This document shows positions 1 to 60,853 of a DNA stretch of 60,853 nt, one piece after another. Both the position numbers and the translations under genes were made by a program. The stretch comes from a virus. The stretch lies in IMG/VR virus record IMGVR_UViG_3300034375_004361, positions 1-60,853 of that record. One strand, written 5' to 3'. Under the pieces are notes generated by a model. That model saw only the letters and a program-made list of their open reading frames with translations, was not told where the DNA came from and made no database searches. Position 1 is the first letter of the stretch. Every line of letters begins with the position of its first letter.

Positions 1-127
1 GAACCTGACCACCGAGACCTTCAGCCTGCTTGTAGGTCAACCACTCGTTGTGGTCGTACCCCCTGTCCTCCATCTCGGCGAACAGCATGAACACGTTCAT
101 CCCTTTGTACGGACGGCCAGTTGCTCG
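1..127. repeat. Contig-end direct repeat (left copy)
   Basis: These 127 bases are identical to 60727-60853. They lie inside the ardC-like reading frame, which continues seamlessly across the junction, so the molecule is circular or circularly permuted in the assembly. The length equals the largest k-mer of common short-read assemblers, which points to an assembly overlap rather than a biological terminal repeat. Confidence 0.97.
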
Positions 128-241
128 ATTGATAGGTGCCAGACCACCAGAGCCTTCCCATGGTCGGAACCATGCCATGCCTTTCTTCTTCAGCCCATCC
201 AACACACGTTGGGTCACCTTGTCATATACGTCTTGCTTCAT
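1..241 (-). CDS. ArdC-like antirestriction protein, N-terminal part (cut by contig end)
   Basis: This is the 5' part of the gene whose remainder is 60077-60726 on the minus strand; joined across the circle it encodes 296 aa. The start ATG (241-239) overlaps the stop of the upstream small gene as ATGA. The N-terminus reads MKQDVYDKVTQRVLDGLK, then a W-x-x-PW segment (MAWFRPWEG) and NRATGRPYKGMN, which is the typical opening of the ArdC N-terminal (DUF1738) single-strand DNA-binding domain. ArdC proteins protect incoming plasmid or phage DNA from restriction. The gene is interrupted only by the arbitrary contig ends. Confidence 0.88.
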   Translation of the reverse strand, partial: MKQDVYDKVTQRVLDGLKKKGMAWFRPWEGSGGLAPINRATGRPYKGMNVFMLFAEMEDRGYDHNEWLTYKQAEGLGGQV

Positions 242-408
242 CCCTTTGCGAGTTTGTGGATTGACAACTGAATGTTGTGTTCCTGAAGGTCTGCCTTGGC
301 TCCATTGAACTTGGCTTCTGCCTTCTGGACGGCCTCACGTGCGCGTAGCATCGACACGTATGCATCGTTCTTGGCGCGGAGGAGTTTGTGGTACTTGGTC
401 TCTTTCAT
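238..408 (-). CDS. Small early protein (56 aa)
   Basis: A 56-aa reading frame from ATG at 408. It is rich in charged residues and Ala, with a probable single helix or coiled coil (MLRAREAVQKAEAKF). Its stop overlaps the ArdC start as ATGA, so the two are probably translationally coupled. A palindromic intergenic element (416-455) lies just upstream of the start. No recognised domain; function unknown. Support comes from the exact coupling and its place in an unbroken row of such genes. Confidence 0.7.
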   Translation of the reverse strand: MKETKYHKLLRAKNDAYVSMLRAREAVQKAEAKFNGAKADLQEHNIQLSIHKLAKG

Positions 409-415
409 CTGAATT

Positions 416-455
416 GGGTTTCTAGTAGTACAACGTGGTTGTCTCTCTCTTATTG
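416..455 (-). promoter_or_regulatory. Early-operon intergenic element, copy 1
   Basis: On the minus strand it reads CAATAAG...CCACGTTGTACTACTAGAAACCC and lies between the stop of the 96-aa gene and the start of the 56-aa gene. It is related to copies at 58400-58439, 59282-59321 and 60014-60037. This copy has a G-G mismatch in the stem. It could be an operator, an internal promoter or an RNA hairpin. Confidence 0.55.
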
Positions 456-740
456 TGTGACCTGCATGGTCTCAAAATCAAACGGGATGGACACACCGAA
501 GTCTCGCAAGACCTGCTCTGCGTCAGCCAACGGGGATGCGATGCTCATGTTCGGGATGTCGGGCGCGTTCACCACACTGACGAACAGACTCATGCCGCGC
601 TCGGGATGGATGGTGACCTTGGTTCTCGTGCCGCGTACGTTCACGCCACACATGTTGTCGAAGCAGAACTTCTTGCCGTCCATGAAGGTGAACTTGGCGG
701 GTGCCAGTTGGCTCATGTGGTGCTGATGGATGTGCTTCAT
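450..740 (-). CDS. Early hypothetical protein (96 aa)
   Basis: A 96-aa protein with a His-rich N-terminus (MKHIHQHH) and a beta-rich middle (FTFMDGKKFCFDNMCGVNV). No family recognised. The start at 740 overlaps the previous stop as ATGA; a second ATG (716) is possible. It is part of a chain of tiny genes read leftwards from 1534 that share stop/start overlaps, which suggests one polycistronic early message. No catalytic motif is visible. Confidence 0.75.
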   Translation of the reverse strand: MKHIHQHHMSQLAPAKFTFMDGKKFCFDNMCGVNVRGTRTKVTIHPERGMSLFVSVVNAPDIPNMSIASPLADAEQVLRDFGVSIPFDFETMQVTQ

Positions 741-940
741 CGTGCTTGGGTTTGGGTTGCCATTGCCTTGGATGCCTGCAGGAGAATCTCGCAGACAGAC
801 TTCAGTTCTGGTGTCTGGATTTGAGCCACGTGGTAGCAGAAGCCATTGACCATGACGTGGGTTGTGTCGCCCATGGTTTCAATGCTGTAGTCTGCTGTGG
901 AGCCGATGAACTCGGTGTTGATTTTGGGGAGCATGCTCAT
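737..940 (-). CDS. Early hypothetical protein (67 aa)
   Basis: A 67-aa acidic/neutral protein, probably a small beta-hairpin followed by a helix (TPELKSVCEILLQASKAMA). Both ends overlap neighbours by the 4-base ATGA arrangement, so translation is probably coupled along the operon. No homologous family recognised. Confidence 0.72.
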   Translation of the reverse strand: MSMLPKINTEFIGSTADYSIETMGDTTHVMVNGFCYHVAQIQTPELKSVCEILLQASKAMATQTQAR

Positions 941-1119
941 GATGATTCGTTTGTGTAGTAGTTAATCATATCTATGTTCGCTTGGTCAGGGTTGGCTTCG
1001 TACCACTCTACCATGTGATGCACAAGGGACTCGATGATGTCCGCAGTGTCCATCTCATTCACTTGGTCGTAGCAAAACTGCCTGATGTCTTGCCGTTCTT
1101 TGTTATCAATCTCTCTCAT
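937..1119 (-). CDS. Early hypothetical protein (60 aa)
   Basis: A 60-aa acidic protein (MREIDNKERQDIRQF...) that looks largely helical. It overlaps both neighbours by ATGA. No recognised domain; small acidic early proteins of phages often bind host factors, but nothing in this sequence identifies a target. Confidence 0.72.
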   Translation of the reverse strand: MREIDNKERQDIRQFCYDQVNEMDTADIIESLVHHMVEWYEANPDQANIDMINYYTNESS

Positions 1120-1277
1120 GCTTTCTGGGATTTGAGGATTCGCTTGATGGTCTCTGGGTCAGTGGTGCCGTACTGCCGCAACAGCCTGCGCTCACGTTCC
1201 GCTCTGGCTCGTTGCTCTCGCTCGGCCAACAGGGTGCCCAACGTGGCTCCCTTGGGGTGCAGTTCCCACACGTTCAT
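1116..1277 (-). CDS. Early small basic protein (53 aa)
   Basis: A 53-aa frame starting at ATG 1277 and ending TGA at 1116. The middle is a dense run of Glu and Arg (LAEREQRARAERERRLL), a likely amphipathic helix or coiled coil, followed by TDPETIKRILKSQKA. Both ends have ATGA overlaps with the 86-aa gene upstream and the 60-aa gene downstream, which is the main evidence that it is real. Function unknown. Confidence 0.68.
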   Translation of the reverse strand: MNVWELHPKGATLGTLLAEREQRARAERERRLLRQYGTTDPETIKRILKSQKA

Positions 1278-1534
1278 GATTCACGTGTTGGGGCGTACAC
1301 AATCTCTGCCGCGTTCACCAAGGCGTTTGCCATGGGCCCGTCCACACCTTGGGCGCGGATGCGCTCCTTGATGATGGGGCGACACTGCTCGATGACCTTG
1401 AGCGCAGTTGCCACACGAACTGCTTGGTCGCCGTCTCCTTGCGGGACGTTCTCTCCTGCAATCTCGCAGGCGTTGTACATGGTGGCAGCCAAGGTTGCAT
1501 CGTTGGCGTTCTGGAGTTGTTGGATGAATGTCAT
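1274..1534 (-). CDS. First gene of the early minus-strand operon (86 aa)
   Basis: An 86-aa mostly helical protein (MTFIQQLQNANDATLAATMY...). It is the first gene of the leftward operon; about 630 bp of non-coding DNA lies between its start and the first rightward gene. No TAnnTTTG box is found upstream on this strand, so the early promoter must be of another type. Its stop overlaps the next start as ATGA. No family recognised. Confidence 0.75.
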   Translation of the reverse strand: MTFIQQLQNANDATLAATMYNACEIAGENVPQGDGDQAVRVATALKVIEQCRPIIKERIRAQGVDGPMANALVNAAEIVYAPTRES

Positions 1535-2012
1535 CTCGGTTGGGTTTGTGGTTTGTGGCTAGGATTCAGCTCCCGCCTTCTGATACCTACACGCACCAAG
1601 GTCTGGGATATTGCATGGGCGTTTGTTAATCGGTGTTAACGTATAGGCATGGGGTTTCGTGGTGACCCATGGATGGGTGCTAGTCCTTGCCTTCTAGAAT
1701 GGTGGGGGAGATTGTGCCTGTGGCCTGTGGGTCTCCTCCTCTTGCGTGGATTGCGTGCTGTTTGCTCCCTGTATGGAAACGCCAAAAGGAAAGCCAGAAC
1801 CTAGAGCCAGAAACGGGAAAAGCAACAACCCCTGGGTTTCGGCAATCGGTTTCGGTTGACGTGCTGCACCGCTACCGTATACGTATAATCACGGGGCTCT
1901 GTATGTCTCACCTATTTTCACATAGATTTACAATGTGTATCTGCTTTACGGAATAGTCTCTGTATGCTTATTAGCCATAGTACTGAACCTGCTATACGCT
2001 GACTAGCTTTAC

Positions 2013-2043
2013 TTGACTTTGAAAAAAAAATGTAGTACCTTTG
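2013..2043 (+). promoter_or_regulatory. Bacteroidota-type promoter of the rightward arm
   Basis: TTG at 2013-2015, a 20-nt spacer containing nine A residues, then TACCTTTG at 2036-2043, matching the TTG-N19/20-TAnnTTTG promoter of this phylum. Transcription would begin near 2048, directly in front of a strongly structured leader. Confidence 0.72.
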
Positions 2044-2047
2044 CTAA

Positions 2048-2145
2048 GTACCTTGAGAGGACAGGTCTTGAGGGTGCGGCTCCTTGGGGGCCTTCCCTCC
2101 TCGACACAGAGCTGACTCACAGATACCTCAAGTCCTCTGGTAAAA
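2048..2145 (+). ncRNA. Structured leader RNA or small RNA candidate
   Basis: Downstream of the promoter, AGAGGAC (2056-2062) pairs with GTCCTCT (2132-2138) and TTGAGG (2068-2073) with CCTCAA (2126-2131), with a 5-nt bulge between. Inside are GGCTCC-TTG-GGGGCC (about 2078-2092) and GAG-CTGA-CTC (about 2109-2118). GAGGG at 2070-2074 could instead pair with CCCTC at 2095-2099, so two exclusive folds exist. The first gene starts at 2170. It could be an attenuator, a leader element or a separate RNA; no known riboswitch class was recognised. Confidence 0.5.
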
Positions 2146-2169
2146 AAAGTATCAAGGGATAGCTATATC

Positions 2170-2346
2170 ATGGAGCCAGTCAATCTACATCCAGCAGCAT
2201 TAGAGCTGTTGTCGAAGGCGTTAGCTAAGAGCAATGGGTATCACACTCCGAGAGCACGGAGGCGAGCCATGGATAGGGCCTTGAAGGAACTAACGAAGCA
2301 GAGCAATAAGGAGCGCGGTGATTCGTTAGGTAGTCATGACGACTAA
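2170..2346 (+). CDS. Small basic protein, first rightward gene (58 aa)
   Basis: A 58-aa frame (MEPVNLHPAALELLSKALAK...) rich in Arg and Lys (TPRARRRAMDRALKELTK), probably helical. Its 3' end overlaps the next start by 11 nt, as other true neighbours here do. It follows the structured leader directly. No family recognised. Confidence 0.65.
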   Translation: MEPVNLHPAALELLSKALAKSNGYHTPRARRRAMDRALKELTKQSNKERGDSLGSHDD

Positions 2347-2608
2347 AGAACCCATCCACATGTGCGACGTAGTCTTGTACGACAGCAAGGCGAAACGTCA
2401 CTACCGTCTCTTCGATGCCGTATTAGTAGGCAACGACAAGAGGCTTATCTGGAGGAACAATTACTTCAGGGATAAGATTATCAGGGACGTCTTCAAGACG
2501 AAGACCCGTATCCAGAAACAGCGGGACAACCTCCACCTTATGTGCGAGTCCATCGAGTTCAAGAAGTTCATCAACTATTCGGACGCAAAATGGGGTTGCA
2601 CCAAATGA
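2336..2608 (+). CDS. Hypothetical protein (90 aa)
   Basis: A 90-aa basic protein (MTTKEPIHMCDVVLYDSK...). The first part looks like a small beta-sheet (HYRLFDAVLVGNDKRLIW), followed by a Lys/Arg-rich helix. No known domain. It overlaps the preceding gene by 11 nt and is followed by a TATATTTG box at 2610. Confidence 0.72.
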   Translation: MTTKEPIHMCDVVLYDSKAKRHYRLFDAVLVGNDKRLIWRNNYFRDKIIRDVFKTKTRIQKQRDNLHLMCESIEFKKFINYSDAKWGCTK

Positions 2609-2609
2609 G

Positions 2610-2617
2610 TATATTTG
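2610..2617 (+). promoter_or_regulatory. TATATTTG -7 box, leaderless arrangement
   Basis: TATATTTG followed by four bases (CTGT) and the ATG at 2622. With a -7 box in this position the transcript would start at or just before the A of ATG. No clear -33 TTG at the right distance. Confidence 0.55.
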
Positions 2618-2621
2618 CTGT

Positions 2622-2855
2622 ATGCTCGTTTCAAAGATTTCACAGAAAGGGAAGCCTAAGACAGGAGCTCGCAAGAGCGCAGCGGTGAGTGATGACGCGA
2701 AGGCTATGACAGCAGAGGTTAAAGACTACCTCATGAAAGCTGTACCCGATGCACAGATTAGTGAAGACTTCCTGGTTAAGGTAGCTTCTACTTACGGTCT
2801 CTCAAACCGCAACCCCCAGATTCTGGACGCGGCAGTCAAACAGCTGAGGAAATGA
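2622..2855 (+). CDS. Hypothetical basic protein (77 aa)
   Basis: A 77-aa protein with a Lys-rich N-terminus (SQKGKPKTGARKS) and a helical C-terminal half ending in LDAAVKQLRK. The C-terminal part could be a small helical DNA-binding or packing domain, but no family was recognised. It begins four bases after a TATATTTG box, and its stop overlaps the next start as ATGA. Confidence 0.72.
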   Translation: MLVSKISQKGKPKTGARKSAAVSDDAKAMTAEVKDYLMKAVPDAQISEDFLVKVASTYGLSNRNPQILDAAVKQLRK

Positions 2856-3040
2856 AGACCGCTAAGAAGTCCGAACGCCCCAAGCTCAAAGTTTCATCTA
2901 AGAAGGTCTCTGTCCCTCCCCCTGATGGATACCACTGGATGGAGGAGCAGGGGCGTTTTTACCTTATGAAGGGCGACTACAAACCACATCCTGGCGCTGT
3001 AAAGGAAGCTGGGTTCAAGCTTGTCGACCATGCCAAATAA
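2852..3040 (+). CDS. Hypothetical protein (62 aa)
   Basis: A 62-aa protein: a Lys-rich N-terminal tail, then a compact aromatic part (PPPDGYHWMEEQGRFYLMKG). Start overlaps the upstream stop by ATGA; the next gene's ATG (3030) lies inside its 3' end. Function unknown. Confidence 0.72.
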   Translation: MKTAKKSERPKLKVSSKKVSVPPPDGYHWMEEQGRFYLMKGDYKPHPGAVKEAGFKLVDHAK

Positions 3041-3488
3041 GAAAAAGGGTAGAGTCAACTATCTACTCACTCAACTCAAGGGTTCTAAGGACGGAACAAT
3101 CGGTGGCACACCTGTAGATAAGGCTGCCCACTTATCTTATATGGATACGACTCTAAAGGATATGATTCCAGATGTCCAAGAACGAGGTGATGTCCAGTCA
3201 ATGCTCGCTGGAAGAAGACTGCGCGGTGAGTCTGCAAAGGAGCAGGCAGATGCCATAGAGAAGATGAGTGATAGGGAGATGGAATTTGGGAAGGGTGGCA
3301 AGATAAAGTTCAACAAGAAGTATACCGCTGGTTCTAAGAATGCAGAGAGGCGTAAGAAGCTCATGGCTCAGATTGCGGAAATCTACAAGAAGTACCGTGG
3401 CACCAAGGCCAAGCGGAAGAAGAAAGGATTCCCGCCCGCCGTCGAAGCTAGACTCAAGAAGCTGATGGCAGAAAGAGATAGGCTATGA
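3030..3488 (+). CDS. Lysine-rich hypothetical protein (152 aa)
   Basis: Starts at ATG 3030; a TTG three codons earlier is possible. Strongly basic, with a helical middle and a Lys-rich C-terminus (KRKKKGFPPAVEARLKKL). It contains GKGGKIKF near residue 91, one of several short GGK-hydrophobic motifs shared by neighbouring proteins. Probably a virion or DNA-associated protein given its charge and company, but this is inference; no family recognised. Confidence 0.72.
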   Translation: MPNKKKGRVNYLLTQLKGSKDGTIGGTPVDKAAHLSYMDTTLKDMIPDVQERGDVQSMLAGRRLRGESAKEQADAIEKMSDREMEFGKGGKIKFNKKYTAGSKNAERRKKLMAQIAEIYKKYRGTKAKRKKKGFPPAVEARLKKLMAERDRL

Positions 3489-3733
3489 TGATTCTCAAGA
3501 AAGGCGGGAAGGTTAAGAAGTCCAAGAAGTCCAAGAAGAAAGGAAAGGGCAAGGGCTACAACAGCCTAACCGCAGCTCAGAAGGAGGTGTACCGTCGCGG
3601 GCTCGCGGCATACATGAGTTCTGGCAACAGACCAAAGACGTCACAACACGCATGGGCGATGGCCCGTGTCAAGTCTGCCTTCGGAAAGCGCGAAGCCGCT
3701 AAAATTGCAGCCAAAAAGAAAAAGAAGAAGTAA
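3485..3733 (+). CDS. Very basic DUF5872-like protein (82 aa)
   Basis: An 82-aa protein beginning MMILKKGGKVKKSKKS and ending in a run of six Lys. The central part (YNSLTAAQKEVYRRGLAAY, later QHAWAMARVKSAF) resembles the DUF5872 domain found in some large DNA viruses and marine phages, recalled from memory. The charge suggests binding to packaged DNA. Its start overlaps the upstream stop by 4 nt. Confidence 0.72.
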   Translation: MMILKKGGKVKKSKKSKKKGKGKGYNSLTAAQKEVYRRGLAAYMSSGNRPKTSQHAWAMARVKSAFGKREAAKIAAKKKKKK

Positions 3734-3735
3734 GT

Positions 3736-3743
3736 TATCTTTG
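3736..3743 (+). promoter_or_regulatory. TATCTTTG -7 box, leaderless arrangement
   Basis: TAnnTTTG followed by AGCC and the ATG at 3748, the same four-base spacing as at 2610 and 21667. Confidence 0.5.
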
Positions 3744-3747
3744 AGCC

Positions 3748-4653
3748 ATGCACAGCAAAAAACGATACCACTATAAAGGCGGAGGAAAGATGCCTTCCTG
3801 GTTGCTTGACAAGTTCAAGAAGATGGCCGACCGAAAGGCTCAGCGAGAGATGGGTGATGGAGGGAAGGTTTACTACGTCACTGGCGGTAAGATGGGTGAA
3901 GGTGACCCCATCCCAGGTGGGTTGTCTTTTATTGAAGAGGCCAACCGTAGGGCTGAAGAAGCCCGCCGTGCGGACAGAAGAGATGCTAGAGCCGATGGCT
4001 TTAGAATTGAAGGAGATGAGGATGGTTCTATCATGGGTGTGACTCTTGGGTCTGAAACAACGAATCGTCTTGGCGGTGTTGCTCCAGAAGAGGCCACCAT
4101 GTTCTTGAGAAAAGGAAAGCCCCAGGAGCCTGTGATTGAAAATCGAGAGAAAGAGGAAGACCCCAAAGTCCCTACACCCCCAAAACCCCCACTGAAGAAA
4201 CCTCCAACTAAAACTCCTGAGGTAGATTATAGCACCCCTGGCGGTGTTCAATCAGTTCCTAACTTTAAGAAAGGTATCCAGGAGTCTGGTTTCAGAGGTC
4301 AAGGAACTACAGGTGATTTGGATGGGGCGAGATTCGAGCTTGTCGATGACAAAGGCATGTTGCTTGAGCGAGGAAGGACAAAGATGGAAGACCTTCCTGA
4401 CTACATCACTCAAGACCCTACCTTCAAAAAACTCGTGGAGGAAGCTAACAGCACAAAGTACCGTCAGGATATTGGAAGAGCTGAAGGCCGATTTAGAAAT
4501 CCAGGAGGACAGGCTGCTCAAGACTTGGCTGATATCATGAACGGTGTAATTACTCTTGAAGAGTACAAGAAGAGAAAAAACATCGAGTCAGCCTCTTTCG
4601 GATTCGGAGGCAAAGTCCCAGGCTTCGGAGTAAAGAAGAAGTCTAGGTCGTGA
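3748..4653 (+). CDS. Hypothetical virion-associated protein with Pro/Lys linker (301 aa)
   Basis: The N-terminal ~50 residues are basic with repeated GGK motifs (YHYKGGGKMP, DGGKVYYVTGGKMGEG). Residues ~70-90 form a charged helix. Residues ~128-165 are a low-complexity Pro/Lys/Glu linker, followed by a folded-looking part. The C-terminus again has a GGK motif (FGFGGKVPGFGVKKKSRS). No enzyme motif seen. The architecture of flexible tails and linker suggests a minor structural or DNA-associated protein. The stop overlaps the GTG of the next gene. Confidence 0.72.
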   Translation: MHSKKRYHYKGGGKMPSWLLDKFKKMADRKAQREMGDGGKVYYVTGGKMGEGDPIPGGLSFIEEANRRAEEARRADRRDARADGFRIEGDEDGSIMGVTLGSETTNRLGGVAPEEATMFLRKGKPQEPVIENREKEEDPKVPTPPKPPLKKPPTKTPEVDYSTPGGVQSVPNFKKGIQESGFRGQGTTGDLDGARFELVDDKGMLLERGRTKMEDLPDYITQDPTFKKLVEEANSTKYRQDIGRAEGRFRNPGGQAAQDLADIMNGVITLEEYKKRKNIESASFGFGGKVPGFGVKKKSRS

Positions 4654-4838
4654 GCAACGCAAGTTGGACAATGGGGTTTCTAGCACTACTCGCTTTATAT
4701 GGTAGTGTATTGTCCCCAGATAGCACTGGACATTATCTAGACTATAATGGCGATGGTGTTATCGACTTACACGATTTGCTTGACCACCTTACCTATAAGC
4801 CTCAGATGACTGGGGTTACGGTCTGGCAGGACAGTTAA
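4650..4838 (+). CDS. Exported or membrane-anchored peptide with dockerin-like EF-hand loop (62 aa)
   Basis: Begins with GTG at 4650, overlapping the previous TGA. Residues 5-22 are hydrophobic (WTMGFLALLALYGSVLS), a signal peptide or membrane anchor. Residues 31-42 read DYNGDGVIDLHD, which matches the D-x-N-x-D-G-x-I-D-x-x-D calcium loop of dockerin and EF-hand repeats. A single loop in such a small exported protein is unusual; calcium binding is inferred. The 3' end overlaps the opposite-strand gene 4816-4998 by 23 bp. Confidence 0.6.
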   Translation: MSNASWTMGFLALLALYGSVLSPDSTGHYLDYNGDGVIDLHDLLDHLTYKPQMTGVTVWQDS

Positions 4839-4998
4839 ACCCTGGGTCGTTGAATGGAAGTGGTCGGTTCAGAGCCACAACAGTACCAATGTCTGCACCC
4901 TTACGGAGGATAAGGCGGTTGTTCTTCTTTGCTTCAGTGTCAACGAATGGGGTCAACACTCCAACGAGCAGCGCGAGGCGGATAAGGAAATTTTTCAT
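4816..4998 (-). CDS. Small exported peptide (60 aa)
   Basis: A 60-aa frame against the direction of its neighbours. It has a classic signal peptide (MKNFLIRLALLVGVLTPF) with a likely cut after DTEA, leaving ~37 residues ending FNDPGFNCPARP. AT-rich sequence precedes the ATG (4998). Support rests on the signal peptide and protein-like composition. It may be a late-inserted envelope gene. No family recognised. Confidence 0.5.
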   Translation of the reverse strand: MKNFLIRLALLVGVLTPFVDTEAKKNNRLILRKGADIGTVVALNRPLPFNDPGFNCPARP

Positions 4999-5081
4999 GG
5001 TATTGAATTGATTAGATTTGTTTCGTGTTTCTGTCTCTATAACGACGCAGGATTCTGGATATTGTGTAAACGAACGTTAAA

Positions 5082-5741
5082 ATGGTTCCGAAGAAAAAAC
5101 CCAAGTCAGATAAGAGTAGGTACTACTTCTTTGGTTCTTACCCAGAGCAAGCAAAAGCACCAGAGGGTTATCAATATACGGAAGGACTCGATATGGTCCC
5201 AGAAGGATGGAGCGAATATCACTCTGAGTCAAATGATACTATCGACCTTGAGAGGATGATTGACCGACAAATGGGAGTCGAGTCATCGTACCTCCCAGGC
5301 CGCACTTCTAGTGCGGGGGCCAGGGGCCTCGGTCAATTCACAGACATCGCAGAGAAAGAGGTCGTCCGTCTCGGAATCATGGACGAGGGATGGAATCCCA
5401 ACGACCCAGTGCAGGCTAGGGAAGCTATGTCTGGATATATGGAGAACCTGTACGATAGGGAGTTCATTCATTCAGACAAGAGTGACCCCAAGGTTGCTTA
5501 CGCTAAAGCTGCTTTCGCCTATAATGCTGGGGAGGGAACAGCGAGGAAAGAACTGACCAGGCTTAGAGAGGAGGGCTATGATATCTACAACAGCCTGGAT
5601 TGGATTAACGACATCAACACCGAGAGCCGAGAGTACATCGAAAGGCTCTATGGCTTGGACACACCTAAGGGAAGGAAGTTCGAGGAGGACTGGCCCATCA
5701 TGGACCGTCGCCGCCAGCAGATTTTCGGGGAGCAATCTTAA
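5082..5741 (+). CDS. Lytic transglycosylase (SLT, lysozyme-like fold), 219 aa
   Basis: Residues ~55-200 form a transglycosylase domain. Catalytic Glu67 sits in QMGVESSY, followed by SSAGARGLGQF (the usual S-x-A-x-GL-x-Q segment), NPNDPVQA and AKAAFAYNAGEG (the conserved AYNAG motif). It would cut the glycan strands of peptidoglycan. There is no signal peptide; the N-terminus is basic and flexible, which fits a virion-carried enzyme that opens the wall at infection, though a role in lysis is possible. Its last 44 bp overlap the opposite-strand regulator. Confidence 0.88.
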   Translation: MVPKKKPKSDKSRYYFFGSYPEQAKAPEGYQYTEGLDMVPEGWSEYHSESNDTIDLERMIDRQMGVESSYLPGRTSSAGARGLGQFTDIAEKEVVRLGIMDEGWNPNDPVQAREAMSGYMENLYDREFIHSDKSDPKVAYAKAAFAYNAGEGTARKELTRLREEGYDIYNSLDWINDINTESREYIERLYGLDTPKGRKFEEDWPIMDRRRQQIFGEQS

Positions 5742-6168
5742 TCGTCTCCTCTCCCTCTAGTTTCCTGTAGAACCGCTGTACCAGTAACCTGGCCTTCTGG
5801 GTTATCTGGTATCTGGCCCTGTAGTTATTCCTGTCGTACTTGAGGAACGCGAGCTGTTCCATGGTTGCGTTCTCCAGGTCTGTCTTGTCGTATATCTTCT
5901 CGACGTATCCCTTCTTGATTAGGGACAGCAGGACTCTCTCGTAGAACTTGGCGAAGTTTTGATGCAGCGCTTCGGCGATGTGCTTGCGAGTAAAGAACTC
6001 GTAGTCGTACATGAATAGTAGGGACTCCAGCTCATTCTCGCTTACGTCGTGGTTCGTACAGATGTCTCGCTTTGCGAGCTTGTAGTACTTGAGGTAGTTG
6101 TTGTTGACGTACCTCTGGTTCAGCATCGAGAACTCACGGAACTTGCGTCCTTTATGCGTTCTGCTCAT
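5698..6168 (-). CDS. Winged-helix (MarR-like) transcription regulator (156 aa)
   Basis: The start is taken at ATG 6168 (MSRTHKGRKFREFSM); longer forms would read through the opposing promoter. Residues ~50-130 form a winged helix: helix HIAEALHQ, recognition-helix region FYERVLLSLIKKGYVEKI, wing and RYQITQKARLLV. Such proteins bind palindromic DNA and repress or activate nearby promoters. It points leftwards among rightward genes, and its start is 6 bp from the TATATTTG box at 6174 on the other strand, so it probably controls that promoter and itself. Confidence 0.78.
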   Translation of the reverse strand: MSRTHKGRKFREFSMLNQRYVNNNYLKYYKLAKRDICTNHDVSENELESLLFMYDYEFFTRKHIAEALHQNFAKFYERVLLSLIKKGYVEKIYDKTDLENATMEQLAFLKYDRNNYRARYQITQKARLLVQRFYRKLEGEETIKIAPRKSAGGDGP

Positions 6169-6173
6169 TGAAG

Positions 6174-6181
6174 TATATTTG
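6174..6181 (+). promoter_or_regulatory. TATATTTG -7 box before the first fibre gene
   Basis: TATATTTG 18 nt upstream of ATG 6200. It sits in the short gap between the divergent regulator (start 6168) and the fibre gene, so a bound regulator could cover both. Confidence 0.6.
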
Positions 6182-6199
6182 TGAGGTAAAATTAAGGAT

Positions 6200-7111
6200 A
6201 TGGCTACTCTTACTGGAGGACAGATAAAAGACACATACACGGGGCTTATCAAGACCACAGACAACGCTGGCATTACAGGGAGTCTTAAAAGAATCACTGA
6301 TGGCGCTGGTGCATCAACGGGGATTCAACTTTCTAGTGCGAAGCTCCGTGCGGATGCTCTAGAGATAAATACGGTTGTCGAAAACAATTCTAGAACGAAG
6401 CTTCTTAACTGGGATGCTTCCGATGGGGTTGTTGGTTTCTACTCTTTCTCTACAGCCGACCCTGCTGTATCTGCGTCTATTAGTAGTGATGATGTAACCA
6501 TCACCACAGGCACCAACGCAGCGAACAATTTTACTCTGGTTAGCGGGACCAATGTTACCATGTCCCTGACAGGCACCGATGTGACAATCTCAGCTACTGG
6601 TGGTCTGGACGATTTGTTTGCAAGAAACCTTGGTCAGGGTGTTGATGCTTCCTACACAGTCGCTACTTCTGAGGCTGGTCAGACATTTACGCTTGGCGCA
6701 AGCTCTGGAACGACAACGACTATTACCCTTCCAGATGCTGCAGATGGATTGTCTTTTGAGTTCAAGGTTATTAGTGAGGGCACCTACTTTATTGATTGTG
6801 CTTCAGGAGATGGGTTCAAGGGAGCTATCGCTCTGACTAACAATGGAGTTAGAGGTTCCCTTTCGGATGGAAGCGATACAAAACTTCCATATACAATGTT
6901 TCAGGTTGCTGCAGTAGGCGATAACAGAATCAACATCAATGGATTGGTGACATCAGGAAATCACATTGGTGGATACATTAGAGTTGTTGCTACGAGCTCA
7001 AGTGTTTGGCAAGTTGAGGGTCACCTCTTTAATGAGATTGATTACGCCTTCTATGCTACTGTAAACGGTATGCCATCCACGACCCCAGACATCCTTACTA
7101 CTCAACCTTAA
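6200..7111 (+). CDS. Tail fibre or spike-like virion protein (303 aa)
   Basis: N-terminus MATLTGGQIKDTYTGLIKTT followed by a Ser/Thr/Gly-rich beta-structured body (GTNVTMSLTGTDVTISAT) and a C-terminal domain with alternating beta segments. Composition and repeats of TxVTxS type resemble fibre shafts. It probably forms part of the adsorption apparatus. No catalytic residues seen. It is the first gene after the regulated promoter at 6174. Confidence 0.68.
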   Translation: MATLTGGQIKDTYTGLIKTTDNAGITGSLKRITDGAGASTGIQLSSAKLRADALEINTVVENNSRTKLLNWDASDGVVGFYSFSTADPAVSASISSDDVTITTGTNAANNFTLVSGTNVTMSLTGTDVTISATGGLDDLFARNLGQGVDASYTVATSEAGQTFTLGASSGTTTTITLPDAADGLSFEFKVISEGTYFIDCASGDGFKGAIALTNNGVRGSLSDGSDTKLPYTMFQVAAVGDNRININGLVTSGNHIGGYIRVVATSSSVWQVEGHLFNEIDYAFYATVNGMPSTTPDILTTQP

Positions 7112-7126
7112 TTCGTAACTTAGGGC

Positions 7127-7405
7127 ATGGACGATATTTTGAAGAAGACCATGTTCGAGGAGATTGATGAAGCCTTCGAGCAGATTGAGCAGATTGTATC
7201 CAAGTACAACGTGTCTGGAAACATCGTCTACATGGGATGCGTCGGCCTCATGGAGGAGGAATCCGAGGATGTCCACGAGTGGCAGGTGAAGTACACATGG
7301 AATGTAAAAGACAAAGACGAGTTGCAGGAGGTACTGCAGTTGCAGGCTGAAGCCTATATCCAGGCTGAGCCCGACGACCCCCTCGACTTTCTTTTTATGA
7401 ACTGA
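7127..7405 (+). CDS. Acidic hypothetical protein (92 aa)
   Basis: A 92-aa strongly acidic protein (MDDILKKTMFEEIDEAFEQIEQI...), N-terminal half a likely helix, ending QAEPDDPLDFLFMN. Unknown function. It lies between fibre and packaging genes, with one base between its stop and the next start. Confidence 0.75.
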   Translation: MDDILKKTMFEEIDEAFEQIEQIVSKYNVSGNIVYMGCVGLMEEESEDVHEWQVKYTWNVKDKDELQEVLQLQAEAYIQAEPDDPLDFLFMN

Positions 7406-7406
7406 T

Positions 7407-7640
7407 ATGATTATTAGAAAGATTGTCGTTGGGCCAAACCCCAAGGACGCAATGGCCTACTTCGTAGGCATGAAGGCTGGTCACGGAAAAGTCTCTGCTA
7501 TTGTGGAGGACGAGCGAGCCGCGTTTAAGTACAGCATCCGCAGGTACAACGTATTCATTGAAGACGAGGATTCTACCTATATTTGGAAAACGGTTGAGAA
7601 TCAACCAGTCTTAATTGAGTACGATTGTAACTTTAGATGA
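7407..7640 (+). CDS. Hypothetical protein (77 aa)
   Basis: A 77-aa alpha/beta protein (MIIRKIVVGPNPKDAMAYFV...). No family recognised. Its stop overlaps the next start as ATGA, coupling it to the GroES-like gene. Confidence 0.75.
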   Translation: MIIRKIVVGPNPKDAMAYFVGMKAGHGKVSAIVEDERAAFKYSIRRYNVFIEDEDSTYIWKTVENQPVLIEYDCNFR

Positions 7641-8218
7641 AGTCATTGAACCACTTCATCGTTAAGGTGGAGAAACGCTTTAACGATACCCTTGATGTAA
7701 ACGGACAAGAAATCTTTCTCGATTCCAAGTGGAACGAGTTTGACCACCGCATCTGCTATGGAGAGATTACCTCCGCCCCTATTCGTCACAACACAGGAGC
7801 GAAAGAGGGGGATATCCTTTTCTTTCATCACCACGTAACCACGACGGAACACTTTAAGGTTGATGAGGATTTGTACCTCTCTACCTACCAGGAGTACCGT
7901 CCGCATTCTATTGCCTACAGGCGAAAGGAGGATGGTGAGATTGTGATGCTTGGGGACTGGCTCTTTGTAGAGCCTGCCGAGGTCGAGAAGGTTGACCAGG
8001 TCACCGATAGTGGTATTGTCACCGAGCTTGGCATCAACGTCAAGGACCGAGACGTAGCTACGGTAGTTGCACCTACTGAGTATCTAAAGGTACAGGGCGT
8101 TAAGGCTGGTGACAGAGTTGGCTTCAGCAAAGACGCTGACTACAAGATGAAGCTCGACGACGGAAGCATCGTTTTCAGAATGACTGAAGACCATTTGCTG
8201 TATGTCGAAGAGAGCTAA
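7637..8218 (+). CDS. Tandem GroES-like co-chaperonin (193 aa)
   Basis: Two GroES (Cpn10) folds appear to follow one another. In the second (residues ~103-193), GDWLFVEPAEVEKV, SGIVTELG, VKAGDRVGFSKDADYKMKL and FRMTEDHLLYVEE match the GroES strands, mobile-loop region and final strand. In the first (residues ~3-75), LNHFIVKVEKRF, ICYGEI and GAKEGDILFFHHHVT align in the same order. Phages such as T4 (gp31) carry co-chaperonins that work with host GroEL to fold the capsid protein. Twofold Cpn10 chains are otherwise known from plastids (Cpn20). Partnering with host GroEL is inferred. Confidence 0.72.
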   Translation: MKSLNHFIVKVEKRFNDTLDVNGQEIFLDSKWNEFDHRICYGEITSAPIRHNTGAKEGDILFFHHHVTTTEHFKVDEDLYLSTYQEYRPHSIAYRRKEDGEIVMLGDWLFVEPAEVEKVDQVTDSGIVTELGINVKDRDVATVVAPTEYLKVQGVKAGDRVGFSKDADYKMKLDDGSIVFRMTEDHLLYVEES

Positions 8219-8495
8219 GTTCACAACCATCGAAGCTTCTTCGAGGCTGATGGAGAGTATGGCTATCGCCATCGACAACATGATTGAGGAAATCAAGAAG
8301 CCCGTTGACCCTGAGGTCAATGGTAGCGCACGTAAGGCGGAGCTTCAATCCATCAAGCAGACTGCTGTCGATTGCAAGGAGCTGATTGTAGAACGGCAAA
8401 GACTGGAGCAGATGGTCAAGGACTTGAGACAGAACGGGGAGATTGAGTCTGACCGAGATTACTCTGGAGGCTTTGCGGAAAGGTTCAGTAAATAA
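8202..8495 (+). CDS. Candidate small terminase subunit (97 aa)
   Basis: A 97-aa helical, charged protein (MSKRAKFTTIEASSRLMESM...) with a long heptad-like region (ELIVERQRLEQMVKDLRQ). It immediately precedes the large terminase (stop and start share TAATG), the usual place of the small subunit that recognises phage DNA. No clear helix-turn-helix is visible, so the assignment rests on position, size and coil. Confidence 0.45.
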   Translation: MSKRAKFTTIEASSRLMESMAIAIDNMIEEIKKPVDPEVNGSARKAELQSIKQTAVDCKELIVERQRLEQMVKDLRQNGEIESDRDYSGGFAERFSK

Positions 8496-10606
8496 TGCCG
8501 CTGGTATACAGAGACGATGAAGAGGCTCTTATCTCAATTTGTCCCAACGGTACGGAGGGAGAAGTTTACGAACTTGCGGGGCTACGCATTCTTCTTCCCG
8601 CTCAGCCCCCCGAGAGCGAAATACAGGGATATCAAGAGGCAGACGATTTGCACGTGTGGCAAAGGCGGGCTATGCCTGCAGAACTGCTTCGCATTAAGTC
8701 TATGGATGAGTGGGGGGAGATGCCCCGAGAGTTTAGAGAAAAGTTTCGTCCATATATCGAAGAGGAGTTTCGCCGTAGGCGTGAAGGCTTTTGGTTTTTC
8801 AATAAAGGTATTCCTACATATATTACGGGGCGTCACTACATGATGCTTCAGTGGACGAAGCTCGACATCGGTTACCCCGACTACCTGGCTTTCCAACGAG
8901 ACATCTTCTTACACATGGCAGCATGTGAGGCTGACCCAAGATGCATGGGGCAGCTCTACACCAAATGCCGTCGTAGTGGCTACACAAATATCTGTTCGTC
9001 GGTCCTCTTGGATGAGGCCACGCAGATTAAGGACAAGCTCCTGGGTATCCAGTCGAAGACAGGTAAGGACGCGCAGGAGAATATATTCATGAAGAAGGTC
9101 GTGCAGATGTTTCGGCATTACCCCTTCTTCTTCAAACCCATTCAGGATGGTACCACTAACCCACGCATGGAGCTGGCTTTTCGCGAGCCGAGTAAGAGAA
9201 TCACGAAGAACAATAAGACTGCGACGAAGGGCGAGGCTCTTAATACGGTAATCAACTGGAAGAACACGACCAACAACGCATACGATGGTGAGAAGCTTCA
9301 CATGCTCTACCTTGATGAGGCAGGCAAGTGGGAGAAGCCAACGGATATACGTGAGGCTTGGCGCATTGAGCGAACGTGCCTTATTGTTGGGCGGAAGATT
9401 ATTGGAAAGGCTTTGGTGGGTTCTACTGTAAACCCAATGGACAAAGGTGGAAACCAATTCAAACAACTCTGGGAAGATTCTGATGTGGCGAAGAGAAACG
9501 CCAATGGGAGAACAGTGTCTGGTCTATACAGAATCTTTATCCCTGCTTACGACGCACTGGAGGGGTTTTTTGATAAGCATGGAAATCCTATCGTAGATAC
9601 CGACAAGCCCGTTGAGGCTATGGACGGAGAGCTTATGCAGTTCGGCTCCAGGAAGTTCTTGAAGAACGAACGCGATGCTTTGAAGCATGATGCCCGAGAA
9701 CTGAACGAGTTCATCCGACAGTTTCCATTCACCACCGACGAAGCCTTCAGGGATTCTGTCGAGGGAAGCCTGTTCAACATTGGTAAGATTTACGAGCAGA
9801 TTGAATACAACGAGACCATGTTTCCTAACCCAGTCGTCCGTGGCAACTTTGTTTGGAAGGGTGGTGTTCAGGATAGCACCGTCTTGTTTCACCCAGACTC
9901 TCAGGGAAGGTGGTATGTATCATGGATGCCTGAGGTTCAGAACAGGAGCAAAATCCTAGAAGAGCGTGGCAAGAAGGTTCCGCCCAACTCTAACGTAGGT
10001 TGTGGTGGTGTTGACTCGTATGATATTGACGCTACTGTTGATTCCAGCAGGGGGTCAAAGGGTGCGTGCCACATCTACAACAAGTTCAATCTAGACGGCG
10101 CGAGCAACATGTTTGTTGCGGAGTATGCCAGCCGTCCACCCCTTGCCAAAATTTTCTATGAGGATGTTCTGATGGCTGCCGTGTTTTACGGTTACCCTCT
10201 GCTCATTGAGAATAACAAGTATGGAATCGTAAGGTACTTTGAATCAAGGGGTTATGACGGCTACGTCATGGACCGCCCCGACCACTTGAGGAACAACTCC
10301 TCTTCGTCTAATGTCAAGACCAAGGGTATCCCGTCGAACTCCCAGGATGTGATTCATGCTCACGCCCAAGCCATCGAGGACTACATCCACAACCACGTTG
10401 GTTACAGCGAGGATGGTAAGATGGGGAACATGTACTTCAACAGAACACTGGAGGACTGGGTTGGATTTAAGATTGACAACCGAACCAAGTTTGACTTGAC
10501 TATTAGCGCGGGCTTGGCACTCCTTGCTGCACAGAAAGTAAAGAAGAAACAGAAGAAATCTAACTTCGACGAGAAGGTGTTCTTCCGCCGCTATAGCCTG
10601 AAATAA
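8495..10606 (+). CDS. terL: Large terminase subunit (TerL), 703 aa
   Basis: ATPase-nuclease that packages DNA into the prohead. The Walker A is a deviant form, KCRRSGYTN (K157 to N165), with the lysine at the start instead of before the Thr, as in lambda gpA. Walker B is MLYLDE with D274 and E275. The C-terminal half has an RNase H-like nuclease domain: first Asp in GGVDSYDID, later LLIENNKYG and a last Asp near TKFDLT. The length fits crAss-like and related phage terminases. It is followed by the portal gene. Confidence 0.9.
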   Translation: MPLVYRDDEEALISICPNGTEGEVYELAGLRILLPAQPPESEIQGYQEADDLHVWQRRAMPAELLRIKSMDEWGEMPREFREKFRPYIEEEFRRRREGFWFFNKGIPTYITGRHYMMLQWTKLDIGYPDYLAFQRDIFLHMAACEADPRCMGQLYTKCRRSGYTNICSSVLLDEATQIKDKLLGIQSKTGKDAQENIFMKKVVQMFRHYPFFFKPIQDGTTNPRMELAFREPSKRITKNNKTATKGEALNTVINWKNTTNNAYDGEKLHMLYLDEAGKWEKPTDIREAWRIERTCLIVGRKIIGKALVGSTVNPMDKGGNQFKQLWEDSDVAKRNANGRTVSGLYRIFIPAYDALEGFFDKHGNPIVDTDKPVEAMDGELMQFGSRKFLKNERDALKHDARELNEFIRQFPFTTDEAFRDSVEGSLFNIGKIYEQIEYNETMFPNPVVRGNFVWKGGVQDSTVLFHPDSQGRWYVSWMPEVQNRSKILEERGKKVPPNSNVGCGGVDSYDIDATVDSSRGSKGACHIYNKFNLDGASNMFVAEYASRPPLAKIFYEDVLMAAVFYGYPLLIENNKYGIVRYFESRGYDGYVMDRPDHLRNNSSSSNVKTKGIPSNSQDVIHAHAQAIEDYIHNHVGYSEDGKMGNMYFNRTLEDWVGFKIDNRTKFDLTISAGLALLAAQKVKKKQKKSNFDEKVFFRRYSLK

Positions 10607-10626
10607 TTAGTCATTCTGAGTATTGC

Positions 10627-10634
10627 TATATTTG
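10627..10634 (+). promoter_or_regulatory. TATATTTG -7 box before the portal gene
   Basis: TATATTTG in the 49-bp gap between terL and portal, 21 nt before the ATG at 10656. No good -33 TTG is seen. Confidence 0.55.
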
Positions 10635-10655
10635 CGATAGCCCAAATAGCAACCG

Positions 10656-13100
10656 ATGACGTCAGGCAAAAAAAAATACGGTAAGTTTCCCAATCCGATG
10701 GCTTCTCCTATGGAGAAACTTTCTCAGGAATACGGGATGCAATACGCCAAGGCGATTGAGGGGCAGTGGGGTAGTATGGATGACGCCAGCTCTGTTGTTG
10801 GTGGAAGACAAAGAGACTTTGAGCGTAACCGTGACTATGCCAATGGCACTCAGGACACATCTGTTTACAAGCAAATTCTCAGCTCCCTCGACCCCAACAA
10901 TGGCGATGGTACACTTCTAAACTTGGACTGGAGTCCAGTTCCAATCATCCCGAAGTTTGTTAAGGTGGTTGTGAACAAGGTGCTGTCGAGAAAACCGTAT
11001 CCGTCTGTCGAAGCTATTGACCCTATCTCAAAAACTGAGAAGGATGAGGAGCGGGCTAGAACACTTTTTGCTGTAAAGAATAAGGCAGAGTTTGCTAGAG
11101 CTAAGTCTCTCGGAGCAAAGGTTGACGTCGATATTGACAGTCTACCTGAGACAACGGAGGAGGCGGAGCTCTTCATGGAGCACAACATGAAGACCAATGC
11201 AGAGATTGCTGCTCAGATGGGTGCGGCTCTGACTTTGGACTGGAGTGAGTTCGATGACACCACCTACCGTCGATGTGTGGAAGATTTGGTGGTTTGTGGT
11301 ATGGGTGTGGCTAAGCGCCGCAACGACCCCAACTACGGAATCACCCTTGAGTACGTTGACCCTTCTCGTTTCGTTCACAGCTATACGGAAGACCCGAACA
11401 TGTCGGACTTGGTGTACGGCGGGCACATCAAGAGAATCAGCATTCAAGAATTGAAGCGCTTGGCTGGTGGTCAATTCTCTGAGGAGGAGTACGAGAAGAT
11501 TGCGTCTTCTGCTCGAAACAAGTCTTACAACGATACATCTAAGTTCTCGACCAGCAGCTACGACAAGGTGTCTGGTTCCATGAAGTATGGTTACGACGAC
11601 TACCTCGTTGAGGTGTTGGACTTTGAGTTCAAGTCTGTCGATTGCGTATACTACGAAAGCAAGGAGTCTCGCTTCGGCAACATCGGATTCTATTTCAAAG
11701 GAGGAGACTACAGGCCTCCCGCAGAGTCTGTCTACAATAGGCAGCCCATTAAGATGGAGCGAGAAACCATTTACGGTGGCAGCTATGTCTTGGGCGTGGG
11801 CAAGCTGTTTAACTACGGCCCTCTCTCTAACATCCCACGGAACGTTCACGACCTGACCAAAGCCAAGCTGTCTTACAGTGTTGCTTGCACTAATCTGCGT
11901 CGCATGCGTCCCAAGTCGATGGTGGGCTCTATCATTGGGTTCGCTGACCAGCTTCAGCTGACACACTTGAAGATTCAGCAGGCGGTTGCCAAGGCTAAGC
12001 CTGACGGCATCATCGTGGACATCGAGGGGTTGGAGAATGTTCAGCTCGGTAGAGGTGGTGAGTTGCAGCCACTTCAGATTCAAGACATCTACGAGCAGAC
12101 TGGTGTGTTCTACTACAGGAGCAAGAACCCTGACGGTAGCTTCCAGAACCCACCTATCCGCCCCCTCGACAACACTATCAGAAACATCCAGCAGTACGTT
12201 CAGTTGTACAACCACTACCTCACTATGATTCGTGATGCGAGTGGGGTGAACGAGGTTATGGATGCGAGCACGCCTAAGGGTGACGCTCTGGTTGGCGTTC
12301 GTCAGCAGGCTATGGCTGCGGGTAATAACGCCCTCTACGATATCACAAATGCCTCTATGCTTTTGTACAAGAGGGTTTGTCAGGACATCGTGAAGTGCTT
12401 GCAGATTGTACCACCTGACTCTGTTCTATTCAGAGTTTACGAGAAGGCGATTGGGAAGCACGGCATGGAGATTCTCGCCTCGTTTGAAGACCTGCCGATG
12501 TACAACTTCGGTGTGATGGTCATCAAGGAGATGAGTGAGGAGGACAGGATTTACCTGGAGCAGAACATCCAGCAGTCTCTTGCACAGAGAGAGATTGACT
12601 TGGAGGACGCCCTCGCCATCCGCAATGTGAAGGATATCGAGCAGGCCGAGCGGTTGCTGGTTATCCGTCGCAAGAGAAGGCTGAAGAAGACTCAGCAAAT
12701 GCAGCAGCAGAATATGCAGATGCAGCAGCAGATGAACATGCAGGCTCAACAGGCGGCAGCTCAGATGAAGCAGCAGCAGATGCAGATGGAAGCTCAGATT
12801 GAAGCTCAGAAGATTCAGATGAAGGGTCAGACTGAGATTGCTGTTGGGCAGGCCCTGCACCAGCTCAGAAAGGAAATCGAAATGATTCGCGCTCAGGCGA
12901 CCGTGGGTATGCGTTCTACAGAACAAGAGTTCAGAGAAAAGATTGACATCCTCAAGGAGGACAGGAAGGACGCCAGAGTTGACAAGGCAGCCTCAGCTCA
13001 GTCTAAGCTCATTGCTCAGCGCAAGGGCGAACGCCCAGTGATGGAGGATACCCCCGACGCTCAAGACGATATCATCTCTCAAATTTTGAACAATGGCTAA
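10656..13100 (+). CDS. Portal protein (814 aa)
   Basis: Position directly after terL, length, and content all indicate the portal, the dodecameric ring at the capsid vertex through which DNA passes. The N-terminal ~590 residues form the wing/clip/stem body, including a long helix-rich stretch around LRRMRPKSMVGSIIGFADQL. Residues ~660-760 are an extended Gln/Met-rich coiled coil (QMQQQNMQMQQQMNMQAQQ), the barrel seen in long portals of podoviruses such as P22 and crAss-like phages. Its end overlaps the start of the next gene by 8 nt. Confidence 0.85.
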   Translation: MTSGKKKYGKFPNPMASPMEKLSQEYGMQYAKAIEGQWGSMDDASSVVGGRQRDFERNRDYANGTQDTSVYKQILSSLDPNNGDGTLLNLDWSPVPIIPKFVKVVVNKVLSRKPYPSVEAIDPISKTEKDEERARTLFAVKNKAEFARAKSLGAKVDVDIDSLPETTEEAELFMEHNMKTNAEIAAQMGAALTLDWSEFDDTTYRRCVEDLVVCGMGVAKRRNDPNYGITLEYVDPSRFVHSYTEDPNMSDLVYGGHIKRISIQELKRLAGGQFSEEEYEKIASSARNKSYNDTSKFSTSSYDKVSGSMKYGYDDYLVEVLDFEFKSVDCVYYESKESRFGNIGFYFKGGDYRPPAESVYNRQPIKMERETIYGGSYVLGVGKLFNYGPLSNIPRNVHDLTKAKLSYSVACTNLRRMRPKSMVGSIIGFADQLQLTHLKIQQAVAKAKPDGIIVDIEGLENVQLGRGGELQPLQIQDIYEQTGVFYYRSKNPDGSFQNPPIRPLDNTIRNIQQYVQLYNHYLTMIRDASGVNEVMDASTPKGDALVGVRQQAMAAGNNALYDITNASMLLYKRVCQDIVKCLQIVPPDSVLFRVYEKAIGKHGMEILASFEDLPMYNFGVMVIKEMSEEDRIYLEQNIQQSLAQREIDLEDALAIRNVKDIEQAERLLVIRRKRRLKKTQQMQQQNMQMQQQMNMQAQQAAAQMKQQQMQMEAQIEAQKIQMKGQTEIAVGQALHQLRKEIEMIRAQATVGMRSTEQEFREKIDILKEDRKDARVDKAASAQSKLIAQRKGERPVMEDTPDAQDDIISQILNNG

Positions 13101-13512
13101 CTCGATAAATCTAGATACAGCAGAAAGGCTTGACATCACATGTCGCAGGGGTGATAGCTTCGCGTTAGACCTTGACGTTACAGACTCTAGTGGCACGGCT
13201 TTGAATATGAGTGGTTACAACTTTATCATGGAGGTTAGGACTGCAGATACGATTAACACTACAGACCTTACCAACTCAGCAATCATCTTGAGCACTGAGG
13301 ATTCTAGTAACTCGAATAACAAGCAGATTACTCATACGACAGACAGTGATGACTTGACTGCTGGAGATGTTGTGTTTAGCGTTACTGCTGCTAACATGAA
13401 AGTTGTTACTGGTGGCGCATACGTGTATGACATTCAGGCCGTCGATGGTACGGGTAAGGTTACAACTTGGTTGTACGGGGCATTCATTGTGAATGAGGAT
13501 GTCAGTGTCTGA
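13093..13512 (+). CDS. BppU-like N-terminal domain protein (139 aa)
   Basis: A 139-aa beta-sandwich-like protein with RRGDSFALDLDVTDSSGTAL, the typical opening of the BppU/baseplate upper protein N-terminal domain, and ending VTTWLYGAFIVNEDVSV. Such domains link receptor-binding fibres to the tail. The stop shares TGATG with the start of the long fibre, which fits an adaptor for that fibre. Confidence 0.65.
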   Translation: MANSINLDTAERLDITCRRGDSFALDLDVTDSSGTALNMSGYNFIMEVRTADTINTTDLTNSAIILSTEDSSNSNNKQITHTTDSDDLTAGDVVFSVTAANMKVVTGGAYVYDIQAVDGTGKVTTWLYGAFIVNEDVSV

Positions 13513-16500
13513 TGAATGTCTCCATATCTGTAAATAAGGACAACACTGTAAGTGTTAACCCGACTACGGCGGTTAACACCGTTTCTGTATCTACAAAGTC
13601 ACAATCCGTTACGGTTGCTGAGGGGTCTCAGCTTACGGCATCGGTGTCTGCGAAGGGAGCTACTCCGCTCTCTGTCGTGCAGCCATCTACGGTCACTGCT
13701 ATTAAGGCGGTGCAGCCAAAGAACAACATCACGGTTAGTGGACTAATCTTCGGCGGCGGAGGCGGGGCCGCTGGAGGTAGAGACCTCAACGAAGACGGTA
13801 GCATCACCCAGGTGATTGAGGACACATCTCCTCAGCTGGGCAACAACCTGGATGTCAACGGATTCACTATTACCAGTGCCAGCGGGCTTCCAGTTGTTAT
13901 CGACCCCAACGGAAACGGTGATGTTCTGTTTAGGTCTAACAGCACAGACTTCGTTGCATTCAAGGGAGCGAACCAGAGGGTTGGTATTGGCACCACAACA
14001 CCTGACACTAAGTTCCAGGTAGAGTACAACGGTGGTCACACCTCTGGTACTGTTGGTGTAGCCAATGCAGCCATCGACTTGTACAACCCTCTTGAGCAAG
14101 ACATTGACGAGAAGGGTTCTATCATCACGTTCTCTGACAACTACGAGGACCAGAACGGATTCCACAGAACTACTCGTGCTGCAATCAAGGGTGGTACTGA
14201 CGTCGCGGGCAACACGGCTAATGGATTCCTTGCCTTCTACACAGACTCGACTAACGCAAACAGCGCTGAAGAGCGCATGCGTATTGACAAGGATGGAAAG
14301 GTTGGTATTGGCACGACGTCTCCATTTAGAGAACTCGACGTAACTGGAAGAGTTAGAGCCATGGCGGAGTGGGGTAGTGTCGGTGCTCAGTTCAGAGCTG
14401 AAGACCCCAACACCAATGTGGTGATGGAGATGGGTGTGTCTAGCACGACATCTTACTTCAAGAGAAACCAGACTGACGGTCAGTTCAGATTCCGCAACTC
14501 AGCGAACTACGACCTCCTCGCCATTGACATGGGCACTAAGAGGGTTGGCATTAAAACCACCGCTCCAGAAAGAGCCTTCCACGTCTACGACAACGTAATG
14601 CGTTACGGCACGGGCAACTCTCCAAGAGTGTTGTTCGAGACTGACGGCGACACAAAGGTCATTCAGTTCAAGAGGACCAGTGGGGCTTGGGGCGGGTTGG
14701 AAGCAAGCGGAATCAACATCGGTTCTTTTGTGTCTGATGTCTACCCCACGTATGGTAAGATTCTGGTTGGTGATTACAACTTCAGGGTTGACGGAACTAA
14801 CGGCACCCACCTGTTTATCACAGAGGATACTGGGAACGTCGGCATCGGAACCACTTCTCCATCTACTAAGCTTCATGTAGACGGTGCATTTAAGCAAGAG
14901 GGGGATACCTACAATCTGACCATCAATCATGGTCACAACATTGTTGGAAGTAACCACTTGTTCCTTCTTGGTCAATCAAGCTACCTTCACTTCAGGTCGA
15001 GCACCAACTCCATCTATCACGACGCAGCTCAGGGTCACGTATTCAGGAACTCTGACGGGACCACCGAGTATGCGAGGTTGATGACTTCTGGCGGCACCGC
15101 TGGCAACTTCGGTATCGGAACAAACAGTCCATCAAGGAAGCTTGATGTCAGTGGGGCTTTTAAGCTTCTTGACAGTAACAACAGTGTGCTTATCACTGGG
15201 GGTACTGAGACTACGGCAACAAATGTGGTTGCCGTTGGTCTTAGAACTCTTGAGTACTCAGGTAATAGGGGTGTCGGATTAGGGGTCGACGCAGGTAGAT
15301 ACACCACGGGACTGAACAACACGCTCATTGGTCATGGTGCGGGATATGGAACATCAGAGTCCACCTTTGGTGGTACGGTTGCCGTTGGTACTTACTCTCT
15401 TCTCGACCTTACAACAGGTTCTGGAAACACTGCTGTGGGATACAGTGCTGGTAAAGAAATCAGTACTGGCAGTTACAACACGGCGCTTGGTCAGTACTCA
15501 CTTGAGACAGCTACTGGTAGCTACAACACTGGGTTGGGATACCAAGCTGGTCACGGAGCACAGTCCTATAGTGTCTCTGTAGGCCACCAGGCTAATCATC
15601 ACCATGCAGGCAACAACAACGTAGCTGTCGGTTACGAGGCTTTGACAGGTGTTGACGGTAATGCAACTGCTGCTAACACAGTGGCTGTTGGGTATAGAGC
15701 CCTCGCTGTCCTTGAAGGGGCTGACGGAAACTCTGCGTTTGGTCATGGGGCACAAGAGGCGAACACTACTGGTCAGAGCAACACTGCAGTAGGCACCAAT
15801 GCACTAGGGGATTTGACCACAGCAGCCAACAACGTTGCGGTAGGAAGGCAGGCTCTTGGCAGTGCCAATACAGCGAACAACGTCGGCATCGGCTTCCATG
15901 CCTTAAAGTCTGTTACAAGCGGAAACAACATTGGCATTGGGTTCAGAGTTGGTGAAGGAGCTACCTCTAATAACACTCTTGTCGGTCACCAGGCCGCTAG
16001 GTATAATGTCGGTGGCAACAACACCATCATTGGTTATGAGGCTGGTTACGGAACTGATGGGGGTTCTACTTACACGAACACCACAGCCGTAGGTGCTTAT
16101 GCTTTGAATGACCTCACTACGGGCCTGGCAAACACCGCGTTTGGTTACCAGGCTCTGTCAAAGAACACAACAGGAAACTACAGCACATCTATAGGTTACG
16201 GAGCGAATAGAGACACTACAGGTAACAGCAATACCGCCTTAGGAATCTTCGCAGGCATGGACGCAGGCGGGGCTACGGTTTCTGTTGGTTCTAACGCAAA
16301 CCAATACAATGCTGGAAACAATACCGTCGCTGTTGGATATGCTGCAGCGAAGGGAGTTGAGGACGTTACTTCTACATCAGGTGTTACTGCTGTTGGGTAT
16401 GGCGCTCTTAGAAGCGTGACCACTGTATCCAATGCGACCGCAGTAGGCTACGAAGCAGGTAGGGATAATACGACAGGAAACAACCTTTCGGCTTTTGGTG

Positions 16501-17465
16501 TTTACGCCGCCCTTAAAAACACGACAGGCATTGACAATACTGCGATTGGAAGAAGCGCAGGATACGACAACACTACTGGTCAATACAACACCTCTGTGGG
16601 TGCTTACGCTGCAACGTATAACGTTACAGGTAGCTACAACGTTTCTATCGGTAGAGCTGCTAACCACAGGAACACTAGTGGAAACAACAACACCGTTGTT
16701 GGATTCTCTGCAGCCTATGGTGAGACCACATCTGATTTCTCAAACACCACAGCGATTGGACACAAAGCCCTTCACGAGCTTACCACGGGTGACGACAACA
16801 CAGCTGTTGGTCATGAGGCTGGTAAGAATCTAACTACGGGCCACAGCAACACGCTAATCGGTAAGGATGCTGGTGAGACTCTAACCACCACAAACAACAA
16901 TGTCTTAATCGGAGATTCTGCTGGTCAGCTCTCTTCAGGTGATGCGAACCACTTCATCGGTTCTAGCGCTGGTATCTACAGCACTACAGGTAACAACAAC
17001 GTAGGTATTGGTTGGTCTGCTTTGAGGGGTAAACAAGACGTGTCTACATACGCGAATAACAACGCGATTGGATACAGGGCTTTGTACCAGCTTGAGACGG
17101 GTAACTTGAACCAAGCCTTTGGTCGTGATGCAGGATATGCCTTGAAGACTGGTGGCAACAACGTATTCTTCGGTCACGAGGCAGGGTACTCTGTGACGGG
17201 TAGCGGCAACGTAATGCTCGGTTACAGAGCGGGTAAGAATGAGACTGGTAGCAATAAGTTGTATATTGCGAACAGCGACACTGCTACCCCACTTATCTAT
17301 GGAGACTTCTCTGCAGCCAAGGTGGGTATCGGAGTTAACAGTCCTGCAGCTACACTCGATGTCGACGGAACAATCAAACTCAAGAGGGATTCAAGCACGC
17401 CTACGGCAGTTGCGGGTGCCCTTTACGCAGACGACTCAGACAACCTTTATTTTGGAATTGCTTAA
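13512..17465 (+). CDS. Long tail fibre with beta-roll repeats (1317 aa)
   Basis: Residues 1-100 are an anchor with Val/Thr/Ser repeats and a Gly-rich hinge (FGGGGGAAGG). Six copies of a VGIGTTSP-x-KLDVxG motif occur (near residues 157, 263, 346, 443, 533 and 1271). Residues ~560-1250 carry about 25 imperfect ~20-30-residue units of the type NNTAVGYEAG..TTGSN, like the YadA/Hep_Hag left-handed beta-roll of trimeric adhesins. The fibre probably trimerises and binds the host surface. No S74-type protease domain is visible at the end. Confidence 0.85.
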   Translation: MNVSISVNKDNTVSVNPTTAVNTVSVSTKSQSVTVAEGSQLTASVSAKGATPLSVVQPSTVTAIKAVQPKNNITVSGLIFGGGGGAAGGRDLNEDGSITQVIEDTSPQLGNNLDVNGFTITSASGLPVVIDPNGNGDVLFRSNSTDFVAFKGANQRVGIGTTTPDTKFQVEYNGGHTSGTVGVANAAIDLYNPLEQDIDEKGSIITFSDNYEDQNGFHRTTRAAIKGGTDVAGNTANGFLAFYTDSTNANSAEERMRIDKDGKVGIGTTSPFRELDVTGRVRAMAEWGSVGAQFRAEDPNTNVVMEMGVSSTTSYFKRNQTDGQFRFRNSANYDLLAIDMGTKRVGIKTTAPERAFHVYDNVMRYGTGNSPRVLFETDGDTKVIQFKRTSGAWGGLEASGINIGSFVSDVYPTYGKILVGDYNFRVDGTNGTHLFITEDTGNVGIGTTSPSTKLHVDGAFKQEGDTYNLTINHGHNIVGSNHLFLLGQSSYLHFRSSTNSIYHDAAQGHVFRNSDGTTEYARLMTSGGTAGNFGIGTNSPSRKLDVSGAFKLLDSNNSVLITGGTETTATNVVAVGLRTLEYSGNRGVGLGVDAGRYTTGLNNTLIGHGAGYGTSESTFGGTVAVGTYSLLDLTTGSGNTAVGYSAGKEISTGSYNTALGQYSLETATGSYNTGLGYQAGHGAQSYSVSVGHQANHHHAGNNNVAVGYEALTGVDGNATAANTVAVGYRALAVLEGADGNSAFGHGAQEANTTGQSNTAVGTNALGDLTTAANNVAVGRQALGSANTANNVGIGFHALKSVTSGNNIGIGFRVGEGATSNNTLVGHQAARYNVGGNNTIIGYEAGYGTDGGSTYTNTTAVGAYALNDLTTGLANTAFGYQALSKNTTGNYSTSIGYGANRDTTGNSNTALGIFAGMDAGGATVSVGSNANQYNAGNNTVAVGYAAAKGVEDVTSTSGVTAVGYGALRSVTTVSNATAVGYEAGRDNTTGNNLSAFGVYAALKNTTGIDNTAIGRSAGYDNTTGQYNTSVGAYAATYNVTGSYNVSIGRAANHRNTSGNNNTVVGFSAAYGETTSDFSNTTAIGHKALHELTTGDDNTAVGHEAGKNLTTGHSNTLIGKDAGETLTTTNNNVLIGDSAGQLSSGDANHFIGSSAGIYSTTGNNNVGIGWSALRGKQDVSTYANNNAIGYRALYQLETGNLNQAFGRDAGYALKTGGNNVFFGHEAGYSVTGSGNVMLGYRAGKNETGSNKLYIANSDTATPLIYGDFSAAKVGIGVNSPAATLDVDGTIKLKRDSSTPTAVAGALYADDSDNLYFGIA

Positions 17466-17469
17466 TCAT

Positions 17470-17477
17470 TATATTTG
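17470..17477 (+). promoter_or_regulatory. TATATTTG -7 box before the repeat fibre
   Basis: TATATTTG 21 nt before ATG 17499, with TTTG at 17451-17454 as a possible -33 box at a short spacing. Confidence 0.6.
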
Positions 17478-17498
17478 TAACGACTAAACAACGGATTC

Positions 17499-19049
17499 AT
17501 GTCAGCTAGTTGGAAAAAAATTGCTCTTGAAGAGCAGCTTGGTATTGTAAACGACGGTTCGGGGACGGTGACGTTGGGCACGAGTGTTACCGCAGGAGCG
17601 CTTCAGACACTTATTGGAGTTGACGCTTCTGGCACCGACAACTCTACCGACGTCACGTTAGCGAGTGTAGGTTCCAACTACCTTAGCATTAGCGGTCAAG
17701 AAATCACAGCGGGCACCGTCCCCTTGGCCCTCGGGGGTACTGGCGCAACTAATGCTAGTACCGCACGCTCAAACCTTGGTGTAGACGCTGCGGGTACTGA
17801 TAATTCAACTGACGTAACTCTTGCCTCTGTAGGTTCTAACTACCTGTCTATTTCAGGTCAAGAAATCACAGCGGGAACGGTTCCTGTTGCTCTCGGCGGT
17901 ACGGGAGCAACTAACGCGAGTACCGCACGCTCAAACCTTGGTGTCGATGCAGCAGGCACTGATAACTCGACTGACGTCACGCTTGCTAGTGTTGGCTCTA
18001 ACTACCTGTCTATTTCAGGACAGGAGATTACAGCAGGTACTGTGCCTGTTGCGCTTGGCGGTACGGGAGCTACTAATGCCAGCACTGCTCGTTCAAACCT
18101 TGGTGTTGATGCAGCAGGCACAGACAATTCAACAGACGTCACCCTCGCGAGTGTAGGTTCCAACTACCTATCTATTTCAGGTCAAGAAATCACAGCAGGT
18201 ACCGTGCCAGTTGCCTTGGGTGGAACTGGCGCAACTAATGCTAGTACTGCTCGTAGCAACTTGGGAGTTGATGCAGCAGGCACTGATAACTCTACAGATG
18301 TCACTCTGACTGGTACCTATGATTACCTGACTATTTCTGGTCAGGCAATTACTCTCGGTCAGATTACCAACGACGACCTTGCAAATAATAAGGTCACTGT
18401 TGGTTCTACAGATATCAACCTTGGCGCTTCTGCAACTTCGATTGCTGGTATGGTGGCTATGTCTGCTGTTGATATCGCCGCTGGAACAGACGACGGTACT
18501 GGTGGTGATTTGACATTCAAGGGTGGTATCAGTACGGGTACTGGTCTTGGTGGTAGCATCAAGTTCCAGGTCTCTGATGCTCCACAGAACACAAGTGCGA
18601 ACACGCAAAACACTCTTGCGGATGCCATGACCATCGCGTCAGGTTCTACAACTGGCGCGGACTCTACCGTTACAGTTCACGGTGACCTTGTTGTGACTGG
18701 TAACACATCAAGCATTGAAGTTCAGACTCTTCAAGTTGAGGACGCTACAATTCTGCTTTCAGAAGGTGCGACCAACGCAGCTGGTGCTGATGGTTCTGGT
18801 CTGATTGTTTCCAGCACGTCCACCCCTGCCAACCGCGCAGACTTCATCTGGAAGAATACCAACCTCGGTGTTGCTGGATGGCAGTTCAAAGACGACGGGT
18901 CCCCAACAGCCGCAGGAAGCGCACCTATGGGTGTTGCAGCCTTGACTAAGGGCACCGCCAACCCATCCTCCAACCTAATGCCGACTGGAGCTTTGTGGTA
19001 CAACACTGGTGGTACTGGTACAAAGGGACTGTATATTTACGTCGACTAA
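17499..19049 (+). CDS. Tail fibre with 54-residue tandem repeats (516 aa)
   Basis: N-terminus MSASWKKIALEE shares SWKKI with the fibre at 19454, probably a common attachment peptide. Residues 40-255 are four tandem 54-aa repeats (start GVDAAGTDNSTDV, end ASTARSNL), plus a fifth partial copy. Copies 2-4 are identical in protein. The C-terminal ~230 residues form a separate domain with QVEDATILLSEGA and a final GALWYNTGGTGTKGLYIYVD, as in many phage fibre tips. It is likely a trimeric fibre. Confidence 0.8.
   Translation: MSASWKKIALEEQLGIVNDGSGTVTLGTSVTAGALQTLIGVDASGTDNSTDVTLASVGSNYLSISGQEITAGTVPLALGGTGATNASTARSNLGVDAAGTDNSTDVTLASVGSNYLSISGQEITAGTVPVALGGTGATNASTARSNLGVDAAGTDNSTDVTLASVGSNYLSISGQEITAGTVPVALGGTGATNASTARSNLGVDAAGTDNSTDVTLASVGSNYLSISGQEITAGTVPVALGGTGATNASTARSNLGVDAAGTDNSTDVTLTGTYDYLTISGQAITLGQITNDDLANNKVTVGSTDINLGASATSIAGMVAMSAVDIAAGTDDGTGGDLTFKGGISTGTGLGGSIKFQVSDAPQNTSANTQNTLADAMTIASGSTTGADSTVTVHGDLVVTGNTSSIEVQTLQVEDATILLSEGATNAAGADGSGLIVSSTSTPANRADFIWKNTNLGVAGWQFKDDGSPTAAGSAPMGVAALTKGTANPSSNLMPTGALWYNTGGTGTKGLYIYVD
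17616..18263 (+). repeat. Four tandem 162-bp coding repeats
   Basis: Units at 17616-17777, 17778-17939, 17940-18101 and 18102-18263, with a partial fifth unit to about 18308. The protein is the same (two substitutions in copy 1), but codons differ at many synonymous positions, including Ser codon-family switches (AGT versus TCT). Confidence 0.92.
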
Positions 19050-19059
19050 TAATTAAGTA

Positions 19060-19248
19060 ATGGCTGTAATTAAAAAATCCCCTGTGATGCAAGCATCTCA
19101 ACCCCAATCTCAAGACGTACCTGAACTTACAGAGCAGGAAGTTAGGTTCATGCTCCAGCACTTTAGCTCATGCACCTTTGAAGGTCGTGACGTGCTTCTG
19201 CTTGCCTCTGTAGTTGCAAAGCTGCAAGGCATGCTCCAGGAAGGGTAA
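19060..19248 (+). CDS. Small hypothetical protein (62 aa)
   Basis: A 62-aa protein with a short N-terminal tail and a helical rest (LTEQEVRFMLQHFSSCTFEG, then VVAKLQGMLQEG). It lies between two fibre genes. Possibly a small fibre accessory protein; no family recognised. Confidence 0.68.
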   Translation: MAVIKKSPVMQASQPQSQDVPELTEQEVRFMLQHFSSCTFEGRDVLLLASVVAKLQGMLQEG

Positions 19249-19265
19249 TCCCAAAACACAATACA

Positions 19266-19433
19266 ATGAAGTTTGAAATTAACGAAGTGTTCTTTTTGAA
19301 GAACGCTGCTGAGGCGACCAATATCAAAGCCTCTGATGCCCACACGGTATCTGCTCTCCTTACTAAGCTCGACAAAGAATTTATGAGACTCCAGAAGTTG
19401 GAAGAAAAGAAGCAGCAACAGCAGGTGGCATAA
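19266..19433 (+). CDS. Small hypothetical protein (55 aa)
   Basis: A 55-aa frame (MKFEINEVFFLKNAAEA...) that looks like two helices, ending in a Lys/Gln-rich tail (LEEKKQQQQVA). ACACAATACAATG precedes the start. Like its 62-aa neighbour, it may be a fibre accessory factor. No family recognised. Confidence 0.62.
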   Translation: MKFEINEVFFLKNAAEATNIKASDAHTVSALLTKLDKEFMRLQKLEEKKQQQQVA

Positions 19434-19453
19434 CGTCCTTATCTTAGTAGCCA

Positions 19454-20476
19454 ATGCCTAGTTGGAAAAAGATACTTATTGCTGGTGATATTTCGGACAC
19501 CCATATTGGTAGTGCCAACAAAACGATAACTACGTCAGCACGTACTCTGACGTTAGGTGATTTATCTTCAGGGGTTGGCATCTTTGCTATCCAAGATAGT
19601 TCAGGCAACCAAATCCTGACGGTATCGCATGTATCAGACGAAAACTCTATCACCATTGCTGGAGATGTGTCAATAAAAGATGACGGTGCTGGCGGTGACA
19701 ATTCGACCCTGAAGATTTACAATGGTGCAAGCAACTTTATCGGTTTCAAGTCACCCAGCCTTACTGGGGCTACAACGTTCACATTGCCTGACTCTGACGG
19801 TAACGCTAACCAAGTCCTAAAGACCGATGGTAGCGGCAACCTTTCTTGGGTCGACCAGTCTGGAGGAAGCGTTGACGGTAGTGGTTCTAGCGGTAAAGTA
19901 GCTCTCTGGCAAGATTCCAATACGCTTACGTTTGATACAGGAATCACTTACGATGGTTCCGCTGATAGCGTAACTGTAGGTGGTTTAACTGCAACTTCTG
20001 GTGGAAGTGGAAACGGTGGTGTTAGTGGAGTCTTTGGAGGTTTCGGCCACATCCAGGTGGCTGCAACTATGAGTCCCAACGGCACAACCGATGGAGCTTT
20101 TGGTATAGGAACAAGAATGTTCGAGAAGCTTGCTGTAACCGCAGGTATAGAGGCAGGACACGTGTACTACTACAGAGATGGGTGGGCTCTTGCAGACAAA
20201 GACAACACTGAATCAATCAATCTTTTAGCTGTTTCCACTGATGCCGAGAACTCTGGAGCAGAGATGATATGTGAAGGCTTTGTAAGGATGGATTCTGGTA
20301 ACGGATTCACTGGTCAACCAGCAGGTACGCCAGTATACATCGGCGACAGTGGAGATGTTACGGCTTCAGCCCCTACGGGTTCAGGTGACATTGCTCGTGT
20401 TGTTGGCTACGTCATCAGCGCCTCTTCCAAGTTTATCTACTTCAAGCCAGACAACACCTGGGTTACTGTTGAGTAA
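19454..20476 (+). CDS. Tail fibre-like protein (340 aa)
   Basis: Starts MPSWKKILIAGDIS, sharing SWKKI with the fibre at 17499. Residues ~30-160 are beta-repeat shaft sequence (LKTDGSGNLSWVDQSGG is typical of fibre shafts), a Gly/Ser-rich hinge near residue 180, then a C-terminal domain with GIEAGHVYYYRDG and AGTPVYIGDSGDV. Probably another adsorption protein. The stop shares TAATG with the next start. Confidence 0.75.
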   Translation: MPSWKKILIAGDISDTHIGSANKTITTSARTLTLGDLSSGVGIFAIQDSSGNQILTVSHVSDENSITIAGDVSIKDDGAGGDNSTLKIYNGASNFIGFKSPSLTGATTFTLPDSDGNANQVLKTDGSGNLSWVDQSGGSVDGSGSSGKVALWQDSNTLTFDTGITYDGSADSVTVGGLTATSGGSGNGGVSGVFGGFGHIQVAATMSPNGTTDGAFGIGTRMFEKLAVTAGIEAGHVYYYRDGWALADKDNTESINLLAVSTDAENSGAEMICEGFVRMDSGNGFTGQPAGTPVYIGDSGDVTASAPTGSGDIARVVGYVISASSKFIYFKPDNTWVTVE

Positions 20477-21438
20477 TGCCTAACATTTCCAACGTCCTTG
20501 GTGTATCTGCCGCCGACATCAACAAGGTCATCAATGTTGCTGAGGCAGATATTGACCAAGTCATTGGTTACGACCTAGTTACGTTTGAGAACACCAAGTC
20601 GTTGTTCACCGACGGGGTCAATGATTTCGTTACGATTACACTGTCGTCTGATATCATCCCTCACAACTCAGGTTCTATTTCTTCTTGGGTTAAGGTTGAC
20701 TCATCCAACACATCGACTAAGTTCTTCTACAGCATCTATGATGACTCTGCCACAAGCCGTGGTAGAATCGAACTGCAGTACTTCAACACCAGCGGCAGCA
20801 ACGTGTTTGCTCTCAACGGGGCGTTTAGGGATGAGATAGCAAGCAATAGTTTTGCTGTGAGGATGTGTAACGCTAAAACACATCCAGACCACCATGGAGA
20901 GCCATGGAACAGGATTGCAAGCACCTATGGCCCCTTTAACCACGCGACAGACACCATCTACAACGCGAATGCGATGAAGGGGAACTGGCATCATGTAGTC
21001 TGGACCTGGAATAAGGACGCCACCTACACCTATGATGGCACAACCTATAATGGTAGGATGAGGCTTTACTTCGACGGTGTTAAAGTGAACGAGGGCGTTT
21101 CTTCTTTTGCGTCACACAACGGAACTGGTACAGCACAGGGCTTGGCTGGCATTAGTCTCGGAACGACTTTTGACAAGATTAGAATCGGAGCTAGATTCAA
21201 TGAGAACAACGATATTGATTGTCTCACTGATGAGCTTGCAATCTTTGACGGAGAGTTGACCGACGCTCAGGCGGCAGCGCTTTACAACAACGGTGTCCCA
21301 GGAGACGTGTCTTCACAGGTGAGCAATACTCTTGTTGGTTGGTGGAGATTCGAGGGTAACCTAAACGACAGCTCGACAAATGGCAACAATGGTGTCGCTT
21401 CCAACGGGGCTACCTTTAGTACAGATGTGCCGTCATGA
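20476..21438 (+). CDS. LamG/concanavalin A-like carbohydrate-binding virion protein (320 aa)
   Basis: Residues ~1-40 form an attachment region. Residues ~45-310 form a LamG/ConA-like jelly-roll: KSLFTDGVNDFVTI opens it, GSISSWVKVD and GNWHHVVWTWNKD are characteristic strands, MRLYFDGVKVNEG and IRIGARFNENNDID follow, and DELAIFDGELTDAQAAALYN with LVGWWRFEGN closes it. These domains bind sugars, so the protein is a good candidate for recognising capsule or surface glycans. The last bases overlap the next gene as ATGA. Confidence 0.85.
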   Translation: MPNISNVLGVSAADINKVINVAEADIDQVIGYDLVTFENTKSLFTDGVNDFVTITLSSDIIPHNSGSISSWVKVDSSNTSTKFFYSIYDDSATSRGRIELQYFNTSGSNVFALNGAFRDEIASNSFAVRMCNAKTHPDHHGEPWNRIASTYGPFNHATDTIYNANAMKGNWHHVVWTWNKDATYTYDGTTYNGRMRLYFDGVKVNEGVSSFASHNGTGTAQGLAGISLGTTFDKIRIGARFNENNDIDCLTDELAIFDGELTDAQAAALYNNGVPGDVSSQVSNTLVGWWRFEGNLNDSSTNGNNGVASNGATFSTDVPS

Positions 21439-21665
21439 GTTACTATGTAATTATAGATTCTTCTGAAATAGATTCAATGGACTTCTCTAAGTTGCTCGAC
21501 GATGAGGCAACTGTAAGAAGGAACCTCGCTGGAACTAAGGCAGTTGTAGAGTACGAGGGGAGAAAGCCAGGCTTTTTGTACGGTAAGGACAGGTACACGA
21601 AGTCTCAGATTCAAGTCATCATGAACGACTACGACGAGGGCTGGAATCTCCAAGACGAAGAATAA
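21435..21665 (+). CDS. Hypothetical protein (76 aa)
   Basis: A 76-aa acidic alpha/beta protein (MSYYVIIDSSEIDSMDFSKL...). It overlaps the ConA-like gene by ATGA. It may be a chaperone or cap of the fibre module; no evidence beyond position. Confidence 0.72.
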   Translation: MSYYVIIDSSEIDSMDFSKLLDDEATVRRNLAGTKAVVEYEGRKPGFLYGKDRYTKSQIQVIMNDYDEGWNLQDEE

Positions 21666-21666
21666 C

Positions 21667-21674
21667 TATATTTG
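21667..21674 (+). promoter_or_regulatory. TATATTTG -7 box, leaderless arrangement, start of head module
   Basis: TATATTTG, then TTGC, then ATG 21679: four-base spacing as at 2610 and 3736. It marks the border between the fibre and capsid modules. Confidence 0.6.
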
Positions 21675-21678
21675 TTGC

Positions 21679-21972
21679 ATGTCCAACACGCGGATTAAGA
21701 ACCTTTTGAAGAAGCATGGCTTGTCAGGTGTTAACAAACCTAAAGCCACGCCGAAGCACCCAAAGAAGTCACACATGGTGTTGGCTAAGGTGGGTGACAA
21801 GGTTCGTCTTATCCGATTTGGAGAGAAAGGCGCAAAGACAGCAGGCAAGCCTAAGGCAGGTGAGTCTTCAAAGATGAAGGCCAAGCGTAAGTCGTTCAAG
21901 GCACGTCATGCCAAGAACATTGCCAAGGGTAAGATGTCTGCTGCATATTGGGCAAATAAAGTAAAGTGGTAA
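21679..21972 (+). CDS. Basic DUF6321-like protein (97 aa)
   Basis: A highly basic 97-aa protein. The C-terminal block KSFKARHAKNIAKGKMSAAY followed by WANKVKW, preceded by VRLIRFGEKGAK, matches a short basic protein common in marine phages and cyanophages (DUF6321, recalled from memory). It sits just before the scaffold and capsid genes and is presumably packed in the virion, perhaps with DNA. Confidence 0.78.
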   Translation: MSNTRIKNLLKKHGLSGVNKPKATPKHPKKSHMVLAKVGDKVRLIRFGEKGAKTAGKPKAGESSKMKAKRKSFKARHAKNIAKGKMSAAYWANKVKW

Positions 21973-21982
21973 AATATATTTC

Positions 21983-23107
21983 ATGAAAGACCTAGCTACA
22001 GCACTGGGTGATGCGGGTTTGACTTTGTCAGATACGCCCCCAACACAAGAAACACCTCAACAAGATGTACAGACTGACGCGCCTGTTGAACAAGCTGCTC
22101 CTGTCATTGAGGAACCAGTTTCTCAACCTGAAAATCAACCTGTTCAAGAGCCTCAGCTGGTGGATGAACCGCCAGTCACTGAAGCTCCGCAGCAAGTTGA
22201 GCAAGCTCCGCAGGAGCAAGTAACCACGGAAGACTTCTCCGAGAAAGACCTCGACGCAGAAGTTCTCAGATACATGAGCGAAAGGCTCGGGTCTGAGTTC
22301 GACAGCTTCGATTCTATCAAGGAGAGATTCAATACAGCTCCCGTCGAAATCGACGAGCGGGTGGCTGCCATTAACAAATTCGTCCGAGACACAGGGCGGA
22401 GTCCAGAAGACTGGTACCGTTACCAGCGGTTGAACACATCCGAAATGGATGACATGACAGCTGTTCGGAACCACATGCAGATGGAGCATTCAAACCTCAA
22501 CAATGAGGAGATTGACATGCTGCTCGGAAGCAAGTACAAGCTGGACTCTGACTTGAACTCAGAGGGAGATGTTAAGATGGCGCAGCTCCAGCTCAAGATG
22601 GATGCGGAAGCGGCAAGGAATGCTATCGAGGGTGTCCGTAAATCTTACGAGGCTCCTGAGGTTCAGCAATCCGAACCAGAATCCTTCATCAATGACGAAT
22701 GGATTTCTACGATGAGAGGTGAGGTTGAAGACCTTGACGGGTTAGTGTTCGGTTTGCCCAACGGCAATCAGTTCACCTACGGTTTGAACAAGGACTACAA
22801 ATCAAAGCTCATCGACAAGAACGCAAAGCTCGACCAATACTTTGATGACTACATCAGCGAACAAGGCAACTGGGACTTCGATAAGCTCAGTTCTCACAGG
22901 GCGTTGATTGACAACATCGACGAGATTGTTGCTTCTGTCTACAGGCAAGGTATCAGTGATGGACAACGAAAGGTTGTTACCGACGCTGGAAACGTTTCTA
23001 CGAATACCAACCCACAGCAGAACATTCAACAGTCGCAAGCATCTAAGCTGGAAGAGCAGCTGAGAAATGCATTAGGTCAAGGAGGAGGGATGACTTTCAA
23101 ACTCTAA
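21983..23107 (+). CDS. Capsid scaffolding-like protein (374 aa)
   Basis: Directly precedes the major capsid gene. Residues ~15-85 are Pro/Glu/Gln/Val-rich and disordered; the rest is acidic and helix-rich with coiled-coil character, ending SKLEEQLRNALGQGGGMTFKL. Acidic, helical, low-complexity proteins at this position normally act as internal scaffolds that guide capsid assembly and are then removed. No prohead protease was recognised nearby, so removal may not require cleavage. The start follows TATATTTC directly. Confidence 0.72.
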   Translation: MKDLATALGDAGLTLSDTPPTQETPQQDVQTDAPVEQAAPVIEEPVSQPENQPVQEPQLVDEPPVTEAPQQVEQAPQEQVTTEDFSEKDLDAEVLRYMSERLGSEFDSFDSIKERFNTAPVEIDERVAAINKFVRDTGRSPEDWYRYQRLNTSEMDDMTAVRNHMQMEHSNLNNEEIDMLLGSKYKLDSDLNSEGDVKMAQLQLKMDAEAARNAIEGVRKSYEAPEVQQSEPESFINDEWISTMRGEVEDLDGLVFGLPNGNQFTYGLNKDYKSKLIDKNAKLDQYFDDYISEQGNWDFDKLSSHRALIDNIDEIVASVYRQGISDGQRKVVTDAGNVSTNTNPQQNIQQSQASKLEEQLRNALGQGGGMTFKL

Positions 23108-23125
23108 CGCCTAAAAAAACTAATC

Positions 23126-24562
23126 ATGGCTATTACCGTAACTAACAACGGTGGAAACCCTGGACCAAAGGGTATCAACAACTCGGTCTTTAACAGACTC
23201 GACCCCGCGAAGTACACTTCTTTGCACGATTTTATTGACGAAGTCAACGCACCTGACATCCGTGCTCAGCTCGTGAAGACTTTCGGTGACCAGGGTATCA
23301 CTGGTTTCCTGAAGTTGACTGGTGCTGTGAACAGCGCAGGTACTGCTGACGAAGTCACTTACTGGGAAGAAGCTCGCTTGCACCAAAGACAAACAGGTCT
23401 CGCTAAAGGCGCTGTGACCGCTGCGGACAAGTCATTCATCATTGACGGCATCCACGCTCAAGGCGGTTCTGGATACGACGCCGACGGTGAAGACGCAACT
23501 GTCAAGCCTCTCGTGGCTCGCAAGGGTGACATCCTCTTGGTGGGTGGTGTCGACAGATTCATCGTCAGCGACGTGTCTGTCACCACCGCAACTGGAGCGA
23601 CTGAGATTACACTGAAGTCATTGCTCGATGGTGGTATCACCACAGGCATCTCTGACAACGGCGCCTGCGACTTCCCAATCGTGGGTAACATGTTCGAGCA
23701 AGGCACCGACCAGCCCGACCGTTACTTGGAGTCTAACGTGGTTAAGAGAACCAACCCATACGCCATCGTGAAGGAAGTCTTCAAGGTGACTGGTTCTCAA
23801 GCTACCAACATCGGCTACGTCGACCTCGGTGGTGGTGACTACAGATGGTACCTCAAGGGTGAGGGTGACACTCGTCAACGCTTCATGGACAAGCGTGAGA
23901 TGACTCTCTTGCTCGGCGAGAAAGCCACTAGCACTGACTCTGGATTGCCTTCTATCGACGGCACTGAGGGTTACTTCGCTGCATTGGAAGACAGAGGTAT
24001 GGTTACCAGCAACATCATCGGTAACACTACCAGTGACTTTGGCGACATCGACGCCCTCATCACACAGATGGACAAGCAAGGTTCTCCTTCTGAGTACGCT
24101 ATCTACGCAAACACCGCGCAGATGTTGGCCTTGGATAACATGCTCGCTAATGGTGGTACCGCAGCCTCAACCTCTGGTTTGGCTGCTAACTACGGTGCAT
24201 TCAACAACGACAAGGACATGGCTCTGAACTTGGGCTTCCAATCCTTCGCACGTGGCGGATACACCTTCCACAAGCACAGCTGGAAGCTCTTGAACGACCC
24301 AACCTTGTTGGCTGGCTCTGCATTCAAGGGTGTCTGCATTCCTTTGGCTAACGTTACTGACCCTCAGACTGGTGCTAAGGCTCCAGCTTTGGAGATGAAC
24401 TACAAGGCCTCTGGCGGATACAGCAGAGAGATGGAGCACTGGGTAACTGGTGGTGGTGTCCTCGGATTCAACAACAACGGAAAGGACGTTGCTGAGTTCA
24501 ACTACCGCTCTGAGTGCAACTTGATTACTCGCGCTGCTAACCAGCACGTGTTGATTAAGTAA
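23126..24562 (+). CDS. Major capsid protein (478 aa)
   Basis: Length, position after a scaffold, and high-expression signs (strong codon bias, its own terminator just downstream) mark this as the major head protein. Visible parts: N-arm MAITVTNNGGNPGPKG, a helix with FIDEVNAPDIRAQLVKTFGD, an E-loop-like region near WEEARLHQRQTGLAKGAV, and a P-domain with the helix REMTLLLGEKA. The C-terminus reads RSECNLITRAANQHVLIK. An HK97-like fold is assumed; the size fits crAss-like capsid proteins. Confidence 0.82.
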   Translation: MAITVTNNGGNPGPKGINNSVFNRLDPAKYTSLHDFIDEVNAPDIRAQLVKTFGDQGITGFLKLTGAVNSAGTADEVTYWEEARLHQRQTGLAKGAVTAADKSFIIDGIHAQGGSGYDADGEDATVKPLVARKGDILLVGGVDRFIVSDVSVTTATGATEITLKSLLDGGITTGISDNGACDFPIVGNMFEQGTDQPDRYLESNVVKRTNPYAIVKEVFKVTGSQATNIGYVDLGGGDYRWYLKGEGDTRQRFMDKREMTLLLGEKATSTDSGLPSIDGTEGYFAALEDRGMVTSNIIGNTTSDFGDIDALITQMDKQGSPSEYAIYANTAQMLALDNMLANGGTAASTSGLAANYGAFNNDKDMALNLGFQSFARGGYTFHKHSWKLLNDPTLLAGSAFKGVCIPLANVTDPQTGAKAPALEMNYKASGGYSREMEHWVTGGGVLGFNNNGKDVAEFNYRSECNLITRAANQHVLIK

Positions 24563-24576
24563 TCTGATTGGTAATT

Positions 24577-24604
24577 GGAGGGGGGAATCGGCCTCCCTCC
24601 TTTT
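24577..24604 (+). terminator. Rho-independent terminator after the capsid gene
   Basis: GGAGGGGGG (24577-24585) pairs with CCTCCCTCC (24592-24600) over nine pairs, one of them G-U, with a 6-nt loop, followed by TTTT. It would end or reduce read-through from the highly expressed capsid gene. Confidence 0.82.
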
Positions 24605-24631
24605 ACTTCCCACATCATAAAATTCATTATC

Positions 24632-25468
24632 ATGGAAAAGCAACCCGCAAAAAGAGGGCGGCCAGCGAAGTCGGCTCCTCAGGTAGCTGTTGAAACAGCT
24701 ACACCGAAGGCAAAGAAGCCTTCTATCAAGAGAAACATCCCTGACCTTGAAGCAAAGCCCTCGGCATTTGTTCCAGTCAACGGTAAGGGAGGAATCATCC
24801 TGAAGCTCAGGAACAGCAAGATTTCTACGTTCGACAAGGAGACAAACGCTGTGAGGGAGATTAGATATGCTCCTCTTGAGCAATCAATCTATGTAGACGA
24901 GCAGTCCGCGAACCCAACAGTTGAGCAGGTCTTCATCTACGACAAGCTTCTTGTTGTTCCTCTTGAAAAGCCTAACCTCAGAGAGTTCTTGCAAAAGCAC
25001 CCAGATAACAGAGCCAACGGTGGCTCCGTGTTTGAGGAACTGAACACGCAGGCTCCAAAAGCAACCGAGGTTAACAACGAATTTTTGGTTCACGATGCAG
25101 TGGCAATCATCAAGTCCAAGCCTTTGGCAGATTTGATTCCGCTTGCTATGTCATTGAGAATCAACATCGACCAGGACGACCTTAGTGTCAAGAGAGACTT
25201 GGTTCGCTACGCTCGTCGTAAGCCACAAGAGTTCCTTGATATGACCACCAACCCATTGGTTGAAATCAGAGGCCTAGTATCTCAAGCCTTTGACTTCGAC
25301 ATTGTTCGGGACAACGGTGGGGCTGTCGTTTGGTACGATACAAACAAAGTCATTGTGACTATCCCTGCTGGACAGAGTCACACAGAAACCCTGTCTAGAT
25401 TCTGCATGACCGATGCAGGTGCGACCGTGCGTTCTGAAATCGAAAGGCAGCTTGCAGAGATAGCCTAA
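24632..25468 (+). CDS. Head-associated hypothetical protein with AT-hook-like N-terminus (278 aa)
   Basis: Start taken at ATG 24632, because an earlier in-frame codon lies within the terminator. Residues 1-35 are basic and contain KRGRPAK, an AT-hook-like motif. The body has GKGGIILKLRNSKISTF, a conserved-looking segment DKLLVVPLEKPNLREFLQKH, and a helical domain (LVRYARRKPQEFLDM). It lies between capsid and connector genes, so a capsid-decorating, DNA-binding or connector role is possible. No named family recognised. Confidence 0.72.
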   Translation: MEKQPAKRGRPAKSAPQVAVETATPKAKKPSIKRNIPDLEAKPSAFVPVNGKGGIILKLRNSKISTFDKETNAVREIRYAPLEQSIYVDEQSANPTVEQVFIYDKLLVVPLEKPNLREFLQKHPDNRANGGSVFEELNTQAPKATEVNNEFLVHDAVAIIKSKPLADLIPLAMSLRINIDQDDLSVKRDLVRYARRKPQEFLDMTTNPLVEIRGLVSQAFDFDIVRDNGGAVVWYDTNKVIVTIPAGQSHTETLSRFCMTDAGATVRSEIERQLAEIA

Positions 25469-25490
25469 CACCGCGTGTGAGGCAGCAGAG

Positions 25491-25520
25491 GGGGAGTGGC
25501 CGAAAGGCCCTCCCCTTTTT
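25491..25520 (+). terminator. Rho-independent terminator
   Basis: GGGGAG-T-GGCC (25491-25501) pairs with GGCCCTCCCC (25506-25515) around a GAAA tetraloop with one bulged T, followed by TTTTT (25516-25520). A TATATTTG promoter follows at 25524, so the transcription unit is cut and restarted here. Confidence 0.88.
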
Positions 25521-25523
25521 CGT

Positions 25524-25531
25524 TATATTTG
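25524..25531 (+). promoter_or_regulatory. TATATTTG -7 box of the connector module
   Basis: TATATTTG four bases after the terminator T-run and 21 nt before ATG 25553; starts the connector/muzzle transcript. Confidence 0.65.
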
Positions 25532-25552
25532 CTGAGGCCCAAACTCGTAGAA

Positions 25553-26299
25553 ATGATAAGCGTTAAGCGGATATATGAAGTGTTAAAAGACCTCGCCAAC
25601 AAGGAGCAGCGGGGCTTTGTCAGTCCAACTGAGTTTAACACCATGGCTCCTATCGCTCAGATGGCTGTTTACAACAAGATGTGGGATGAGGTTCTTCTTG
25701 CCGAAAACATCGCACGCAGAAACCTTGACGGACAGCGGGGCATGTCTAAAGTTGACGACGTCAGAAATGAGCTGGCTATGTACATCAGCTTGGCTGAGAG
25801 AACTGCAAGCACAGGAACTACTCTTGCCAGAGGAGCGTCTTTGTTCTCTTACCCGTCGGACTACTACAGATTAGATTCTATTGAGACGGCGGGTGTAGAG
25901 GTTGGTGGTGAGACTACGTCGAAAGCCATCGACATCTTGTACGACCCATTCAAGTTGAACTACATTAGACGTAGCCCCCTGTCTAAACCTACGGTTGACA
26001 GACCCGTTGCACTTGTCACAACTTCTATCGAAATCTACCCAAGCTTAATAAAAAGGGCGAGACTGAGGTACTGGAGAATCCCTCAGGGGCGACTGCCGAG
26101 TGACGGCACCACATCTGTGTCACAGCCTCAGTACAACTTTACCGTTGTGGGTGGTGACGAGGTTTTTGATTCAGCCACCAGCATCAACTTCGACCTCCCT
26201 CAAGACAGGGAAGCAGAGCTCGTGGTGGAGATGGCAGGCATGATTGGAACAGCTCTTCGTGACGCGGCCTTGATTAACTACGGAAGACAGCAGAAATAA
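25553..26299 (+). CDS. Head-tail ring (connector) protein (248 aa)
   Basis: Starts at ATG 25553 (MISVKRIYEVLKDLANKEQR); an upstream GTG falls inside the terminator. The opening with KEQRGFVSPTEFN is one I associate with a ring/connector protein of crAss-like phages. Later parts are beta-rich (ASLFSYPSDYYRLDSIETAG) and a closing helix (LVVEMAGMIGTALRDAALI). It probably forms one of the rings beneath the portal. Stop and start of the next gene touch. Confidence 0.65.
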   Translation: MISVKRIYEVLKDLANKEQRGFVSPTEFNTMAPIAQMAVYNKMWDEVLLAENIARRNLDGQRGMSKVDDVRNELAMYISLAERTASTGTTLARGASLFSYPSDYYRLDSIETAGVEVGGETTSKAIDILYDPFKLNYIRRSPLSKPTVDRPVALVTTSIEIYPSLIKRARLRYWRIPQGRLPSDGTTSVSQPQYNFTVVGGDEVFDSATSINFDLPQDREAELVVEMAGMIGTALRDAALINYGRQQK

Positions 26300-27108
26300 T
26301 GGCACGTAACCTAGTAACAGTATCGGAGGTTGTAAGCGACTTCATGCTCTCTCTAGAGTACGACGACTACACCAAAAATGTATCTGACACCCTCGTTCAC
26401 AACTACGCCCTGCGTGGTATCCGAGAGATGGGATTCGATATGCTGCAGCGTGTTCGGTCCATCAAGCTTTCCAAGGGAAGTAACGACACCGTGGCTTTGC
26501 CTGACGACTTTGTGTCTCTGGTTAAGATTGGCGTCGTCGGTAGTGACGGATTGGTTTACGTGCTTTCGTCCAACCCCAACATCAACTACTCGCAGAAGTA
26601 CAAGAAGACATCTGGAGGTACACTGATTGACAGTGACGGTGATGGCGTGTACGACAGAGAGTCGGCAAAGGGTAAGACATCTGCTACAGGTATCGGTGGG
26701 GATGACGACCACATCGTCTTCAGCAACTACATCTACCAGAATAACGTTGGACAGCTGTACGGTCTGGGTGGTGGCAGGTACGAGGGGCAATACAGACTGA
26801 ACCTCGACCAGAACAGAATCGAGCTGATGCTCAACTCAGCATTCTCTGAAGTTGTGATTGAGTACATCGCAGATGAGGCAAGAAGCGTGAATCCAACAGT
26901 TCACACTATGGCGGAGGAAGCCCTGAGAGCGTACATCTACTACAAGATTATTCAGCGTAAGAGCGCTGTTCCTGCCGCTGAAAAAGCCAGGGCTAGGGCA
27001 GAGTACTTCAACGAGCTTAGAAGGGCTAATTCACGCTTGCAGGCGTTCAGCAAAGAGGATGCACTCCAGGTTATTCGTAAGAACTTCAAACAAGCTCCTA
27101 AGTACTGA
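26299..27108 (+). CDS. Head-tail ring (connector) protein (269 aa)
   Basis: A 269-aa protein starting MARNLVTVSEVVSDFMLSLE. The N-terminal helical part is followed by LPDDFVSLVKIGVVGSDG, a beta region, and a C-terminal helical part (TMAEEALRAYIYYKIIQRKS) that resembles adaptor proteins which bind portals. Its position between another ring-like protein and the muzzle-like protein supports a connector role. The family name rests on gene order and general resemblance only. Confidence 0.62.
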   Translation: MARNLVTVSEVVSDFMLSLEYDDYTKNVSDTLVHNYALRGIREMGFDMLQRVRSIKLSKGSNDTVALPDDFVSLVKIGVVGSDGLVYVLSSNPNINYSQKYKKTSGGTLIDSDGDGVYDRESAKGKTSATGIGGDDDHIVFSNYIYQNNVGQLYGLGGGRYEGQYRLNLDQNRIELMLNSAFSEVVIEYIADEARSVNPTVHTMAEEALRAYIYYKIIQRKSAVPAAEKARARAEYFNELRRANSRLQAFSKEDALQVIRKNFKQAPKY

Positions 27109-30100
27109 TGGCTATTGACAAGCTTACTCCCCAATATCTCAACCAAGACGACGACGAGAGAATCATCCAGCCGTTTGAGATGGTGGATGCTCTCAACATC
27201 CGTGTGTCTCACGAAGAGGATGGTGACGCTGGAGTCATCAAGAACGTAGAGGGTAACTCAACTGTTGCCGCTAAGAGTTCGTCAGATACTATTCCATCAA
27301 CGGGTCTTAACAAAGTCATTGGGGCTGTAAGCTCTGAGGCGTATCGTGCTGTATACTTTTTTCTGTATAACGGTGCTGGGAATCACGGCATCTACAAGTA
27401 CACGGCTAGGCCAACATCTGAGGGTGGTGATGCTTACCAAAAAGTTTACCAGTCATCTGATTTGAACTTTGGTCTGAAGACATACGTGTCTGCGGACATT
27501 ATTGTAAATCAGCAGGGCGAACACCTTTTGTACTTCACAGACAACAGGAACGAGCCGAGAAAGATTAACGCTACCAAGGCTCTTTCAAACATCTACCCTA
27601 CTGAGTTCAACACGGGGACAGCGGCACAGAAGGAGTTGTTCCTCACCGTCTGCAAGGCGCCACCAGTTACAGCTCCGACACATGAGTTTAAGAACAACGA
27701 TGCGATTGAAAGAAATCAGCTTTCCAACAAGTTGTTTCAGTTTGCATATCAATACGTTTATGATGACGGCGAAATCAGCGCCCTGTCTCCTTACTCTAAG
27801 ATTGCGGTAAGCCCAAATCACCTCGCCTTCAACTCTGCTCAGCGTGAACTTTTCAATGGCCTGAACAACGAGATTGAGATTACAGTCAAGTGTACTGTTG
27901 GGCCAGTAGAAAAGATTAGAGTTTTTGCCAGAGAGGGGCAGACGGGGTTCTTTCACAGGATTGCTGAGATTGACAACAACAGAAGTCTAGACACTGAAAC
28001 TGTTGTCTTTAGAAATGACGGCTTGTATTCTCAACTAGATGAGGACTCAGCTAATAAGCCGTTTGATGCTGTGCCAAGAAAGGCTCTTGCTCAAACCTTT
28101 TCAAACAGCAGACTGTTTTACGGAAACTACCTTGAGGGTTTTGATAACCTCAGCAGGGTGAGCTCTATTCAGTACCCCGTGTACAATGTAGAGCTGCTTC
28201 CTAGTACCATACCGTCGGCACCGAGAACGACCTACAATACAGGGCCATTCTTTGGGGATTTGGTTAATACTGACACAGAATACATTCAGACTGGTCTTGC
28301 GGTTGGTGGTCTTTTTGAAAACCTTTCTCAAGGTAACCTGTTTGAGATTCCAGAAATTGGTCAGCTACCTGTCCCTACAGGAAACTTTGAAGACGTCCAA
28401 CAATCTTTTTCTGGTAAGCCTGTTGGATTTAAGATTGACACCTCTGAGATTCCTTCTGCAGGTCTTGCTGTAGCATCAAAGCTACTTCTATCCTACACCG
28501 TATCTGGAGACTCTATCGGTATTGCAAATATCTCCGAGTATACAACTGCAGATGTGGCTCACAACTACGAGCGGAATGCCTTTGATATCGACATTAAGCT
28601 ATTCAAAGACAACACCGTAGTCAGCGGGGCTCCTGATAAAATCTCGGTTCTAAACCCTGCCAGTCACTCTAGAAGAAATTCTTCAGGAACCTATGTGGGT
28701 GGAGTAGAAAACAGAGAGCGTGTAGGTTCTTTGAATAATCTTCAGATTCAAGGAGGCTTCGACATTAACGCTGAAATTTCTGTACCTGCTGGTACGGATA
28801 AGGACGGGATTATTGAACTTATTGTCGGAGCAATGAATGCTCTTGACCCTGTAGTTGTGGGTGTTCGGTCTACTAAGACAAACAGCTCAGACATTGAACT
28901 TGCCAGTTTGCTCGGCCTTACTAACACCAATCACATACTGTCTGCTGTAAACACCAACAGTGTTCTTCTCGGTGAAGACATTTCAAACAACGTCTATCAG
29001 GCTCACGACGAGACCACAAACGAGTTCAACAGCTGGATTTTCATTGATTGGGATGGGGCGTTCACAATGACTTCAGATGCATTCTATAGTGCATCTAATG
29101 ATGCTGTCCTGGTTCGCTTCCAAACAAGTCAAGTAGACCTCGTTGCTGTTGGTGCTGCGAGTGGCCTTGTTGGTCTTAGCCAATCGCACTGGTCACCAGC
29201 AAACTTTACCTCTGGATACGTTTACACATCCACAGAAGTTCAGTGTGAAATCCACACTGGTGATGTTTCCAGTAATGTTGGTGGTCATCCTTTTAGAGAC
29301 TTTGATTCTTCGGACACAACGTATGCAACAACGATTAGGAACATGTCTGTTGCTGGTACGGGTTTGCTTGTCCCTGAAGATTCCGATGTTAACGAAAACA
29401 AGTCTTTCAAGACTGGCGCAACTCACGAGTTTGGAGTGGTTTACTACGACCACAGAAACAGAAGCGGCGGTGTGCAGAAGCTGGGCTCAGTAGATGTTGT
29501 TCCTTTTGGCAACATTAAGAGAGGAGGGAGAAATGGAAGAACACAGATTGATTTAAGGATTATGCACGAGCCACCCGAGTGGGCTACAAGATGGGCTCCT
29601 GTGTATTCATCCAACACAAGCTATGAGTCTTTCTTACAGTTTACTGTATCAGAAGCTCTTCTTCCAAACCTTACGCTATTCAGAGACATTCTATCACCAG
29701 CTGGTGTAGATAATGTTTCGGGTGATGACGTTTCGGATTCTTTAGCAAACAGCAGGCTAATCAACAGCTCCTTAGGTGGAGACATCCGCTCTGCCATTTT
29801 TCTTTCTATGCGTCCGCTTGAGGGTAAGAACAATTCTTACAAAGAGTTCAAGGGTGGGGAATTGTCATATCAATATCAAGAAGGTGACATCCTTAGGGTT
29901 GTGTCTTATGAAAGTCCAGATGGACAAACTATCTTCCCTCAGTCCAAAGAGTTTAAGATTACTGGATACAACTACTTTGTTGACGATGAGAGTAATCCCC
30001 TCGAAGTATCCAGACCATCTGAAAACACACCTGAAGAAGCCGAGAGCGAAAAGAAAGATGACATCTACAGAAGGACGGGGTGGTTTTTGAGCGTAAGGGA

Positions 30101-32582
30101 TAACGACCACGAAGGATTCAAAAGAGGTGAGGTCGAGTTGGGTACAGATTTCTTCAGTCAAAAGTGTGTCATTGAAATCCTTAGACCAAAGAAGGCCGTC
30201 GAAGAGCCTGTGTACTACGAGATTGGGGAGTCATACCCTATTGTGACTGTTGCCAACAGAAGGACTCATGGAGGAGACAGGGTGAACACAGGCATCAGCG
30301 GACTTCAGTGTACTGTACTTAATTCAAACAACTTTGAATCGGCCCATCGTTTTTACATTGGGGACAAGGTTGTGTTTCATGACTCTGACGACTCTCAAGC
30401 CGAGGCGAATGGGAATGGATTTGCATTTGTTGCAGGTGTAGCACCACTCGGCAATAAGTTTAGGTACTTCGTATCCTCTACAAATCCATTTGTCCCAGCT
30501 TCGTTTGGACTAGACTTTGACAGCTGTTCTGTAGACTCCGCGCCTGATTCATCAAACGGAACGTTTGTAGGCGTAGTGACGTTGAACGATGGAGACGTTT
30601 ATCTCAAGCAAAGAGAAATGCTTGTGAATGAAAGAAGCAACTACGAGCCACTGGCTACCTCAGTTGCTACTAGAAGATACAACCCAACCTCTCCAAGAAA
30701 ACAAGCTTACGACATCATGCATGTGGAGTCAGAGAGAGCTAGTGACTTCTTTGATAGTAGCGGAAAGTCTCTTGGTCGTACACATATTGAAACGCCTGAC
30801 CAAGAAAAAATAACACGGTACTCTTCAATTACCTACAGCGACCCATTGTCGTTTGATTCGACTCAACTTCATCTTTCATCCTTCAATCCAAGCAAGTTCC
30901 CGTACAAGGACATGCCCGCTCAATATGGTGGGGTTACTGCGATTGAAGATGGTAATGAGTCGTTGACAGTGTTGCAGCAGAGCAAAGTATCCTTTGTGCC
31001 CATCAACAGAAACGTTGTGAAGATGGGGGAGGACAGCAGTCTCGTTACATCCACAGACGTGATGGGAACAGCTACCTTCTTGGCTGGGTCATACGGTCCT
31101 GGGGATTGCCCCGAGGGTGTCTTGAATAGGTTTGGAGTAATCTACTTCTCTGACCCTAATAGCGGTGTAGTTTGTTCTGTGAGCAGCAAGGGTGTTCTGC
31201 CAATTAGCACGGCTAAGATGGAGTCTTATTTTGAAAAGACTCTGTGTGATTTGAGTAACGCTGTGCCTAGACCAAGAATCCCAGCAGGTTTCGACCCAGA
31301 GAACTCAGAGCTTGTCATTACCACAGAGCCCATTGACTTTGTAAAGATTGTCATTGACAGTGTGACTATTGGATATGCCGAGGCAGCTCCTGCAGCGGCA
31401 GACCAAGATGACGTTTTTGTATCCCCTGTTTTTGGAAACGCTCTTTTGATGCGTTGGGACAACGACCCTCTGCTTTGGAATGAATCGAGTGCTTTTTCAG
31501 GAACCTGTATCCCTAAGTGGGATGACGCTCATCAAGGAGTTGTTTACCTCGACAGAATAAACGACGTGAACGGATGTTACATTCATCCAGAGTTTCAAGA
31601 AAATCAAACCAATACAGCGCTGCGTGTAGAGGTTATAGATGAGAACAGACTTTACAGAGGTAGTGCTCACCTGTCTTTGAGAGATAACTCAATTACTTTT
31701 TGCGACAACGTCGCTGAGACAGATGCAGATGGAGGAAGTCAAGCTCTTTCTATTACAAGCGTAGTAGACCCAGGGAATGCTACTATTGCATGGAGCCCAA
31801 CGTCTGAGAAGTGGTTGACATTCTATTCGTTTGTTCCAGAGATGTACGCCAACATTCAGAACAAATTCTTTTCGTTCAAGGATGGTCAGATGTGGTTCCA
31901 CAACAAGAACACTGCAAGGAACAATTTCTATGGTACTGGATATGACTCAAAGATTGAGATTATCTCTAAGGGTAACCCCAGTAGTGTAAAGGGTTACAAG
32001 GCAATCAGTCTTGAAGGCGACTCCAAGTGGAAAGCAACTCTGAGCAATGACAAGCACAGAGCTGCTGTAATTCAAGCTGACCACTTCAACGAAAAGGAAG
32101 GCATGTATTATGCCAATGTTCCCAGAGTCAACGATGACAATGTGAATAACGCAAACGAGTTTGAGTTGGCGTCTAGCTCATTCCGAGTTATCGGGACAGT
32201 CGAGTCAGTAGACGGAGACAACAATAAGCTCACATTCACCACGTTTGTAAACGACAGCCCTGTGATAACTGGCTCTGGTGTATTGTATAGAATCAGAAGC
32301 ACTGACACAAACTGGACTGCTGTTGGCAGTGGCGTAAAGATTACTGGCGTTGATGACAGGGACACCTTGAACACTAACGTCAGCGCTCGCGACATTATTG
32401 AACCAGGCGATATCCTCGCAAATGCTTACGGCTCTGGTGTTAGTGGAGACATGCTCAGAGGGTACTATGCAAAGGTCAAGCTGGAGAATAACGGCAGCAC
32501 ACCCAATGAGTTATATGCTGTAAACCTTGTGTATGACCCGTCCTCTCTGCACAACGACGGAGGCCAACCTAATAATCAGTAA
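27108..32582 (+). CDS. Muzzle-like tail/stabilisation protein (1824 aa)
   Basis: Opens MAIDKLTPQYLNQDDDERII, then DALNIRVSHEEDGDAGVIKN, which strongly recalls the muzzle (stabilisation) protein that forms the end of the short tail in crAss-like phages. The rest is a very long beta-rich chain with many Asp/Asn/Ser turns and no catalytic motif. Residues ~950-1000 include an acidic, charged linker (TPEEAESEKKDD). It probably forms the tail nozzle and may contact the host surface. Confidence 0.75.
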   Translation: MAIDKLTPQYLNQDDDERIIQPFEMVDALNIRVSHEEDGDAGVIKNVEGNSTVAAKSSSDTIPSTGLNKVIGAVSSEAYRAVYFFLYNGAGNHGIYKYTARPTSEGGDAYQKVYQSSDLNFGLKTYVSADIIVNQQGEHLLYFTDNRNEPRKINATKALSNIYPTEFNTGTAAQKELFLTVCKAPPVTAPTHEFKNNDAIERNQLSNKLFQFAYQYVYDDGEISALSPYSKIAVSPNHLAFNSAQRELFNGLNNEIEITVKCTVGPVEKIRVFAREGQTGFFHRIAEIDNNRSLDTETVVFRNDGLYSQLDEDSANKPFDAVPRKALAQTFSNSRLFYGNYLEGFDNLSRVSSIQYPVYNVELLPSTIPSAPRTTYNTGPFFGDLVNTDTEYIQTGLAVGGLFENLSQGNLFEIPEIGQLPVPTGNFEDVQQSFSGKPVGFKIDTSEIPSAGLAVASKLLLSYTVSGDSIGIANISEYTTADVAHNYERNAFDIDIKLFKDNTVVSGAPDKISVLNPASHSRRNSSGTYVGGVENRERVGSLNNLQIQGGFDINAEISVPAGTDKDGIIELIVGAMNALDPVVVGVRSTKTNSSDIELASLLGLTNTNHILSAVNTNSVLLGEDISNNVYQAHDETTNEFNSWIFIDWDGAFTMTSDAFYSASNDAVLVRFQTSQVDLVAVGAASGLVGLSQSHWSPANFTSGYVYTSTEVQCEIHTGDVSSNVGGHPFRDFDSSDTTYATTIRNMSVAGTGLLVPEDSDVNENKSFKTGATHEFGVVYYDHRNRSGGVQKLGSVDVVPFGNIKRGGRNGRTQIDLRIMHEPPEWATRWAPVYSSNTSYESFLQFTVSEALLPNLTLFRDILSPAGVDNVSGDDVSDSLANSRLINSSLGGDIRSAIFLSMRPLEGKNNSYKEFKGGELSYQYQEGDILRVVSYESPDGQTIFPQSKEFKITGYNYFVDDESNPLEVSRPSENTPEEAESEKKDDIYRRTGWFLSVRDNDHEGFKRGEVELGTDFFSQKCVIEILRPKKAVEEPVYYEIGESYPIVTVANRRTHGGDRVNTGISGLQCTVLNSNNFESAHRFYIGDKVVFHDSDDSQAEANGNGFAFVAGVAPLGNKFRYFVSSTNPFVPASFGLDFDSCSVDSAPDSSNGTFVGVVTLNDGDVYLKQREMLVNERSNYEPLATSVATRRYNPTSPRKQAYDIMHVESERASDFFDSSGKSLGRTHIETPDQEKITRYSSITYSDPLSFDSTQLHLSSFNPSKFPYKDMPAQYGGVTAIEDGNESLTVLQQSKVSFVPINRNVVKMGEDSSLVTSTDVMGTATFLAGSYGPGDCPEGVLNRFGVIYFSDPNSGVVCSVSSKGVLPISTAKMESYFEKTLCDLSNAVPRPRIPAGFDPENSELVITTEPIDFVKIVIDSVTIGYAEAAPAAADQDDVFVSPVFGNALLMRWDNDPLLWNESSAFSGTCIPKWDDAHQGVVYLDRINDVNGCYIHPEFQENQTNTALRVEVIDENRLYRGSAHLSLRDNSITFCDNVAETDADGGSQALSITSVVDPGNATIAWSPTSEKWLTFYSFVPEMYANIQNKFFSFKDGQMWFHNKNTARNNFYGTGYDSKIEIISKGNPSSVKGYKAISLEGDSKWKATLSNDKHRAAVIQADHFNEKEGMYYANVPRVNDDNVNNANEFELASSSFRVIGTVESVDGDNNKLTFTTFVNDSPVITGSGVLYRIRSTDTNWTAVGSGVKITGVDDRDTLNTNVSARDIIEPGDILANAYGSGVSGDMLRGYYAKVKLENNGSTPNELYAVNLVYDPSSLHNDGGQPNNQ

Positions 32583-32591
32583 ATTAGCATC

Positions 32592-33764
32592 ATGTCTTAC
32601 CTCAACCAATTCAAGCTGCCTGACGGTATTAACGACCCTAACGCAGCACCAGGCATAACAACGCCGCAATCTGCAGGTCAGTACAGTCAAGCTGAGTTGG
32701 ATGCAGCTAAGGCTAATGCTGCGGCGCAAGCAAACCTTGATGCAAGAATGGCACAGGGATACGGCGCGACAAGTCCCATGCAGACTGCGGGTTCAGACAT
32801 GTTCTTGGCGGGTCAAGGTATGCAGGCATCTGGTCTTGTTGGCGTGCTTGGAGGGGCATACGATATTTACCAGGGTATTCAAAATATGAATACCGCTCGT
32901 GATTCTGTTGCTAAGTATCAAGGGAAGCTTGATGACCTTCAGGCAAATCAACCGTCTTTGGCAACGCCATCACAATACTACGAGATGGCGAAGAACGCAT
33001 ACGACTCTAGGCTTATGCAAATGAGGGTTGATGACATCAATAGGGGGCTTGCTAATACTACGGCAGCAGCATCACAGTTTGGCTCTAGAGGTCTTGGTGC
33101 TTTGGCTGGTGCTACGCAATCAGCAAACAGAGCTCAACAGGAAGAAGTTCTTAGACAGCAACAAATGCAGACTGCAGCCATGGGTCAGCTGGCTGACGCT
33201 AGAATGCAGAGTCAACAAATGCAATTACAGCAAAACCAGTTCAACCAAAACATGAGCTTCGAGCAGCTGTCAATGGCTAATCAACAGTTGGCTGGGGCTC
33301 AAGAACAAATTGGTGCTGGTGTTGGTGCAGCCGTTGGCGGGCTTGGAAACCTTTCTATGGCTGGTCAGGTGATGGATATGGGAACTGACATGCTTGGCAT
33401 GAAAAACGCAGAAAGCGTTACTGGCCCAGACATTCCTAAAGACGAAATGACTCTTCGACAGCTGCGCAAGAGTGGTGCCCAGAAGCTTCCGCTATCTCAG
33501 CGAGGGGCCATCTTTGGTCGCGGCGCATACTTTAACGAAGACGGGGGTAAGATTCAAAAGACACCAGGTAAGTTTTCTCATGAAGAGAACGAGATGGCTG
33601 TCATTACAGAGGAGGGTAAAGACACAGGAATCAGAGTTACTGGGGGTGAGTACGTTCTCAACCCAGACCAATCAAAAACAATCAAGAAACTCGTGGAAGC
33701 AGGCGACAAGGATGCCTTGATGAAGTTCATGGACGACTTGCTCGACGAACCACAATTCGCATAA
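32592..33764 (+). CDS. Internal virion (ejection) protein candidate (390 aa)
   Basis: Residues ~20-260 are Ala/Gln/Met-rich and helical (QQMQLQQNQFNQNMSFEQL), with a Gly/Ala-rich stretch (VGVLGGAYDIYQG) that could insert in membranes. The C-terminal domain has EDGGKIQKTPGKFSHEENEM and TGGEYVLNPDQSKTIKKLVE, a module I have seen in head or cargo proteins of short-tailed phages. It lies between the muzzle and two large cargo-like genes. Ejection at infection is inferred from composition and place. Confidence 0.65.
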   Translation: MSYLNQFKLPDGINDPNAAPGITTPQSAGQYSQAELDAAKANAAAQANLDARMAQGYGATSPMQTAGSDMFLAGQGMQASGLVGVLGGAYDIYQGIQNMNTARDSVAKYQGKLDDLQANQPSLATPSQYYEMAKNAYDSRLMQMRVDDINRGLANTTAAASQFGSRGLGALAGATQSANRAQQEEVLRQQQMQTAAMGQLADARMQSQQMQLQQNQFNQNMSFEQLSMANQQLAGAQEQIGAGVGAAVGGLGNLSMAGQVMDMGTDMLGMKNAESVTGPDIPKDEMTLRQLRKSGAQKLPLSQRGAIFGRGAYFNEDGGKIQKTPGKFSHEENEMAVITEEGKDTGIRVTGGEYVLNPDQSKTIKKLVEAGDKDALMKFMDDLLDEPQFA

Positions 33765-33765
33765 G

Positions 33766-35787
33766 ATGGCTAAGAAGTACGCATCGGATTACGCACGGGA
33801 TATTGGAGCTCAGATTCAGGGTAATGTTTCTCAGGTCATTGCACTGAAGCAAAAGGCCAGAGCAGAGGAAGCTGAGGCAAAGAGGTATGCAGAACAGCAG
33901 GCTAGGCTTGACCGTCAGGAAGCTGCGGCGTTGAGAAAGGAAGCGCGTCAAATTGAAATCGACAAGCTCAATCGCGAGAACCTTGAGTTTGAAAGACAGT
34001 TCAAGATTTCTGCAGAGGAGCGTGCTGTTAAAGCTGATGAGAGAGCTGACCGAGCAGCAGACAGAGCTGACGAACAGTTTGAGTTTCAGAAAGATGAAGC
34101 CGAAGACAGAAAGACTCAGAAGTATCTGCAGCGCCGTGGCGTAGACAAAATCGCTACCTCTGTATTAGACCCAAGCATTATTGATGCAAGAGATTCTCAA
34201 GCCATGGATTTGGCTTGGAAAGAATATGAAGCTGCTGGGGCTAATCTCGAAGCCAACGTTGGTGACCCTGCTGCAGAAGCAAGATGGGCTCAGGCTCAAA
34301 GACAATGGACGCAGGTTTCTGGAGTCTCAGAAGGTAGGAGCAAAAGAAACCAAGAGACGTTTCAAGGTGTTCAGACTGGTGGGTTCGACAACCTGTCTAC
34401 AGATATTACCACAGAGCAAGAGCGTTGGGCTAACTACAACCTGACCCCTAAGCTTGATGAGAATGGTGAGGTCGTTCGTGATGCGAATGGCGAGCCTGTT
34501 ATGGTAGAACCAAGCTTCTTTATGCAGGAAGGCGTTCTCATGGTTGGAGAAGAAGGTAGCGCTAATGCTGTCCCTTGGACCGATAGCAGATACGCAGACG
34601 CTTCAGATGTATACACACCATTGTTGGTAGCAAAGGAGACCGCGTTCAACTCGACAGACTACGCAAACACCGTTGCTGAAGAAACCTTTGACCCTAGCAA
34701 GATGCGAGCCTTTACGGTTCTTGATGAAGAGACAAAGCTTGGCACGGGTGAACTAGATATCGAAGCTTTTGATGGGGCTATGACTGACCGAGCGCGGACA
34801 GATTTTAATCAGAACGTTCACCTACGCAATCAGATTGCTCTTGAGCAGTACAATGAGGACACCCCAGGAAAGGATTACCTCGATTCAGATGACCAGAGGA
34901 AAGCTCTTGAGAAGTACAACCCAGAAGCTGCCAACGTTAAGTTTGGAAATGACCAGACCCCTGCAATCTACGGGGAGTACAAGAATGGTGAGTGGGAGTT
35001 TGCTGTGACCGATGCCGACATTGAAGATAGTAACCTCACTAGGGAAGAAAAGGACGCTGTTAAAGAGTACAGAAAGGCCTACAAGAACTACGCTGACAAG
35101 GAGTCAGCCAATGTGCAGTCTAAGATTATCCCTATTGACGAGAGACCTCAGATTGAATCAGAACGTCAAAGAAGAGAAGAGCTTGAACAAAGAAGGAGGG
35201 ATGCTCAGAATGCAGCTACTACAAGCACGTCTAGCGGACCCACCGCGCCAACCTTTACGGCACTTACAACAACACCATCCACTACCGCACCAGACGGTAG
35301 CACCGTTGCTGGTGTTCCTACATTCAACTTCCCAGGAAACGAGACCGTAACTATTCCAGGAACAGAATTTGGATTCAGCAAGGTTGCTGTTCAGGGTGTA
35401 GAGCTCGACCCCGCTACAGGAGAAGTCGCAGCATACACCCTCACTGTCCCTAACGACATTATGACGGCAGCGATGAACCAAGCTGGTGCCGACCCTGATG
35501 CCCGAGCTCAAGTTCAAAACTTGTTCGATGACGCTGTTTCAACGAAGATTACTCCTGACAACCCGTTGTTTGCCAGCATTAGCAACGACATGCGTAACAC
35601 GACGTCGGGCTCTAGCCGCCGCCCTGGACCTCAGGCAAGAATTGAGCAGGCTCAAAACGAGATTTCTATCTTCAACTACTTTGCAGAACAGGGCATGCTT
35701 GGTATGTACGGTGTCGACAGTATTGATGAGTTGACACCTGAGACAATGAGACAGATGGCAGAGGACTACGAAGCCGCTGGTCAGTAA
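33766..35787 (+). CDS. Internal virion (ejection) protein candidate (673 aa)
   Basis: Residues ~20-130 are a long charged coiled coil (EERAVKADERADRAADRADE), followed by mixed alpha/beta regions. Residues ~445-500 hold an Arg/Glu-rich segment and a Ser/Thr/Pro-rich linker (TTSTSSGPTAPTFTALTTTP), then a compact beta domain (VTIPGTEFGFSKVAVQGVEL). No enzyme motif seen. Position before the giant protein suggests a second cargo protein carried in the head. Confidence 0.65.
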   Translation: MAKKYASDYARDIGAQIQGNVSQVIALKQKARAEEAEAKRYAEQQARLDRQEAAALRKEARQIEIDKLNRENLEFERQFKISAEERAVKADERADRAADRADEQFEFQKDEAEDRKTQKYLQRRGVDKIATSVLDPSIIDARDSQAMDLAWKEYEAAGANLEANVGDPAAEARWAQAQRQWTQVSGVSEGRSKRNQETFQGVQTGGFDNLSTDITTEQERWANYNLTPKLDENGEVVRDANGEPVMVEPSFFMQEGVLMVGEEGSANAVPWTDSRYADASDVYTPLLVAKETAFNSTDYANTVAEETFDPSKMRAFTVLDEETKLGTGELDIEAFDGAMTDRARTDFNQNVHLRNQIALEQYNEDTPGKDYLDSDDQRKALEKYNPEAANVKFGNDQTPAIYGEYKNGEWEFAVTDADIEDSNLTREEKDAVKEYRKAYKNYADKESANVQSKIIPIDERPQIESERQRREELEQRRRDAQNAATTSTSSGPTAPTFTALTTTPSTTAPDGSTVAGVPTFNFPGNETVTIPGTEFGFSKVAVQGVELDPATGEVAAYTLTVPNDIMTAAMNQAGADPDARAQVQNLFDDAVSTKITPDNPLFASISNDMRNTTSGSSRRPGPQARIEQAQNEISIFNYFAEQGMLGMYGVDSIDELTPETMRQMAEDYEAAGQ

Positions 35788-35803
35788 GGAACTTTTAAGT
35801 TGG

Positions 35804-35811
35804 TATATTTG
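35804..35811 (+). promoter_or_regulatory. TATATTTG -7 box, leaderless arrangement, before the giant gene
   Basis: TATATTTG, then TCTCT, then ATG 35817 (five-base spacing). Transcription would start at or inside the start codon. Confidence 0.55.
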
Positions 35812-35816
35812 TCTCT

Positions 35817-38800
35817 ATGGAGACAAAGGAACAATTCCTTGCACGTTACCAAGCGGCTGTAGATGCTGGCGCATCAGAGGCTGAACTGCAAGCAATGCGT
35901 CGCGAGAGACTCGCGCAAGTCAGACGACAACAAGAAGAAGACGCTCGCCTTCAGCAAGAAGAAGCTGAGCGAAAAAAAAAAGAGCAAGAAGAGGCCGAGC
36001 GTTTACGTTTGGAGCAAGCTTCGGAGGTGGATTTTGGGGAGTCTACCTTGGCGTCTCCAGCTCAAGCGCCAGAACCACGGAGTGGAGATTCGGATTCTCC
36101 TCCCGTAGTATTTAACCCCCACCAGAACTACGAGTTTCAGGGCAGGCAAATTCCAGGCGCCGATGCCCAGATGGTGTACGATTACGGACAGGCCTATGAG
36201 TCAAACCGTAACAAGTGGATTGAGGAGAACTTTGACATCTTCCAATACTATGATTCCAAAGGCTTAGATACATCTAGGCTGGAGCAAATGTCTCAAGACG
36301 AGCTAGAGCAAGAAAGGCTCTCGATGATTGAGGCTCTTGAGTACGGTGTCCAAAACAACACCGAAGATGGCCTGTTGGAGTTTGCCCGAGGATTGCCTGA
36401 TGCACCGCAACCAGACACTTTCGACCAACTGTTTAATATCCCAGCCAGAGCAATCTATTCTGGAAGGGATAAAGGATTTTACGCTCCAAATTTTGAGCCC
36501 GAAGAGGGCTCCACTCTTGAAGAGCGAGAACAGCAATACAAGGATTTCGTTCTAGACCTTGAGAGAAAGTCTGCAAGCAACGAGATATTCTCTTATATCA
36601 ACGGACAGATTGAGCCTGATGCTTCATCGCAATTCCAGGAAACGTTAGGCTCTGACCTCACATTAGAACAAAGGCGTTCTATTGAGCAAAACCTTTACAG
36701 AAACTACGACATTGCCACTGACCTTACTGGTGAGGGATACGTCAACGAGTCTGGTCAAGGATGGCTTGGTGTAACAGACGTGTTTTCCCCTGGATTCAGG
36801 AAGAGTTCCTTGAGCATGTGGGACGGTGTTGCTACCGCAGTGGAGAATGCACTAGGAGGAAACGAGGAGGACCAAACAGCACGGAGAGAACGTATCGAAG
36901 AAATCCGTAAGGAGATGGCGGTGTCCAATAAATCTCTTGAGGAGAAGCTTTTAGAAGGAGATGTCGGAGGATTTTTCTCTGACAGTATTGGTATGCTCGG
37001 GGCTTCAGCCCCTTTGATGGGTGCTGCAATGCTTACTGGTGCGGTAAGTCGTGGTAATGTGCGGGCTGTTGGTAGTGTTACATCCCTCCTAGGTGGGGCA
37101 ACAGTTTACTCAGAAAACAAAGACACTGATTGGTTTAAGAACTTGAGCGATGCTCAAGCACTTGGGTTTGTGGTTAGCAGTGGTGTGGCCGAGGGACTGC
37201 CCGCAGCTGTGGGTTCTCAAATCTTTGCTGGAAAAACTATTGCTGGCGCAATTTTTAAGAACATTGTCACAGAGGGTGCCGAGCAATCATTCAAGCAGTG
37301 GACAAAGGGTCTCTTGATTGGTGCAGGCTTGGGCGCTGTTGAGGAAGGTATCACAGAGGGGGTTACCGCAGGCTGGCAGTATACCTCTAGAATCAATGCT
37401 CAACGCGCAGGGGGCGAAGCTGTCAAGTGGGATTACGACGAGTTCTGGAGGCAAACGCGGGAGGGTGCTCTCGCGGGTATGTCTATGGGTGCTACAATGG
37501 CAAGCTCTGGTGACGTTGCTAGAACTGTAGCAAGCAAGGGAATAGACCTTATCAAAACAACAGCGGTAATCAAGGAGTTGCAGCAGTCGTTTACTCAAGC
37601 GGAGAGCAAGCAAGAAAGAGCTGCAATCGGAAAGAGGATTGTTGAAGCTGTTAGTGCCTTCAGCAAGCTTAGCGAAAAGCGGGTTGCCTTGATGGAGGAG
37701 TTGGAGCAATCTAACCCCGAAGCCTACAAGCGTCTTGTTGAGATTCACAACAGGGTTGAGGTTCTTGCAGAGAAGTACACACGAGCTGACCGTACTGCAA
37801 GAGCAGGAATTACCAAGGAGGTTCGCAAGCTCCTCGACGAAAGGGGAACTATTGAAGGTGAAATGGACGCCATCTTTGAGACAGACGGCAAGGTTGAGTC
37901 TCAACTTCTAGCAAGGGCAGCTCGTAAGGCTGGTAAGCGCAGAAGTAATTATGGTGGTTTGTTTGAAGACGGTAGAGGAAAGGTCACCGTCAGCTCGGAA
38001 AACTTTGGTTCAGTATCTAAGATTCTTTCTAAGCTTACAGAATTTGATGTGAGCCCATTCACTACCGTAACACAGGACGGCAAAGAGCGTCAGGTAACTA
38101 CTGGTGCTCGTATTGTCAAGGGTGTTCAGAACGCCATGAACGTCGTCAAGGCGATGTCTTCTCTTGGAGACTTTCAGTTTGAAATCTACAAGGACTTTGA
38201 CACTATGGTCGAAGACCTCATGGAGATGGAAACGAAAGACCCAGAGACTGGTGAGGTAAGAAAGATGAACCGTGAGGAGGCTGCGAACATGGTTGCTCGT
38301 GGCTTGTACATTGGTCAAGGAAAAGCCAAGCTGTTTCTTCCTGGAATGCTTGAGAACACAGCTTACCACGAGGGGTATCACGACTTCGTCATCCAAAGCC
38401 TTGGTACTCAGGCTGCTGTTGGTCTCGCAAAGAAGCTTTTCCAAGCCCTGCCAGACAACCTGAAGCAACGCTACGGAAACTTCCTCAAGGATTACGGAGA
38501 TGGAACTGGAGACCTTACTGGAACCCTCCGCAATAAGAACGTAAACAAGGGTGTTAAGGTCGAGTCTGCCGATGAGTTCTTGATGGAGTTCTTGGCTGAC
38601 CTCAGTGCTGGTAATATCAGCGTTGACATCCAGAAGAGCGCCATCAGAAAGTTCATGGAGTTCTTGTCACCGCATCTCGGGAGGATTGGGGTGAGAGATA
38701 TCCCATCTGCTAAGATTGAAGACGTTGTATCTGCGGTCAACAGATTGACTTCAGATGTTAGAGAAGGTCGCCGCATCGACTCTATCGAACAGCTCAAAGC

Positions 38801-41800
38801 TGCTACCATCAGAGCCAACTATGCAGGGATTGCTATGAAGGCTGGCATCATTTCAGATGACGATGCAGAAGACGGGTTTGATGAAACCAAGAAGCAGGCC
38901 ATGGAGTCTGGTGGCAACAAGATTTTTGCTACTGTAGTATTTAAGGTAAGCTTGAGCGGCAAGGCTAACTGGCCCGTCAAGAAAGTGTTTGAGAACCAAG
39001 CACACCTCGACAACTTCGTGTCCTACATGGAGCGTAATCGCGGGTGGAAGTTTGATGAGCTGTATGTCCACGAAGGTGAGTACAACTCTGAAACCAGACA
39101 GGCCACAAGACAGAAGTCTGAGCCTATTAGAGAGACGAGAGACGCGACAAGCATTGACATCATTGATGCTTCAGATGCAAAGGGCATCAGCTTCTTCGCT
39201 CGCTCTATGGACAGAGCCATGAAGATGATGGCTGAGCGTGGCATTAACATTGGTTTGCAAGTCACCCAGCTTTCAGAAGAGGACGTACAGAAAATCGTAG
39301 ACGAGGGTGGTACAATCTTCATGACATCAGACTACGGTGCTGGAGGCTACATCACCAAGGAGGGATACGTTGGCGGCATCTTCAAGAACCCTGACTCTGT
39401 ATTCAAGAGAATCACCAAACCCATGTTCGCATGGATGGAAGCTTGGGCGGCAGAGAGAGACCTTGAGATTTTCTTTGATGCATTTGCTACAGAACTTGAG
39501 GACATCTACATCGGACTCGGATATAAGCCAGTAGGAAGAACCTCGTTCAACAGGGAGTACGCTCCAGATGGATGGGATGCAGAGAACTCACCTCTGCTTG
39601 ACGAGCCTGACGTGGTGTTCTTTACCAAGGGTGAGGGTAGCAAGGGCGAAGGCGTTAGATACGACGACTATATGGAGGCCTATGACGTGGTAAGCAATAG
39701 CGTCAAGAAGCCCAAGGCACAATCCTTGCCCAACCCTGAGCTAGAGCAGAACGCTCCCGTTCCATTCCAGCAAGCAGCGAACGTTAGCGAAGCTCAGATG
39801 GCTGAGCGCCGCAAGGAGATTAAGCTGCCAGAGTCTCAGAGACAGACACGTAATGCTGTTGTATTGGACGTGCTCAACAAGTACGAGCTTGGAGAAATCA
39901 CACAGGAGGATTACTTGCGTGCGGTCAGGGAAAACATGCCCATCAAACCATTTGAGACCGTACCAGAAATCCCAACAGTTCTCGACGTCGCTTCTTCGCT
40001 TACCTCAGACAAAGTCACTAAGGGAATCATTGGGGTAAACAAGGAGTTGCCCGACGGATACTACGTGGGCCTTCGTCTCGACATCCCTGCCTACGACACC
40101 TACGACACATGGGTAGTGTCTGTACACCAGGGTAAAAGAGCTGAAGAGAGAACACCATTCTTGGGTGGCAAGGCTATCGGATACGGTCAGACAGCGGTAA
40201 TTACAAACGCAACGTTTGACTCTACACCTATGGCTTCCCTCAACATTGCAAGGGGCAAGGGTAAGCAGACCATTGCTCGCATGTTCGGTGACTACAAGAA
40301 CGAGTCCCCTGAGTCCGTGTACCAGAGAGCTGTCGATATCATGAATGGGTCAGAATACAACTCTGACTACAAGCAGATTGGTAAGATGGAAGGCTGGATT
40401 CAGGTCGGGATGAACCCGTTCCGTCACAGCTGGTTCTACGACAAGCGAGATGGCAGACCTATCGCCGAATCTTCTGAGGTCATTCAAGTGGGTGCCCTCG
40501 TTCTCGCCAAAGATGCAGTCAAAATTTCTGAGTCCGATGAAAGATTCAATGCGAAAAGCCGCGTTAGTGGGCAGACGATTAAGTTCCAAAGGGTTGGCTC
40601 TCAAGGAGTTGACCCCGTTGCGCTCGTCAAGCCACAACAGCTCGGCATATTCAACCTTGAGTTCAGCGCCACTACAACTCAGATGGATGAGTGGCTTGCC
40701 AGTGGTACTGTAAGAACAGAAGACCTGTCCATGCTCGAAGGACGTGCAGTTCTATCTCACTCACCAGATAACATGATGGTTGGCACAGCAAGTGTCGACG
40801 GTCGGGTGATTGCAAAGAACGGTGGTGGTCTCTTCTACTCTGCAAACACGGGAGACGTGTGGGCGGTGGCTGGCGAATCCGCTGGCAAGAACATGGCGGG
40901 TGAGCTCAACAAGTTGCTCAAGGAGTCCCGAGACGGAAAGGCATACATGCTTCTCATCAGTGGGGGCAGGATGAAGCACAGGAGCTCCACCAACGGCGTT
41001 GTCACATTTGCAAACTTGGGACTTGAGCTAGTCAATCAAGGTGTCTTGACGAAGACTGAGTACAAGAATGCCTTGAAGAAAACCATCGCTCTTACTGAAG
41101 AAAGGTCTATTGCCGCTCAGATTAAGGCTAACGAAACGAAGGTCAAGAAAGGAGGTAAGGCTGACCCTCTCAAGAGGGGAACTGCTAAGCTCAGTAGTAT
41201 GGCTGGTAGCACAGAGGCTTTGATGCAGAGGTTCTTCGAGGAGTTTGCCTCAGCAAAGAAGTCAACCTTTGAGCAGAGGAGGGAGTTTGCGGAAACGTTT
41301 GGAACTGTTCTCGGTGAAGTTGTCAAGGCCAAGGCTAGTCAGGACAGCAAGACCAAGGCAGACATCATTGCCAAGTACGAAAAGATGTTTGATGCCAAGC
41401 CGAACATGCGTCAGTTCGGTTCGTTCCTGAAGAACTTCTTCTTCGATTACTTCCAAGAGAAGGTGCTGCAAGGCGTTGAGCCCAATCAGATTTACGGAGC
41501 CATTGAGATTACCTCTGAGGTAAAGCTTGAGAGAGACCCGAACCCTCTTGCTTCATATCCGCTCAAGTTGGTTAACGTTGACACCAACGCTCCAGCTCCG
41601 AAGACTATTGTGTTCAAGACAATGAATGACGCTATCTCCACACTGGAAAGTAGAGATAGAAACATTGAGCAAAACAACAGACTCGGTGTTGGTGACATGA
41701 AGCTTGACGCCAAGGGCAAGCTTTCCTACATCACCAAGCAAGCATTCCAGATGATGGGAGGCATGGGTCAGGCCACTTGGGGTCGGATGTTTGTCAAGGA

Positions 41801-44800
41801 AGCGATTCCTGTAGATGCGATTTCAAGAGAGGTAAAGTCTGTTTCAGAGAGTGTTTCTGTTATCCAAAGTGCTAAGGCTCAGGGCAATCTGATGAAGCTC
41901 ATCGCTGACATGGTTGACCCAGCGGCACCCACTCCAGGCGCGAGAGTGAATAAGCGAGGAAAGCTTATTATTACGCCCTCGAAATCGGAGCTATGGAACA
42001 GAAAAAAGTCGGAGGTAATCGAGCTGCTCACTGCGAGCGGCATGAGCAAAGAGAACGCAGAGGCCTTGTATGCTGCTGCAAAAGCTTACAAGGAAGGAAG
42101 GACAGCGGGAAGGAAGGCTGCAGAAAAAGCTGCTCGTAACACCCTCGGCAAGAGAAACCAAAAGCTTAGCACCGAATCAAAGAGACTCAAGGAAGAACTA
42201 GACAAGCTTAAATCCAAAGCGAAGACAGTTGACGAGTTCTTTGGGTTCGCAGTAAAGCTCATCAACGAGCGTATGAAAGAGTTGGGTACTGTGCCCTTCT
42301 CCAACAAGGACGTTCAAAGGTTGATGAAGATTGCTAGGCAGGCTCACAAAGCTTCTGCTGCAAGGATTAAGAAAGAGGGTGGGGCTGAGGTGATGGACAC
42401 CTTTGTCGAGAAGCTCATCGACATCTTTGACAAGAAGGATTCGCAGAAGGCCATGGCTAATTACTTGGCCTCGGTGTCTGCTGCAAGAAAGCTTCAGCAG
42501 TCTTTGCGTCGTGTGGTCAAGTCACGTAAGAAAGGGGAAGCCCTCAAGTCTACCGCATCCTACAGTTCTGTCATTGGGAAACTTGCTGGCATCAACCCAG
42601 CATTGATTTCTCCTGCAGATATGGGGGACTTCCTCAACACCTTGGCTGCAGCTACAAGCTCTGTGACCAAGGTCAAGACGAAGTTCGACACAGAGGAGCA
42701 GCGCGTTGTTGCCGAAGCTCCGCAGAGAATCTCTGTTGAAGCTCTTGAAGTATTGGCTAACAAGTTCAAGGCCCTTGAAGAGATTGGAAGGAACGCGGCT
42801 ATGGTTGCCAAAGCCAGGGCTGCTGCAGCAAAGAACAACACGAGCTTTGATGAGGAGTATGACAAACTGGTCAAAGCATTCGAGAGGGGCAGACTGAGTG
42901 CAACACGCAAGGCTATCCTTGACTTTATCGACAACAACCCTGCACTCAACCTCGACCCAGCCAACCCAGCTGACGTAGAGTTTGTTTTGGGTAAGCTCGC
43001 AGAAGACAAGGCAGACTTGTTGGAACAGCAAAAGGATGCAATCATCACTGACGTGATTATCCCCAGAATCTTTGGGAACTTGGACAAGCTTCTTGAAGAC
43101 CAGCACATTGCAGAGATATTGGGAATCTTCGCAGAGGATGGGTTTGACCCACAGGCTCTGCGTCAGCGACTCAACAAACTAGACAAGATTACCCTTGCCA
43201 GCCTTGAGTTCAAGCTCGATGACTACATCATGAATGACTCGGTCATGGGTCTCGGATACTTGGCGGCAAGAGTTCGCGGTAAGATTGAGATGGCTGACAA
43301 AATTGATTCTGAGTTGGTAGCGAAAGGTATCGGTGCAGTTGGACAACCATTCTTGGCATTGTTTGATACAGCAGACTCGTTCATCAGACTCATCTTCCCT
43401 CAGGGTAACAAGACCATCGCTGAGATTAGAAACTACATTGGTTTCGCTCAGATGGAGAGAGCCTTTGCTAAGGCGGACATGATTCACGCGATGACTGTAG
43501 AGGCCATCACCGATGAGATGACCCGCATCGAAGAGGAAGGGGGCAGCCTTCGGTCAGTCAAGGACAATGCAATCATGCAAGTGTTCTCTATGGCTAGACA
43601 GATGCCGATGCTTGAGGAGGGGGCTCCAGGTCAGAACGCGGCAGAGTGGTACCTGAACTTGCGCGACGCTATGAAGCGAAGCATCGAGCACTACTCTGAG
43701 CAGAAAGACCTGTACAGCAACGAGGAGATTCAGGAGATGCAGGAGGCTTTCGACTACCTCTTCTCTGAACCTAATCTTGAAGGTTTGATTGACAAGGTTA
43801 CTAGTGAGCGTGCTGACCTTGCAGAGTTTGTCGACTTCATGGTCAACATCCACGGCACACAGCAAGACACCTTCGCCAACTACGTTGAGAGATACCTCGG
43901 TAAAACACTCAAAGTAGAGTCAAACTACACACCCTTCCAGGTTAAGACCAAGGTCCGTAATGACGCTGTCGATGAACAGCTCGCTATGCGTCAAGCTATC
44001 ATGGATAGCATGCGTACCTCTTCATTGGCAAACGCCAAGAAAGTTGCAGGTTCCTCTTACGAGCGTAATCCAAAAAGCATCAGCGGTGGTAACAATATCA
44101 TCGGCTTGAACTTCTTGAAGATTAACGAGCGTACACTTAGAGAGAACACAATCCTTACCAACACCGTTGGCGATGTGATGGCGTTGCAGGGAGCCTTCGC
44201 AAGTGAGGCGATGACTAAGCTTATCAAGGATGACGGTACGAGAAAGCAGCTGCATAACAAGATGATGCAGTACATCACTCAGGATGCGGGGCAAGCACCT
44301 GTTGCTTTCCAGTCAACAATCAGCATCAAGGGAAGAAAGGTGTTTAACCCACTGACCTTGGTTAGGAACGCTGTCGTTGTGAAGGCGTTTGGTTCATTGA
44401 TTATTCAGACCATGAAGCAATCTACTGTTGCTATCAGTGTCATGTCTAACGCAGAAAGGCCAACCGAAACCATCCCGTACTTCATCCAAACGATTGGTGA
44501 ACTCTGGGCTCACGCATTGAGAAACGGATTGTTCAAGGATTCCAAGCTTGCTCTGGAAGCTAACGGTAGATACAAGCTCCTCCAGAACTCTCCCGTGTTC
44601 TCAAGAGACTACGAGGCAGGTAACATCGACCCATACACTGGCAGCATCCAGACAGAAACAAACTGGTTCCAAAGAACCCAGGATAAGTTGACGTCTGTTG
44701 CCCTGCAGAACCTGAAGTCTACAGATAAAGTGGTCGCCGTCTCATCATGGTTTGCCTTCTATGCAGACTACCTCTTGTCCGAGGGTATCGTTGATAGTAT

Positions 44801-46130
44801 CGCCGACATCGACTGGCAAGAGCAGGCAGGTTCTCCTAACCAGGATGCACTTAGCTACGCTGACTCGATGGTTACGAAAGACCAGGCAGCGTCAACCCCA
44901 AGACAGGCAGCTGACGTATACAAGGATGAAGGCGGAGCACTTGCTCCCGCAGTGGCGTTCGTGAGAAACGTTGTCTTGCCCTTCGCAAGATTCGCTGTGA
45001 ACAAGAAGAGAAGCATCTACTCAGACTTCAGAAAGATTACCCAGGGTGATGCCCAAACAAAAAGAGAGGGATACAGATTGATGGCTGGTCACATGGCTGA
45101 ATTGGCTATGTTCCACACAATCGGTCAAGTCCTTATCCCCGCTGTCGCTCAGCTGCTCGCGGGTGAAGACGAAGAAGAGTCGGAGTTCAAGGACAACAAG
45201 TTGCTTAACATCGCAGCCAGTGTGGTCATTGACATGCTTCCCACCCCTCCCGTTGGATACTCTGACGACTTGCTCAAGGAGTTTGCCAACTACGCCATCT
45301 TGTTCAAGCTCCCACAGATGCTGGGTGATGAATCATTGCAGGCCACTCAGGGAGAGAGCGATGCCGAGTTGTTTGAACGCATGAAGCGTACACGTCCGAC
45401 CATCAGAACATACCACCAAGGAGCTGAGCTTACGGCAACATCTGCTATGAGCATGCTTATGGGACCTTACGGACAGTTCATCAACGACGCCGCCAACATT
45501 GTTCAGAACCTGTCCATCACAGATAACAAGGTAATCTCATCCACAGGTAGAGAATACTTCGTTAGACCTGAGGACAAGGACCGAATGGACATCCACCACG
45601 GCGCCAGGTTCCTCCTTGCCCTGAGTCAGATTGCTGGGTTCTCTTCAAAGGAACTCGATGTGATTGTTCGCAGGATGGACGACCTCCCTCGTGAACGTTC
45701 ATTCAACTCTGAAGAAGAACTTGCGGCATACGAAGTAATCATGCAAGGCTTCCGTCAAGAAGATGAGATTGCATCACTGCTTAGTGATGAGGCGGGGACA
45801 GAGAGGATTGCAAGAATCCTTCAGGAGAAGGCGAACATGAGTCCGTTCGAGGCTAGACGTGCAACTACTCGATTCAGAAAGGGTCTCGTCAGAGCTGCTG
45901 CTGAAGAATCCCTCAAGGAATATCCAGGATACTCCAAGCACATCCGAGACATCAGGTCAATCGACAAGGCGGCAAAGGATGCAAAAGACTACTACATCAT
46001 TGTGAATCGTAGAAAAGAACAAATGCCTGCAGCAGAATACGCTGAGTTCAAGTATCTTGCTGATACCTACATGGCTATCCTGAGGCAGGGCATGCTTCAA
46101 GAGAGTTCTTACTACAATATCACACAATGA
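35817..46130 (+). CDS. Giant polyvalent internal virion protein with zinc-metalloprotease motif (3437 aa)
   Basis: By far the largest gene (10.3 kb). Residues ~15-70 are a charged coiled coil. Residues ~385-510 are Gly/Ala-rich and could cross membranes (MLGASAPLMGAAMLTGAVSR). HEGYH at 851-855 is a zinc-protease motif. Residues ~1022-1280 and ~1410-1560 look like modules of phage polyvalent proteins (MNPFRHSWFYDKRDGRPI). Long helical and coiled regions follow (~1750-2400). The C-terminal third (KSTDKVVAVSSWFAFYADYL, near 2970) resembles polyvalent-protein-associated domains. No RNA polymerase DxDGD motif was seen. Probably ejected with the DNA; domain names are from memory. Confidence 0.78.
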   Translation: METKEQFLARYQAAVDAGASEAELQAMRRERLAQVRRQQEEDARLQQEEAERKKKEQEEAERLRLEQASEVDFGESTLASPAQAPEPRSGDSDSPPVVFNPHQNYEFQGRQIPGADAQMVYDYGQAYESNRNKWIEENFDIFQYYDSKGLDTSRLEQMSQDELEQERLSMIEALEYGVQNNTEDGLLEFARGLPDAPQPDTFDQLFNIPARAIYSGRDKGFYAPNFEPEEGSTLEEREQQYKDFVLDLERKSASNEIFSYINGQIEPDASSQFQETLGSDLTLEQRRSIEQNLYRNYDIATDLTGEGYVNESGQGWLGVTDVFSPGFRKSSLSMWDGVATAVENALGGNEEDQTARRERIEEIRKEMAVSNKSLEEKLLEGDVGGFFSDSIGMLGASAPLMGAAMLTGAVSRGNVRAVGSVTSLLGGATVYSENKDTDWFKNLSDAQALGFVVSSGVAEGLPAAVGSQIFAGKTIAGAIFKNIVTEGAEQSFKQWTKGLLIGAGLGAVEEGITEGVTAGWQYTSRINAQRAGGEAVKWDYDEFWRQTREGALAGMSMGATMASSGDVARTVASKGIDLIKTTAVIKELQQSFTQAESKQERAAIGKRIVEAVSAFSKLSEKRVALMEELEQSNPEAYKRLVEIHNRVEVLAEKYTRADRTARAGITKEVRKLLDERGTIEGEMDAIFETDGKVESQLLARAARKAGKRRSNYGGLFEDGRGKVTVSSENFGSVSKILSKLTEFDVSPFTTVTQDGKERQVTTGARIVKGVQNAMNVVKAMSSLGDFQFEIYKDFDTMVEDLMEMETKDPETGEVRKMNREEAANMVARGLYIGQGKAKLFLPGMLENTAYHEGYHDFVIQSLGTQAAVGLAKKLFQALPDNLKQRYGNFLKDYGDGTGDLTGTLRNKNVNKGVKVESADEFLMEFLADLSAGNISVDIQKSAIRKFMEFLSPHLGRIGVRDIPSAKIEDVVSAVNRLTSDVREGRRIDSIEQLKAATIRANYAGIAMKAGIISDDDAEDGFDETKKQAMESGGNKIFATVVFKVSLSGKANWPVKKVFENQAHLDNFVSYMERNRGWKFDELYVHEGEYNSETRQATRQKSEPIRETRDATSIDIIDASDAKGISFFARSMDRAMKMMAERGINIGLQVTQLSEEDVQKIVDEGGTIFMTSDYGAGGYITKEGYVGGIFKNPDSVFKRITKPMFAWMEAWAAERDLEIFFDAFATELEDIYIGLGYKPVGRTSFNREYAPDGWDAENSPLLDEPDVVFFTKGEGSKGEGVRYDDYMEAYDVVSNSVKKPKAQSLPNPELEQNAPVPFQQAANVSEAQMAERRKEIKLPESQRQTRNAVVLDVLNKYELGEITQEDYLRAVRENMPIKPFETVPEIPTVLDVASSLTSDKVTKGIIGVNKELPDGYYVGLRLDIPAYDTYDTWVVSVHQGKRAEERTPFLGGKAIGYGQTAVITNATFDSTPMASLNIARGKGKQTIARMFGDYKNESPESVYQRAVDIMNGSEYNSDYKQIGKMEGWIQVGMNPFRHSWFYDKRDGRPIAESSEVIQVGALVLAKDAVKISESDERFNAKSRVSGQTIKFQRVGSQGVDPVALVKPQQLGIFNLEFSATTTQMDEWLASGTVRTEDLSMLEGRAVLSHSPDNMMVGTASVDGRVIAKNGGGLFYSANTGDVWAVAGESAGKNMAGELNKLLKESRDGKAYMLLISGGRMKHRSSTNGVVTFANLGLELVNQGVLTKTEYKNALKKTIALTEERSIAAQIKANETKVKKGGKADPLKRGTAKLSSMAGSTEALMQRFFEEFASAKKSTFEQRREFAETFGTVLGEVVKAKASQDSKTKADIIAKYEKMFDAKPNMRQFGSFLKNFFFDYFQEKVLQGVEPNQIYGAIEITSEVKLERDPNPLASYPLKLVNVDTNAPAPKTIVFKTMNDAISTLESRDRNIEQNNRLGVGDMKLDAKGKLSYITKQAFQMMGGMGQATWGRMFVKEAIPVDAISREVKSVSESVSVIQSAKAQGNLMKLIADMVDPAAPTPGARVNKRGKLIITPSKSELWNRKKSEVIELLTASGMSKENAEALYAAAKAYKEGRTAGRKAAEKAARNTLGKRNQKLSTESKRLKEELDKLKSKAKTVDEFFGFAVKLINERMKELGTVPFSNKDVQRLMKIARQAHKASAARIKKEGGAEVMDTFVEKLIDIFDKKDSQKAMANYLASVSAARKLQQSLRRVVKSRKKGEALKSTASYSSVIGKLAGINPALISPADMGDFLNTLAAATSSVTKVKTKFDTEEQRVVAEAPQRISVEALEVLANKFKALEEIGRNAAMVAKARAAAAKNNTSFDEEYDKLVKAFERGRLSATRKAILDFIDNNPALNLDPANPADVEFVLGKLAEDKADLLEQQKDAIITDVIIPRIFGNLDKLLEDQHIAEILGIFAEDGFDPQALRQRLNKLDKITLASLEFKLDDYIMNDSVMGLGYLAARVRGKIEMADKIDSELVAKGIGAVGQPFLALFDTADSFIRLIFPQGNKTIAEIRNYIGFAQMERAFAKADMIHAMTVEAITDEMTRIEEEGGSLRSVKDNAIMQVFSMARQMPMLEEGAPGQNAAEWYLNLRDAMKRSIEHYSEQKDLYSNEEIQEMQEAFDYLFSEPNLEGLIDKVTSERADLAEFVDFMVNIHGTQQDTFANYVERYLGKTLKVESNYTPFQVKTKVRNDAVDEQLAMRQAIMDSMRTSSLANAKKVAGSSYERNPKSISGGNNIIGLNFLKINERTLRENTILTNTVGDVMALQGAFASEAMTKLIKDDGTRKQLHNKMMQYITQDAGQAPVAFQSTISIKGRKVFNPLTLVRNAVVVKAFGSLIIQTMKQSTVAISVMSNAERPTETIPYFIQTIGELWAHALRNGLFKDSKLALEANGRYKLLQNSPVFSRDYEAGNIDPYTGSIQTETNWFQRTQDKLTSVALQNLKSTDKVVAVSSWFAFYADYLLSEGIVDSIADIDWQEQAGSPNQDALSYADSMVTKDQAASTPRQAADVYKDEGGALAPAVAFVRNVVLPFARFAVNKKRSIYSDFRKITQGDAQTKREGYRLMAGHMAELAMFHTIGQVLIPAVAQLLAGEDEEESEFKDNKLLNIAASVVIDMLPTPPVGYSDDLLKEFANYAILFKLPQMLGDESLQATQGESDAELFERMKRTRPTIRTYHQGAELTATSAMSMLMGPYGQFINDAANIVQNLSITDNKVISSTGREYFVRPEDKDRMDIHHGARFLLALSQIAGFSSKELDVIVRRMDDLPRERSFNSEEELAAYEVIMQGFRQEDEIASLLSDEAGTERIARILQEKANMSPFEARRATTRFRKGLVRAAAEESLKEYPGYSKHIRDIRSIDKAAKDAKDYYIIVNRRKEQMPAAEYAEFKYLADTYMAILRQGMLQESSYYNITQ

Positions 46131-46657
46131 AATTAGAAGTTTTAAGAATAAGCAGTCAAGAGGATTCTACTTCGGGAGTTCTCTTTGACGTCACTGGAAA
46201 CAGAGAGTTCCTGTGTTACACACTAGAAGATGAACAAAGAGATACAAAGATTGCTGGAGAGACTCGCGTACCCGCTGGAACTTATCGAATCACTTATCGA
46301 ACAGAGGGTGGCTTCCATAAGAAGTACTCCCACCGCTTCCAAGATATTCATCGGGGTATGCTATGGGTTCGTGATGTTCCTGGCTTTGAGTACATACTTA
46401 TTCATTGCGGTAATACTGACGAGCATACTGCTGGTTGCCTCCTGGTTGGAGAGACTCAGTCGAGCAATGTTAAAACTGCTGACGGGTTTATTGGAAAAAG
46501 CACACAAGCCTACTTCGACTTCTATCCCAGAGTTGCTGAAGCTCTTGACCGAGGCGAAGAAGTAATCATTACATATATCGACTACGATGGAAAACAAAAA
46601 GATAAAAGAAACAAAGCTCGGTTCCTGGCTAAAACAAAAAGCCCCCGCCGTTCTTGA
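46127..46657 (+). CDS. DUF5675 family protein, lysis region (176 aa)
   Basis: Residues ~1-150 match DUF5675: LCYTLEDEQRDTKIAGETRV, AGTYRITYRTEGGFHKKYSH, GMLWVRDVPGFEYILIHCGN and HTAGCLLVGE. The family is frequent in phages of Bacteroidota next to holins and is thought to act on the cell wall; the chemistry is not established. The fixed His (ILIHCGN) and Cys (AGCLLVG) positions recall L,D-transpeptidase-like sites. The start overlaps the giant gene as ATGA. A 111-codon ORF lies in another frame inside it, and its 3' end overlaps the holin candidate by 71 nt. Confidence 0.85.
   Translation: MKLEVLRISSQEDSTSGVLFDVTGNREFLCYTLEDEQRDTKIAGETRVPAGTYRITYRTEGGFHKKYSHRFQDIHRGMLWVRDVPGFEYILIHCGNTDEHTAGCLLVGETQSSNVKTADGFIGKSTQAYFDFYPRVAEALDRGEEVIITYIDYDGKQKDKRNKARFLAKTKSPRRS
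46230..46565 (+). CDS. Embedded overlapping ORF: membrane protein, candidate holin/antiholin (111 aa)
   Basis: Entirely inside the DUF5675 gene in a different forward frame (offset +1). The translation is unusually protein-like: an amphipathic helix (MNKEIQRLLERLAYPLELIE), a hydrophobic stretch of about 34 residues from IFIGVCYGFVMFL through ILTSILLVASWL that can form two membrane segments, then a helical tail (LLKLLTEAKK). It ends 21 nt before the holin-candidate start, like a normal operon neighbour. Embedded lysis genes are known in other phages. Expression is not proved by sequence. Confidence 0.55.
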   Translation: MNKEIQRLLERLAYPLELIESLIEQRVASIRSTPTASKIFIGVCYGFVMFLALSTYLFIAVILTSILLVASWLERLSRAMLKLLTGLLEKAHKPTSTSIPELLKLLTEAKK

Positions 46658-47027
46658 CGTAGCTGGTGACATGCTGCCCGACCAGGGTATGCTTGGTGTG
46701 GTCAAGAACCTGCTCGACAAAGAGCCAGGAGTTGACCCATCCGAGGCCAAGGCTATGGTAGATGCAGAGATTGCGTACCAGAACAACGTGACTGAGAGAT
46801 GGAAGGCAGACATGGGCAGCGATGTCAAGCTGGCAAAGCTTATCAGGCCCGTCACTTTGATTGCTTTAATGAGCATGTTTATGGCGACCATGGTGGCTGA
46901 CAGCATGGACAACTGGGCCTTCAACGTAAAAGACAGTTACGTATCTTTGTTAGAGATTCTAATGTTGACTTCTTTCGGTGCATACTTTGCGGGCCGCACC
47001 ATTGAAAAAGCTCGACCAAAAAAATAA
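46587..47027 (+). CDS. Holin candidate, two membrane segments (146 aa)
   Basis: Residues 1-90 are a charged cytoplasmic part (WLKQKAPAVLDVAGDMLPDQ). Two hydrophobic segments follow: LIRPVTLIALMSMFMATMV and SLLEILMLTSFGAYFAG, ending in a basic tail (RTIEKARPKK). The pattern R-P before a TM and a final AYFAGRTIEK resembles the three-TM/GTA-type holin families seen in many phages. It would permeabilise the membrane at lysis. It overlaps the end of the DUF5675 frame. Confidence 0.65.
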   Translation: MENKKIKETKLGSWLKQKAPAVLDVAGDMLPDQGMLGVVKNLLDKEPGVDPSEAKAMVDAEIAYQNNVTERWKADMGSDVKLAKLIRPVTLIALMSMFMATMVADSMDNWAFNVKDSYVSLLEILMLTSFGAYFAGRTIEKARPKK

Positions 47028-47029
47028 TC

Positions 47030-47302
47030 ATGGCATACAGTTTTGCATCTAAACAGTGGACCATTTCTGGTGAACACACTTTCAACGACCAGGGTATCAC
47101 ACTTTTGAACCCAGTCATCAAACCAAACAGCGTCAGAGTTAAAGGGGAGGTGGTGTATGTTGACTTTGAACTCACCGAGAACGGAGGCGTGTACAAGCAC
47201 GGCACTTCATTCAAGTACGACACCACTACAGAAAACAACATCAACGATTTGGTTGACGACGTAGTGGCAGCTGCATTCCCCACCGCAACAGTTGTAGAAT
47301 GA
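47030..47302 (+). CDS. Hypothetical protein (90 aa)
   Basis: A 90-aa beta-rich, soluble-looking protein (MAYSFASKQWTISGEHTFND...; VRVKGEVVYVDFELTENGG). No signal peptide. It starts two bases after the holin-candidate stop and overlaps the next small gene by ATGA. Function unknown. Confidence 0.75.
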   Translation: MAYSFASKQWTISGEHTFNDQGITLLNPVIKPNSVRVKGEVVYVDFELTENGGVYKHGTSFKYDTTTENNINDLVDDVVAAAFPTATVVE

Positions 47303-47436
47303 GCGAGAAGAGAGACGACTTCGGCTGTGATTTCTTGGACCAAGACAAGCTCAAGGAACAAGAAGCAAAGATTGAGAGCGGAGAGCTGGTATGCAACATG
47401 GAGAATCCAGAGGAGTGTGAGGCTTGCGGTTCCTAA
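47299..47436 (+). CDS. Small acidic Cys-containing protein (45 aa)
   Basis: A 45-aa frame (MSEKRDDFGCDFLDQDKLKE...) ending NPEECEACGS, with four Cys including a C-x-x-C pair near the end. Start overlaps the previous stop as ATGA; its 3' end overlaps the GTG start of the barrel protein by 20 nt. It could bind a metal, but this is only suggested by the Cys pair. Confidence 0.62.
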   Translation: MSEKRDDFGCDFLDQDKLKEQEAKIESGELVCNMENPEECEACGS

Positions 47437-48463
47437 TGGGCTGAGGCTTTTCCTCGTCGCATCACTTTTGTGCGTGGCTTCTGTCGCTCAAGGACAGCTG
47501 CTACGATTTTCTACGCTCTACGGTAGCCTCAGTGGTAATGCCCCACTAGTAGAGAACTCTAAGTACAGAGTTAATGGAGTTGCTGGCTCAGGATATCTTG
47601 AAGAGATTACTGAGGTAAACAAAGCAAACTACATTCTCACCGTTGGCCTTAGGAAGATTGCTAGGTTTGACTATCAGGTCAAGCAAGGTCAGTTCTACAC
47701 GGGTCAGGAGAACGAGATTAGTGACAATGCTACTGTGTCAAATGCTCCAGGACTGGAGTACTTGCTTGAGTATTCTGCTGTCAGGAACAGAGGTGATGTC
47801 TTCCGCCAGCAAGAGTACAGGGTAAGGTATATCAGTAACTGGTTCACGTTGAGGGGTAGCTACATCAGTGATGGCCTTATCAATCTGAAGTACACTCAGG
47901 CAGAGCTCAGACTACGCAAGAGGTTTGGAGACTTTGACTTTACAATAGGTGCCGCTCACAGGGCGCACCCAGTGTATGGGTACTCTCCCATCGAGGCTTG
48001 GTTTGATGACCCAAACAACAAGCACTGGTGGCAGCTTGCAAACGAGTTTGGCTTTTACAGTGACGATGATGAGGTCTGGAGACTAAACGGTGATGTCATT
48101 GCCCAATCCGACGTAGAGTTTTACGGGTATCACTTTGGTGATATTGTAAATGACTACAACAGAAGAGAGCTGAGTGAGTTTGGGCTTCAGCAAGAACTAT
48201 CTGGTGTCGTAGGTATTGACTACTACAAGTACGGTGAAGACTCTTGGGTCCACACATGGTGCTCTATTTACAGCATGCACAGAGGACTTGACGACTTCTC
48301 TTTTGACTACGAAGACCCCATGGATATTGAGTGGGACGCTGGTTTAGTCATCGGCTCAAAGCTCAACAATCATCTTAGTATATTTGTAGAAGCCAGACAC
48401 TTACAGTACTGGCAGATTACATCATACGCGGGTAGGTGCGGCTTTAATTATTTATTCTTCTAA
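47417..48463 (+). CDS. Phage-encoded exported outer-membrane beta-barrel protein (348 aa)
   Basis: Start taken as GTG 47417, because it gives a standard signal peptide (MRLAVPNGLRLFLVASLLCV, then ASVAQG with a likely cut before QLLRF). The mature part is built of amphipathic beta strands rich in Tyr, Phe, Trp and Arg (YRVRYISNWFTLRGSYI; LRLRKRFGDFDFTIGAAH), and the chain ends GFNYLFF, the terminal aromatic typical of outer-membrane barrels. Possible roles are superinfection exclusion or envelope change. No porin family recognised. Confidence 0.65.
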   Translation: MRLAVPNGLRLFLVASLLCVASVAQGQLLRFSTLYGSLSGNAPLVENSKYRVNGVAGSGYLEEITEVNKANYILTVGLRKIARFDYQVKQGQFYTGQENEISDNATVSNAPGLEYLLEYSAVRNRGDVFRQQEYRVRYISNWFTLRGSYISDGLINLKYTQAELRLRKRFGDFDFTIGAAHRAHPVYGYSPIEAWFDDPNNKHWWQLANEFGFYSDDDEVWRLNGDVIAQSDVEFYGYHFGDIVNDYNRRELSEFGLQQELSGVVGIDYYKYGEDSWVHTWCSIYSMHRGLDDFSFDYEDPMDIEWDAGLVIGSKLNNHLSIFVEARHLQYWQITSYAGRCGFNYLFF

Positions 48464-48465
48464 AA

Positions 48466-48741
48466 ATGGCAAAGGTTGGCGAGAACACTGAGGTAACTCT
48501 AGATTTGAAAACTCTAGGGATGGTAGCCGCAGGGGTTGGGAGCATGGTCGCCATGTGGTTCTCGCTTCAAGCGGACATCGCTGAGGCCAAGGAGTTGCCA
48601 GCTCCTCATGCTCCTGAGATTACTCGAATGGAGTTTGACATGAAGGACCAGCTCGTTCGACAGACAATCATGAGCACACAGGAGGATGTCACCGAGATGA
48701 AGGAGGACATCAAGATGATTAAAGAAAAACTTTATGAGTAA
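48466..48741 (+). CDS. Membrane-anchored coiled-coil protein, spanin-like candidate (91 aa)
   Basis: Residues ~12-35 form one hydrophobic segment (LGMVAAGVGSMVAMWFSL), followed by a Pro-containing linker (ELPAPHAP) and a coiled coil (EDVTEMKEDIKMIKEKL). An inner-membrane anchor with a periplasmic coil fits an i-spanin or a holin-assisting protein, consistent with the lysis region. No outer-membrane lipoprotein partner with a lipobox was found next to it. Confidence 0.6.
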   Translation: MAKVGENTEVTLDLKTLGMVAAGVGSMVAMWFSLQADIAEAKELPAPHAPEITRMEFDMKDQLVRQTIMSTQEDVTEMKEDIKMIKEKLYE

Positions 48742-49105
48742 GGTTGTTCTTCTTCTGCTCTTCTTACCGCTATCTGCATTGTCTCAAAACTTTGTAACGC
48801 TTGATGACCTTGACTCTAAAAAGTCAAAGGGTATTACGGTGATTGAGTTCTGGGCTGCCTGGAACAAAGGCAATCAAGTTGAGTTCTTAAAAGAACTAAA
48901 AGACTGCAGGTCTTATCGACTATCTATTGATGACAACCCTGTTGCTGTATCGCAGTACACAGTTAGTAGCGTGCCCACATTGCTTGTCTTTGATAACGGG
49001 ACTGAGGTCGCTCGATTCTCTCCGACAATCATGATGCAGCTTTCTGCAACAAGACAAGAAATTCAACAAGAGATAGACCAGATTATTCTAAAAAAGTTTC
49101 AATGA
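48734..49105 (+). CDS. Exported thioredoxin-fold protein lacking the active-site cysteines (123 aa)
   Basis: A signal peptide (MSKVVLLLLFLPLSALSQ) is followed by a thioredoxin-like fold: strand ITVIEFWAAW at 34-43, helix, strand RLSIDD, and VSSVPTLLVFDNGTEV with the cis-Pro at 81. Where thioredoxin has W-C-x-x-C this protein has W43-N-K-G-N47, so both catalytic cysteines are replaced by Asn. It cannot do dithiol exchange and may be a binding or chaperone-like derivative. It overlaps both neighbours by a few bases. Confidence 0.72.
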   Translation: MSKVVLLLLFLPLSALSQNFVTLDDLDSKKSKGITVIEFWAAWNKGNQVEFLKELKDCRSYRLSIDDNPVAVSQYTVSSVPTLLVFDNGTEVARFSPTIMMQLSATRQEIQQEIDQIILKKFQ

Positions 49106-49629
49106 TGAAGAGGTTTCTTTCGACTATCGCCACGGCTTTCGTTCTAATCCCAGCGTGGACACAGCCAAATGTAACCCCTGTCTTTGTAGAGTGTACAGCA
49201 GGGGAGTACCCAAACGAGATTACGTGGGAGATTATGACGTGCGACAGCATGGTTCTTCTTGGAGGAGGTGCTCCGTACTTCGGGGCCGCGTTGATGCCAG
49301 ACCCAGATAGGTTCATCATTCACATGATGGACAGCTACGGCGACGGATGGAATGGCGCATACCTTTTCGTAGGTGAGGGGCAGTATGGATTCCTGTCCGA
49401 CGTTGATTGGATTGACTCACTTGGAACCTGGCCCCAAGACCAACCAGAGCAGTGGGTTACTGTAGGATGCGGTCAGCCTATCACAAGCATTGACGAGATT
49501 GTTGAGGACACGTTCTCAGCTACAGAATACTACAACCTCTTCGGTCAACGTGTACAGCTCAACGGTCCTGGATACTACGTTGCCACAGATGGCACGCGCT
49601 CAAAGCTTATCTACAGGAGAGAAGATTAA
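49102..49629 (+). CDS. Exported protein with a type IX secretion (T9SS) sorting-like C-terminus (175 aa)
   Basis: Begins MMKRFLSTIATAFVLIPAWT, a signal peptide. The middle holds MMDSYGDGWNGAYLFVGE, a motif frequent in secreted proteins of marine Bacteroidota. The last ~35 residues (EYYNLFGQRVQLNGPGYYVA, then DGTRSKLIYRRED) match the short type-A CTD pattern Y-N-L-x-G-Q-x-V ... G-x-Y ... K-x-x-x-R that directs cargo through the T9SS to the cell surface. The phage may display or secrete it through the host system. It is the last rightward gene. Confidence 0.68.
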   Translation: MMKRFLSTIATAFVLIPAWTQPNVTPVFVECTAGEYPNEITWEIMTCDSMVLLGGGAPYFGAALMPDPDRFIIHMMDSYGDGWNGAYLFVGEGQYGFLSDVDWIDSLGTWPQDQPEQWVTVGCGQPITSIDEIVEDTFSATEYYNLFGQRVQLNGPGYYVATDGTRSKLIYRRED

Positions 49630-49823
49630 GGATTGATTGAGTTGTAGAACCGCTCATCAATATCCTTGATGGGGAGAATAAACTCCCTATCACAATAGTC
49701 ATTGATTTCTTTCTGCTGTTCTGGCGTATTCGTCACACAGTTATTGGCGGCTTGATACTGCGCGTTCTTGGTGAGGAGCTCGTGAATCTTGGCTCGCTTC
49801 TCTGGGCATTTGATATCTCTCAT
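49626..49823 (-). CDS. Hypothetical protein, last gene of the minus arm (65 aa)
   Basis: A 65-aa charged helical protein (MRDIKCPEKRAKIHELLTKN...) with three Cys. Its stop and the stop of the rightward neighbour share the palindrome TTAA (49626-49629), so the two arms meet with no space and no terminator. Start overlaps the upstream stop by ATGA. Function unknown. Confidence 0.7.
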   Translation of the reverse strand: MRDIKCPEKRAKIHELLTKNAQYQAANNCVTNTPEQQKEINDYCDREFILPIKDIDERFYNSINP

Positions 49824-50152
49824 CTCATTGAAATAAATAGTGGTGACTTCTCCCCTACGTATGCGCCTACGACATTGAACTCCATGAACTCAATAGCGCT
49901 GACGCAATCCATACCATCTCGTTCAATCAGGATGTTTACGCAGTGCTCGTAGTCATAAACAGCGACAGGATTACTACCGTGAGTATGACCCATCAACGCA
50001 TCCCCAAAACCATCAGCAAGTAGGGCCTTGTTGTCTTCAAGGACAGTCATCACTTGCTCATCTCTCATCTCTCTCATCCCGTTGAAAAACTCTTCTGTGC
50101 CGTCAAGCCAGTTCTGGTCGACGTCGTTGTCCCAAAGCTTTGGATATCTCAT
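49820..50152 (-). CDS. Hypothetical protein (110 aa)
   Basis: A 110-aa acidic protein with a segment DYEHCVNILIERDGMDCVSA and a final VGEKSPLFISMR that looks conserved. No named family recognised. Both ends overlap neighbours by ATGA, so it is part of the replication-region operon. Confidence 0.72.
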   Translation of the reverse strand: MRYPKLWDNDVDQNWLDGTEEFFNGMREMRDEQVMTVLEDNKALLADGFGDALMGHTHGSNPVAVYDYEHCVNILIERDGMDCVSAIEFMEFNVVGAYVGEKSPLFISMR

Positions 50153-50715
50153 AGCTCGATTGTTTTAATGTATCCGTTTACGTGTTTGTTTTTAAGCATC
50201 TCTTGTTCTGGAACGAGCCAACCCCTCGCATTATTGTCTCCCTTCACACTACATGGGACATCTTTCCATCCATGTTTCTTACCTCCGCTGTCATCCACCC
50301 ATACAGCAAAGTCCTCTAGGTAAAACACGTGAGCGTAATCGCAAAGGTGCTCACCCTCAGGTGATGTTTTCTTGAAAATGTAAACGAATATGTCTGCCTC
50401 TCCAACGCTTGAATAAATGCCACACTTCTTGCCCGTGGTTAAACTCATCCACTCCATGAAGAGGTTGGGACAATCGCTCCCTCGTCGGTTCATGTATTCA
50501 TATCCTGACGTGTCGTACTTGACCTCGAACCGAGTGTTCTTCTGGTTCTCCAAGTCCCAGTAGAGACGTTTGTTTGGAGGCTTTACGTCTGAAGAACGGA
50601 TAACAGTATCACCCCTTGACACAAGGTACCTCTCCCATAAGCGTTCCCCTTCGTCTCCCTCTCTTATCTTCTTACGAAAGTTTGAACTGCCCATCGTTCG
50701 ATTCATTGTACTCAT
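50149..50715 (-). CDS. PD-(D/E)XK nuclease-like protein (188 aa)
   Basis: The N-terminal helix carries GDEGERLWERYL (Glu22/24), followed by YWDLENQKN (Asp54) and RFEVKYD (Glu64, Lys66), the order E ... D ... E-x-K of the PD-(D/E)XK fold. The C-terminal half is mixed and ends HVNGYIKTIEL. A restriction- or Vsr-like nuclease or a resolvase is possible; the substrate cannot be told. The start may be ATG 50715 or a later ATG (50694), because the upstream gene overlaps the first codons. Confidence 0.62.
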   Translation of the reverse strand: MSTMNRTMGSSNFRKKIREGDEGERLWERYLVSRGDTVIRSSDVKPPNKRLYWDLENQKNTRFEVKYDTSGYEYMNRRGSDCPNLFMEWMSLTTGKKCGIYSSVGEADIFVYIFKKTSPEGEHLCDYAHVFYLEDFAVWVDDSGGKKHGWKDVPCSVKGDNNARGWLVPEQEMLKNKHVNGYIKTIEL

Positions 50716-50908
50716 CGCACGCTGTAGTTACTGTGTCAAGCTCAACACTCACCCTGCTCTTGAACGCCTTGACTAATTCCATGACGCGAATCCAGTTGAT
50801 GTGAGGTTGACCACACTCAGTGTGCAGGTCTTCGTAAAGCTCGGTGGCTTCTCTCTGAATGTTTGCGGTCGATGAGCAGTAAATCTCACTTAGAGTTTTT
50901 GATTTCAC
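50672..50908 (-). CDS. Hypothetical helical protein (78 aa)
   Basis: A 78-aa acidic helical protein (MKSKTLSEIYCSSTANIQRE...). It overlaps the nuclease-like gene by up to 44 nt downstream and the endonuclease gene by 23 nt upstream. No recognised domain. Confidence 0.65.
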   Translation of the reverse strand: MKSKTLSEIYCSSTANIQREATELYEDLHTECGQPHINWIRVMELVKAFKSRVSVELDTVTTACDEYNESNDGQFKLS

Positions 50909-51368
50909 GGCAGATGGTTTGGATGGTTTCGTCTACTTGTTTCTTGTTCTTTGGAATAAAGAGCATATAGTCTTCCATTCCGTTGTCGACTAGGTACTTC
51001 AAGAACATCTTCCACCTGATGGGGAAGGTGTGCTGTGATGGGACATAGCCCTTGGTCTCAATGATGAACTTGTGCTCGTGCGATACGAAGTCTGGGGTGT
51101 ACTTCACCTGCAAGACTGCGTTGCCCGTGGCGTTCCTCATGTAGTCCTTTCCCTTCGTCGACTTGAAGTAGATACCAGGGTACCTAAATCCATCTTGCAC
51201 TATGAAGGTCTCACCCTCATAAACAAAACTGATGTCGAACTCCTTTAATTGGTCGTAGCAGTAGGTCTCAAGGTTGGACTTCAACTGCATCCCATCGCGC
51301 CGAAGGTTGCGCGACTTGGCGCTTTTCTTCTTGGGACGAGTGAGATTCTTCCTTGGTCTCCTCTGCAT
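50886..51368 (-). CDS. PD-(D/E)XK endonuclease, DUF1064/resolvase-like (160 aa)
   Basis: A basic N-terminal tail (MQRRPRKNLTRPKKKSAKS), then the catalytic core: QVKYTPDFVSHEHKFIIETK with Asp93, Glu104 and Lys106, and an N-terminal Glu34 in a helix. The motif Y-T-P-D-F ... I-I-E-x-K-G is typical of DUF1064 and T7 endonuclease I-like enzymes. It could resolve branched DNA before packaging or degrade host DNA. It lies 10 nt downstream of the primase-helicase gene. Confidence 0.78.
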   Translation of the reverse strand: MQRRPRKNLTRPKKKSAKSRNLRRDGMQLKSNLETYCYDQLKEFDISFVYEGETFIVQDGFRYPGIYFKSTKGKDYMRNATGNAVLQVKYTPDFVSHEHKFIIETKGYVPSQHTFPIRWKMFLKYLVDNGMEDYMLFIPKNKKQVDETIQTICREIKNSK

Positions 51369-51378
51369 GCGCCATAGT

Positions 51379-53181
51379 TTACAACAGGTCAGGGTGTATT
51401 CTGGACTGCGTTCCCACTACTTTTTCACCAAGTGGAGAAAAGAAACCTTGAACAGGCCCCTCAAGAGAGAAGGCGCTGTGTGTGTTGTTGAACTTAAAGA
51501 ACAAAGGCTCTGCGTATGGCGTCGGGGTGCCGCCTGTATCTGTCTCCCTCACCTTTCGTACGTGCATCTCTGTACAGAACCTTACGTTCGGGTCAGTGTG
51601 TTGCACCTTTCTGTGAAGGGTGATGAAGCAGTCAGCCCTGTTCACCCACTTGCCACCACCCTCGGTGTCTTCTGCAAAAGGAGCACGGGGATATCCGTCA
51701 GGGTCTTTCTGCCTCTGAGATTCTGTAACGCTATGCGCGTTGACCCAGACAGCCACACCCAACCTGTTGCTGAATGTCAAGAAGTCTGACGCGGCTTCGT
51801 AGTGGTACTCGTGTGAGTTAAGGTGCTTCCCCTTCATGCCATCAATTCTCAGGCTGTTGTAAGGGTCAATAAACAAACCGTCGATGGCTTTCATTCGGTG
51901 CAGTTTCTCTGCAAACAGAAGGACATCTGTGTAGCTGAGGACTTCATCGTTTTTGATAACCACAAAGTGTTCCTTCACCCACTGGTATGCACGCTTCTGT
52001 TCTTGATATGACATGCTCGTGATGTGCTTGTCCAAACAGAACTGCATGAGCTTCATCTTGAGGGCGGCTGTAGTGTTCTCCGCGCTGTAGATAACCCATC
52101 TCCATCCGTGGTTCATGCTTGCACTGACCATGAGGAACAGAGTGAACGTCGTCTTACCGATGTTACTGTGGCCGTTAATCATGACGAACTCCTTCTTGAA
52201 TCGGAAGTTCTCGTCCAACCTAGTGTTGCCTGTCGACAGACCGACCTCAATGTTGCCCTCCCTGTACTGGTCAATCCATGCGAAGTCAGCGTCGTCAGAA
52301 GAGACGAAGGACATGTCACCATCCTGCAACAGGATGTCCCTCTTAATCTGCTCCTCGTCTGCAAGAACCTCCTTGATAGGCATGGTCTTGCCATGAGCCA
52401 CTCCGTCCTTGATGGTGCGACGAGCAAGCTCCATGTCATCCAAGTCGTGCTTCTCAATCTCTCTCTCCAGAACGTAGTAAGCTACGTCCTCTTCAATCTT
52501 ACCTGCCCCGACGTAACCACCGATGAGATGAGCCGCACGAATCAGAGTGCTGTGCTTCTCTCCATCACTGGCCTTGGCAATCATGCGTGCCGCAATGTTC
52601 AGCTTCTCGTAGTCTGTCTTGTCCTCAATGTTCTGGATGTAGGTGGCATTGGTCTGCTCACCAATCATGCCGCTGAACACGTCAGCATCTTTGACTACAA
52701 TCTCTGGGTCACAGCTTTCAAAGCAAGCGCGTGATTCATTGATGCCAGTGGAGTCTACCTCCAGTCCATACTGACTGTCGAAGTACTTCTGGAGACTGCG
52801 GAAGTGGTCTCTGTGTCGGGATGGTTCTTGCACCTCGACCAGTGCCTTGATGCCGTTACCCGATGGGCTGACCCAACAGCTACGAACGTATCGGTCTGAG
52901 CCAATGACATTCTTCCCACGCTCTACGTCGATGTGGTCAAAGTCTAGGACGATGAGGCCACTGTGCCTCTTGAGATTGTCGTCCTTCCTGCCGCTGAACT
53001 CCCCGCTGAAAAGAACTATTGGAAGCTTTGTCTTCTCGCTCTTCTCTCCGTCACGGATTCTATCAATCCTCGTTGTGTGTTTCCCTTGTCGTATCCTGTT
53101 CAGCGCTGTCTCCAACGAAATGTACGTTGGCTCCTGTACTTGATGTATGGAAGGGAATATGGTGACGATGGGGTTGCTCAT
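51379..53181 (-). CDS. Primase-helicase fusion: BT4734-like N-terminus plus DnaB-type ATPase (600 aa)
   Basis: Residues ~50-165 match the BT4734/VirE N-terminal domain: LPIVLFSGEFSG, GLIVLDFDHI with the D80-x-D82 pair of archaeo-eukaryotic-type primases, VSPSGNGIKALV and NESRACFESCDPE. Residues ~310-520 are a RecA-type helicase core with Walker A GHSNIGKTT (337-345), Walker B LFIDPYN (Asp439) and VNAHSVTESQR. It would prime and unwind phage DNA. Start at ATG 53181 follows an AT-rich stretch; the first 119 bp overlap the end of the preceding gene. Confidence 0.87.
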   Translation of the reverse strand: MSNPIVTIFPSIHQVQEPTYISLETALNRIRQGKHTTRIDRIRDGEKSEKTKLPIVLFSGEFSGRKDDNLKRHSGLIVLDFDHIDVERGKNVIGSDRYVRSCWVSPSGNGIKALVEVQEPSRHRDHFRSLQKYFDSQYGLEVDSTGINESRACFESCDPEIVVKDADVFSGMIGEQTNATYIQNIEDKTDYEKLNIAARMIAKASDGEKHSTLIRAAHLIGGYVGAGKIEEDVAYYVLEREIEKHDLDDMELARRTIKDGVAHGKTMPIKEVLADEEQIKRDILLQDGDMSFVSSDDADFAWIDQYREGNIEVGLSTGNTRLDENFRFKKEFVMINGHSNIGKTTFTLFLMVSASMNHGWRWVIYSAENTTAALKMKLMQFCLDKHITSMSYQEQKRAYQWVKEHFVVIKNDEVLSYTDVLLFAEKLHRMKAIDGLFIDPYNSLRIDGMKGKHLNSHEYHYEAASDFLTFSNRLGVAVWVNAHSVTESQRQKDPDGYPRAPFAEDTEGGGKWVNRADCFITLHRKVQHTDPNVRFCTEMHVRKVRETDTGGTPTPYAEPLFFKFNNTHSAFSLEGPVQGFFSPLGEKVVGTQSRIHPDLL

Positions 53182-53437
53182 TTAATTTAATTTCTAGCAG
53201 GATTAGGTAGCCGATAAGGTCTCGGACAACGTCCTCGTCTTCAACTCCTTCCTTGAAGTTCATAAGACGATTAAGTTTGTCGTCGATGCGAACCTTCAGT
53301 TGCTCAACAGAGTCAGCCTTGCTGAAGATTCTTACTGGGTCTAACGCGGAGTTCCCGTACTTATTGTTCTTCTCTATCAGAAACTCTGCGATAGTCTCGC
53401 AGTGGTCCTTGATTCTTTTGGACGCGGTTTTTGACAT
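53063..53437 (-). CDS. DUF1599/Nmad1-like hypothetical protein (124 aa)
   Basis: Start taken at the internal ATG 53437 (MSKTASKRIKDHCETIAEFL). The core EKNNKYGNSALDPVRIFSKA, then VRIDDKLNRLMN and EDVVRDLIGYLILLEIKL, is a pattern common in phage proteins related to DUF1599 (a nucleotide-modification-associated domain), recalled from memory. It may bind or hydrolyse nucleotides. The C-terminal ~40 residues are His/Thr-rich and overlap the primase start. Confidence 0.68.
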   Translation of the reverse strand: MSKTASKRIKDHCETIAEFLIEKNNKYGNSALDPVRIFSKADSVEQLKVRIDDKLNRLMNFKEGVEDEDVVRDLIGYLILLEIKLNEQPHRHHIPFHTSSTGANVHFVGDSAEQDTTRETHNED

Positions 53438-53861
53438 GGTCAATAGTTTTTTGGATGTTATCGAGAGTCTTCTGAAGAACGTCAAGCTCTGCCTCGTTGC
53501 TGATGTAGTGACGATACTGTCCGATAGGATACACGTTCATCTCCTTTGAGCACTCAACAACTACACGTGTGGCTTTCTCATAAAACTGCCCATACTTGGA
53601 GCTGTATGCCATGTACATGTCATGGTTCTTGATGGCATGCAAGATAGTGCTGTGGTCCTTCCAAAACATAGACGCCGCCTCAGCTCTACCAACAAACGGC
53701 GACACGGCATTGAACACTGCGGCTCGGGCCTCGACAGACGAGCGGCTTCTGTTTGCCGCCCACCGACGCAGGGACCGAGGGCTGAGGTGGTGCAGATTCA
53801 GCTCTTCCATGTACCTCTCACGGACTGCGTTAATAAATGGGTTGGTCGAACGCTTCTTCAT
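53361..53861 (-). CDS. DnaA domain IV-like DNA-binding protein (166 aa)
   Basis: Residues ~38-80 resemble the C-terminal DNA-binding domain of the bacterial initiator DnaA: SSVEARAAVFNAVSPF, then FWKDHSTILHAIKNH (DHSTILHA at 69-76), close to the DnaA signature G-x-R-D-H-S-T-V-L-H-A. There is no AAA+ ATPase part, so it can bind DnaA-box-like sites but not open DNA by itself. The C-terminal half is a charged coil. Next to the primase-helicase, it could mark the phage origin or interfere with host initiation. Confidence 0.7.
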   Translation of the reverse strand: MKKRSTNPFINAVRERYMEELNLHHLSPRSLRRWAANRSRSSVEARAAVFNAVSPFVGRAEAASMFWKDHSTILHAIKNHDMYMAYSSKYGQFYEKATRVVVECSKEMNVYPIGQYRHYISNEAELDVLQKTLDNIQKTIDHVKNRVQKNQGPLRDYRRVSDREEQ

Positions 53862-53940
53862 CCTTCGTTGTTTTCAATGTAGACAGCCCACAACAAAACG
53901 AATGCGAGCATAATAAATGGAACTAGTGAAATAAACATAG
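53862..53940. other. Short spacer upstream of the DnaA-like gene
   Basis: AT-rich 79-bp spacer between the minus-strand tRNA-like element and the DnaA-like gene. No clear TAnnTTTG box on the minus strand. Nothing else supported. Confidence 0.4.
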
Positions 53941-54003
53941 AAGGGAGGAGGTGAGTCGAACACCTCACGTGCCACCAACAAAAGCACGGCTCCGAGCTCC
54001 CTT
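53940..54003 (-). ncRNA. tRNA-like element without a normal D-arm (about 63 nt)
   Basis: On the minus strand AAGGGAG (54003-53997) pairs perfectly with CTCCCTT (53947-53941). Immediately inside the 3' strand is a canonical T-arm: AGGTG-TTCGACT-CACCT, with the invariant T-T-C-G-A loop and G-C closing pair. The remaining ~30 nt form one 5-bp stem (CGTGC/GCACG) with an 11-nt loop, plus a collapsed GCTC-G-GAGC where the D-arm should be. It is too short for a standard tRNA; a degenerate tRNA, a mini-tRNA or a tRNA mimic are the options. Confidence 0.45.
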
Positions 54004-54209
54004 TGTACTTGTCTTTCCAAGCTGTCAGTCTTTGATGCCCATAAGGGGAAATGAGTCTTCAACCTTGCGGCCCCACTTAATCAATGTTCTCGGTGCGATA
54101 TCACTCCAAGTTCTTTTCAATCGACCAGCACGAGAACTGACTGGACATCCCACCTCACCCGACAAGGTTGAGTTCTTTACACCGCAAAGGGCTAGAAAGA
54201 AAAGAGATG
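54004..54209 (-). other. Non-coding spacer with possible pseudoknotted RNA fold
   Basis: About 206 nt without a supported gene. On the minus strand CAACCTTG pairs with CAAGGTTG, GTTCTCGTGC with GCACCGAGAAC (one bulge), and TGTCCAGTC with GACTGACA (one bulge); the first and third pairings interleave like a pseudoknot. No group I intron core motifs or tmRNA tag were seen. The pairings could be partly chance. Confidence 0.3.
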
Positions 54210-54283
54210 TACCCCCGACAGGAATCGAACCTGTGACCGTCTGCTTAGAAGGCAGATGCTCTATCCAACTGAGCTACGAGGGC
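54210..54283 (-). tRNA. tRNA-Arg (anticodon TCT)
   Basis: A complete 74-nt cloverleaf on the minus strand: acceptor GCCCTCG with CGGGGGT (two G-U pairs), D-arm GCTC-AGTTGGATA-GAGC, anticodon arm TCTGC-CTTCTAA-GCAGA with anticodon TCT, and T-arm ACAGG-TTCGATT-CCTGT. CCA is not encoded. It reads AGA, a codon visibly frequent in the structural genes, so it may support late translation. Confidence 0.95.
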
Positions 54284-54289
54284 GGGGTC

Positions 54290-54363
54290 GGGGTGGCTTT
54301 GTTTCCTGAGGAAAATGAATTAAACCTCGTTGCAGGTTCTCCCTGCACACCATGCGCCACCCC
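54290..54363 (-). ncRNA. 74-nt inverted-repeat-bounded RNA element next to tRNA-Arg
   Basis: GGGGTGGC (54363-54356 on the minus strand) pairs with GCCACCCC (54297-54290). Inside are hairpins GCAGG-GAGAA-CCTGC and TTTCC-TCA-GGAAA. The length and 8-bp closing stem resemble a tRNA acceptor, and it ends 6 nt before the tRNA-Arg, but no T-loop or anticodon loop fits. It may be a processing or structural element or a decayed tRNA. Confidence 0.35.
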
Positions 54364-54369
54364 TAGGGA

Positions 54370-54624
54370 TTAGAACGGCATGCCGTCTGCTGACGTTTCA
54401 GCTGGCTTGCTAGACTGCCATGAGGCGGGGTCTTCGATGACAGCCCAAGCGTTGCCTTTGTTGTTCTGCTCCTTGTTCTTGGTGATGTTCACCTTGACAT
54501 ACACGTTGCCTTTCTCTGTGGCAAAGCGCTTCATCTGGTCCAACTCAGCCAAGGTGAACTTGACCTTGAGAGAGACGTGGGGTTCTACGTAACCTACGTA
54601 GTTGTTGTTGTTTTCCTTAGACAT
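54370..54624 (-). CDS. SSB-like single-stranded DNA-binding protein candidate (84 aa)
   Basis: A short beta-rich body (VSLKVKFTLAELDQMKRF; NVYVKVNITKNKE; GNAWAVIEDP) ends in a Ser/Glu-rich tail finishing SADGMPF, like the acidic D-x-P-F tip with which SSB proteins recruit partners. It is shorter than a normal OB-fold SSB (~110+ aa). Neighbouring ERF and exonuclease genes make an SSB or recombination accessory role likely. The fold itself is not certain. Confidence 0.55.
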   Translation of the reverse strand: MSKENNNNYVGYVEPHVSLKVKFTLAELDQMKRFATEKGNVYVKVNITKNKEQNNKGNAWAVIEDPASWQSSKPAETSADGMPF

Positions 54625-54634
54625 GGCTAAAGGT

Positions 54635-54907
54635 TTAGGGGTTAATTGTTTTAACGAAATCGTTGTACTGATTACGAAACGCAGGAATCATCATCTTATT
54701 GTCTGCATGTGCATTGAGCAACCAGAGCTCGTTGCTTGTGCAGTTCAACAGAGCGTGCAAGTCTTTGTATGGGATGTTCTTATCCCCGACGAGGTACCTG
54801 ACGACGCTACACTTGGCGTCCCAAAGAGGTGTCTGGTACTTGGTGGGGCAGGTGACGTCCACGCCAAAGTACTTGCTTGCTCCGATGATGATATCCTGTG
54901 TGTTCAT
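54635..54907 (-). CDS. Hypothetical protein, possibly a second DnaA-IV-like fold (90 aa)
   Basis: A 90-aa mostly helical protein (MNTQDIIIGASKYFGVDVTC...). The layout I-I-x-x-A-x-x-Y-F-G-V, then DAKCSVVRYLV, IPYKDLHALLN and NAHADNK, follows the helix order of DnaA domain IV (I-x-x-x-V-A-x-Y-F-x-V ... A-R-x-x-x-x-Y-L ... H-x-x-V), but the D-H-S-T motif is missing. It overlaps the exonuclease gene by 4 nt. The assignment is tentative. Confidence 0.62.
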   Translation of the reverse strand: MNTQDIIIGASKYFGVDVTCPTKYQTPLWDAKCSVVRYLVGDKNIPYKDLHALLNCTSNELWLLNAHADNKMMIPAFRNQYNDFVKTINP

Positions 54908-55689
54908 ATTTCTTCGTAGTTGTAGTAAGCGTCGGAGATGAGAGCACCGTCCAAGTACGCTTTTATTTTTTCAATGGCCGTGTTGAACTTGCGTTCTCCA
55001 GACTCTAGTGTTTGTGGTGATGCCTTGTACACACCGACAGCGTAGGGGAATGTCTTCTCCTGTACCACCCAGTAGTAGTCCTTCACATCAAAGACTCGGC
55101 AGTAGATGTAAGCTTGGATGTCGTATCCAAACTTGAAGACATCATACCTGAAGCCACTCATGCGTTGGGTGGTCTTGCTGTCAGAGATGTAGTCATCCCC
55201 CTTGCAGTCTAGGAATCCTCGGACAGGGATGTCATCCCCTTGGATACCCTCGATGAACTTGTTGAACTCTACCTGATAGTCCCCGCTGAGGAACTGGTCA
55301 CGGACAGGTGTCCTGTCGAGACGTTCAATCATCTCCATCGCTTTCTTGTAGTCGTTGGCATTGACTACAACCTTGCCGTCGGTGGTTGCTTGGATTGTCT
55401 GTTCCTTCAACCAGTCCTTGTACTTCTTCGTGGCCCTTGGGGACTTACCCCCAACCTCCTCGACAATCTTGTCGTCGTTAACTACAACGAACTCCTTGTC
55501 AAAAAATTGTGGCTCGAACAGAAGCTTGTCGTACACCGAGCCAAAGCGGAGGGCATCTGTATCCTTCCTGATGCGACCCTGCATGTACATCTCCCAAAGC
55601 TTGATGTCTTTGAGAGCCTCCTTGCAGGAGGAATAGGACAGGTAACCTTTGCCTACCCTCTCTGCAAGTCGGTTCGCAAACTCCATCAT
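54904..55689 (-). CDS. PD-(D/E)XK exonuclease, RecE/DUF3799-like (261 aa)
   Basis: The N-terminal helical part (KGYLSYSSCKEALKDIKLWE) is typical of this group. Catalytic core: QVEF (Glu141), VRGFLDCKGDD (Asp161), YISDSKTT (Asp170-Ser-Lys172) and DIQAYIYCRVF (Q192-x-x-Y motif), matching the lambda-exonuclease/RecB nuclease layout. Next to an ERF annealing protein it would resect double-stranded ends for single-strand annealing recombination. Starts in a 4-nt overlap with the ERF stop. Confidence 0.83.
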   Translation of the reverse strand: MMEFANRLAERVGKGYLSYSSCKEALKDIKLWEMYMQGRIRKDTDALRFGSVYDKLLFEPQFFDKEFVVVNDDKIVEEVGGKSPRATKKYKDWLKEQTIQATTDGKVVVNANDYKKAMEMIERLDRTPVRDQFLSGDYQVEFNKFIEGIQGDDIPVRGFLDCKGDDYISDSKTTQRMSGFRYDVFKFGYDIQAYIYCRVFDVKDYYWVVQEKTFPYAVGVYKASPQTLESGERKFNTAIEKIKAYLDGALISDAYYNYEEI

Positions 55690-56303
55690 CCGCAGGCCGC
55701 CTTCAAGGTGTCCTGTTGCTTCGGAGTCATGCGCTTTCCGTGCTTCTCATCAACAGCTTGGAACGCGGCAAGAGAGTTCTTGCTACTGCGGATGTAGCTC
55801 TCCAACTGTTCCATCTCTTCATCGCTCAAGCCTTTCGATGGTGACGCTTTCTTTGGGGCGGCCTTACGAGCTGGGGCTGGAGCTGTACGTCCATGGTTGT
55901 TGGTCGCGTCGCTGTCCTTCGTGTCGTCGATGCAGAACAATCCATTCAATGCATACTTGCGAGCGTAGCTTGACGCAGAGCCTGTGATTTGAGCGGCATC
56001 CATACCCTTCTTGGTCTCCTCTTCACGAGCGAAGCCTGAGGTCTGTACAGCTTGACCATCTCCGTTGTGTACGACTGCTGTTGCCTTGACGTACACTCGG
56101 CCAGACACATCGACCATCTCGTCGGTTACGGTGAGGATGAGACCATGCTGATTGAGGTGAGGCTTGACAGCTTCGAGGATGTCCTCGCAAGACCGATACT
56201 TATAGCCTCCAAACTTGTTGGTCTGACCTTTAGGTGCCTTGAGAGCTGACTGAATTGCCGATAGGCTGTCGACAATGGCCTTGTAGTTGTTGTCTTCTGA
56301 CAT
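55686..56303 (-). CDS. erf: ERF family single-strand annealing protein (205 aa)
   Basis: Residues ~10-130 match the ERF domain: DSLSAIQSALKAPKGQTNKF, GGYKYRSCEDILEAVKPHL, GLILTVTDEMVDVSGRVYVK, KKGMDAAQITGSASSYARKY and ALNGLFCIDD (the G-S-x-x-S-Y-x-x-R-Y-A motif). Residues ~135-165 are an Ala/Pro/Lys linker and the C-terminal ~40 residues a small helical domain. It pairs complementary single strands made by the adjacent exonuclease. The gene pair is a Red-like recombination system. Confidence 0.92.
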   Translation of the reverse strand: MSEDNNYKAIVDSLSAIQSALKAPKGQTNKFGGYKYRSCEDILEAVKPHLNQHGLILTVTDEMVDVSGRVYVKATAVVHNGDGQAVQTSGFAREEETKKGMDAAQITGSASSYARKYALNGLFCIDDTKDSDATNNHGRTAPAPARKAAPKKASPSKGLSDEEMEQLESYIRSSKNSLAAFQAVDEKHGKRMTPKQQDTLKAACG

Positions 56304-56322
56304 TTTACTATGGGTTTGAATT

Positions 56323-56487
56323 TTAATCTATTGGAATGTTGAAGCCTTTGGATAAGCACTTCTCGCTTGCTGTTCTTGCCACAAGAATACTGTTCTTAAA
56401 TACCTTGTTGAGTATTCTGACAGGCAAAAATAACAGCAGGGATGTGATGAGAGCAGTCAGCATGACTACCCAGTGTAGTATCTTCAT
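56323..56487 (-). CDS. Small single-pass membrane protein (54 aa)
   Basis: A 54-aa frame starting ATG 56487: MKILHWVVMLTALITSLLLF forms one membrane segment, followed by a basic, helical tail. It is in line with the operon between the ERF gene and the 80-aa gene. No family recognised. The hydrophobic segment and operon position support it. Confidence 0.55.
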   Translation of the reverse strand: MKILHWVVMLTALITSLLLFLPVRILNKVFKNSILVARTASEKCLSKGFNIPID

Positions 56488-56541
56488 TTGATTTGGTTAC
56501 AAAGTTCGTGAAGATTTTCTACAAATTCAAGGTTTGACATG

Positions 56542-56784
56542 TTAATTGTGTTTAACAGATTGTGGATTGACTGTGGATTGGGCTGATTCAAAGAAGCCAT
56601 ACTGCTCTGCGTCTCTCATAACCTTGTTGACTTGCATTGTAAAGAAGCTCTGTGCTCCATAGCCATCGACCAAGGGCTTCTTCAGTGTTTCTACCTTGTG
56701 TCGGTGTGCTCGCACAATCTTGTCAAACAGACGGGCTTTATCTTCGAGGACCGCGAGGCGGTCGTGTGGAAGTTGGTTCATCAT
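56542..56784 (-). CDS. Hypothetical helical protein (80 aa)
   Basis: An 80-aa protein with a helical first half (DRLAVLEDKARLFDKIVRAH). It shares ATGA with the end of the 369-aa gene upstream. Unknown function. Confidence 0.7.
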   Translation of the reverse strand: MMNQLPHDRLAVLEDKARLFDKIVRAHRHKVETLKKPLVDGYGAQSFFTMQVNKVMRDAEQYGFFESAQSTVNPQSVKHN

Positions 56785-57890
56785 TGCTGTGTATTTAAGT
56801 GTTGTTCTACTTTCTCTTTAACGCCTACACCCCATGTGTTATTGTCCAAGGATGTAGCCAATGTCATTCTTTCTTCGGAGAGCAACGACGTCTCTTCCGA
56901 GACACGTGCCGTGATAGACGCAAGCTCTTTTTCAAGTCTAGCCTTCGTGACCATGAGGTTTTTGAGGGTGGCGTTGCAAGCCTCCACCGCCCCAACCTTT
57001 GAGTACAGCTCCCGAGCCTTTGAGAAACTCACATCCCCCACGATAACTTCCAAGGTGGTGTTGAGGTACTTATCCTTGTCTTTTGTTTCCTCTTGGTCAA
57101 GAACCTGAAGCGTTCTCCATCCTGTGTTGCCGTAAGAGATGAGGTTGTATGTCTTCTCTTTGCAAGTCATCATAGTCAGCTTCACAGCCTCATCCCAATC
57201 CTGTTCGGTGATGAAGCAGTCGAACTTGAACGCAGGTGACTGACGTAGCTCACCTCGCTCACACTTGTCCACTAGGTTGCGAGCTACGGAAGCCTTGGCT
57301 TGGTTGTACTTGTGACGGATGTTCATCGCAAGTTCCTTGTGGTCGTTGACCCAGATAGGAACACGTGTGAAGTCTCCCGCTTTGGTTGGTTGCTCGTCGC
57401 CATGGTACAGAGCCACAGTGAGGTCTTGGGGACCGTGCTTCAAGACGTATGTATTAGGTACAGGAGAGTTCATAACCTTACGGACGTTGCTACACCCCGT
57501 GACACTGAACTTCTTGCTGAAGTGTTGAGTGATGGTGTACTCGTTGGCCTGTGTAGAAATCCACTGCTCTACACGAGATGCAACAGGGTCATACTTATCC
57601 ATGAAGCGTCTGTAGATATTCAGACACAGCTCTTCGTTGTTACTGCTCCAGTTGAAGTCTCTGATGTTCACAACCTCACCGAAGATGCGCTCCTCGAATA
57701 GCGGCATCAACCTTTGCCTCATCAACCATTGTGTGTTGTCTTTGTAGGATGCAAGGAGCTCGGCTCCGAGAGGTGAATTGATAACTGCCTTGGACTCCTC
57801 AATCTCGTTGACGTCGGCCTCTTTGACCAAGGTCAACAGCTTGTCCAACAACTCTTTGTCGTCTGTGATGTCTCTGTTACTGAATTTCAT
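56781..57890 (-). CDS. Hypothetical early protein with C-terminal coiled coil (369 aa)
   Basis: The largest unidentified early gene. The N-terminal ~110 residues are helical and acidic. The middle has beta/alpha character (NTYVLKHGPQDLTVALYHGD; VPIWVNDHKELAMNIRHKYN). The C-terminal ~90 residues form a coiled coil (LMVTKARLEKELASITARVS). No ATPase, nuclease or HTH motif seen. It lies upstream of the recombination genes and probably works with DNA or host factors, but this is only context. Confidence 0.72.
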   Translation of the reverse strand: MKFSNRDITDDKELLDKLLTLVKEADVNEIEESKAVINSPLGAELLASYKDNTQWLMRQRLMPLFEERIFGEVVNIRDFNWSSNNEELCLNIYRRFMDKYDPVASRVEQWISTQANEYTITQHFSKKFSVTGCSNVRKVMNSPVPNTYVLKHGPQDLTVALYHGDEQPTKAGDFTRVPIWVNDHKELAMNIRHKYNQAKASVARNLVDKCERGELRQSPAFKFDCFITEQDWDEAVKLTMMTCKEKTYNLISYGNTGWRTLQVLDQEETKDKDKYLNTTLEVIVGDVSFSKARELYSKVGAVEACNATLKNLMVTKARLEKELASITARVSEETSLLSEERMTLATSLDNNTWGVGVKEKVEQHLNTQQ

Positions 57891-57893
57891 AGC

Positions 57894-57992
57894 TTATTTA
57901 TTTTGATTTATTCTGATAATACATAGGACAAGTAGTCCTGATAGGTATGCTGTAAGTACAGCGAGGGCGGTGATGTCGATGATGGTCATCAT
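57894..57992 (-). CDS. Micro-protein, single membrane segment (32 aa)
   Basis: A 32-aa frame with a membrane helix (IIDITALAVLTAYLSGLLVL) and a basic tail (RINQNK). Start overlaps the upstream stop as ATGA and its stop lies 3 nt before the next start, which fits the tight operon. Small phage membrane peptides of this type often inhibit host functions; nothing specific is visible here. Confidence 0.5.
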   Translation of the reverse strand: MMTIIDITALAVLTAYLSGLLVLCIIRINQNK

Positions 57993-58153
57993 TCTTTTTG
58001 TTTTATCTGAACCTTCACGACCATGCTTGACGGCCTACCATCGTTCTTGTGAAACCATACCACAGCTTCCTTTCTGTTGTCAAACACAGGAGTTCCATCG
58101 TAGATGCGGTCGTCTATCTCGTTGTAGATGGTGTAGTAAGTTTCAATCTTCAT
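57989..58153 (-). CDS. Early hypothetical protein (54 aa)
   Basis: Start at ATG 58153, overlapping the upstream TGA. A 54-aa alpha/beta peptide (MKIETYYTIYNEIDDRIYDG, then SSMVVKVQIKQKE). A longer frame exists but would ignore the coupling. No family recognised. Confidence 0.65.
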   Translation of the reverse strand: MKIETYYTIYNEIDDRIYDGTPVFDNRKEAVVWFHKNDGRPSSMVVKVQIKQKE

Positions 58154-58383
58154 TGTTTTTGTTTTATCTGGCCTGATTCTACCATGTATTCGATGCAATC
58201 CTTCATGCGTTGGTTGATGGCCTCCATCAGGCCTTCGTTCTGAAAGAAGGTTTGGACGACCACAAGCAATGCTTCGTCCCTTGTCAGCTCGTAGCCGAGC
58301 AGGTATGCCTGTTCCTCTGCATCCTCGATGCCCCAGACAAGTTCACTGCCTGTGTATTGTCCGTCTTTGTTAATCAAATCCAT
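58150..58383 (-). CDS. Early hypothetical protein (77 aa)
   Basis: A 77-aa acidic helical protein (GIEDAEEQAYLLGYELTRDE). Preceded by intergenic element copy 2 (58400-58439), so it begins a new coupled block. Function unknown. Confidence 0.72.
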   Translation of the reverse strand: MDLINKDGQYTGSELVWGIEDAEEQAYLLGYELTRDEALLVVVQTFFQNEGLMEAINQRMKDCIEYMVESGQIKQKQ

Positions 58384-58399
58384 CGTGTATTGTATTTAA

Positions 58400-58439
58400 G
58401 GGGTTCTAGTATTAGAACGTGGGCGTTCTCGGTTTATTG
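58400..58439 (-). promoter_or_regulatory. Early-operon intergenic element, copy 2
   Basis: Contains the perfect palindrome GTTCTAGTATTAGAAC (58403-58418). On the minus strand an upstream AGAACG pairs with CGTTCT around CCCA, competing with the palindrome for the same bases. It starts at the stop codon of the upstream gene (CAATAA) and ends with CCCC. Confidence 0.65.
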
Positions 58440-58598
58440 TATGAACTTGCCCAAAAAATTGTCGGAGATTTCTGCGTGCTCTGCTCGCAAGGCAATCTGC
58501 CTGGCCCTCTCAAGGCTATTGGTTCCGATGCATTGATTCGGTGCCTCGCCTCCATGGTAGAGGTACACTGCGTACCTCATGTATTGATTCTCTTTCAT
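58434..58598 (-). CDS. Early hypothetical protein (54 aa)
   Basis: Start at ATG 58598 (MKENQYMRYAVYLYHGGEAP), coupled to the upstream stop by ATGA. The composition (strand, then ARQIALRAEHAE helix) suggests a small alpha/beta fold. Unknown function. Confidence 0.65.
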   Translation of the reverse strand: MKENQYMRYAVYLYHGGEAPNQCIGTNSLERARQIALRAEHAEISDNFLGKFIQ

Positions 58599-58768
58599 TG
58601 CGATTGTGTTTTTTCGTTTGCGCGGACGATTTGAAATCCGTCTGACATCTTGGCCGCCCAACGCTCGATTCGTGGGAGAGTTTCTTGGCACTCCTTGAGT
58701 GTGCCTTCAAACCAAATCACGGAGTCCGCCATAGATTGGTTGCTTGTGCTGATTATCTTGTGGGTCAT
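58595..58768 (-). CDS. Early hypothetical protein (57 aa)
   Basis: Start at ATG 58768 (MTHKIISTSNQSMADSVIWF). It contains WFEGTLKECQETLPRIERWA and ends DGFQIVRANEKTQSQ. Small alpha/beta protein without known family; ATGA overlap downstream, 11-nt gap upstream. Confidence 0.65.
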   Translation of the reverse strand: MTHKIISTSNQSMADSVIWFEGTLKECQETLPRIERWAAKMSDGFQIVRANEKTQSQ

Positions 58769-58779
58769 GTGAATGAATG

Positions 58780-58941
58780 TTAAAACGTAGCCCAAAGTTC
58801 TTCGACGCTGTACTTCATGTCGATGGCTTCGATGACCATCCTTTGTGCTTCGATGTCGATGCCTGCGAAAAAGCAGTAGGCATCCACCAATTCGTCTTTG
58901 TTCAAGTCATTGACAATGAATGGGTTATGTCCGTCGTACAT
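58780..58941 (-). CDS. Early acidic hypothetical protein (53 aa)
   Basis: Start at ATG 58941, sharing TAATG with the upstream stop. Very acidic helical 53-aa protein (NDLNKDELVDAYCFFAGIDI). Function unknown. Confidence 0.66.
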   Translation of the reverse strand: MYDGHNPFIVNDLNKDELVDAYCFFAGIDIEAQRMVIEAIDMKYSVEELWATF

Positions 58942-59165
58942 TATAATTCTTCTAGGTTGCAGGTGATATCGCCTTTGTTGTCGAGGTATCCTTGGAGGAT
59001 GAGATTGCGTGCGCCACGTCCATAGCTCCCTTGAAGTTGCCATGCCATGCCGCTCTTGATGAGAGATGAGAACAGCTCGATGGTTTGTGGGGCGTTGAGT
59101 TCGCCTGATTCAAAGGCGATGAGATTGGTGACAAGGTCACCCTTGGTTTGCTTTCGTTGATTCAT
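58941..59165 (-). CDS. Early hypothetical protein (74 aa)
   Basis: A 74-aa protein (LIAFESGELNAPQTIELFSS, then LIKSGMAWQLQGSYGRGARN) in a pattern seen in small proteins of many phages; no function is known to me. ATGA overlap with the 37-aa gene upstream. Confidence 0.75.
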   Translation of the reverse strand: MNQRKQTKGDLVTNLIAFESGELNAPQTIELFSSLIKSGMAWQLQGSYGRGARNLILQGYLDNKGDITCNLEEL

Positions 59166-59275
59166 TGTGCTTTGGATTCGAGGAAGTCAAGTACTTCGTT
59201 AAGTAAGAGACGGGTGCAGGAGAGGACCATGCTCCAACCTGCGTAGACTTGGATGTATACTAGTGGTTCATTCAT
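59162..59275 (-). CDS. Early micro-protein (37 aa)
   Basis: A 37-aa frame (MNEPLVYIQVYAGWSMVLSC, then a short helix LLNEVLDFLESKAQ). Start follows element copy 3; its stop overlaps the next start as ATGA. That arrangement is the main support. Confidence 0.52.
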   Translation of the reverse strand: MNEPLVYIQVYAGWSMVLSCTRLLLNEVLDFLESKAQ

Positions 59276-59281
59276 TGTTCA

Positions 59282-59321
59282 GGGGTTCTAGTATTAAAAC
59301 GTATGGGTTCTCTGTTTATTG
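59282..59321 (-). promoter_or_regulatory. Early-operon intergenic element, copy 3
   Basis: Minus strand: CAATAAACAGAGAACCCATAC, then GTTTTAATACTAGAACCCC. GTTTTA still pairs with TAGAAC through a U-G pair, so the RNA stem is kept although the DNA palindrome is broken. The preceding sequence TTAACAT-x-x-GTTGGCA is also found before copy 4. Confidence 0.6.
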
Positions 59322-59333
59322 TGCCAACTGATG

Positions 59334-59570
59334 TTAATTTTCATAAAGGTGAGACACCATGAGAAATTCTCTCCAGACCCAAGACTTGTCTGGGGCTTTA
59401 CCGCGAGCGAACATAACGGGAGACTTCCACACGTGGATGAATGGATGTGAATCAGGAAGTTCTCCTGTGCTGACTAGCTCACGCACCTTGGTCACGACGT
59501 CTTGATAGTTGTCCATCATCTTGATAGACTTGCCTGCGTATTCAATCTGAAAAACGAAGTCCTTTCTCAT
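59334..59570 (-). CDS. Early hypothetical protein (78 aa)
   Basis: A 78-aa protein with two beta strands, a helix (DNYQDVVTKVRELVSTGELP), then HPFIHVWKSPVMFARGKAPD. Start overlaps the upstream stop as ATGA. No family recognised. Confidence 0.72.
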   Translation of the reverse strand: MRKDFVFQIEYAGKSIKMMDNYQDVVTKVRELVSTGELPDSHPFIHVWKSPVMFARGKAPDKSWVWREFLMVSHLYEN

Positions 59571-59758
59571 GGGTTAATTGGTTTGCGTAGCTTGAGACCT
59601 AGGTGGTCTGCCGCATGATTCAAATGCTTCTGGGATGTGACGTTGCAGTACACGAGTTGTTGTAGTATGTCTCCTTCAATACGGCCAACGGGATGACCAT
59701 AGCTGAAGATAGTGCGTCCGTCTGAACAAAGGTTCTCTTGAAACTTGGGGAACTTCAC
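59567..59758 (-). CDS. Early hypothetical protein (63 aa)
   Basis: A 63-aa protein (MKFPKFQENLCSDGRTIFSY, ending LGLKLRKPINP), coupled at both ends by ATGA. No family recognised. Confidence 0.7.
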   Translation of the reverse strand: MKFPKFQENLCSDGRTIFSYGHPVGRIEGDILQQLVYCNVTSQKHLNHAADHLGLKLRKPINP

Positions 59759-60000
59759 GGCTCCAAGGATTGTGCAAGAGCGATGTTCGAGAGGATGTCC
59801 TCCATGCTCGAAAAGCGAATGCTGTCGGTGATGACCTTCTCTCCATCTTCTGTTCGACGTACCAAGGCAATCTCTTGTGTCGCGTCTGGCAACTCCACCA
59901 TGGAGACGAAGATGTTCTTGGATACGAAGAGTTTCATGTGTCCTCTATTTGAGCCGACCACGTGGCCGATGCTTACTGAAATTTCTTCTGGGTTCTTCAT
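59755..60000 (-). CDS. Early hypothetical protein (81 aa)
   Basis: Start at ATG 60000 (MKNPEEISVSIGHVVGSNRG) after element copy 4; a longer frame runs back through the element and is unlikely. Beta-rich first half and helical end (SMEDILSNIALAQSLEP). Unknown function. Confidence 0.7.
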   Translation of the reverse strand: MKNPEEISVSIGHVVGSNRGHMKLFVSKNIFVSMVELPDATQEIALVRRTEDGEKVITDSIRFSSMEDILSNIALAQSLEP

Positions 60001-60013
60001 TGTAATTGTGTTT

Positions 60014-60037
60014 GGGGTTCTGTTAGTAGAACGTTGG
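60014..60037 (-). promoter_or_regulatory. Early-operon intergenic element, copy 4
   Basis: Minus strand CCAACGTTCTACTAACAGAACCCC: GTTCT and AGAAC form a 5-bp inverted repeat with a 6-nt loop. It lies between ArdC and the 81-aa gene. Confidence 0.55.
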
Positions 60038-60039
60038 TG

Positions 60040-60061
60040 GGGAGGACGATATTGCCCTCCC
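60040..60061 (-). terminator. Hairpin downstream of ArdC, possible attenuator
   Basis: On the minus strand GGGAGGGC pairs with GTCCTCCC (8 pairs including one G-U) around AATATC. No T-run follows, so it is not a classical terminator; it may protect the mRNA end or work with the adjacent element copy 4. Confidence 0.45.
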
Positions 60062-60076
60062 GCTTGCCAACCAGTG

Positions 60077-60853
60077 TTAATTTCCAAGGATGCAGTCAAC
60101 AGCCTTCATCGCTTGGGTGCATGCGCTGACAAGGAACTTCTTGTCGTTGCCAATCTTGGCAATCCATCCGTTGATGTATGCCTGTGAGTTCGTCTCGTCA
60201 GACTTGGGTTGCAGACCCACGATGCCCGTGAGGAACTGCGCTCCAACTTCTGCCACGAGTTCTTCCTTGCTGTAGTTCTCGTCACCGAATGCGTTCATGT
60301 CAACCAAGGTCTTTCGATTCAACAGCGTCTCGTGTCCTGTGCTGTGCGTCAACTCGTGGAAGAGCACCTTGTAGTAGTCGTCGGAGGACACGAAGGTCTC
60401 CATCTTCGGCATCTGGACGTGGTGTGTCGCAGGCTTGTAGTATGCTCGGTCACCTCCCTGCTTCAGGCTTGGCCGTCCCTTGAACTGCTCGTAGATAGCT
60501 TCGGCTCGCTCGATGGGCGTTGCATCATTGCTTGCCTCCACGGATTCTCGCTTGGGTTCGATGCCGTCACATTGAGCAACGTTGAACACGTTGTAGGCTC
60601 GAAGTGAGAACATTTTCTCGTAGGCCATGCCGATAGGAATGTCAGACTCCTTCTTGTAGATTTTCTTGTCCTCTCCCTTGAAGAAGATGTTCCAGAAGAT
60701 GACCATGGTGGATTTCTCTCCCTTGCGAACCTGACCACCGAGACCTTCAGCCTGCTTGTAGGTCAACCACTCGTTGTGGTCGTACCCCCTGTCCTCCATC
60801 TCGGCGAACAGCATGAACACGTTCATCCCTTTGTACGGACGGCCAGTTGCTCG
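60077..60853 (-). CDS. ArdC-like antirestriction protein, C-terminal part (continues at 241-1)
   Basis: Bases 60077-60726 hold the rest of the 296-aa ArdC-like protein; 60727-60853 duplicate 1-127. The N-terminal single-strand DNA-binding domain ends around MVIFWNIFFKGEDKK. The C-terminal domain is a zinc protease: YYKVLFHELTHSTGHETLL with His204-Glu205 and His208 (whole-protein numbering), followed by YSKEELVAEVGAQFLTGIVG with the third-ligand Glu. ArdC shields entering DNA from restriction enzymes, which fits expression in the early operon. Confidence 0.92.
   Translation of the reverse strand, partial: RATGRPYKGMNVFMLFAEMEDRGYDHNEWLTYKQAEGLGGQVRKGEKSTMVIFWNIFFKGEDKKIYKKESDIPIGMAYEKMFSLRAYNVFNVAQCDGIEPKRESVEASNDATPIERAEAIYEQFKGRPSLKQGGDRAYYKPATHHVQMPKMETFVSSDDYYKVLFHELTHSTGHETLLNRKTLVDMNAFGDENYSKEELVAEVGAQFLTGIVGLQPKSDETNSQAYINGWIAKIGNDKKFLVSACTQAMKAVDCILGN
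60727..60853. repeat. Contig-end direct repeat (right copy)
   Basis: Exact second copy of bases 1-127. Removing one copy gives a 60,726-bp circle. No inverted repeat or other end structure is seen next to it. Confidence 0.97.

Follow-up and report, generated by a model that had tools for sequence, protein, structure and literature searches.

The window analysed here, a 60,853-nucleotide stretch of viral DNA (IMG/VR record IMGVR_UViG_3300034375_004361, positions 1 to 60,853), carries a DUF5675 gene that houses a second open reading frame (ORF) and runs into a holin-family gene (Table 1). The DUF5675 gene matches its Pfam family with E=2.3e-26 and 92.3 bits, above the gathering cut-off of 26.7, and the AlphaFold2 model of its protein has a pLDDT of 84. 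As the initial annotation had it, the embedded ORF lies wholly within the DUF5675 gene in another forward frame, here the +1 frame, and ends 21 nt ahead of the holin-family gene, which is in turn overlapped for 71 nt by the 3' end of the DUF5675 gene. The holin-family gene also gives a weak, sub-threshold Pfam match to GTA_holin_3TM (E=0.02).

Table 1. Features of the DUF5675 locus in the window
Feature	Coordinates	Strand	Remarks
DUF5675 gene, 176 aa	46127..46657	+	carries the overlap; motif ILIHCGN-TDEHTAGCLLVG; Pfam PF18925, PHROG 1501
Putative embedded +1-frame gene, 111 aa, ATG start	46230..46565	+	stop depletion; hydrophobicity above null; synonymous changes suppressed in the window clade
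Regions of the embedded protein			positively charged N-terminal helix; hydrophobic core of ~36 residues; basic/helical C-terminal tail
Conserved hydrophobic core of the embedded protein	46362..46460	+	alignment columns 96-128, aa 45-77
Start region of the embedded ORF	46206..46232	+	ACACTAGAAG-ATG; A at -3; weakly structured
Downstream holin-family gene, 146 aa	46587..47027	+	PHROG 3427 'holin', E=2.4e-21
Antisense ORF, 187 aa	46361-46924	antisense	rejected as the selected frame

Length and hydrophobicity of the embedded ORF

It had been proposed that an open frame of this length is no rarity by chance but that its organised hydrophobicity is rare, and both parts of this claim hold. Under the codon usage of the window genome an open +1 frame this long has P of about 0.08-0.09, and the same genome contains five other embedded sense ORFs of at least 100 aa. 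The best 35-residue Kyte-Doolittle mean of the ORF is 2.25, whereas the maximum among 79 other embedded ORFs is 1.56, and it exceeds synonymous-shuffle nulls in two runs (P=0.002 and P=0.001). Part of this hydrophobicity is supplied by the conserved main-frame motif FEYILIHCGNTDEHTAGCLLVG, the null mean being already 1.1. The clear pair of membrane segments described earlier was not recovered: the hydrophobic stretch is unbroken over ~36 residues and AlphaFold2 returns a single long helix (with a pTM of only 0.35), so that a hairpin is unproven. In size and shape the product resembles holins (about 60-150 aa, at least one membrane segment, a charged tail), and the charge profile across the group places a basic tail after the core.

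Maintenance of the +1 frame among DUF5675 homologues

Synonymous-codon nulls, in which shuffling retains the main protein and each gene's own codons, were set against the frame in 155 distinct DUF5675 homologues. The short-form family was reduced to 49 representatives, and the long-form subfamily served as a comparison. The homologue alignment put forward as a check on the embedded gene finds no +1 stops in the closest relatives (L001-L005), all of which retain the 111-codon frame with its ATG, and the frame proves far more widespread than the window. Across the ORF region the short-form representatives contain 60 +1 stops where 153.7 are expected (sd 7.5), and 23 against 91 in columns 88-130. 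The membrane core is open in 37 of the 49 (5.2 expected), and 35 have an ATG-initiated ORF of at least 55 aa spanning it (4.8 expected). The signal is confined to the ORF: no depletion of +1 stops is seen in the short-form DUF5675 N-terminus (151 observed, 115 expected), none of +2 stops in the short form (523 and 477), and none comparable in the +1 frame of the long form (24 and 28.6), while control genes at the same loci show no bias (observed/expected 1.00-1.01).

These departures persist at saturation. Among representatives less than 70% identical, whose synonymous codons agree no better than shuffled ones (0.425 vs 0.419), there are 37 +1 stops against 65.2 expected, and +1 hydropathy is 1.52 against a null of 1.06; in the saturated-site subset the core is open in 11-12 of 16-18, with 1.6-2.0 expected. 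The +1 core is thus more hydrophobic than the main frame dictates, although some of the strongly open clades (L016, L018, L030, L031, L141) lack core hydropathy above the null and contain Glu, Thr and Gln. Open frames group together on the tree, requiring 12 changes against 19.5 when shuffled (0/500); the tree itself has modest support and comes from a short search.

Suppression of synonymous variation within the overlap, the other expectation of the initial annotation, was found in the window clade but not in every group. In that clade codon identity reaches 0.68 in the hydrophobic core, compared with 0.44 in the upstream gene and 0.50 in the DUF5675 N-terminus, and the core combines the strongest +1 stop avoidance with the strongest synonymous suppression. 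In a relative with a broken +1 frame (L010) codon identity drops to a baseline of 0.29-0.48. Other 111-codon lineages likewise show suppression, whereas the large group with a frame of ~88 codons ('open88') shows no extra synonymous conservation.

Taken together, the stop depletion, the confinement of the signal to the ORF, the excess hydrophobicity and the synonymous suppression in the window clade argue that the embedded frame is, with high probability, a real gene overprinted on DUF5675. Maintenance of the frame and its hydrophobicity are evident in the aligned sequences; the product is probably a membrane protein, and would be expected to insert into the membrane.

Several readings of the open frame dispense with a +1 gene or with its own start. 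The +1 hydrophobicity could follow mechanically from the conserved motif YILIHCGNTDEHTAGCLLVG and its T-ending codons, the openness being due to chance, as an initial reading of the +1 translations suggested. A hydrophobic +1 stretch does survive in some relatives that have +1 stops, null hydropathy already stands at 1.1-1.6, and openness in the window by itself has P of about 0.08. That reading was overturned by the synonymous-codon nulls: in saturated lineages both openness (37/49 vs 5.2) and hydropathy (1.52 vs 1.06) lie above the null values, and neither is seen in the long form, which shares the motif; it is largely refuted and very unlikely. More improbable still is that the codon pattern reflects RNA structure, codon-pair bias or another nucleotide constraint, or that selection acts on the antisense ORF. 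Stops are likewise scarce in the in-register antisense frame (87 vs 140), and the window does contain the long antisense ORF, but contexts that would make antisense stops only show little depletion (Leu TA|Y, 42 vs 53; Ser TCA, 15 vs 20), whereas those specific to the +1 frame are strongly depleted: Val/Ile NTA|R contexts number 27 against 68 expected (NTA|Y, 98 vs 107), and Leu/Val TG|A contexts 2 against 19 (TG|nonA, 85 vs 62). Because avoidance is limited to contexts creating +1 stops, the antisense ORF does not explain the codon pattern and is largely refuted as the selected frame. Nor is RNA structure supported as its cause, the core folding no more stably than shuffles (z -0.92 to +0.74), and neighbouring genes show no such bias.

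The start site bears on the idea that the +1 frame is made as a frameshift fusion to the DUF5675 N-terminus. An ATG occupies the start column in 39 of 49 representatives against 33.8 expected (z=1.8), no more than the main-frame Asp codon gives, and the first ATG sits at differing columns among relatives, as such a fusion would allow. It is nonetheless highly improbable, given the number of ATG-started ORFs of at least 55 aa over the core (35/49 vs 4.8) and the enrichment of +1 stops directly before the ATG column. The embedded ATG is preceded by no Shine-Dalgarno sequence, as is true of other genes of the window phage, and the fold of 46200-46260 has z = 0.83. For the overprinted gene, internal initiation at the ATG (at downstream ATGs in some relatives) on an mRNA shared with DUF5675 is the probable mode of expression.

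The question of a lysis role

Searches of Pfam and PHROG with 23 members of the embedded protein gave no convincing match and no holin family; a match to ExoD (E=0.0028) was below its cut-off and was set aside. No stand-alone homologues were found in IMG/VR outside DUF5675 loci or in annotated phages. That the embedded protein is a holin or antiholin, as first suggested, is plausible and evenly poised, but no holin family match accompanies it and its start is no better conserved than the main-frame null predicts.

The description of DUF5675 as a lysis gene holds in part. In crAss-like phages its homologues are annotated as L,D-carboxypeptidase/transpeptidase and adjoin lysis or holin genes, whereas in Vibrio and Pseudomonas phages DUF5675 lies between portal and scaffold genes. 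A PDB fold search with the DUF5675 model yielded no match at E<=0.001, and so none to solved peptidoglycan enzymes; a profile search for fold relatives was not significant (E=0.75), and no match to the YkuD (L,D-transpeptidase) family was found in the window's own record. In many relatives the neighbours are structural genes, including a beta-rich upstream protein, and small transmembrane genes adjoin DUF5675 in four (L156, L041, L028, L174); a PHROG scan of neighbour genes in ten relatives gave no matches. The idea that the long-form clade replaces the embedded gene with a small membrane gene upstream was considered and rejected, the upstream gene (51-56 aa) being Cys-rich and not a membrane protein; a clean complementary distribution with separate holins was therefore not seen. 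Both the embedded gene and a separate holin or small transmembrane gene occur in L156 and in the window clade.

A membrane protein serving some purpose other than lysis, such as superinfection exclusion, a host-membrane function or a small virion-associated protein, would fit the coding evidence (stop depletion, the saturated subset, open cores, codon contexts) equally well. The structural settings of DUF5675, among them the portal/scaffold position, and the separate holin-family gene already present in the window clade speak for it, but the carrier gene's crAss-like homologues are annotated as lysis enzymes and the embedded gene directly precedes the holin-family gene in the window clade; on balance it is rather unlikely. 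The explanation preferred with some confidence is a +1 gene overprinted on DUF5675 that encodes a small membrane protein, most likely with a lysis role, this role on its own being a finely balanced suggestion. The +1 gene would be younger than the DUF5675 gene around it, having been born in a single large branch of phages, most of them environmental (IMG/VR), and then lost in several sub-branches. At its N-terminal end the protein would be amphipathic and carry positive charge; a single long membrane segment, or two packed closely together, would follow, and then a basic tail. It would most likely help to lyse the host, either as a holin or by modulating one, and be expressed together with the DUF5675 peptidoglycan enzyme and, in the window clade, the separate PHROG-3427 holin.

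Known nested genes and the significance of the overlap

A precedent is hol187, which accounts in PMC6023083, PMC4553209 and PMC5810103 describe as embedded out of frame in ply187 of Staphylococcus aureus phage 187 (Loessner et al. 1999, J Bacteriol 181:4452); PMC6023083 also records a later argument that Ply187 is a virion-associated lysin and that the true endolysin lies elsewhere. The embedding and the out-of-frame position recur here, but the enzyme family differs from DUF5675, whose hydrolase activity is only putative, and the precedent comes from one phage, whereas the DUF5675 frame is conserved over dozens of lineages, as judged from sequences. In the Rz/Rz1 spanins of lambda, too, one lysis gene sits entirely inside another, in its +1 frame; the inner gene, Rz1, encodes an outer-membrane lipoprotein and the outer one an inner-membrane spanin (PMC6116005, PMC6139136). 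In contrast, the protein predicted here is hydrophobic and helical, lies inside a DUF5675 gene and has no lipobox seen in its 111-aa sequence. The PHROG 3427/GTA_holin_3TM-like gene resembles it as a small membrane protein of the same cluster, but is a separate gene of no detectable common family, and both coexist in the window clade. The crAss-like lysis cassette (for example in MT774378 and NC_055884) similarly holds a DUF5675 homologue, an L,D-carboxypeptidase/transpeptidase, with a lysis regulatory protein or holin; there, however, the holin and lysis-regulatory genes are separate and upstream, and the three crAss-like DUF5675 genes examined have 11-20 stops in the +1 frame.

Tailed phages have few fully nested out-of-frame genes (Rz1; hol187); annotation pipelines overlook them and they are usually single cases, whereas selection signatures of the embedded gene appear in about 37 divergent representatives. 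The long-form DUF5675, crAss-like and myophage homologues, which carry the same enzyme without the embedded gene, serve as negative-control lineages, making the locus a natural experiment on de novo gene birth by overprinting. The locus also gives a straightforward genetic handle on whether one stretch of bases can encode both a phage's cell-wall enzyme and a membrane-permeabilising partner. That a widespread, hitherto unannotated family of overprinted small membrane proteins was born de novo in the DUF5675 gene of many environmental phages and acts as a hidden holin or holin modulator is a tentative proposal, leaning slightly to the doubtful side. On that proposal, enzyme and membrane release factor would occupy the same DNA and be co-inherited as one indivisible lysis unit.

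The nested locus and its homologues

An ATG-started frame capable of encoding a small membrane protein lies inside the DUF5675 gene of the window, a viral sequence of 60,853 bases. The initial annotation of this locus is borne out in its factual statements (ORF coordinates, +1 nesting, a 21-nt gap between the end of the embedded ORF and the start of the holin-family gene, and a 71-nt overlap of that gene with DUF5675). It had also stated that an open frame of such length is not rare by chance, whereas its hydrophobicity is. In the window genome alone the length is indeed only mildly unusual (P about 0.08-0.09), but the hydrophobicity is exceptional for this genome, the best 35-residue mean being 2.25 against a maximum of 1.56 in 79 other embedded ORFs of at least 80 aa. 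The C-terminal ~1000 codons of the giant upstream gene are conserved in the homologous loci L001, L002, L004, L005, L010 and L011.

Features at and around the DUF5675 gene
Feature	Positions	Strand	Remarks
Giant upstream gene	35817-46130		3437 aa; overlaps DUF5675 start (ATGA)
DUF5675 gene	46127-46657	+	176 aa; PF18925, E=2.3e-26
Embedded ORF	46230-46565	+	111 codons, ATG start, +1 frame, wholly within DUF5675 gene
Antisense ORF	46361-46924	-	187 aa; overlaps DUF5675 and holin gene
Holin-family gene	46587-47027	+	PHROG 3427 'holin' match, E=2.4e-21
Thioredoxin-family gene	48734-49105		PF00085, E=5e-6; same cluster

Scans of IMG/VR (three) and of GTDB genomes (one) recovered relocatable DUF5675 genes at 211 loci (155 distinct). 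The homologues take two forms, short (about 140-178 aa) and long (189-202 aa). Many short-form genes have, about 3-14 nt upstream, a gene for a beta-rich protein of 120-140 aa (MATLTPTLSLxSTDxSSDxLNFSV...; L016:2590-2997, L018:774-1160, L030:678-1052, L117:2590-2997, L107:2627-2986 and others), with no PHROG match for the three of these proteins that were scanned. In four long-form loci (L064:655-822, L013:2856-3008, L050:2856-3008, L021:2856-3017) a Cys-rich protein of 51-56 aa (CSNCKHYxNNYCIKFxEQVAPxGWCAVWE) is encoded directly upstream, overlapping the DUF5675 start; its sequence gives the impression of a miniature high-potential iron-sulfur protein.

Selection on the +1 frame

The first impression was that the +1 hydrophobic stretch is a mere shadow of the conserved main-frame motif YILIHCGNTDEHTAGCLLVG, because the stretch survives in some relatives with +1 stops. 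As this reading would have settled the matter, null models were built that keep the main protein exactly: synonymous codons were redrawn from the codon usage of each locus (null 1; 56 representatives, <85% identity) or permuted inside each DUF5675 gene (null 2). Both overturned it. Counted over 88 codons beginning at the ATG column, short-form genes of the 56-representative set contain 88 +1 stops where 225.6 are expected; the +2 frame shows no depletion (568 vs 519), and the ratio of observed to expected +1 stops in other genes of the same loci is 1.01. Under null 2 the ORF region holds 60 stops vs 153.7 expected (sd 7.5). Depletion in the short form is confined to the ORF, with an excess of stops in the DUF5675 N-terminus (151 vs 115) and past the ORF (102 vs 83), and is strongest in the hydrophobic core, alignment columns 88-130 (23 vs 91). 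Long-form genes show none (24 vs 28.6, null 2).

The initial annotation proposed looking for a +1 frame kept open in relatives, and this is what is seen: the core, columns 96-128 (window 46362-46460), stays open in 37 of the 49 short-form representatives (5.2 expected; no more than 11 in any of 300 shuffles), and in 35 of the 49 (4.8 expected) an ORF of 55 aa or more that starts with ATG runs across it. The signal survives removal of shared ancestry. In the control for this (INDEPENDENCE), the set was cut to representatives sharing <70% amino-acid identity, among which synonymous codons agree no more than after shuffling (0.425 vs 0.419); +1 stops number 37 vs 65.2 (sd 4.8), core hydropathy is 1.52 vs 1.06 (sd 0.10), and the core is open in 11-12 of 16-18 vs 1.6-2.0 expected (P<=0.002).

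Stops are likewise depleted in the in-register antisense frame (87 vs 140), where the window has an ORF of its own, and codon contexts were therefore analysed apart. Contexts that create a stop only in +1 are strongly shunned (Val/Ile NTA followed by a purine, 27 vs 68; Leu/Val TG followed by A, 2 vs 19). No such avoidance affects these codons where the context is harmless (98 vs 107; 85 vs 62), and counts of contexts that make a stop only in antisense come close to expectation (42 vs 53; 15 vs 20). The frame under selection is +1, and avoidance of its stops is taken to explain the antisense openness over DUF5675 as a side effect. RNA folding here is unremarkable, giving no sign of structure as the cause.

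For a further expectation, suppressed synonymous change in the overlap, the picture is mixed. Codon identity at conserved amino acids, taken over the window's closest relatives and L011, stands at 0.44 for the giant upstream gene; within DUF5675 it is 0.50 for the N-terminus, 0.50 for the part of the ORF outside the core and 0.68 for the core itself. The core of the relative L010, which carries a +1 stop, reaches only 0.29-0.48 to the others. Suppression recurs in other 111-codon lineages, but in a group with ORFs of roughly 88 codons turnover is normal despite an open, hydrophobic +1 frame, one possibility being selection on hydrophobic character instead of exact sequence. The DUF5675 gene at L012:3-419 is close to the window's as far as the YILIHCGN motif, past which similarity drops abruptly; despite this mosaic joint within the overlap, its +1 frame is open for 86 codons.

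The embedded protein and its start

In the embedded protein an amphipathic, positively charged N-terminus precedes some 36 hydrophobic residues, and the tail is basic. AlphaFold2 draws helices throughout (pLDDT 82, pTM 0.35), and the supposed pair of membrane segments appears as one continuous helix; there may be one membrane pass or two. In the open clades L016, L018, L030, L031 and L141 the core is less clean, with Glu or Gln, and its hydropathy is not above the null. Pfam and PHROG searches returned no fitting family, and no stand-alone homologue was found in IMG/VR or annotated phages.

The embedded ATG overlies a codon that specifies a conserved Asp in DUF5675; conservation of the ATG does not exceed main-frame constraint (39 vs 33.8 expected). 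Several relatives have a stop after the ATG column and a downstream ATG (columns 70-100) that opens the core ORF. Genes of the window phage generally lack a Shine-Dalgarno sequence, as in Bacteroidetes, in which A at -3 and low structure are important for starts (PMC6847099). Since both features are present at the embedded ATG (A at -3, weakly structured surroundings), internal initiation there is plausible.

Function, origin and precedents

A role in lysis, as holin or modulator, has about an even chance, the main rival being another membrane role without lysis. The hidden holin or antiholin of the initial annotation draws support from the PHROG-3427 holin immediately downstream in the window clade, and from crAss-like phages, in which DUF5675 homologues are annotated as L,D-carboxypeptidase/transpeptidase and adjoin lysis-regulatory or holin genes; several relatives also have small membrane genes next to DUF5675. 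Against it, in two annotated phages, Pseudomonas phage Cygsa01 (L214) and Vibrio phage K469 (L215), DUF5675 has a portal gene on one side and scaffold/protease genes on the other, which casts doubt on its always being a lysis enzyme, and sequence and fold searches tied it to no solved peptidoglycan enzyme.

In a tree of 63 DUF5675 proteins, of modest support and with long outgroup branches, the open state clusters, needing 12 changes against 19.5 with shuffled states (0/500 as low). In the distant homologues read, which come from crAss-like, Vibrio, Pseudomonas and Curvibacter phages, 4-20 stops interrupt the +1 frame. The simplest history would be overprinting inside one large DUF5675 branch, followed by losses that include nearly all of the long form.

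Nested lysis genes have precedents. According to papers citing Loessner 1999 (PMC6023083, PMC4553209, PMC5810103), hol187 is nested out of frame in ply187 of S. aureus phage 187, where one review argues that Ply187 is a virion-associated lysin, not the endolysin (PMC6023083); the other classic +1 case, like the ORF in DUF5675, is lambda Rz1 within Rz (PMC6116005). The literature searched held no report of a DUF5675/+1 overlap and named DUF5675 merely as annotation. As a nested out-of-frame gene, the ORF in DUF5675 has unusually broad comparative support.
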